Source: Gammaproteobacteria bacterium
GTDB lineage: Bacteria > Pseudomonadota > Gammaproteobacteria > JAUZRS01
Assembly (NCBI GenBank): GCA_030950195.1
Contig: JAUZRS010000171.1
Coordinates: 1-33,986, forward strand
Length of the DNA: 33,986 bases
Reading direction: 5' to 3'
The notes below the pieces were generated by a model, which ran no database searches, was not told the origin of the DNA, and saw nothing but the letters and a program-made list of their open reading frames with translations. A program made the translations under genes and the position numbers. Within the stretch, counting starts at the first letter, position 1; each line of letters starts with the position of its first letter. Below are positions 1 to 33,986 of this stretch, in pieces.

Positions 1-2052
1 ACGCCCCAAACGGCGCTCCATCGGCGCAGGCACCGGCCCCAACAACTGCACGTGCTCAAAAGGCCATGTTTGTAACTCATCAGCCACCTGCTGTAAAAAG
101 TCCAACGCCTGTGTCTCCGCCACCGCTTCGGCGCGCACCATGGCCAAACGTGCAAAAGGCGGAAAACCCACCAGCCGCCGCTCGGCCAACAAAGTTTTAG
201 CCACCGCCGCATAACCCTCTTTAATCAACTGCAACAGCAGTGGGTGATCCGGTTGATGGGTTTGGATCAACACCTCACCGGCTTTTTCTCCTCGCCCTGA
301 ACGCCCCGCCACCTGCACCAGCAACTGCGCCAACTGCTCTTGAGCACGAAAATCAGCACTGAACAGCCCCTGATCAATGTCCAACAAACCCACCAAAGTG
401 ACGTTGGGAAAATGGTGGCCTTTGGCCAGCATCTGGGTGCCGATTAAAATATCCGCCTCCCCCTTTTTAACGCTGGCGAGCTTCTGCTCCAACTCGCCCT
501 TGCGACGGGTGCTGTCACGATCAATACGCACCACGCGGTGTTTAGGAAACCGCGCCAACAACACCTGTTCAATGCGTTCCGTGCCCTGCCCCAGCGCCAC
601 CAATTGATCCTCACCACACTGGCCACAACGCTGCGGTTTAGGCCGTTCATAACCGCAGTGATGGCAACGCAAGCGACCACTGCGGTGGTGAACCGTGGTG
701 TGGGCATCGCAGCGCGGGCAGTCGGCCATCCAACCACAGGCCTGACAAAACAGCACCGGTGCAAAGCCGCGTCGATTCAGAAACAGCAACACCTGCCCTC
801 GGTTATCAAGGTGTTTTTCCATCTCATGCAGCATTCCTGCTGCCAACCCTTCCTGCGGTTTTTGTGCGCGCAGATCCAACATGCGAATGCGTGGCGAACG
901 TGCATCAGCGGCGCGCTGTTTTAAAAACAGATGCCGATAATGGCCCGACAGCGCATTGTGCAAACTCTCCAACGACGGCGTGGCACTGCCCAACAGAATC
1001 GGCACCTTGGTCTGTGAAGCCCGCACCACCGCCAGATCCCGAGCGTGATAACGACAGCCCTCTTGCTGTTTAAAAGAGCCATCGTGTTCTTCATCCACCA
1101 CAATCAAACCAAGCTGTTTTAACGGCGCAAACACCGCCGAACGGGTACCGATCACAATTTTAGCCTCACCCGTCGTGCTCATCTGCCACGCGCAGAGCCG
1201 CTGACGCTCATTCAAACCCGAGTGCATCACCGCAATCGGCACCGCAAAACGACGTTCAAAACGGCTCACAATCTGCGGAGTCAAGCTGATCTCCGGTAGC
1301 AGCAACAGCACCTGCTGCTCACGCTGCAAAACCTTTTCAATCAGTTGCAGATAGACTTCCGTTTTACCACTGCCAGTAATGCCCTCCAATAAAAAAGGAA
1401 CAAAATGGCCTAATGTATTTGCCACCGCATCAATGGCCGTCTGCTGTTCGGCGTTGGCTTCTTTAGCCTGCTCTTTTCCGGCATTTTGCGAGACCGTCAA
1501 ACAGGGCAGCTCGGTTTCCAGCACCCACCCTTTTTCTCGTAACAACTTCATTGGCGTTCGCCACGACTGCAAACGCTGATTCAGCTCCCCCGCCGACAGA
1601 GGCTGGCTTTGCAGTGCGGTTACGATCTGCTGCTGTTTTGGGGCGCGTTTTAAATCGGCTTCTTTACCTGTGTCGCTCAAAGACCAAACGGATTCACCAC
1701 GGCTCTGCAACACCTCTCCCGAGCGCAGTGCCAGTGGCAACATCAGTTGCACCACCTCGCCAATGGGGTGTTGATAATAACGACTGGTCCAGCGTGCCAA
1801 ACGCACCAATTCAGCGGACAACACCGGTTTTATATCCAGCTGTTTATCGGCATTTTTTATTTTATTGGCAGGCAACTCACTCTCGGCAGCAAGCTGAATT
1901 AAAACGGCCCTTTTTTTACTGCGACCAAAAGAGACTTGGAAACGCTGCCCAGGATGGCAGTCGGCAATATCAACATCAGTAGGGGGGTAATAATCAAACA
2001 GTTTCGACAGCGGTGTCGGCACCGCCAGACGTAAAATACGCAAGACACTCAC
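1..2052 (-). CDS. priA: Primosomal protein N' (replication restart helicase PriA), 3' end truncated by window edge, GTG start
   Basis: Reverse-strand translation is open from GTG at 2052-2050 (VSVLRILRLAVPTPLSKLFDYYPP...). It contains the zinc-binding segment CQACGWMADCPRCDAHTTVHHRSGRLRCHHCGYERPKPQRCGQCG and the helicase segment DILIGTQMLAKGHHFPNVTLVGLLDIDQGLFSADFRAQEQLAQLLVQVAGRSGRGEKAGEVLIQT, both typical of PriA. Confidence 0.96.
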   Translation of the reverse strand, partial: MSVLRILRLAVPTPLSKLFDYYPPTDVDIADCHPGQRFQVSFGRSKKRAVLIQLAAESELPANKIKNADKQLDIKPVLSAELVRLARWTSRYYQHPIGEVVQLMLPLALRSGEVLQSRGESVWSLSDTGKEADLKRAPKQQQIVTALQSQPLSAGELNQRLQSWRTPMKLLREKGWVLETELPCLTVSQNAGKEQAKEANAEQQTAIDAVANTLGHFVPFLLEGITGSGKTEVYLQLIEKVLQREQQVLLLLPEISLTPQIVSRFERRFAVPIAVMHSGLNERQRLCAWQMSTTGEAKIVIGTRSAVFAPLKQLGLIVVDEEHDGSFKQQEGCRYHARDLAVVRASQTKVPILLGSATPSLESLHNALSGHYRHLFLKQRAADARSPRIRMLDLRAQKPQEGLAAGMLHEMEKHLDNRGQVLLFLNRRGFAPVLFCQACGWMADCPRCDAHTTVHHRSGRLRCHHCGYERPKPQRCGQCGEDQLVALGQGTERIEQVLLARFPKHRVVRIDRDSTRRKGELEQKLASVKKGEADILIGTQMLAKGHHFPNVTLVGLLDIDQGLFSADFRAQEQLAQLLVQVAGRSGRGEKAGEVLIQTHQPDHPLLLQLIKEGYAAVAKTLLAERRLVGFPPFARLAMVRAEAVAETQALDFLQQVADELQTWPFEHVQLLGPVPAPMERRLGR

Positions 2053-2396
2053 ACCGCCACACAGCGTGTTTCTGCACTCTCTGGGTCAATCAACAACTGC
2101 AATTCACAGTAGGCGTTTTCGCTCATGGTCGGCTCATCGCCACAACTGCACCCACTGACAATTTCGCTAAAAAAGACCCCAACCACCACCAGCAGATGTT
2201 CCGCCGTCACGGAGTAACGCAACACGGTCACGGCGATGTCACTGTCGTCCACCAACCCCGCCGATTGAGTGCCGTGCTCCAGTGGCAGAGCACCTGCAGT
2301 CAAGGTTTGTAACTCGGTTTTCAGCGTCTGTTGAAAAGCCTCGGTTTGCCACGCGGCGCGTGACAAAGGCAAACAGATCACCAGGTCAACACTCAA
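2049..2396 (-). CDS. Small conserved-type hypothetical protein overlapping the priA start by 4 nt
   Basis: 115-aa ORF in the same direction as plsC and priA, with short overlaps at both ends (2393-2396 and 2049-2052). This suggests translational coupling. Confidence 0.7.
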   Translation of the reverse strand: MSVDLVICLPLSRAAWQTEAFQQTLKTELQTLTAGALPLEHGTQSAGLVDDSDIAVTVLRYSVTAEHLLVVVGVFFSEIVSGCSCGDEPTMSENAYCELQLLIDPESAETRCVAV

Positions 2397-3157
2397 TTAT
2401 TTTCCACAGAAGTTAAACCACTGATCTCCAACATTTTTGTCTCAATCCAAGTCTCCGCTTCAGCGTTGATCTCATTGGCTGTCTTGCCCTCGGTACTGAT
2501 CGGCGCACCGATGCTCACGGTGATTTCTCCCGGCCATTTAATAAAACTGTGTTTCGGCCAAAACTCTCCAGCGTTGTGCGCCACTGGAATCACCGGCACG
2601 CCCATCTTTTCTGCCAGCACCGCCCCACCCATTTTATAACGAACCTTTTTACCAGGATCCACCCGCGTGCCTTCAGGAAAGACCACAATCCAACGACCGC
2701 TGTCGAGCCGCTCACGGCCTTGACGAATCATCTGCACAATGGCACGACGACCGGCGCTGCGATCAATGGCAATCGGCTCCAAGCTGTCCAACGCCCAACC
2801 AAAAAAGGGTATTTTCAGCAACTCTTTTTTTACCACCCAAACCTGCCGTGGCAATAAAATCGGCAGTTTAATCGTCTCCCAAGTGGATTGATGTTTGGCA
2901 AAGGCAATGCAAGGCTGATCAGGAATGTTTTCCAACCCCTCAACCCGACAGGTCACGCCACAGATCAACTCTAACCAAAAAATATTAAAGCGGTTCCAAA
3001 GGGTCGCCCATGCGTAATGCGCCTTCGGCGGCAAAACGCGCCGCGTCATAAACAGGGTCGAATTATGCAGCACCGAAACAATAGCCACCCCCAACCAATA
3101 GATCAGCGCGCGCAGATATAATCCCGACAACCAAATTTTATTTTCTTTTTTATTCAT
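2393..3157 (-). CDS. plsC: 1-acyl-sn-glycerol-3-phosphate acyltransferase (PlsC/LPLAT family)
   Basis: Protein contains AFAKHQSTWET (H-x4-D/E-like acyltransferase motif), VFPEGTR and the AHNAGEFWP region. Likely start is Met at 3157 (MNKKENKIW) rather than 3205. Confidence 0.9.
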   Translation of the reverse strand: MNKKENKIWLSGLYLRALIYWLGVAIVSVLHNSTLFMTRRVLPPKAHYAWATLWNRFNIFWLELICGVTCRVEGLENIPDQPCIAFAKHQSTWETIKLPILLPRQVWVVKKELLKIPFFGWALDSLEPIAIDRSAGRRAIVQMIRQGRERLDSGRWIVVFPEGTRVDPGKKVRYKMGGAVLAEKMGVPVIPVAHNAGEFWPKHSFIKWPGEITVSIGAPISTEGKTANEINAEAETWIETKMLEISGLTSVENN

Positions 3158-3214
3158 TAATTTTAAACCTGTTGGAATAAATCCCATAAAAAAATAGGAT
3201 AACACCTTATATTC

Positions 3215-3292
3215 GTAGGGGCGGATTCCATATCCGCCCTTGGATAGAATATCGCTACAGGTGAGCAGGGCAGATATTGAATCTGCCCCTAC
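3215..3292. repeat. Paired inverted REP-like palindromes (REPIN-like element, GTAG class)
   Basis: GTAGGGGCGGATTCCATATCCGCCC at 3215-3239 faces its inverted relative GGGCAGATATTGAATCTGCCCCTAC at 3268-3292. Each unit is itself an imperfect palindrome. Confidence 0.7.
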
Positions 3293-3834
3293 CTCAACAC
3301 ATGATCAACAAATGCACTCAAGTCAGCATAAACAGGCACATCACCCAAACCACTTAAATTATGCTGCGTCCGCTGGCCTTTACCGGTCAACACCAAGATT
3401 GGCTTGGCACCCACGGCCAAGGCCGCTTGCAGATCACCCAAAGCGTCTCCCACAAAGGCAACCCCCTTTAGATCCACATCCAGCCGTTTGGCCACATCGT
3501 GCAACAAACCCGGTTTGGGTTTACGGCAAGCGCATTGCTCATCCGGTGCATGAGGGCAAAAAAACAGACCCTCCAACTGACCCCCCACCTGTCGCAACAG
3601 CCGGTGCAACTTCTGATTCATGGCGTAAAACTCATCCAGAGTAAAATAACCGCGCGCCAAACCCGATTGATTGGTTACCACCACCACCCGATAACCCGCT
3701 TGGTTCAAGCGCGCAATCGCCTCCAAACTGCCTGAGATCGGCTGCCACTCGTCAACGGATTTAATGTAATTATCGGAATCGTGATTGATCACCCCATCAC
3801 GATCCAAAATAACCAACTTCATCGCCGTCGTCAC
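3289..3834 (-). CDS. gmhB: D-glycero-beta-D-manno-heptose 1,7-bisphosphate 7-phosphatase
   Basis: HAD signature LVILDRDGVINHDSDNYIKS; FFCPHAPDEQCACRKPKPGLL zinc-binding loop; FVGDALGDLQAA. Located next to glyS as in many gammaproteobacteria. Confidence 0.95.
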   Translation of the reverse strand: MTTAMKLVILDRDGVINHDSDNYIKSVDEWQPISGSLEAIARLNQAGYRVVVVTNQSGLARGYFTLDEFYAMNQKLHRLLRQVGGQLEGLFFCPHAPDEQCACRKPKPGLLHDVAKRLDVDLKGVAFVGDALGDLQAALAVGAKPILVLTGKGQRTQHNLSGLGDVPVYADLSAFVDHVLR

Positions 3835-5900
3835 GACGACAACCGCGCCAGATCAGCAACACGCAAAAAGAGGCCGCTGACTTGGTTCAGCAGCGCAATG
3901 CGATTGGCGCGCACGGTTAGATCTTCATCCATCACCATCACCTGATCAAAAAACAGATCCACAGGCTCTTTCAAAGCCGCTAAGGCGGTCAGTGCAGGGG
4001 CGTAATCTCGCGCCGCAAACAGCGCCTCAGTCTGCTGTGCCAAACCCGCAACCGCCGCAAACAGGTCGCGTTCCGCTGCCGCCACAAACAGACTCTGATC
4101 CAGTGCCACCGGCTCACCTTCGACCTTTTTCAAGATATTTTGAATGCGTTTATTCGCCGCCGCCAAACTCTCAGCTGCCTCCAGCTTTTGGAACAGCGCC
4201 ACCGCACGCACCCGCTGATCAAAGTCCAACGGTTGGGTCGGGCGCAAACTCAACACCGCCTCCACCACACTGGCCTCAATAGCGGCATCGGCGTAATAGG
4301 CTTTCAAACGCTCCAGCATGTAGTCAAGAGTTACTTCAATCGCGGCTTCCGCATCGGTCTTGTCAGACAAACCCGCCGCCGCCTGTTGCAACAACGCACG
4401 CAGATCCAGCGGCAGACGACGTTCAATCATGATCCGCAACAGACCCAAGGCCGTACGACGCAGGGCAAAAGGATCTTTGGTGCCGGTGGGTTTTTGGCCG
4501 ATGGCAAAAATCCCCAATAACGTATCCACCTTGTCGGCAATAGCCAAAGCCTGTCCCACAGCACCGACCGGCAGATCGTCACCCGCATGGCGCGGTTGAT
4601 ACTGCTCGCTCATCGCCGCCACCACCGCCGCCGCTTCGCCGTCGTTGTTGGCGTAATAACCACCCATCACCCCTTGTAAGGAGGTGAATTCGCACACCAT
4701 GTCGCTCATCAAATCGCACTTGGCCAGCTCAGCGGCACGGCGCGCATGTTTCACATCGGCACCGATCTGCTCCGCCACCCAAGCGGCCAACTTCGCCACC
4801 CGCTCCGACTTATCAAACAGGGTTCCGAGCTGTTTCTGAAACAAGACGCTCTTTAAGGAATCTCGCCGCGAGGCCAAGGTCTGCTTGCGATCTTGATCCC
4901 AGAAAAACATCGCATCGCTGAAACGTGGCCGAATCACGCGCTCATTGCCCTCACGCACCTGCGCCAGATCTCTGCTCTCAATGTTGCTGATGGTGATAAA
5001 ATAGGGCATCAATTTGCCCTCAGCGGAGAGCAACGGGAAGTATTTTTGGTTATCCTGCATGGTGGTGATCAACACCTCCTGCGGCACCTGTAAAAATTCG
5101 GCTTCAAAACCACCCAGCACCGCCACCGGCCACTCCACCAACGCCGTCACTTCATCCAACAGCGCCGCATCCATCACCGCCACACCGTTCTGTTCTGCGG
5201 CAGCGGCCTCCACTTGACGCACAATTTCAGCTCGACGCTGCGGGTAATCCACCCGCACCTTGCCCTGCTCTTGCAAGGTGCTGACGTAATCCGCCGCCGT
5301 GGCAATTTCGATCTCCTGCGGAGCGTGGAAACGATGGCCGCGTGTGCAGCCCACGGTACGCAGACCCAGCACGGTGGTCTCAACCACCTCAGCGCCAAAG
5401 CGCAGCAACACCCAATGAACCGGGCGGACAAACTCCTCTTCACCCGCGCCCCAACGCATCCGCTTTGGAATCGGCAACGCCGCCAACGCCGTCTCGATCA
5501 TGGTCGCCAACAGCGCCGTGGTCTGCTGCCCTTGTTGCAGACTGCGAAACACCAGCCACGCGCCCTTTTTAGTTTCCATCTGTTCCAAGTCGGCCACATC
5601 AACACCACAGGAGCGGGCAAAACCGCTGGCGGCTTTGCTTGGCTTGCCCTCAGCATCAAAGGCCGCTTGCAGCGCAGGGCCGCGCCGTTCAACGGCTTTG
5701 TCTGCCTGTTTTTCTGCCAAACCAGTGACGATCAAGGCCAAACGCCGAGGACTGGCGTAGGCGCTGACCTGCGCAAAGTTAAGCTGATGTGATTTTAAGC
5801 TGGCACTAAAACCGTCCCGAAAGGCCTCTGATAATGTTTGCAGGGCTTTGGGTGGCAACTCTTCGGTGCCAATTTCAATCAACAGATCGTGCTGGCTCAT
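3831..5900 (-). CDS. glyS: Glycine--tRNA ligase beta subunit
   Basis: [20 protein letters not shown]...; DPFALRR(T)ALGLLRIM; full-length 689 aa. Confidence 0.98.
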
Positions 5901-6832
5901 GAGGCGGCCTCCGGTGTTTTATTCAGCAGTGGAAAACCCAACTCTTCACGCGCCGCGTAGTAAGCCTCGGCCACCGCTCGCGAGAGCGCCCGAATGCGCA
6001 AAATGTAACGCTGACGTTCTGTGACTGAAATCGCGTGACGCGCATCCAACAGATTAAAATTATGCGAGGCTTGCAGAATCTGCTCATAAGCGGGCAGTGC
6101 CAAACCCGCCTCGATCAGCCGTTGACTCTCCGTTTCACAGCGATCAAACGCGGCAAACAGCGCCTCCGTATTGGCGTGCTCGAAGTTATAGGTCGATTGC
6201 TCCACTTCATTTTGATGAAACACATCACCGTAACTGACCGTGCCAAGCGGCCCGTTTGACCAGACCAGATCATAAACGCTCTTCACCCCTTGCAGGTACA
6301 TGGCGATGCGTTCCAACCCGTAGGTAAGCTCGCCGGTCACGGGACGACACTCCAGACCGCCCACTTGTTGGAAATAGGTAAATTGGCTCACTTCCATGCC
6401 GTTGAGCCACACTTCCCAACCCAGACCCCACGCACCCAAAGTAGGCGACTCCCAATTGTCTTCGACAAAACGGATGTCATGCACCAGCGGATCAACCCCC
6501 ACGGTGCGCAAGGAGTCAAGATACAGCTCTTGAATGTTAATCGGCGAGGGTTTGAGCATCACCTGAAACTGATAATAATGCTGCAAACGGTTAGGGTTTT
6601 TGCCGTAACGCCCGTCGGTGGGGCGGCGGGAAGGCTGCACATAGGCCGCTGACCACGGCTCAGGGCCGATGGCACGCAAAAAGGTAGCGGGATGAAAGGT
6701 CCCTGCCCCCATCTCCATATCGTAGGGTTGCAGCAGCACACAGCCCTGCTTCGCCCAGTAAGTTTGCAGAGCCAGAATCAGCCCCTGAAAAGTAGACACA
6801 TCGTGCGCAGCGGCATCTGAAGTCACAGCCAA
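5897..6832 (-). CDS. glyQ: Glycine--tRNA ligase alpha subunit
   Basis: [47 protein letters not shown]...; full-length 311 aa. Confidence 0.98.
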
Positions 6833-6978
6833 AACCCTTCTTTTGAGTCAAAACAGAAAGGCGGGGAGTATACCTTACGGCTTGGGGATCGGATACTGAC
6901 GCTGTACAACACCACTCAACGCATGTAATGTCGAATAGTAATTAACAACCTACAAAAATGATGAAATAGGACAATTCT

Positions 6979-8160
6979 ATGCTATCAATATCCGACACCT
7001 CTATTGAAGATGCCTCAGCCGCCATTCTAAAGGCAGGTTATAACGTTTCATTTCTCGTTCCAACTCAAACAGGCTTGGATAAATCAATTCTGGACGCACA
7101 TCAATTTTTAAGATCTTTTTTTAAAAGAACAGGGCTACACGATTATAACCAACAAAATCAAGGAAATAAAAAATGTGTGGAGGCTAAATTTCTCTACAAA
7201 CACGAATCATTTTCAGTCAAAGCCTCTCTATACAGACCAAACACCAAAAAAGGTGATCCGCGAATTTGGATTTATGGCCTAAAAAGATTTGCAAAAGCAA
7301 GAAATTTATTAGCATTAATTGTTCTCGAACAACAACTGTACATATTTAACTGCTCCAACAAGACCGACTTTTATAACGCTTTACATCACTCATTACCAAA
7401 ACCACATAAAACACTTAGTCCAATCGCTAAAGAACTACTAAAAAAATTAAAAATAATTTCAAAAAAAGGTTTTATTCCCACCATTATTCACGGTGATACC
7501 GGAGTTGGAATGACCCTTGAAGCGGAACTAGGAATTTCTGCAAACTCCAGCCCAACACCCGACTATCATGGTATAGAATTAAAAGCATCGAGGGTGACCA
7601 CCCAGAACAAACAAAGAAATAGAAACCAGCTTTTTTCAAAAATACCAAATTGGAAACTAAGCCCAGTCTCGTCAGCAAGGCAACTAATAAGCCTAAGAGG
7701 CTATAGAGATGAAGAAGGGCATCAAGCACTAAGGCCAACTGTTAGCGGAAACAGGGTTAACAAACAAGGACTATACCTAGACATTGATTATGCAAATAAT
7801 TATTTGAGACAGATGTTTTCAAATCCAGAAAAAAATTTAAAAGAACATGACACAACATGGTTAATAAATGATCTAAAAAAAACATTATTAAAAAAACACC
7901 AAGAAACATTTTGGGTAAAGGCACAACACAAAAAAATAAATTCCCATGAATTATTTCATTACACAGAGGTAGAGCACACATCCAACCCCTACATAGATAA
8001 ATTTGAAACACTAATAGAAACCGGCCTCATCACACTAGACTACACAATGCATATAAAATCAACTGGAAAAATAAGAGATCATGGCTACTTATTTAAATTG
8101 AATCAAAATAATAAACATGCCCTCTTTCCAAACTCTATCAAATACAGGTTAGCCGAGTGA
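6979..8160 (+). CDS. Type II restriction endonuclease, MvaI/BcnI family
   Basis: IIHGDTGVGMTLEAELGISANSSPTPDYHGIELKASR matches the MvaI/BcnI family pattern (GxGxTLE...D..GIELKxxR). AT-rich; ends 1 nt from the convergent methyltransferase. Confidence 0.87.
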   Translation: MLSISDTSIEDASAAILKAGYNVSFLVPTQTGLDKSILDAHQFLRSFFKRTGLHDYNQQNQGNKKCVEAKFLYKHESFSVKASLYRPNTKKGDPRIWIYGLKRFAKARNLLALIVLEQQLYIFNCSNKTDFYNALHHSLPKPHKTLSPIAKELLKKLKIISKKGFIPTIIHGDTGVGMTLEAELGISANSSPTPDYHGIELKASRVTTQNKQRNRNQLFSKIPNWKLSPVSSARQLISLRGYRDEEGHQALRPTVSGNRVNKQGLYLDIDYANNYLRQMFSNPEKNLKEHDTTWLINDLKKTLLKKHQETFWVKAQHKKINSHELFHYTEVEHTSNPYIDKFETLIETGLITLDYTMHIKSTGKIRDHGYLFKLNQNNKHALFPNSIKYRLAE

Positions 8161-8161
8161 A

Positions 8162-9769
8162 TTATTTCCCCAAGGCCAATAACTCTCGACAAACTCTTCC
8201 TAACGCCTCCGCCAGAATAGGGGGGACAGCATTCCCAACCTGGGTATACTGAGGCACCTCAAACTGCCTCATCTTTCCTCCTGTTGTCACTTTAGATCTA
8301 AATTCAAATTTATCAGGAAATGATTGAAAACGCGCCATCTCTCTTACGGTTAAAGTACGAAGCTGTTTATCATCATAATGACAAGCATCATCAGGAATTG
8401 ACAGTGCAGCTGGTGCTGGTAGATAGGACTTTAATGCTCGTTGCGTTTGCTTCTTAGTTTTAATTAACACTAAAAAACTCTCCAACTCTTCTTTTGAAGA
8501 AAAAAAACATGGCTCACCACCCGAATCAATAAAACTGTATTTTTTTATAGAATCAAATACTAAATCAGAAATATCGGCAACCAAAGGATCCTTAATAAAC
8601 AACTTCAGCTCCTTAATCACGCTTTTATCATCCATCTCATTAATAATTTGATACAATCTAAATCGCGCCTTAACCCGTAGACTATTCGACCTTAACTCAT
8701 GATTAGGGGGAACTCCGCCCTTATGACTGGATAACGTATCTAGAGTTTTAGATAATTTATTAACAACCTTCACATAATGACTTTTTCTTCCAACTAAACC
8801 AGCCACCTTAATATCATCAATAGCATCATGCACAGTCGCAGCCTCATTTCCAAAAGGACTTTCTTTTAATATATTAAAAGGAAACTCATCAAAAATAGGA
8901 TGCCCTTTATTTAGGTCATAGTAGAAATTAGAATCATATTCACAATTACCCTTACCCTGAACTTCAGCTAAAAAATCAAGAGACCTGGAAAAAACTTTTC
9001 GCCCAATCTCACCCAGCCTTCCACTTGACATTATTTTTTTGACCAAAGACACCTCAAAACACAACATAATAAATCGGGGTCTATTTTGTGCTGCCCCAAC
9101 AAACTTAGCATTTATATGCAAACATACTGGAACATACCCACATTTTTTTAATGAAAATGCTTTTGCGACCTCAAACCAAGCGTAATACAACTTACCCTCG
9201 GACTTAAACGCTCTCAATATGCCCGTTACATTTTCAAGCAACACCATTTTTGGCTTAATCTTACTGCAAAAGTCAGCAAAAGCCCAAGGGAGTTGATTTT
9301 TATCAGAATCACGATTACGCAAACCCGCCATACTAAAACTTTGACAAGGTGGTCCACCCGAAACAAGGTCAACCTGACCATCACCAAATGAGTTGGAAAT
9401 TTCTTTTCTAAGTTTGTTAGATCGAGCTACAAACCCATTTAAATCTCTTATATCTCCTATCAACATCCCACCCTTTAAATCATTGAAATTCGTGGGCTTA
9501 GGAATGTCAGAAAAAACTTCGCTTTTTGGCAACTGAGAAGAAATACGGTAGTCCTCTCTCAACCGACGAGGATCATGCTTCTTGAATCTAGATTTAAGCC
9601 AAAAACAATGGGATATATCTTTACTATTTAAATTTTCATTTAATAGATTATAAGCAAATGTTTCAGCCGCCATCGCTGAGACCTCATTGGCAAGCACTAA
9701 TTTAAACCCAGAGGATTTCATGCCTATACTCAACCCACCACAGCCTGCAAACAATTCAATATATTTCAT
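8162..9769 (-). CDS. DNA (cytosine-5-)-methyltransferase, type II R-M modification subunit
   Basis: MKYIELFAGCGGLSIGMKSSGF (motif I), VSGGPPCQSFSMAGLRNRD (motif IV PCQ), VLLENVTGIL (motif VI ENV), AQNRPRFIMLCF, and QVGNAVPPILAEALG (motif X). Likely start is Met at 9769. Confidence 0.95.
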   Translation of the reverse strand: MKYIELFAGCGGLSIGMKSSGFKLVLANEVSAMAAETFAYNLLNENLNSKDISHCFWLKSRFKKHDPRRLREDYRISSQLPKSEVFSDIPKPTNFNDLKGGMLIGDIRDLNGFVARSNKLRKEISNSFGDGQVDLVSGGPPCQSFSMAGLRNRDSDKNQLPWAFADFCSKIKPKMVLLENVTGILRAFKSEGKLYYAWFEVAKAFSLKKCGYVPVCLHINAKFVGAAQNRPRFIMLCFEVSLVKKIMSSGRLGEIGRKVFSRSLDFLAEVQGKGNCEYDSNFYYDLNKGHPIFDEFPFNILKESPFGNEAATVHDAIDDIKVAGLVGRKSHYVKVVNKLSKTLDTLSSHKGGVPPNHELRSNSLRVKARFRLYQIINEMDDKSVIKELKLFIKDPLVADISDLVFDSIKKYSFIDSGGEPCFFSSKEELESFLVLIKTKKQTQRALKSYLPAPAALSIPDDACHYDDKQLRTLTVREMARFQSFPDKFEFRSKVTTGGKMRQFEVPQYTQVGNAVPPILAEALGRVCRELLALGK

Positions 9770-9863
9770 GCAATGACCAGCAACAGTGAAAAAAATTATG
9801 ATATACAAATAAGCTTATAATGTCCAGGCCATTACAATAAAATAATTCAAGAGAACAACAACC

Positions 9864-10140
9864 ATGTGGCTTGGATTCAAAAATAGATAACCCAAAGCCT
9901 ACCCGAAAGGCTTTCACCTCATTACCGCCGAGGTGCTACACCAACTGCCCGAAATCAAACCACGCTCCATAGGAATTCTAAACCTGTTTATCAAACACAC
10001 CTCCGCCTCATTGACCATCAATGAAAACGCAGATCCTACAGTCAGAATGGATTTTGAGAACTATTTTCAACGAGCTGTACCAGAAAAATAAGCCTATTAT
10101 CAGTACCTTGATGAAGGCAGTGATGATCTACCTGCCTAAT
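9864..10140 (+). pseudogene. Decayed duplicate of yjbQ (5' about two thirds)
   Basis: Nearly identical at nucleotide level to 12334-12604 (e.g. AACCTGTTTATCAAACACACCTCCGCCTCATT.ACCATCAATGAAAACGCAGATCCTACAGTCAGAATGGATTTTGAGAACTATTTTCAACGAGCTGT). It carries a 5-nt insertion after ATGTGGCTT, an in-frame stop (AAATAG/AAATAA) and a truncated 3' end. Confidence 0.93.
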
Positions 10141-10192
10141 AATTGATTAGCAAGAAAATCGTGTCAATGCGCAACATCAGTCAACCATTGCC

Positions 10193-10243
10193 CACGGTAC
10201 GCAAAGAATCAAGATACAGCTCTTGAATGTTAATCAGCGAGGG
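10193..10243. repeat. Short duplicated fragment of glyQ (direct copy of about 6498-6550)
   Basis: cccacggtacgcaaagaatcaagatacagctcttgaatgttaatcagcgaggg compared with glyQ plus-strand text cccacggtgcgcaaggagtcaagatacagctcttgaatgttaatcggcgaggg: about 4 differences in about 53 nt. Confidence 0.88.
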
Positions 10244-10273
10244 ATCGGATAGCGAGCCAATTGAGTGACTGAG

Positions 10274-10897
10274 CTAAGACAACCAGCTCTTCAAGATATT
10301 CACGACAACAGGCGCAAAGGATTCTAACTTTCCATTTTTTGGTTGTTGAATGTCATCAATCACCCTCTGTAAAAGATCATCATCTTCCAGTCCATCACGA
10401 GGATTTATACTATTCGACCACAATAACGCTTCCGAGAGCTGTTTTCGTTTCTCAATTAAACCTCGATTACTGCCATTTTTATCCCCCAAATTGAGCACAC
10501 GAATGGTTTCTCTTGCTCGATCTGTCAAACCCTCCACCCTGCCACTGATTTTAAACTTCAACTCCGTTTCACAGACACGCATAAAAGGTGTCAGAGGCAG
10601 TGGTTGCGAGCCATGTGCGTTATCACATTGATTTCTATCATCACAGCTGGCCACTATATTGCTAAAATCCAAATCTCGATTAGGAGCAATACGCCTTGCT
10701 TCAACATGTTCATTAATCGCTCTGTCTACGGCAATAGACTGGCAACAATAAGCACAAAGATAAAACTGTTCAACAACACACGCAGCTCGTATATCTTGCC
10801 TCACTTTTGCTGTAATATTTTGATAATTCCCCACAGGCTTACTTCTCTTCCACTGAGTCAAACTCTCAGGCTCTTGGCCTTTATTAATTTTTCGCAC
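10274..10897 (-). CDS. ptuB: HNH endonuclease, PtuB-like (Septu / retron-associated HNH family)
   Basis: CAYCCQSI....NEHVEARRIAPNRDLDFSNIVASCDDRNQCDNAHG: HNH/zinc-type layout as in the TIGR02646-like family. Overlaps the end of the upstream ATPase gene by 14 nt. Confidence 0.82.
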   Translation of the reverse strand: MRKINKGQEPESLTQWKRSKPVGNYQNITAKVRQDIRAACVVEQFYLCAYCCQSIAVDRAINEHVEARRIAPNRDLDFSNIVASCDDRNQCDNAHGSQPLPLTPFMRVCETELKFKISGRVEGLTDRARETIRVLNLGDKNGSNRGLIEKRKQLSEALLWSNSINPRDGLEDDDLLQRVIDDIQQPKNGKLESFAPVVVNILKSWLS

Positions 10898-12230
10898 GGC
10901 GCAACTCCTGCTTACGCAGTAACAAGCTGGCTTTCAACAACTCTATATTTGAATCAGGCAACTGCTGCTCTAATTTTGCCAACAACTCTTTAGCTTGTTC
11001 CAAATCATCATCATGAATAAAATCTAAAAGGTCGCTTAATTGAACATCAATTTCTTCATTACGAATACCTGCACCCATCACACCCAATAAAACAGAATTA
11101 ACATCTTGGCCGTAAAGATCATGACAAGAGATCAATTCATCGCCATCTAAAAGATAAACAAGCGTGTCTTTGTTATCACTGACAACCAGCGGCGAATGAG
11201 TGGTCAGCACAAATTGCACATTAGGAAATGTTGTCGTTAACTGCTTGATCAATCGCCGCTGCCACTGTGGATGCAAGTGCATATCCACTTCATCAATCAA
11301 CACCACACCATCACCCTTCAGTGGATTATCCAAAGCGGGATTCAGCATAGCCAAGCGACGGGCAATATCACCGACCAAGGCCATCAATGATTTTTCACCT
11401 TGAGAAAGCTGCAATACGTTAAGCAACTCATCATCTTTATTTACCAACATCCTAAGATATGGTTTTCTACTCACACGTAAATCACTAAATCCTGGCATAA
11501 ATATACTAATTGCACTACGCACCGCGAGAAGATTTTTATCTTCCATTTTACGCCCGAGATCTCTAAGAGTAGAAATAACACTATCACTAAACTTTGATGA
11601 TAATTCCTTTAAAAAATTTTCCGTCAATCTGGACTCATTTTCCAAATCCTCCATTTCTCTAAACCATTCAAAAAAACGGCGGAAATCAACTCCATTATTT
11701 ATTTTTTTATCATAACCATTAAGCTGACCAAGTTGATGCTTCCCTCTAATTTTAAGGGGAGTATCTACCACCCCACGCTCAACAGGATAAAAAGATATCA
11801 GCGGAAGTGAGGCATTTTTATTTTCAGACAACAACTCTCTGTAGCAACTAGCAACCTGATCAACTCCACCCAGATTACTCCTATATTTCCCATTTCGTCC
11901 TAAACGTGTTCTTGCCACCCTCCAAAAAACTTCCTGAATATCTTCAGAAACAGTATCATCACATACAATAGAAATATCAACAGCGGATGAATTAGCACCA
12001 TTTTTAATGGCCATTTCAGAAATAGGACTACCACTGCCTTTTTCTGTTTTAATCCGAGATACTAGCCAACTAAGAGACGTCGCCAATGATTTTAATAGGG
12101 ATGTTTTACCACTGCCATTATTACCAATAAATACCGTTACATTTCCATTCACCTGTTCTGTTGGTGCTAAAGGCACTTCAACATGCTCAAAGCGGCCAAT
12201 ACTATGAAGTTGAAATTTTTTAATGTTCAT
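10884..12230 (-). CDS. ptuA: AAA/ABC-type ATPase, PtuA-like (Septu / retron Ec78-type effector ATPase)
   Basis: Walker A FIGNNGSGKTSLLKSLA, ABC signature-like LSQGEKSLMALVGDIARRL, Walker B GVVLIDEVDMHLHPQWQRRLI, and FVLTTHSPLVVS. Likely start is Met at 12230 (MNIKKFQLHSIGRFEHVEV). Confidence 0.85.
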   Translation of the reverse strand: MNIKKFQLHSIGRFEHVEVPLAPTEQVNGNVTVFIGNNGSGKTSLLKSLATSLSWLVSRIKTEKGSGSPISEMAIKNGANSSAVDISIVCDDTVSEDIQEVFWRVARTRLGRNGKYRSNLGGVDQVASCYRELLSENKNASLPLISFYPVERGVVDTPLKIRGKHQLGQLNGYDKKINNGVDFRRFFEWFREMEDLENESRLTENFLKELSSKFSDSVISTLRDLGRKMEDKNLLAVRSAISIFMPGFSDLRVSRKPYLRMLVNKDDELLNVLQLSQGEKSLMALVGDIARRLAMLNPALDNPLKGDGVVLIDEVDMHLHPQWQRRLIKQLTTTFPNVQFVLTTHSPLVVSDNKDTLVYLLDGDELISCHDLYGQDVNSVLLGVMGAGIRNEEIDVQLSDLLDFIHDDDLEQAKELLAKLEQQLPDSNIELLKASLLLRKQELRRAKN

Positions 12231-12333
12231 CGTGCTTGCCTGTCGGTTTAAGCAATTGATCACTGAATAGATAGCGCTATCATAAACGGAACCGTTTACA
12301 ATCCCAACCCAAAATACAAAGAGACTCGCAACC

Positions 12334-12753
12334 ATGTGGCTTCAAAAAGAGATAACCCTCAAAGCCTACCCAAAAGGCTTTCACCTCATCACCGCCGAGG
12401 TCATGCAACAACTGCCCGAAATCAAACCACTCTCCATCGGAATGCTAAACCTGTTTATCAAACACACCTCCGCCTCATTAACCATCAATGAAAACGCAGA
12501 TCCTACAGTCAGAATGGATTTTGAGAACTATTTTCAACGAGCTGTGCCAGAAAATGAAAGCTATTATCAGCACCTTAACGAAGGCAGTGATGATCTGCCT
12601 GCTCATATTAAAAGCAGCATTTTAGGCTCTAGCGTGAACATCCCCGTCTCAAAGGGGACTTTGAATCTGGGCATCTGGCAAGGTATCTATCTTGGCGAAC
12701 ATCGCAATTACGGTGGCCATCGAACACTGGTGATCACACTACAAGGATCGTAG
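12334..12753 (+). CDS. yjbQ: YjbQ family protein (UPF0047; secondary thiamine-phosphate synthase family)
   Basis: LNLFIKHTSASLTINENADPTVRMDFENYF...HLNEGSDDLPAHIKSSILGSSVNIPVSKGTLNLGIWQGIYLGEHRNYGGHRTLVITLQG is the classic family pattern. Confidence 0.95.
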   Translation: MWLQKEITLKAYPKGFHLITAEVMQQLPEIKPLSIGMLNLFIKHTSASLTINENADPTVRMDFENYFQRAVPENESYYQHLNEGSDDLPAHIKSSILGSSVNIPVSKGTLNLGIWQGIYLGEHRNYGGHRTLVITLQGS

Positions 12754-12774
12754 GGGAAAATCTTGTGTTTGCCC
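12750..12774. repeat. Degenerate GTAGGGG REP-like palindrome
   Basis: GTAGGGGAAAATCTTGTGTTTGCCC has the same GTAGGGG...CCC frame as 3215-3239, with imperfect dyad GGGgAAA/TTTgCCC. Confidence 0.4.
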
Positions 12775-12822
12775 TTATTTTACGAGGATGCAGAACACAC
12801 AAACATCAGTCAACCATTTCCA

Positions 12823-12845
12823 ATGGTACTAAAAAACAGTACCAT
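12823..12845. promoter_or_regulatory. Inverted repeat, candidate HicB operator upstream of hicA
   Basis: ATGGTACT-AAAAAAC-AGTACCAT: perfect 8-bp arms ending 6 nt before the hicA ATG at 12852. Confidence 0.6.
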
Positions 12846-12851
12846 ACAAAA

Positions 12852-13106
12852 ATGAAACGCAAACACCAAAAAACCCTTCAACTGATCTTTTCCCGCCCTG
12901 TAAGCGGAAATATCAAATGGCACGATATTGAAGCACTGTTTGTCGAACTGGGCGCAGAAATCAGTGAACGCGAAGGTTCGCGTATTGGTGTGCGCCTATT
13001 CAATGATCGACGTGTATTTCACCGGCCACACCCATCACCCAACACGGACAAAGGCGCTGTTGCCAGTATTCGGCAATGGCTAAAAGAGAATGAGGTAACA
13101 CCATGA
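12852..13106 (+). CDS. hicA: HicA family mRNA interferase toxin
   Basis: MKRKHQKTLQLIFSRPVSGNIKWHDIEALFVELGAEISEREGSRIGVRLFNDRRVFHRPHPSPNTDKGAVASIRQWLKENEV matches the HicA (YcfA-like) family, with the downstream hicB overlapping by 4 nt. Start at 12852 is preferred over 12765. Confidence 0.93.
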   Translation: MKRKHQKTLQLIFSRPVSGNIKWHDIEALFVELGAEISEREGSRIGVRLFNDRRVFHRPHPSPNTDKGAVASIRQWLKENEVTP

Positions 13107-13447
13107 TGAATGTAATGGAAATTGATGGTTTTCGCGCCATTATTAAATACGATCCTGAAATCGAACTGTTTCGAGGTGAGTTTATCGCCCTTAACGGCGG
13201 AGCAGATTTTTACGCCGAAGATATTAAAAGCCTCAAAAAAGAAGGCGCTCTCTCATTAAAAACCTTTCTCGATATGTGCAAAGAAGACGGCGTTGAACCC
13301 AGAAAAATCTACTCTGGAAAATTCAATGTGCGTGTACCCTCGACTCTTCATGAAGAGATCGCCAATGTCGCCGCTGCCAATGGCAAGAGCTTAAACCAAT
13401 GGCTTATTGAAACACTTGACCACGCAACACACGCCGATCCAAAGTAA
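13103..13447 (+). CDS. hicB: HicB family antitoxin
   Basis: IDGFRAIIKYDPEIELFRGEFIALNGGADFYAEDIKSLKKEGALSLKTFLDMCKEDGVEPRKIYSGKFNVRVPSTLHEEIANVAAANGKSLNQWLIETL: HicB N-terminal domain plus Arc/RHH-type C-terminus. Confidence 0.93.
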   Translation: MMNVMEIDGFRAIIKYDPEIELFRGEFIALNGGADFYAEDIKSLKKEGALSLKTFLDMCKEDGVEPRKIYSGKFNVRVPSTLHEEIANVAAANGKSLNQWLIETLDHATHADPK

Positions 13448-13455
13448 AACAAACC

Positions 13456-13890
13456 TCACCCCAAAGCCAAGCGTTTCTCCAGCCGCTTAAAATCCAGCAA
13501 ACAGCAGCGCCCCGAAGGGTTGCGCGCTTCACAGGCACACAAGCCCGCTTTGGTCTGAGCCATCACAAACTGTTTTATCTCCGCCGCGCCCCCGTCTTTC
13601 AAAGCACTTTGATACTCAGTGACCGTAATATCAAAACAGTAGCAGAGCCGCTTTTGCTCCGAATCTGTAAACGCCCGCAAATGAGACTTTGGAAAAGAGA
13701 GTTGCGCCGAAAAATAAGCCAAAGAACAGCTCGACTCAGCACAGAAAAAGTAATCCGAATCCGACAAGTCACGATTGTCTGGCGCAACCAACTGATGCAA
13801 CAACGTCTGTTTTGAAACCGACAAGCCTGCTTGTCCACACTCAGGGCAATTCTGACGTACTGTTTTTGCTTTTGAGCCACAACAGGACAT
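13456..13890 (-). CDS. CopZ-like zinc-ribbon / 2Fe-2S (BFD-like) metal-binding protein
   Basis: Cys-rich: MSCCGSKAKTVRQNCPECGQAGLSV...FCAESSCSLAYF...CYCFDIT...AGLCACEARNPSGRCCL. Abuts a MerR regulator. Confidence 0.75.
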   Translation of the reverse strand: MSCCGSKAKTVRQNCPECGQAGLSVSKQTLLHQLVAPDNRDLSDSDYFFCAESSCSLAYFSAQLSFPKSHLRAFTDSEQKRLCYCFDITVTEYQSALKDGGAAEIKQFVMAQTKAGLCACEARNPSGRCCLLDFKRLEKRLALG

Positions 13891-14276
13891 TATGGCTCCT
13901 CCAAAGAGTTGAGAATGGGGCAGTGATCCTCAACCTCTTGTCCACATTGCTCGGTCAACCGCTGCAACACCGCTTGAATGCGGCGTAGTTTTTCAATTTG
14001 CTCGGCGATTTTGTCTGCTTTGCGTTGAGCGATCTCCTTTACCTGAGCACACTCACCTTGACCTGAGCGCAAAGCCAGCAGCTCCTTGATCTCCTCCAAG
14101 GTAAACCCCAGCGTTTTAGCCTGCACAATAAAACGCAGCCGTTGCAGATCATCAGGAGAATAATCTCGATAACCCGCTTTGCTGCGCGCGGGTGGATTCA
14201 ACAGTTGGCGCTGTTCGTAATAACGAATCGTCTCAACCGTCACTTGGGTCTGTTTTGCTAGAGCACCGATTTTCAT
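13890..14276 (-). CDS. MerR-family, likely metal-responsive transcriptional regulator
   Basis: MKIGALAKQTQVTVETIRYYEQRQLLNPPARSKAGYRDYSPDDLQRLRFIVQAKTLGFTLEEIKELLAL with C-terminal CGQEVEDHCPILNSLEE typical of ZntR/CadR/MerR-type metal sensors. Start at 14276 is preferred because 14280-14304 carries the operator. Confidence 0.92.
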   Translation of the reverse strand: MKIGALAKQTQVTVETIRYYEQRQLLNPPARSKAGYRDYSPDDLQRLRFIVQAKTLGFTLEEIKELLALRSGQGECAQVKEIAQRKADKIAEQIEKLRRIQAVLQRLTEQCGQEVEDHCPILNSLEEP

Positions 14277-14279
14277 GGC

Positions 14280-14315
14280 GCTTACTTTAAACCCTAAAGT
14301 AAGCTTTATGGTCAA
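14280..14315 (-). promoter_or_regulatory. MerR-type operator/promoter driving merR-copZ-like operon
   Basis: Palindrome GCTTACTTTA-AACCC-TAAAGTAAGC at 14280-14304. On the minus strand, TTGACC (14315-14310) is followed by a 20-nt spacer and TAAAGT (14289-14284), the long spacer typical of MerR promoters. Confidence 0.7.
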
Positions 14316-14397
14316 ACGCTTTTTTGAAGATGGCTTGAAGTTGGCTCACAGCAGATTCACAATAGAATCCACTCCCTATTTACTGGAACCCTTGACT

Positions 14398-15096
14398 ATG
14401 AACCACTCCAAAAAAGTTACCGTCCTCTACTTCACCGACCTACTCTGCATCTGGGCCTACATCTCTCAAATTCGAATTGAAAAACTCAAGCAGAGATTTG
14501 CTACTCAGATCGACATTCAACCGCATTTTATTTCCGTATTTGGCGCAGTCGAGTCAAAAATGAAAGACAACTGGGGAGATAAAGGTGGAGTTTCAGCCTA
14601 CGCAGAGTTCATTCAGCAGACGGTAAGCAAGTTTGATCACATCGAAGTTCATCCTGATCTCTGGCAAAAAAACAGACCCACCACCTCTATCAACGTACAC
14701 CTGCTGTTAAAAAGCATCCAGATTTTGGAAACTAGAAATGAGATTGAGGCAAATAATGAAGGCAATCAAAGCCTCTTTGAACAGCTCGCATGGGCGCTTA
14801 GAGTGGCCTTTTTTAGAGACCTAAAAGACATCTCCAACCAACGCACTCAAATGGAGATCATTGAAGAGCTGGGGCTGCCTCAAAACAAAATCAGAGCCGT
14901 GATAGAGGGTGGTGCTGCCTTTGCTGAACTGGAAAAAGACCTGCAATTGAAGGAAAAATACGCCGTCATTGGCAGCCCTTCTCTGGTGTTAAATGAGGGT
15001 CGCCAGATTATCTACGGCAACGTAGGCTACCGTGTCATTGAAGCCAATATCCAAGAATTATTAAATCAACCGGATAATCAGGCAAGCTGGTGCTAA
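14398..15096 (+). CDS. DsbA-family (FrnE/HCCA-isomerase-like) thioredoxin-fold protein
   Basis: KVTVLYFTDLLCIWAYISQIRIEKLKQRF at the N-terminus and VIGSPSLVLNEGRQIIYGNVGYRVIEANI at the C-terminus. Likely start is Met at 14398. Confidence 0.8.
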   Translation: MNHSKKVTVLYFTDLLCIWAYISQIRIEKLKQRFATQIDIQPHFISVFGAVESKMKDNWGDKGGVSAYAEFIQQTVSKFDHIEVHPDLWQKNRPTTSINVHLLLKSIQILETRNEIEANNEGNQSLFEQLAWALRVAFFRDLKDISNQRTQMEIIEELGLPQNKIRAVIEGGAAFAELEKDLQLKEKYAVIGSPSLVLNEGRQIIYGNVGYRVIEANIQELLNQPDNQASWC

Positions 15097-15111
15097 AAAT
15101 ATAAAGAACAC

Positions 15112-15132
15112 ACCAAAGCCAACGGCTTTGGT
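15112..15132. terminator. Hairpin between convergent genes (candidate bidirectional terminator)
   Basis: ACCAAAGCC-AAC-GGCTTTGGT, 9-bp perfect stem between two convergent stop codons, with short T/A flanks. Confidence 0.6.
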
Positions 15133-16791
15133 TTAATCCCGCTCTTCCTCCAACTCCAGCCATGAATCAATCACCGCCCTGTTGCCACTGGCATCCACCG
15201 CTGAAACCCGCAGCATCATGCCTGCCGCCTCCACCTCCAACAGCCCCTCTTCAAACTCCACTTCACTCTCATCGTCTTCGTACTCAAATTCAATCAATTG
15301 GCCATTGCTGACCATAATCGGCTTTTCATAACCCACAACCCACAGTTCAGCTTTCACCACTGGGTTTAAATCCACCAAGTCCGAAGCATTAAACTGGACT
15401 CGAAACCGCTGTTTTTCATCGTCCTTCTCATCTTCATCGTGCTCATCTTCATGATTCTCACCTTCGTCTTCATCGTCGTCACCAACAAAACGAACCCGTA
15501 CCAAAGCCGCACGTAATAACGGCGGCGTTCTATCCACCACCGTTAAGAGCATCGAATCACGACCCAAATTATCTGCACAATCCAATGCCGTCGCCGTTAA
15601 CCTGTGCTGACCCAGAGCGTACTGACCCAGTGGCGTTACCAAACTCACCTCACAACAACCATCCGTGGCACTGGCTTGACTGGCCAGATCAAACACCGCT
15701 CCCGCAGGGCTGTTCGCCTCCAAAATCTGATCCAGACCGGCACTGACCACCGGAGCCAAACTGTCCTGTACCGTTATCGAAGTCTGCTCGCTGGCGGTCA
15801 AACCCTGACCGTCATCCACCATCAAAGTCACCTCCGTTACCCCCAACGAAAAAATCGCTGTTGGTGACACACCCACCGCCTGACCGTCTAACCACGTCCA
15901 AAAATAAGCCAAAGAATCACCATCAGGGTCACTGGAATGACCACCCTGCAATGTCACCTCCGCACTCGAAGCCACCGAACACTCCACGGCCACCGCATCA
16001 GCGACGGCAACCGGTGGTCTGTTAGACTCCAGTGACACGCTGTTCATCGCCCTCGTCCCCGAGACCCAATGCGCCGCATCCACATAAAGCTGTTGCACAT
16101 TGGAATCTAAATGGGGAATATCGCCCACACATTCGGCGTAATTACCGCTGTGATTAAAAGCCGCAATCCGCCCCTGTCCAAACTCACGCACCGCTACTGC
16201 CGCATTGCTCCCCGCGCTCATCAATAGAGTCGATGGCTGCGTCGAAAACGGATGCAATGCGCCCACATTAAATCCACCAGGAAAAGAGAACGAAGCAGGC
16301 ACATTAGCCAAAATAGGGTGGTTTATTGCAGAGTCCAACGCAACATAAGCTTTATCTTCGTAACATTCCCCCGTTAAACGATCAAACAAAACCAGATCAC
16401 GCATCAATTGCATACCACCAAATGAATATTCATAAGCGTTCCAAGCCGAATGAATATAACCGCCGCCATAACGCACATAATCCACCAACGCCTGCTGCCC
16501 TGAAAGCGGCATATCAAGTCCATGAGTCGTGCCATTGAGGTGAATCACCAGATTAAAATCAGCCAATGACGGATTACTGCCGTCGTATTGATATTCACTG
16601 TTTTCACTCAAAACCACCTCAAAACCTGCCTTTAGCAGCGCATTTTGTAAGGCATTGGTACCCACACCCTCTTTATCCCAAAGAATTAAGATCCTCTCAG
16701 AAGCAAAAGAAGCGCTCGAAAAAATAAGTAAAAAAACCCCAAAAAAAAGATAAGTAATTAATTTATTTTTTTGCAAAAATATAGATTCCAT
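15133..16791 (-). CDS. Secreted protein with N-terminal ThuA/GATase-like domain and PKD/HYR-like repeats
   Basis: Signal peptide KLITYLFFGVFLLIFSSASFA; RILILWDKEGVGTNALQNALLKAGFEVVL...LVDYVRYGGGYIHSAW; NRPPVAVADAVAVEC...GGHSSDPDGDSLAYFWT...VTLMVDDGQGLTASEQTSITVQD (PKD-like); strongly acidic DDDEDEGENHEDEHDEDEKDDEKQ linker. Confidence 0.7.
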   Translation of the reverse strand: MESIFLQKNKLITYLFFGVFLLIFSSASFASERILILWDKEGVGTNALQNALLKAGFEVVLSENSEYQYDGSNPSLADFNLVIHLNGTTHGLDMPLSGQQALVDYVRYGGGYIHSAWNAYEYSFGGMQLMRDLVLFDRLTGECYEDKAYVALDSAINHPILANVPASFSFPGGFNVGALHPFSTQPSTLLMSAGSNAAVAVREFGQGRIAAFNHSGNYAECVGDIPHLDSNVQQLYVDAAHWVSGTRAMNSVSLESNRPPVAVADAVAVECSVASSAEVTLQGGHSSDPDGDSLAYFWTWLDGQAVGVSPTAIFSLGVTEVTLMVDDGQGLTASEQTSITVQDSLAPVVSAGLDQILEANSPAGAVFDLASQASATDGCCEVSLVTPLGQYALGQHRLTATALDCADNLGRDSMLLTVVDRTPPLLRAALVRVRFVGDDDEDEGENHEDEHDEDEKDDEKQRFRVQFNASDLVDLNPVVKAELWVVGYEKPIMVSNGQLIEFEYEDDESEVEFEEGLLEVEAAGMMLRVSAVDASGNRAVIDSWLELEEERD

Positions 16792-16941
16792 CCCAACACC
16801 TCATGTCTTTAATTATCACCGCAGATAATTCCCTAAGAGCAAAAATGAGACCCAAAAAGACAACCTAAAACGAAGCCAAGTTATGAAAACCGAAAGAAAT
16901 AAAAATCAAATCACGCCTTAACATCACGTTACAATCCCATT

Positions 16942-17463
16942 ATGAAAACACTTGTCCTTGGCGGTACCCGCAGCGGCAAAAGCCGACTCGCTGAAGAATG
17001 CGCCCTAAAAACAGAACAGCCCGTCAGCTACATCGCCACCGCCACGGTGCAAGATGCCGAAATGCAGCAGCGCATCGCAGAACATCAACAGCGCCGCCCA
17101 AGCCACTGGAAGCTGATCGAAGCCCCGCTGCACCTCGCCAGCGCCCTGCAACAGGCCGATGCAGAAGGACAAACTCTGCTAGTGGATTGCCTCAGTATCT
17201 GGATCAGCAATCTGCTCTGTGCCGAAAACCCAACGCAACTGCAAACAGAAATCGACAACCTGCTCACGTTGCTGCCTCAACTGCAAAGCCAACTGATTCT
17301 GGTCAGCAACGAAAGCAATATGGGCATCACCCCACTGGGTAAACTGAGCCGCGACTACTGCGATCGCATCGGCCTGCTGCATCAACAGCTTGCCACACGC
17401 TGCGATTGCGTTATCCTCGCCGTCGCCGGTTTACCCCACCACCTCAAAGGAGCCTCCCGATGA
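16942..17463 (+). CDS. cobU: Adenosylcobinamide kinase / adenosylcobinamide-phosphate guanylyltransferase
   Basis: [23 protein letters not shown]-loop and [14 protein letters not shown] motif; first gene of a cobU-T-C-S cluster. Confidence 0.95.
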
Positions 17464-18518
17464 ACGCCACCGAACAACTCAGCCAGCCCATCACTTCCCC
17501 AGATAATGCCAGCCAACAAGCCGCCCTAGAGCGTCAAGGCCAGCTCACCAAACCCCCAGGCTCCTTGGGCATGTTGGAGAACTTGGCCATTCGACTGGCA
17601 GCGATGCAGCACACCTCCAGCCCCGCAGTCGAGCGAATTCAGATCAGCATTTTTGCTGCCGATCATGGTATTGCCGCCCAAGGCACCTCCGCCTTTCCAC
17701 AAGCGGTGACCGGCGAAATGGTGCGCAACTTTGCCAACGGCGGCGCGGCCATCTGCGTACTCTCCCAGCAAGTCGGAGCGACACTGGAGGTGATCAACCT
17801 CGGCACCGTCAACGACCCTGGCGCTCTGACAGGCGTGATTCACACTCCCATCGCCACCAGCAGCAGCGATTTCAGCCAGCAAGCGGCCATGACTGAAGAG
17901 CAACTTGAGCTGGCATTGCAAGCGGGCTTTTCCGCCATCAAACGCGCCAAAGAGAACAACATGCAGCTCTTTATCGGCGGAGAAATGGGCATCGGTAACA
18001 CCGGCAGCGCCACCGCGCTGGCCGCCGCGCTGCTAAAACAGAACGCTCAGAGTTTGGTCGGTCCAGGCACCGGTCTGGACAACGCAGGGGTGCAGCGCAA
18101 AAGCGAACTGATCCAACTCGCCCTAGAAAAACACGCCGCGCAACTCAGCACCCCTCTGGAGATTCTGCGCCATCTGGGCGGCTTTGAAATCGCCGCACTG
18201 GTGGCCGCCTATCTGGCCGCTGCTCAACAAAAACTGCCCATCTTAGTAGACGGTTTTATCAGCTCCGTGGCGGCACTGCTGGCAGTTCAAATCAACAACG
18301 ACCTCCTGCCGTGGCTGATTTTCGCCCATCAATCCGCCGAACCGGGTCACAAAGCCGTGTTGGCCGCACTCAACGCCGAACCGCTGCTACAGCTCAATAT
18401 GCGTCTCGGTGAAGGCAGCGGCGCGGCCAGCGCCGTACCGTTGCTGCAACAGGCGTGCGCTCTACACAAGCAGATGGCCACCTTTGCCGAAGCCAGCGTC
18501 TCGGGCAAAAGTACATGA
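17460..18518 (+). CDS. cobT: Nicotinate-nucleotide--dimethylbenzimidazole phosphoribosyltransferase
   Basis: [82 protein letters not shown] overlap with cobU; start at 17460. Confidence 0.97.
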
Positions 18519-19096
18519 AGCAAACCGTCACTCTGCTGCGTCACGGCGAGACCGTCGGCGCTGCGCGCTTTCGTGGGCGCATTGATGAGCCGCTCAGCGA
18601 GCTCGGCTGGCAGCAGATGCAGCAGGCCACAGCAGAGGGTGCATGGGATCTGATCGTCAGCTCACCCCTCTGCCGCTGTCGTGATTTTGCTCAGCAATTA
18701 GCTCAGCAAAAAGATCTTCCGCTGTTGATCAATGATGATTGGCAAGAGATGGACTTTGGGCAATGGGAGGGTAAAAGCCCCGCTGATTTGATCCAGAGCG
18801 ACCCCGAGGCACTGGAGCGATTTTGGAGCGAACCGGATCTCTTTACTCCACCAGAGGCCGAACCCTTAGCAAACTTTTCACAGCGGGTAAAAAACGGCTG
18901 GGCAACACTGCCAACAGAATACGAACGGATTTTGGTCGTCACTCACGGCGGCCCGATTAGGCTCTCTCTCTGCGCCGCCAGCGGCACACCAGACAACCAA
19001 CTGCTGCAATTTAACGCCCCGCACGCAGGCCTCACGCCCTTTTCGTTGCAACAGAGCGAAGCGGGCCCAATTCTAAAACGCTTAAAATCAGCCTAA
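18515..19096 (+). CDS. cobC: Histidine phosphatase family protein, likely alpha-ribazole phosphatase
   Basis: [47 protein letters not shown] overlap with cobT; start at 18515. Confidence 0.88.
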
Positions 19097-19830
19097 TGGC
19101 ACAATGGCACGCCCTACTCATTGCGCTGCAATTTCTCACCCGCCTGCCGGTGCCGTTTAAGATCGATTATCATGCCCGTCATATTGGCCATTCACTGCTC
19201 TACTACCCCTTGGTCGGGCTGCTGATCGGTGGGCTGCTCTGGCTCAGCGCGCTGCTTTTGCAACAGAGTGCCCTCGACAACAGCATCAGTGCCGCCCTGA
19301 TTTTAAGCCTCTGGGTGCTGCTTACGGGGGGTCTGCATCTTGATGGTTTGGCGGACAGCGCCGATGCATGGGTGGGTGGCTTGAGAGATCGGCAGCGTAC
19401 TCTGGAGATTATGAAAGACCCCAGTTGCGGCCCCATCGGGGTACTCAGCCTGCTGCTGGTGCTGCTGCTCAAGTTCACCGCCCTGCAAAGTGTGCTTGCA
19501 CAGAATCTTTGGCAAGCTCTGCTGCTCGCGCCGCTGCTGGCACGCGCCGCCTTACCGCTGCTGCTGCTCAGCACCCCCTACGTTCGTGAACAGGGTTTGG
19601 GCAGCGCGCTAAAAAGCCATCTGCCACGCCCTGCCCTGAGCGTGATGCTGGTTTTGTTGGGCAGCGCGGTGGTAATCTGGATCAGTGGGTGGTTGTTGCT
19701 GAGCTTGATTGTGCTGTTTTATCTGCTGCGCCGAGTGATGCTAAAACGCCTCGGTGGCACCACGGGCGACACCGCTGGAGCCATGGTGGAGATTTTAGAG
19801 GTTGCGGTACTGCTGATGCTGTTAAGCTGA
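19096..19830 (+). CDS. cobS: Adenosylcobinamide-GDP ribazoletransferase (cobalamin synthase)
   Basis: ALQFLTRLPVP, GGLHLDGLADSADAWVGGLRDRQRTLEIMKDPSCGPIGVLSLLLVLLLKFTAL, LGGTTGDTAGAMVEILEVAVLL. TAATG overlap with cobC. Confidence 0.97.
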   Translation: MAQWHALLIALQFLTRLPVPFKIDYHARHIGHSLLYYPLVGLLIGGLLWLSALLLQQSALDNSISAALILSLWVLLTGGLHLDGLADSADAWVGGLRDRQRTLEIMKDPSCGPIGVLSLLLVLLLKFTALQSVLAQNLWQALLLAPLLARAALPLLLLSTPYVREQGLGSALKSHLPRPALSVMLVLLGSAVVIWISGWLLLSLIVLFYLLRRVMLKRLGGTTGDTAGAMVEILEVAVLLMLLS

Positions 19831-19854
19831 AATCAGCAAAGAATCAAGAGCCAC

Positions 19855-21498
19855 TTACGGCCTCCGCACCGGCTCTGAATCCAGGGCCTGCGCCATCCGC
19901 ACCAAACCCACAAACTCAGCACGATAACCAAACAGATCCTCGCCTCGCGCCCCTTGAGCCAGCTTTAAAATATCGGCATAAGAGAACTCAGCGCTGTATT
20001 TTCCACCGCGCAACTGATCGCTAAAGGCAGCCACAGCAGAAGAAAAACGAAACCGGTCACTGCTTTTTTCCAGTGTTGGAATAATATCCGTTATCTGTAA
20101 CGGTATTTTCAGCAAGTGACTTTTTTCATCTTCGGGCAATTTGTAACGCAGGCGTAAAAAAGCCAACTCACTCTGTTTTTTTGTCCTGTTATCCGCCTTT
20201 TTTGTCGCGTAGCGCAACGGATCAATGCTGCCGCTGTTGCCCACCAAAGTGATTTCATACAGTGCCGTGACCGTATGCCCTGCGCCAATTTCACCCGCAT
20301 CCACTTTGTCATTATTAAAATCTTCCCGTTTTAACAGTCGATTTTCATAGCCGATCAGACGATACTCTTTAACCACTTCGGGATTAAACTCCAGCTGAAT
20401 TTTTACATCTTTAGCCACGGTCATCAGAGTTGAACTGACCTCATCCACCAGCACTTTACGCGCTTCGTTTAAGGTGTCGATGTAGGCGTAATTGCCGTTA
20501 CCACGATCCGCCAACTGCTCCATTAAAGCGTCGTTATAATTGCCTTGCCCCAAACCCAGCGTAGTGAGGGAGATGCCGCTTTGACGTTTACGTTCCACCA
20601 GATCCAACAGCGCATTGAAATCCACGGTGCCAACATTAAAATCACCGTCGGTGGCTAAAATAATGCGGTTAATACCGCCTTCAATAAACGCTTGCTGCGC
20701 CATTTCGTAGGCCAACTGAATGCCCGCCCCACCGTTGGTGGAACCACCCGCTTGCAGTTGGTTTAAAGCCGCACTGATTTTTCCCCACTCGTTGCCCGCC
20801 GTCGGTGGCAACACCAAACCAGAAGCACCAGCATAAACCACAATGGAAACCCGATCTTTTTCGGTCAATTGACGACTCAGCAATTTGAGGGAAGATTTAA
20901 GCAGCTCCATACTGTCACGCATCGAACCGGAAACATCCAGCAGAAACACCAAATTAGAAGCAGGCAATTTCTCCACAGGCAGATCGTACGCCTTTAAACC
21001 AATGTGCAGCAGATGATTGTTTTTATTCCACGGCGACGGCGCTATCTCTGTCGTTACGCTAAAAGGCCGCTGTTTGTCTGTTGGCAAAGGGTAATGATAG
21101 GAGAAATAGTTAATCAACTCTTCGGCTCGCAGCGCATCTTTGAGCGGCAAACGACCGTGATTTAACATCCGCCGAACGTTGCTGTAAGCGCCGCTGTCCA
21201 CATCAATACTAAAGGTGGAAACCGGCTCAACACGGCTTAATTTAATCGGGTTACTCTCGACATGAGCGTAATTTTCCCGATTGACCTCAACAGGAGAAAT
21301 CGGCATGGAGTACGACTCAGCTTGCATCATCGGCGTACTGAGCATTTGCGGCATCGCTCGCATTTTTTTAGCCACAGAGGTATCGGCCTTGTGCTGCACC
21401 CGCTGCGCGGCGTCCTGTTGCGGCGTTGAACATGAAAACAACACCAAACCCAAGAAGAGCATTGTCACGATGGAAATTAAATTTTGTTGTATCTGCAT
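19855..21498 (-). CDS. VWA domain-containing lipoprotein (YfbK-like)
   Basis: Lipobox LVLFSCSTPQ; VSTFSIDVDSGAYSNVRRMLNHGRLP; LVFLLDVSGSM (MIDAS DxSxS); C-terminal YADILKLAQGARGEDLFGYRAEFVGLVRMAQAL. Confidence 0.9.
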   Translation of the reverse strand: MQIQQNLISIVTMLFLGLVLFSCSTPQQDAAQRVQHKADTSVAKKMRAMPQMLSTPMMQAESYSMPISPVEVNRENYAHVESNPIKLSRVEPVSTFSIDVDSGAYSNVRRMLNHGRLPLKDALRAEELINYFSYHYPLPTDKQRPFSVTTEIAPSPWNKNNHLLHIGLKAYDLPVEKLPASNLVFLLDVSGSMRDSMELLKSSLKLLSRQLTEKDRVSIVVYAGASGLVLPPTAGNEWGKISAALNQLQAGGSTNGGAGIQLAYEMAQQAFIEGGINRIILATDGDFNVGTVDFNALLDLVERKRQSGISLTTLGLGQGNYNDALMEQLADRGNGNYAYIDTLNEARKVLVDEVSSTLMTVAKDVKIQLEFNPEVVKEYRLIGYENRLLKREDFNNDKVDAGEIGAGHTVTALYEITLVGNSGSIDPLRYATKKADNRTKKQSELAFLRLRYKLPEDEKSHLLKIPLQITDIIPTLEKSSDRFRFSSAVAAFSDQLRGGKYSAEFSYADILKLAQGARGEDLFGYRAEFVGLVRMAQALDSEPVRRP

Positions 21499-21522
21499 AT
21501 TAAAAACCCGCTCAATGATTAT

Positions 21523-21963
21523 TTAATTCACCTGCAACCAAAACGTCACCGGCCCGTCGTTGCAAAGGCTCACCTGCATATCGGCACCGAATATTCCGCT
21601 GGCCAATTTAGGCTGTTTTTTTGCCGCCGCTTGCAGTAAAAAATGGAACAAATGCTTGCCCTTTTCTGGGGGTGCCGCAGCAGCAAAACTGGGGCGGCGG
21701 CCTTTAGCGGTGTTGGCCGCCAAGGTGAACTGCGGCACCAACAGCAGACCGCCCTCAATCTCCTGCAAGGAGAGGTTCATCCGATCCTCTTCGTCAGCAA
21801 ACAGGCGATAGCTCAAAATGCGCTCCAGTAAGCGCGTCGCCTCGGTCTCACTGTCCTCTTTTTCCACCCCGATCAACGCCAAAATACCCTGCTCAATTTG
21901 ACCAACACACGCCCCATCCACCACCACCTGCGCGTGTGTCACTCGTTGCAACAACGCAATCAT
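21523..21963 (-). CDS. dtd: D-aminoacyl-tRNA deacylase
   Basis: MIALLQRVTHAQVVVDGACVGQIEQGILALIGVE...LLLVPQFTLAANTAKGRRPSFAAAAPPE...GIFGADMQVSLCNDGPVTFWL. Confidence 0.96.
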   Translation of the reverse strand: MIALLQRVTHAQVVVDGACVGQIEQGILALIGVEKEDSETEATRLLERILSYRLFADEEDRMNLSLQEIEGGLLLVPQFTLAANTAKGRRPSFAAAAPPEKGKHLFHFLLQAAAKKQPKLASGIFGADMQVSLCNDGPVTFWLQVN

Positions 21964-22910
21964 TTAAGCCGCCCGGCCATCTGATTGGTGGCACGCACCA
22001 ACGCATCCACAATGCCCGTTTCTAATGCGGAGTGACCCGCATCGGCAATAATATTCAGCTCTGCCTCTGGCCACGCTTGATGCAGCTCAATGGCTTGATC
22101 CACAGGGCAAACCATATCGTAACGACCATGCACAATCACTCCAGGAATGCCGCTTAATTTAGCGGCGTTCTTCACCAATTGATTGGGCTTTAAATAACAG
22201 TCGTTCATAAAATAATCACACTCAATGCGCGCCAAACTGAGCGCCACATACGGATTAGAGAAATGCTGTACCACCGCCGGATTGGGGTGCAAATTGGAGC
22301 TGCATCCTTCCCACACCGACCACGCTTTGGCCGCCGCCATGCGCGCCACCTCATCTTCGGAAAAGAGCCGTTTATGGTACGCCGAAAGCAAATCACCACG
22401 TTCTTCTACAGGAATAGGCGCGATAAAATCCTGCCAAAACTCAGGGAATATACGGCTCGCACCCTCTTGATAAAACCACTGAATGTCTTGCTGACGACAG
22501 AGAAAAATACCGCGCAGAATCAGACCCAGCACCCTCTCAGGATGCGTTTGCGCGTAGGCCAGCGCCAAGGTCGAACCCCACGAACCACCAAACACCAGCC
22601 AGTTTTCAATCTTCAAATGGCTGCGAATCTGTTCGATGTCTCTCACCAAATCCCACGTGGTGTTGGCGTACAAGCTGGCATGAGGTGCAGAAAGGCCACA
22701 ACCGCGCTGATCAAACAAAATAATCCGGTAGACATCGGGATCAAAAAAACGCGCATGAAACGCCTCACAACCCGCCCCCGGGCCGCCGTGTAGAAACAGC
22801 ACCGGAATGCCATCGGCACGCCCGTACTCTCGCAGGTGCAAAATATGATCACCGCCAACGGGCAGTGAATGTTTTACATACTCTTGAATCTCTGCAAACA
22901 AACTCAACAT
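21960..22910 (-). CDS. pip: Prolyl aminopeptidase (alpha/beta hydrolase)
   Basis: VLFLHGGPGAGCEAFHARFFDPDVYRIILFDQRGCGLSAPHA, WLVFGGSWGSTLALAYAQTHPERV, VIVHGRYDMVCPVDQA, DAGHSALE. Likely start is Met at 22910. Confidence 0.95.
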   Translation of the reverse strand: MLSLFAEIQEYVKHSLPVGGDHILHLREYGRADGIPVLFLHGGPGAGCEAFHARFFDPDVYRIILFDQRGCGLSAPHASLYANTTWDLVRDIEQIRSHLKIENWLVFGGSWGSTLALAYAQTHPERVLGLILRGIFLCRQQDIQWFYQEGASRIFPEFWQDFIAPIPVEERGDLLSAYHKRLFSEDEVARMAAAKAWSVWEGCSSNLHPNPAVVQHFSNPYVALSLARIECDYFMNDCYLKPNQLVKNAAKLSGIPGVIVHGRYDMVCPVDQAIELHQAWPEAELNIIADAGHSALETGIVDALVRATNQMAGRLK

Positions 22911-23071
22911 AAGGCCTCTCTCCTTCAAATAGTCCTACTGATCTTCAACCCAACGTCATAGGAAAAGCAAGTCCCCAACCTCACTGAGCATAGACAAAAC
23001 CCTGCCAGCAACAGCATCAAACGAACCACTGCCCCAAATACACCCCAAAATGGATATAAAAAATCAACATT

Positions 23072-23089
23072 TGTAGGAAAAATCCTACA
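23072..23089. promoter_or_regulatory. GacA-box-like palindrome (candidate upstream activating sequence of the sRNA)
   Basis: TGTAGG-AAAAAT-CCTACA: perfect 18-nt dyad with the geometry of the GacA UAS (TGTAAG-N6-CTTACA), about 70-90 nt upstream of a TATAAC -10-like hexamer at 23159-23164. Confidence 0.55.
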
Positions 23090-23170
23090 AAAACTAGCGA
23101 GTTTTACCACAAGAAAACATCAACATTCTCTGTATCCCCTTTCCTAGCAGAGTGGCACTATAACTCCATC

Positions 23171-23334
23171 GCTGGGGATCAGCGATAAGGACCCACACTG
23201 ACAAGGAGTCACGAGTATCAACCCACTCGGTTAATACTCACAAGGATGTACTAGGAATCCACGGATCTTACTCTTATTCACCTCCTGCCCTATGGCAGTG
23301 GCCTCGATCAAGGAATGACTGAGGTCTTTTTTTT
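23171..23334 (+). ncRNA. Candidate CsrA/RsmA-sequestering sRNA (RsmX/Y/Z- or CsrB/C-like); 5' end approximate
   Basis: No credible CDS. Seven GGA motifs (23176, 23189, 23205, 23244, 23254, 23263, 23312). GGA lies in the loops of CGCTG-GGGAT-CAGCG, TGAC-AAGGA-GTCA and TCA-AGGAA-TGA. ACAAGGATGT at 23240-23249 matches the core of the published CsrA SELEX consensus RUACARGGAUGU. It ends in a Rho-independent terminator. Confidence 0.65.
23302..23334 (+). terminator. Rho-independent terminator ending the candidate sRNA
   Basis: CCTCGATCAAGGAATGACTGAGG stem-loop (one A-C mismatch and one G-U pair), then TC and T8. Confidence 0.7.
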
Positions 23335-23393
23335 GCCTGCTGTTTTTACCTCCATCACTTGCCAGCCCATTCACGCAACGGTATCGTGCCGCA

Positions 23394-24137
23394 ATGCACA
23401 GCCTTCCAAACCACCCCTTTCCCAAAAATTTGTTGCGCCCCTTCGGTGAAGCGATTTCCGATTTTGATATGATTCGTGAGGGCGACCGTATTTTGATCGG
23501 CCTCTCTGGTGGAAAAGATTCACTCTCGCTGTTGCACCTGCTGAAACGGCTGCAACAACGCGCACCGGTTCGTTTTGAGTTGGCTGCCATCACCATCGAC
23601 CCACAAACCGCGGACTTTGACCCCAGCCCCCTGATCCCGTATCTCAAAGCACAAAAAATTGATTATCATTATCAACCCTACGCCATCGAAACCTTAGCGC
23701 AAAAACATCTGGGCAAAAAATCCTACTGCGCCTTTTGCTCGCGTCTCAAACGGGGCAAAATCTATCAAATCGCACGAGAGCAAGGCTACAATGTCATTGC
23801 CCTAGGGCAACATCTGGATGATCTGGCGGAAAGTTTTTTAATGTCCGCCTTCTTTAATGGCCAACTGCAAACCATGAAAGCCCACTACCGCAACGACGAC
23901 GGTGACCTACGCATCATTCGACCGCTGGTCTATTGCCGTGAACAGCAATTGGCAGACTTTGCTCAAATGGCTAAATTGCCGGTGATTGCCGAAAACTGTC
24001 CCGCCTGTTTCTCCAAACCTCAGCAACGCCAACGGATGAAACAGCTGCTGGCCAAACAAGCAGCACAACACCCGACGCTGTTTAAACATCTGCGCCACAC
24101 TCTGCAACCATTGATGAACCCCAGCGAGACCTCTTAA
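23394..24137 (+). CDS. ttcA: TtcA-like PP-loop tRNA 2-thiocytidine biosynthesis ATPase
   Basis: EGDRILIGLSGGKDSLSLLHLLKRLQ (PP-loop), KSYCAFCSRLKRGKIYQIA (CxxC), ALGQHLDDLAESFLM, IIRPLVYCREQQLADFA, ENCPACFSKPQQRQRM. Confidence 0.85.
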   Translation: MHSLPNHPFPKNLLRPFGEAISDFDMIREGDRILIGLSGGKDSLSLLHLLKRLQQRAPVRFELAAITIDPQTADFDPSPLIPYLKAQKIDYHYQPYAIETLAQKHLGKKSYCAFCSRLKRGKIYQIAREQGYNVIALGQHLDDLAESFLMSAFFNGQLQTMKAHYRNDDGDLRIIRPLVYCREQQLADFAQMAKLPVIAENCPACFSKPQQRQRMKQLLAKQAAQHPTLFKHLRHTLQPLMNPSETS

Positions 24138-25016
24138 ATGCACGCCTTTTTACTCAAGACCCTGTTAAAAAGTATCGCCCTGTTGCCATTGCCCCTCAAT
24201 CATCTTCTGGGTCGTCTATTGGGAGAGCTGCTTTGGTTGCTGCCCAGCCGCAATAAACGAGTGAGCTTAATCAATATTCGCCTCTGTTATCCTGAAAAAA
24301 GCCGACAATGGCAGCAAAAACTGGCCAAACAGAGCCTGATCGAATCCAGCAAAATGCTGACGGAAACCGCCGCCATTTGGAACTGGAGCAGCAAACGGCT
24401 GCTAAAACTGGTCAAACAGACCTCGGGAGAAGAGCATCTACTCAAGGCTCAAGCCGCCAACAAGGGACTGATTATTGTCGCGCCCCACATTGGCACTTGG
24501 GAATTGATCGGTGTTTACCTCTGCGCTCAACAACCACTGACCATGATGTTTCACCCTGCAAAAACCGCCGCCTTAACGCCTATTATGTTGCAAGCACGAG
24601 AACGTTTTGGCGGCAAAACCACCCCCACCGATACCAGCGGAGTCAGAACCCTGTTGCGTACCTTGGCTAAGGGTGAGTCCATTAGCCTGTTACCCGACCA
24701 AGAACCCAGCCAAGGCGGAGGTGTTTTCAGCCCCTTTTTTAACATTCCCGCCAGCACCATGACTCTGCTCTCACGTCTGGCACGGAAAAAAAAGACCCCC
24801 ACTGTCTTCGTCTTTATGGAACGCCTGCCCAAAGGTCAGGGGTATCACCTGCACTGGCTGCCCATTGATGATCGTCTTTATGATACTGATCCGATCATCT
24901 CCGCCACCGCCGTCAATGCCGCCGTAGAGCAGTGTATTGCCCTCAAGCCAAGCCAATACCTCTGGAGCTACAAACGCTTTCGGCAACGCCCTGAGGGCGA
25001 ACCGCCCCTCTATTAA
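24138..25016 (+). CDS. Lipid A biosynthesis lauroyl/myristoyl acyltransferase family (LpxL/HtrB-like)
   Basis: LPLPLNHLLGRLLGELLWLLPSRNKRVSLINIRLCYPE, LIIVAPHIGTWELIGVYL (HxxxxE), LLPDQEPSQGGGVFSPFF. Confidence 0.9.
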   Translation: MHAFLLKTLLKSIALLPLPLNHLLGRLLGELLWLLPSRNKRVSLINIRLCYPEKSRQWQQKLAKQSLIESSKMLTETAAIWNWSSKRLLKLVKQTSGEEHLLKAQAANKGLIIVAPHIGTWELIGVYLCAQQPLTMMFHPAKTAALTPIMLQARERFGGKTTPTDTSGVRTLLRTLAKGESISLLPDQEPSQGGGVFSPFFNIPASTMTLLSRLARKKKTPTVFVFMERLPKGQGYHLHWLPIDDRLYDTDPIISATAVNAAVEQCIALKPSQYLWSYKRFRQRPEGEPPLY

Positions 25017-25045
25017 TCTACCCCTCTTTTCTGAAAGGTAAACAT

Positions 25046-28000
25046 GTGAACGCCATAATCGACTGGTTCGCCCGCAACGCCGTCGCCGCCAATTTACTCA
25101 TGTTGGTGATCGTGGTTGCCGGAGCTTTAAGCCTACCCCAGACCCGCAAAGAGACCATTCCCACCGTCTCGCTGGACATGATCACCATCAATGTCTTCTA
25201 CCCAGGTGCTTCTGCGGAAGAGGTAGAACGAGGTGTTTGTGTGCGTCTGGAAGAGGCGGTGCATGATCTGGAGGGGATCAAAAAAATGACCTCATCGGCC
25301 ACCGAAGGGGTCTGCATGGTGTTGCTGGAAATGACAATCAATTACGACATTTCACGCCTGTTAGACGACGTTAAATCCCGCGTGGATAACCTCACCACGC
25401 TGCCCAAAGAAGCAGAAACGCCCGCCATCCGTGAGATTGCGATCAAAAACCGCGCTCTGAGTGTGGCGGTCTCTGGAGCAACGGACGAGGCAAGCCTAAA
25501 ACGCCTCGGCCAACGGATACGAGATCAACTGGCGGATCTGCCCAGCGTCACCCAAGTGGAACTCTCTGGGGTACGCGACTATGAAATCAGCATCGAAGTC
25601 AGTGAAGCGGCGCTGCAACAATACGGCCTCAGCCTCGACGAAATCGCCAACGCCATCCGCCAACGTTCACTGAGTCTGCCTGCGGGCAGCCTGAAAACCG
25701 CCAGCGGTGAACGACTGCTGCGCATCAAAGGCCAGCTCTACAACGGTGAACAATTCAGTCAATTGGTGATCCGCAGCCACGCCGACGGCAGCCGCCTACT
25801 GCTGGGTGACGTGGCTGAGGTGCGTGACGGCTTTGAAGAGGATGCCAAACGCTCGTTTTTCAACGGTCAAAACAGCGTCCTATTGCAAGTCTACCGAGTC
25901 GGCAATCAGAGCATTTTGCAAATTTCCAAAGAGGTTCACGACTTCGTCGAACAAACCGCGCTGCCCGAAGGCCTGCAGCTCACCATCTGGCGCGACAGCT
26001 CAGAATATTTTAAAGGCCGCATGAATCTGCTGCTGCGCAACGCCGTCACCGGCCTGACCTTGGTCTTTTTTATTCTGGTGCTGTTTCTGCGTTTTCGTCT
26101 CGCCTTTTGGGTCAGTTTGGGTATCCCCATCTCCTTTATGGGCGCATTTATGTTTCTGCCAGGGCTGGATGCTTCCATCAATATGATCTCCATGTTCGCC
26201 TTTATTTTGGTGCTCGGGATCGTGGTGGACGACGCCATCGTGGTGGGCGAACACATCCACATTCGGCAAAAAGAGCTGGGAGACAATCTGCAAGGGGCGA
26301 TTCAGGGCGCACAAGAGGTGGCCAAGCCGGTGATTTTTGCTGTGCTCACCAGTGTGGTGGCCTTTATGCCGATGCTGACGCTGCCAGGTGCCAACGGCAA
26401 ACTGTGGGGGATCATTCCCACCGTGGTCATTCTCACCCTGCTCTTCTCCTTACTGGAGTCGTTGATTATTTTGCCCGCTCATCTGGGCAAGATGAAAATG
26501 CAGCAACCACCGCCAAAACAGGGCGGCGGCATCGGCGCTTTTTTAGCACGGTTGCAGCGGCGCTTTTCGCTCGGTCTGGAAGGTTTTATCCGCCGTTTTT
26601 ATCAACCCCTACTGGAAGCGGCACTCAAATGGCGCTACCTGACCGTGGCAATTTTTATCAGCGGTCTGATGCTGATCGGCTCCGTGGTGGCCGGAGGTTA
26701 TCTAAAGCTGGTGTTTTTCCCTGCCATCGAAGGTAACTACGCCATCGCCAGTCTGACGATGCCGCAAGGCAGCACCTTGGAACAGACCGAAACCGCCCTC
26801 AACCGCATTGAAAAAGCCGCCCTAAAACTGCAAACAGAGCTGCGTGACCCCAACGGCAACCAGACCATCGTCCATATTCTTACCAGTCTCGGTGAGCAGC
26901 CAATGACCGAACGCAACGCACGCATGGATCAGCGCGGCACCCATCTTGGTGAAGTCGCTCTGGAACTGTCCCCTTCCGAAAACCGCAAACTGAGCACCGA
27001 GGAGATCGGCAAACGCTGGCGCACCTTGGCCGGTGACATTGCCGATGCCAGTAAACTCAATTTTAGCGCCTCCATGCGCCACTCCGGTAAAGCAGTGGAT
27101 GTGGAGTTGAGTGGCCCCGACCTCGTCATTCTAAAACAGCTCAGCCAGCAGGTGCGCCTCAAGCTGACCCACTATCCGGGAGTAGAAGAGATTGAAGACT
27201 CCTTTAAAATCGGCAAACAGGAGATTCAACTGCAACTGCGTCCGGGAGCTGAGCAGCTTGGCTTGACCCTGCAAGATCTGGCACGACAGGTTCGGCAAGG
27301 GTTTTACGGCGAAGAGGTGCAGCGCATTCAACGAGGGCGTGATGAAGTTCGGGTGATGCTGCGTTACCCCCTCGAACAGCGCCGCTCCATCAGCGATCTT
27401 GAGGCGATGCAGATCCGCCTCAAAGACGGTCGTGAACTGCCTTTTGTGGTGGTGGCCCGCGCCCAACTGCGCCAAGGGCCGCAGGAGATTCAGCGCCGTG
27501 ATCGTCGCCGCATCGTCAATGTCACCGCCGATGTGGACAGTGAAACCGGCGACAGCAGCGCCATTCTCAAAGAATTAAAAGAGAGCGTGCTGCCCGAACT
27601 GCTGCAAAACCACCCCGAGGTGCGTTTTTCTCTGGAAGGTCAAGCCCGCGAGCAGCGCGAAACGATGGCCACCTTGGGGCGCGGTTTTCTGCTGGCGCTG
27701 CTGGCTATTTATGCCCTGATGGCAATCCCGTTTCGCTCCTACGCGCAACCGCTGATTATTATGTCGGCGATTCCTTTTGGGCTGGTGGGTGCGGTGGTGG
27801 GGCATCTGCTGCTGGGTAAAGCCTTGAGCGTTTTATCCTTGACCGGCATGGTGGCCGTAGCGGGGGTGGTGGTGAACGATAATCTGGTGCTGGTGGATCA
27901 CATCAACCGCGCCCGTGAACGGGGAGAAGAGCTGTTTGCAGCGGTACGAAATGCCGGTGTGGCACGTTTTCGCCCCATTATTCTCACCTCGCTGACCACC

Positions 28001-28195
28001 TTCGCCGGTCTCACACCCTTGATGCTGGAGCGCAGCGTGCAGGCGCAGTTTTTGATCCCGATGGCGATTTCACTGGCCTTTGGGGTGCTGTTCGCCACGG
28101 TCATCAGCCTGCTGCTGGTACCGGCCAGTTATTATTTGATTGAGGATTTTAAACGGCTGTTTGCGGATAAAAATCTCAATGATTCAGCGAAATAA
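25046..28195 (+). CDS. RND-family efflux permease (AcrB-like), GTG start
   Basis: 1049 aa; NAVAANLLMLVIVVAGALSLPQTRKETIPTVSLDMITINVFYPGASAEEVERGVCVRLEEAV; ILVLGIVVDDAIVVGEHIH; MVAVAGVVVNDNLVLVDHIN. Confidence 0.95.
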   Translation: MNAIIDWFARNAVAANLLMLVIVVAGALSLPQTRKETIPTVSLDMITINVFYPGASAEEVERGVCVRLEEAVHDLEGIKKMTSSATEGVCMVLLEMTINYDISRLLDDVKSRVDNLTTLPKEAETPAIREIAIKNRALSVAVSGATDEASLKRLGQRIRDQLADLPSVTQVELSGVRDYEISIEVSEAALQQYGLSLDEIANAIRQRSLSLPAGSLKTASGERLLRIKGQLYNGEQFSQLVIRSHADGSRLLLGDVAEVRDGFEEDAKRSFFNGQNSVLLQVYRVGNQSILQISKEVHDFVEQTALPEGLQLTIWRDSSEYFKGRMNLLLRNAVTGLTLVFFILVLFLRFRLAFWVSLGIPISFMGAFMFLPGLDASINMISMFAFILVLGIVVDDAIVVGEHIHIRQKELGDNLQGAIQGAQEVAKPVIFAVLTSVVAFMPMLTLPGANGKLWGIIPTVVILTLLFSLLESLIILPAHLGKMKMQQPPPKQGGGIGAFLARLQRRFSLGLEGFIRRFYQPLLEAALKWRYLTVAIFISGLMLIGSVVAGGYLKLVFFPAIEGNYAIASLTMPQGSTLEQTETALNRIEKAALKLQTELRDPNGNQTIVHILTSLGEQPMTERNARMDQRGTHLGEVALELSPSENRKLSTEEIGKRWRTLAGDIADASKLNFSASMRHSGKAVDVELSGPDLVILKQLSQQVRLKLTHYPGVEEIEDSFKIGKQEIQLQLRPGAEQLGLTLQDLARQVRQGFYGEEVQRIQRGRDEVRVMLRYPLEQRRSISDLEAMQIRLKDGRELPFVVVARAQLRQGPQEIQRRDRRRIVNVTADVDSETGDSSAILKELKESVLPELLQNHPEVRFSLEGQAREQRETMATLGRGFLLALLAIYALMAIPFRSYAQPLIIMSAIPFGLVGAVVGHLLLGKALSVLSLTGMVAVAGVVVNDNLVLVDHINRARERGEELFAAVRNAGVARFRPIILTSLTTFAGLTPLMLERSVQAQFLIPMAISLAFGVLFATVISLLLVPASYYLIEDFKRLFADKNLNDSAK

Positions 28196-28209
28196 TTTAG
28201 CCTTATGCG

Positions 28210-28234
28210 GTAGGGGTAGAAAAATTTCTACCCC
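28210..28234. repeat. GTAGGGG REP-like palindrome downstream of the RND gene
   Basis: GTAGGGGTAGAAAAATTTCTACCCC: 10-bp perfect stem, same GTAGGGG lead as 3215 and 12750. Confidence 0.5.
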
Positions 28235-28237
28235 ACA

Positions 28238-28264
28238 AAAAAAGCCCCTTTATGGGGCTTTTTT
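28238..28264. terminator. Bidirectional Rho-independent terminator between RND gene and rpsT
   Basis: AAAAAAGCCCC-TTTAT-GGGGCTTTTTT. Confidence 0.9.
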
Positions 28265-28285
28265 CAACAGCAATAAAAACGCAGC

Positions 28286-28552
28286 TTAAGCAGCCAACGC
28301 CTTGATATGAGCATTCAAACGGCTCTTATGACGAGCCGCTTTGTTTTTGTGAATCAAGCCTTTGCCAACCAAACCATCAATGGCAGGCACCGCTACTACA
28401 TACGCAGCCGTTGCCTCTTCCTTATTGCCGGACTCGATAGCCTGTACCACTTTCTTCATGTAGGTACGCATCTTCGAGCGCAGGCTGCTATTATGCCGAC
28501 GGTGTTTTTCCGCCTGACGGGCGCGTTTTTTTGCTTGCGCTGAATTAGCCAC
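28286..28552 (-). CDS. rpsT: 30S ribosomal protein S20
   Basis: [40 protein letters not shown]...[22 protein letters not shown]. Confidence 0.98.
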
Positions 28553-28602
28553 TATCGTATCTCCAAAATCTAAGTAATTGAGTGAATATTTTCGAACGCG
28601 AG

Positions 28603-28631
28603 ATTATCCAAAAATCTTTGCAGTTTGTCAA
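28603..28631 (-). promoter_or_regulatory. Sigma70-type promoter for rpsT
   Basis: Minus strand TTGACA (28631-28626), 17-nt spacer, GATAAT (28608-28603), about 51 nt upstream of the rpsT ATG. Confidence 0.75.
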
Positions 28632-28741
28632 CAAAAGTCGAACATCTGCTGCTAAACTGCCCCTTCCACGTTCAACAAGCTAACGATCGCCCCTTTGAGA
28701 CCCATGCCGTGAATACCCGTCCCCAGAAAAAATCCAGCCTG

Positions 28742-30286
28742 ATGCGCTCTGGGCTGATCGTCAGCATGATGACCTTGTTATCACGCATCCTCGGTTTTGC
28801 CCGCGATGTGGTCTTTGCACATTTTTTTGGAGCTGGTGGCAGCACCGACGCTTTTTTTGTTGCCTTCAAGATCCCCAATTTTCTGCGCCGCCTGTTTGCC
28901 GAAGGCGCGTTTTCACAAGCCTTTGTGCCGGTTTTTACCGAATATAAGGAGCAACGCACGCCAGAAGAGCTTAAACAGCTGGCCGATCATGTCGCCGGAA
29001 CCCTTGCCACCCTGCTGTTGGTCATCAGCGTCATCGGCGTACTGAGCGCACCGCTGCTGATTCTACTCTTCGCTCCCGGCTTCAGTGACGATCCCAGCCG
29101 CTCGGCACTGGCCAGCGAGATGCTGGCCATCACGTTCCCCTACATCTTCTTTATCTCCTTGACTGCACTGGCAGGCGGCATTCTCAACAGCTTTAACCGC
29201 TTTGCTGTGCCTGCCATCACCCCCATTCTGCTGAATTTTTGCCTGATCGGTACAACCATTTGGCTCTCACCCCACTTTGAACAGCCAGTGGTGGCGCTGG
29301 CCTGGGGGGTCTTTTTTGCTGGCCTGACGCAACTGCTGTTCCAACTGCCCTTTTTGGCGCGCCTCGGTCTGCTGCCACGTCCTCGCTGGGGCTGGCACGA
29401 TTCCGGTGTGCAGCGCATTTTGAAGCTGATGTTACCGGCCATTTTTGGCTCTTCGGTGGCGCAAATCAATCTGCTGCTGGACACGGTGATCGCCTCCTTT
29501 TTGGTCGCAGGTAGCATCAGTTGGCTCTACTACGCCGACCGCTTGGTGGAGTTTCCCTTGGGCATTTTTGGCATCGCCATCGCCACTGTTATCTTGCCTA
29601 ATCTGTCTGCCAAACACGCGCAAAACTCCAACCAAGGTTTCAGCGAGATGCTCGACTGGGCGTTGCGTTTGGTCATCGTCATCGCAGTACCGGCCACCTT
29701 GGGGCTGCTGCTGCTGGCCGGGCCGATTTTGGCCAGCCTATTCCAATACGGTGCTTTTGAGCTACACGACACAGAAATGGCACGTTACAGCTTGATCGCC
29801 TACAGCTTGGGGCTGCCTGGGTTTATCTTAATTAAGGTGCTCGCCCCTGGGTTTTATGCCCGCCAAGACACTAAGACTCCGGTTAAAATCGGTATTATTG
29901 CCCTGATTACCAATATGATCTTTAACCTCGTGCTGGTCATTCCCATGGTCTACTGGGACTTTATCGCCCCGCACATGGGTTTGGCGCTGGCCACCGGCCT
30001 CTCGGCGTGGCTGCAAGCGTGGATGCTCTACCGCCGTCTGCGCCAACAGAAGGTCTACCGACCCAGCGTCCAGTGGTGGAAATTGCTGCTGCAAGTGACT
30101 GCGGCGGGTCTGGCTATGGCGCTGAGTTTGCTCTTTTTCACTCCCGATCTGGTGCAGTGGGGTGCGTTTTCTGTCTGGCAACGCATTGGCAACCTTCTGC
30201 TACTGATCGGCGGTGGGGCGCTGGTCTACTTGCTGACCTTGGGGCTACTGGGGATGCGACCGGCGATGCTCAAACATCAGCATTAA
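28742..30286 (+). CDS. murJ: Lipid II flippase MurJ (start 28742 or GTG 28709; the 28625 start overlaps the rpsT promoter)
   Basis: MRSGLIVSMMTLLSRILGFARDVVFAHFFGAGGSTDAFFVAFKIPNFLRRLFAEGAFSQAFVPVFTEY is the canonical MurJ N-terminus. Divergent from rpsT and followed by ribF and ileS. Confidence 0.96.
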   Translation: MRSGLIVSMMTLLSRILGFARDVVFAHFFGAGGSTDAFFVAFKIPNFLRRLFAEGAFSQAFVPVFTEYKEQRTPEELKQLADHVAGTLATLLLVISVIGVLSAPLLILLFAPGFSDDPSRSALASEMLAITFPYIFFISLTALAGGILNSFNRFAVPAITPILLNFCLIGTTIWLSPHFEQPVVALAWGVFFAGLTQLLFQLPFLARLGLLPRPRWGWHDSGVQRILKLMLPAIFGSSVAQINLLLDTVIASFLVAGSISWLYYADRLVEFPLGIFGIAIATVILPNLSAKHAQNSNQGFSEMLDWALRLVIVIAVPATLGLLLLAGPILASLFQYGAFELHDTEMARYSLIAYSLGLPGFILIKVLAPGFYARQDTKTPVKIGIIALITNMIFNLVLVIPMVYWDFIAPHMGLALATGLSAWLQAWMLYRRLRQQKVYRPSVQWWKLLLQVTAAGLAMALSLLFFTPDLVQWGAFSVWQRIGNLLLLIGGGALVYLLTLGLLGMRPAMLKHQH

Positions 30287-30342
30287 GTCAGACTGTTTTT
30301 CTTGTATAATTGTGCCTTTTTTTACTCTGGGAGCGTGTTCTG

Positions 30343-31287
30343 TTGCAATTGATTCGAGGTGCTTACAACCTCACGTCCGCTCACCACGGCTGCGTGGCCA
30401 CCATTGGCAACTTCGATGGCCTGCATCGCGGTCATCAGCAGGTGCTGGCAGGGCTAAAACAGCAGAGCCAAAAACTGGGTCTGCCCAGCTGTTTGATCAG
30501 TTTTGAACCGCTGCCTCGGGAATACTTTGCCCCCGAACGCGCTCCAGCACGCTTGCTCACCTTGGCAGAGAAAATTGAACGCCTGCAACAACTCGGCATC
30601 GACCGTTTGCTGCTGCTGCCTTTCAATCAGAGCCTTTGCCAACAAAGTGCCGAAGCGTTTATTCAGCAGACTTTGGTCACGGGACTTGGGGTGCGTTATT
30701 TGGTCGTCGGCGATGATTTTCAATTTGGCTGTGATCGTAAAGGCAACTTTGAGCTGCTGCAAAACGCAGGCAGGCAGTTCGACTTCGAAGTGCAGGCCAC
30801 CGAAACCTTTCAGCTGCACGGCCAACGGGTCAGCAGCACCCAGATTCGTCAACAACTGGCAGCAGGAAAGCTGCAACAGGCCGCGCAACAGCTCGGCCAC
30901 CCGTTTCAGATTTCTGGACGAGTAGCGCACGGTTTCGCTCGGGGTCGCACCATCGGCTTCCCTACCGCCAACATCAGCCTCAAACGCCAGCAGCCCCCAT
31001 TAAAAGGGGTCTTTGTGGTCAGTGCCACGCTGCCTGATGGTCAGGTTCAACCGGCCATTGCCAATATCGGCAACCGCCCCACCGTCGGCGGTACTAAACC
31101 TCTGCTGGAAGTGCATCTGTTTGACTTTGGCGCTGATCTTTACGGCCAACGCTTAACCATTCATTTTTTGCACAAACTGCGCGACGAACAGAAATTTGAC
31201 TCTTTTGATTTGCTAAAAAAGCAAATCGAACACGATGCCAATGATGCCCGTGCTTTTTTTCAGCAATCCGCTGCGATTCAACTTTAA
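30343..31287 (+). CDS. ribF: Bifunctional riboflavin kinase / FAD synthetase (probable TTG start)
   Basis: CVATIGNFDGLHRGHQQVLAGL, LVVGDDFQFGCDRKGNFELL, SSTQIRQQLAAG, GRTIGFPTANISL, AIANIGNRPTVGG. Confidence 0.96.
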   Translation: MQLIRGAYNLTSAHHGCVATIGNFDGLHRGHQQVLAGLKQQSQKLGLPSCLISFEPLPREYFAPERAPARLLTLAEKIERLQQLGIDRLLLLPFNQSLCQQSAEAFIQQTLVTGLGVRYLVVGDDFQFGCDRKGNFELLQNAGRQFDFEVQATETFQLHGQRVSSTQIRQQLAAGKLQQAAQQLGHPFQISGRVAHGFARGRTIGFPTANISLKRQQPPLKGVFVVSATLPDGQVQPAIANIGNRPTVGGTKPLLEVHLFDFGADLYGQRLTIHFLHKLRDEQKFDSFDLLKKQIEHDANDARAFFQQSAAIQL

Positions 31288-31311
31288 TCCGCCCCGCTTG
31301 GAGCTTTTTTT

Positions 31312-33986
31312 GTGACCGATTACAAACAGACCCTCAACCTTCCAAAAACCGCTTTCCCAATGAAAGCCAACTTGGCCAATCGTGAACCCAACACACTGAA
31401 AAAATGGCAACAGATGGGTTTGTATGAACAGATTCGCCAAATCAGCGCGGGGCGTAAAAAATTCATTCTGCACGACGGCCCGCCTTACGCCAACGGCGAC
31501 ATTCACATCGGCCATGCGGTCAATAAAGTGCTCAAAGACATCATCATCAAAAGCAAACAGTTGGCGGGATTTGATGCCCCCTACGTGCCGGGTTGGGACT
31601 GCCACGGTCTGCCCATTGAGTTAATGGTGGAGAAAAAAGTCGGCAAAGTGGGTAAAAAAGTCGATGCCGCCACCTTTCGCCATAAGTGCCGTGACTACGC
31701 CAGCAAACAGGTGGAAAAACAGAAAACCGACTTTGTCCGTCTCGGAATTTTTGCCGAATGGCAAAATCCCTATCTGACGATGGATTACGGTTTTGAAGCC
31801 AACATCATCCGCACCTTGGGCAAAATCATCGACAACGGCCATCTGCACAAAGGTGCGAAACCGGTGCATTGGTGCCTCGATTGCGGCTCGGCACTGGCAG
31901 AGGCGGAAGTGGAGTATCAAGATAAAACATCCTCTGCCATTGATGTCGCTTTTGCCGCCATCGACAGCCGCGCCATCGCTCAAGCTTGCGGCAGTGACAG
32001 CGATAAAAACATCTCGCTGGTCATCTGGACCACCACCCCGTGGACACTGCCCGCCAATAAAGCCGTCTCGCTGCACCCCGACTTAACCTATCAACTGGTA
32101 GAGACAAACAAAGGCTGCCTGCTGCTGGCCGAGGAGTTACTGGAGTCGGCGCTGGAACGCTACGGAATCGAAGAACATCACATCCTTGGCCAGTGCCAAG
32201 GCGCTGCGCTGGAACATCAGCAACTGCAACACCCCTTTTACAGCGAACAGGTACCGGTAATTCTTGGCGATCACGTCACCGTCGAAGCCGGTACAGGCGC
32301 GGTGCATACCGCCCCTGGTCACGGTCAAGACGATTTTATCGTCGGGCAAAAATACGGCTTAGAGACCTACAACCCAGTGGGTGCCAATGGGGTTTTTCTA
32401 CCCGATACCGCTCTGTTTGCCGGTCAACATGTCAATAAAGCCAACGCCGCCATTTTGGAGCTGTTAGAACAGAACGGCGTGCTGCTCTGCCATAAAACCA
32501 TCCAACACAGCTACCCCCACTGCTGGCGACACAAAACGCCGATCATCTTCCGCGCCACGCCGCAGTGGTTTATCAGCATGGAGCAAAAACAGCTGCGCAA
32601 AACGGCTCTGGAAACGATCAAAACCGTGCAGTGGCTGCCCGAATGGGGACAAGCACGAATCGAAAAAATGGTCGAGAGTCGCCCCGATTGGTGCGTCTCT
32701 CGCCAACGCACGTGGGGCGTACCGATCCCTTTGCTGGTAAATAAAATCAGCTCTGAGTTGCACCCCGACAGCCTTGAGATCATCGAAAAAGTGGCTAAAA
32801 AGGTCGAACAAGGCGGCATTCAAGCCTGGTCTGACCTGAGTTTAGAAGAGCTGATCGGCGATCAAGCCGATGACTACCTCAAAGTCAGCGATACGCTGGA
32901 TGTTTGGTTTGACTCTGGGGTCAGTCACGCCTGTGTACTTGATCAACGCGAGCAACTCGGCTTCCCTGCCGATCTCTATTTGGAAGGCTCTGATCAACAT
33001 CGTGGCTGGTTTCAATCCTCCTTGCTCAGCGCCATCGCTTCTCGTGGTGAAGCGCCGTATAAAAGCGTGCTGACCCACGGTTTCACCGTCGATGCACATG
33101 GCCGCAAGATGTCCAAGTCCGAAGGCAATGTGGTGCCACCGCAAAAAATCTTCAACAGCTTAGGCGCGGACATTTTGCGCCTCTGGGTGGCTTCCACCGA
33201 CTACCGTAACGAAATGACCGTCTCTGATGAGATTCTCAAACGCACCGCCGACTCCTACCGCCGTATTCGTAACACAGCGCGCTTTTTATTGGCCAATCTG
33301 CACGGCTTTGATCCCAAAACCGATCTGGTCGCCGAAGAACAGATGTTGTCTTTGGATCGTTGGGCGGTCAGTCAAGCCGCACATCTACAAGTTGAGATTG
33401 AACAGGCCTACAACGACTATAATTTTCATCTGATCTACCAAAAACTGCACAACTTCTGCGCGCTGGACTTGGGTGGTTTTTATCTCGACATCATCAAAGA
33501 TCGCCAATACACCACACAGGAAAACAGCTTAGCGCGACGTTCAGCGCAGACGGCGCTGTTCCACATCATCGAAGCCATGAGCCGCTGGCTGGCACCGATT
33601 TTAAGCTACACCGCCGAGGAGATCTGGGCGCAAATTCCAGGCGAACGCAGCGAGTCGGTTTTTTTAGAGGCCCACTACAACGCGCTCTTCTCACTGGGTG
33701 AAAGCGATCTGCTCAGCCACCAGCAGTGGCAACAGGTGATTGATGTGCGTCTGGCGGTGAGTAAAAACTTGGAACAACTGCGCCGCAGTGGTGAAATCGG
33801 CTCTTCACTGGATGCACAGATCACCCTCTACTGCGACGATGAACTAAAAGCGGTGCTGGACAAGCTGCAAGACGAACTGCGTTTTGTTTTGATCACCTCG
33901 TATGCCGAAGTGCTGTCCAGCGCCGAACGCCCCAACGAAGCCGAAAGCTGCGAACAAGTCGGTTTGTGGATCGTCAGCCAAGCCAG
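31312..33986 (+). CDS. ileS: Isoleucine--tRNA ligase, truncated at window end (GTG start)
   Basis: [33 protein letters not shown]..., [47 protein letters not shown]. Open to the window edge, which is why it is absent from the ORF track. Confidence 0.97.

Follow-up and report, generated by a model that had tools for sequence, protein, structure and literature searches.

The GacA upstream activating sequence of the Pseudomonas genes rsmX, rsmY and rsmZ is the palindrome TGTAAG-N6-CTTACA, and the GacA sites of rsmY and rsmZ lie at -75 and -196 (PMC4950607). The UvrY/SirA inverted repeat of csrB in E. coli and Salmonella reads TGTGAGAGATCTCTTACA and is followed 5 bp downstream by TGTAGGAGA; the main UvrY site of E. 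coli csrB is centered at -183, and GacA/UvrY is known to control RNAs of the CsrB type (PMC4682653). Functional sites that depart from the consensus have been described, for instance TGTGAG in E. coli csrB (PMC4682653) and TATAGCGAAACGCTTACA in P. brassicacearum (PMC7911923). A GacA-type site, TGTAGGGGAATTCTTACA, has also been proposed upstream of csrA1 in Marinomonas mediterranea (PMC8523701).

The window, that is, the whole stretch of 33,986 nucleotides that we analyzed, contains a palindrome, TGTAGGAAAAATCCTACA, that resembles these sites. Like the Pseudomonas box, it spans 18 bp with 6-6-6 geometry and precedes a GGA-rich, here putative, RNA (CsrA/RsmA-binding in Pseudomonas), and its position at about -90 falls between those of the rsmY and rsmZ sites (PMC4950607). 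The two differ at position 5, where the Pseudomonas box has A and the palindrome G, and at position 14, where T is replaced by C. The csrB genes of E. coli and Salmonella also have an 18-bp repeat, and TGTAGG occurs there in the partial second site (PMC4682653). In E. coli, however, TGTAGG is found in that partial site only and the main site is at -183, whereas in the window TGTAGG belongs to the main, symmetric site. The Marinomonas site shares the TGTAGG left arm, but it carries the change in one arm only, and the gene that it precedes is csrA and no sRNA gene (PMC8523701). In the open papers that we searched there was no description of a symmetric TGTAGG/CCTACA as the main box; the subscription literature was mostly beyond this search and priority is uncertain.

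The palindrome and its surroundings

The palindrome lies in the divergent gap between pip on the minus strand and a TtcA-like gene on the plus strand (Table 1). Its 6-bp arms are perfect, and the palindrome extends to TGTAGGA-N4-TCCTACA. The exact consensus TGTAAG-N6-CTTACA is not found at this position, which reads TGTAGG/CCTACA; the two symmetric substitutions agree with the earlier claim of one compensated change per arm. The same description placed the box about 70 nt upstream of a TATAAC element in a promoter lacking a good -35. We measured 69 bases from the end of the box to the start of TATAAC, and a consensus scan found no sigma-70-like -35/-10 pair near it.

Table 1. Features of the locus, with positions in the window
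Feature	Position	Strand	Details
Candidate variant GacA/UvrY box, TGTAGG-AAAAAT-CCTACA	23072..23089	.	TGTAGGAAAAATCCTACA; sole exact match in the genome; conserved in sister species; recurs across families
Weak possible second site	23095..23112	.	Right half CCACAA at 23107-23112 (CCACAC in sister species); offset 36
-10 element TATAAC, no good -35	23159..23164	+	6/6 conserved in sister species
Inferred CsrB/Rsm-like sRNA	23171..23335	+	163/165 (99%) identical in sister species; 7 GGA; hairpins with AGGA loops
Intrinsic terminator of inferred sRNA	23300..23334	+	AGGA in loop; T8 at 23327-23334
Prolyl aminopeptidase (pip), divergent neighbor	21960..22928	-	TIGR01249, 418 bits
TtcA-like PP-loop protein, downstream neighbor	23394..24137	+	PF01171; NF007972 236 bits (cut-off 272)

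The start of the putative sRNA is an estimate from the -10 element and leaves the box within the expected range of tens to ~200 bp upstream. The seven GGA motifs (at 23176, 23189, 23205, 23244, 23254, 23263 and 23312), several of them in predicted hairpin loops such as UGAC-AAGGA-GUCA, and the intrinsic terminator are the predicted features of a CsrA-sequestering sRNA. The fold energy is unexceptional (z = -0.98).

The downstream TtcA-like protein has four relatives in a scan of the collection (38-42% identical, in Desulfuromonadaceae, Geobacter and Chloroflexi MAGs), and its gene is possibly a divergent or transferred copy. Synteny based on this protein was uninformative, with just four distant loci.

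We compared the locus with that of one relative, a sister species of the same genus. The box is identical at 18/18 positions, while the 69 bp spacer between the box and the -10 element is 71% identical. In this comparison, drift is confined to the DNA that separates the box from the RNA, both of which are preserved.

At most one mismatch to TGTARG-N6-CYTACA would be expected 0.12 times in the window by chance. The exact pattern has a single site in the whole 2.76 Mb genome, the palindrome itself, which is thus not a genomic repeat, a possibility that the preliminary description had raised against its own reading. Allowing one mismatch gave 16 sites in the genome versus 15 for an arm-reversed control, which leaves the exact site as the only notable one. 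The extended box with up to three mismatches showed no excess either (41 sites versus 67 for the control), and no second box or second sRNA was found in this genome. One promising one-mismatch site, TGTAAGAGATCTCTTTCA, was rejected because it lies inside glmS. In L004, from another family, a DNA match to the region of the box was likewise set aside as chance; it falls in a Flp-pilin-like reading frame.

One may argue from these counts that the palindrome is a functionless chance occurrence, as one 12-base match in 2.76 Mb is not rare and one-mismatch sites are no commoner than the control. Against this, the site lies just upstream of the putative sRNA, is fully conserved beside a diverging spacer and follows a pattern seen across families (below), and we consider chance highly improbable.

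The preliminary description had also allowed that the palindrome might be the end of a terminator. Our consensus scan did flag a terminator-like structure on the minus strand, with a 9-pair stem and a T-containing tail. The hairpin, however, has only three G-C pairs and a poor tail, and there is no minus-strand gene upstream for it to terminate. Moreover, other families have arms with exactly these letters, and there they precede putative RNA genes instead of following them. A terminator hairpin that is no protein site at all is therefore a very poor candidate, and a protein-binding site is the better reading.

Recurrence of the variant box across the class

A genome scan for TGTARG-N6-CYTACA with a test of enrichment had been suggested in the preliminary description. 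The scan succeeded in singling out one exact site, but a single site gives no power for enrichment within its own genome, so we moved the test to 369 genomes of the same class. The variant TGTAGG-N6-CCTACA is present in 62 of these genomes, compared with 34 for GGATGT-N6-ACATCC, a control with reversed arms. A site passed if, on one side, it had at least five GGA before an intrinsic terminator 130-430 bp away; this rule was fixed, and its terminator part is simple. Among the sites listed, with the window's genus left out, 28 of 73 variant sites passed versus none of 30 control sites (p = 1.4e-5), a comparison weakened because the control sites lie mostly within coding sequence, and one in which sites within a family are not independent. 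The canonical TGTAAG-N6-CTTACA passed at only 6 of the 69 sites listed (p = 3e-5 against the variant). Since RNA-like stretches of this kind accompany TGTAGG/CCTACA more often than the exact textbook box in this sample, the symmetric G/C change looks like a recurrent, widespread variant and not a blemish.

Among the sites listed, passing variant sites fall into 20 families besides the window's own, and 21 of the 28 passing boxes have A at position 7 together with T at position 12, as in the window. In the same stretches, at least five GGA occur at 30 of the sites listed versus at least five TCC (the reverse complement) at 4, so it is GGA in the sense orientation that is enriched. The opposite side of the box passed the rule at 1 of the 75 sites listed.

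This one-sidedness bears on the divergent gene. The palindrome is symmetric and lies ~145-160 bp upstream of pip, a distance from which a regulator could act, given that the E. coli csrB promoter responds to UvrY at -183 (PMC4682653), so the box might serve pip instead of or besides the sRNA. In other families, however, what regularly accompanies the box is a GGA-rich stretch to one side of it. We know of no role of pip in the Gac/Csr circuit, and we regard a pip site as very unlikely; the sRNA remains the preferred target.

Loci L035, L041, L042, L050-L054, L056, L060, L062, L065, L070, L071, L073, L077, L079, L081, L082, L090, L091, L093, L094, L096 and L105 hold candidate RNAs, and probably encode about two dozen CsrB/Rsm-like RNAs in other families. 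Like CsrB, CsrC, RsmX, RsmY and RsmZ, the window RNA is intergenic, with several AGGA hairpins and an intrinsic terminator; unlike them, it and 19 related loci fall below every Rfam threshold. In the window, the Rfam models CsrB, CsrC, RsmX, RsmY and PrrB-RsmZ had no match at the gathering score, and a relaxed threshold gave nothing relevant. Twenty loci of the comparative set, which headed an initial survey by other measures and included the sister locus, had no match at the thresholds either; almost every one of them passed the rule above. At these thresholds the result is uniform, and the sole relevant match among relatives at the relaxed threshold was one weak CsrC fragment, in L071.

The window RNA also contains a TCACCT motif at 23278-23286 (TCACCTCCT), which resembles the anti-Shine-Dalgarno end of 16S rRNA. 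Among the sites listed, 11 of 26 candidate sRNAs linked to a box have TCACCT within the 110 nt that precede the terminator, compared with 0.5 expected (the other loci are L041, L050, L051, L056, L057, L062, L073, L077, L079 and L105). The motif could pair with AGGA sites within the same RNA, or mimic the ribosome's end.

A second half-site may accompany the box. Among the sites listed, C[CT][TG]A[CT], a pattern picked by eye from the same data in which it was counted, is found in 11 of 26 promoters at precisely offset 36, counted from the start of the box; other offsets have a mean of 0.19, and the runner-up, with 3, is offset 59, which is 23 bp further. This 23-bp phase of the related promoters is that of TGTAGGAGA reported for E. 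coli csrB (PMC4682653). Because the copy in the window does not fit C[CT][TG]A[CT], a second GacA half-site there is proposed only tentatively (Table 1).

CsrA, GacA and the recognition helix

The genome encodes one CsrA. One response regulator (L024:1060-1704) has UvrY/SirA/GacA as its best family, with 251 bits versus 157 for the next family, a score that is below the NCBIfam UvrY/SirA/GacA cut-off of 280. A search of the genome for GacS/BarA returned no clear kinase (best match 450 bits, cut-off 890).

Sites of NarL-family regulators can resemble one another, and the genome encodes several other GerE-domain proteins, one of them NarL-like. A different member of the NarL/FixJ family may thus bind the palindrome in place of GacA. 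We consider this very unlikely: a GacA orthologue was detected in 27 of the 28 box-plus-sRNA genomes searched, and GacA/UvrY is the regulator to which CsrB-like RNAs are known to be coupled (PMC4682653).

The recognition helix reads SPKTVN(S/T)YRYR in textbook-type GacA and SPKTISTYRSR in the GacA of the window's genome. The residue aligned with NarL K192, a base-contacting position, is Ser in this GacA and Tyr in E. coli UvrY, and it tends to differ with the box. In helices extracted from 127 genomes, a set that is biased because it was partly chosen by the box, 24 of the 26 genomes with the variant box and an sRNA have a residue other than Tyr here, and all five with the canonical box and an sRNA have Tyr (p = 1.2e-4). 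Counted by family, the residue is not Tyr in 18/20 variant versus 0/5 canonical cases. Among the 83 genomes with the best-scoring GacA, which involved no selection by box, the variant box occurs in 9 of the 14 that lack Tyr versus 9 of the 69 that have it (p = 1.6e-4). On the GacA tree only four independent pairs are supported, too few to carry the association, although the differing pairs nearly always go in the expected direction. The G and C at box positions 5 and 14 are possibly linked with a GacA helix lacking Tyr at the K192 position, which we regard as no more than a lead. We abandoned the idea that the type of box depends on Ser at the NarL K188 position alone, because Ser188/Tyr192 proteins are found with either box.

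In one genome (G244), a canonical TGTAAG-N6-CTTACA (C12:4808-4825, L137) lies ~80 bp upstream of gacA (4908-5540, L216), which suggests autoregulation of gacA there.

A probable variant box for the Gac/Csr switch

The central claim of the preliminary description, a GacA-type activating box upstream of a CsrB/Rsm-like sRNA, gains support from the conserved footprint, from the presence of CsrA and a GacA/UvrY-type regulator, and from recurrence in 20 families. The palindrome is very probably the site of a GacA/UvrY-type regulator whose binding would activate a CsrA-sequestering sRNA. Each of the alternatives (a terminator, another NarL-family regulator, a pip site or chance) is less likely. In the mechanism that we propose, phosphorylated GacA would bind the 18-bp site ~90 bp upstream of the sRNA start and switch on a promoter with a -10 element and no good -35; the sRNA, with its seven GGA motifs, would sequester CsrA. 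We infer binding, activation, sRNA transcription and CsrA sequestration from sequence comparison. The Gac/Csr system itself is already known, and we judge the palindrome to be a real GacA-box variant with good support.

We lean slightly toward a broader view, in which TGTAGG(A)-N4-(T)CCTACA would form a GacA-box class of its own that is common in gammaproteobacteria other than the model species. This class would go with GacA proteins that lack Tyr and have Ser for Asn at base-contacting helix positions, would often have another, weaker site following in 23-bp phase, and would mark CsrA-sequestering sRNAs outside Rfam.

CsrB/Rsm RNAs diverge very fast and are therefore missed by sequence and covariance models. 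A 12-base palindrome that marks them across ~20 families would provide a simple finder, with which the Gac/Csr switch could be mapped in uncultured bacteria. If base 5 of the box and one residue of the recognition helix are linked, they would offer a clean example of joint change in a response regulator and the DNA site that it binds.
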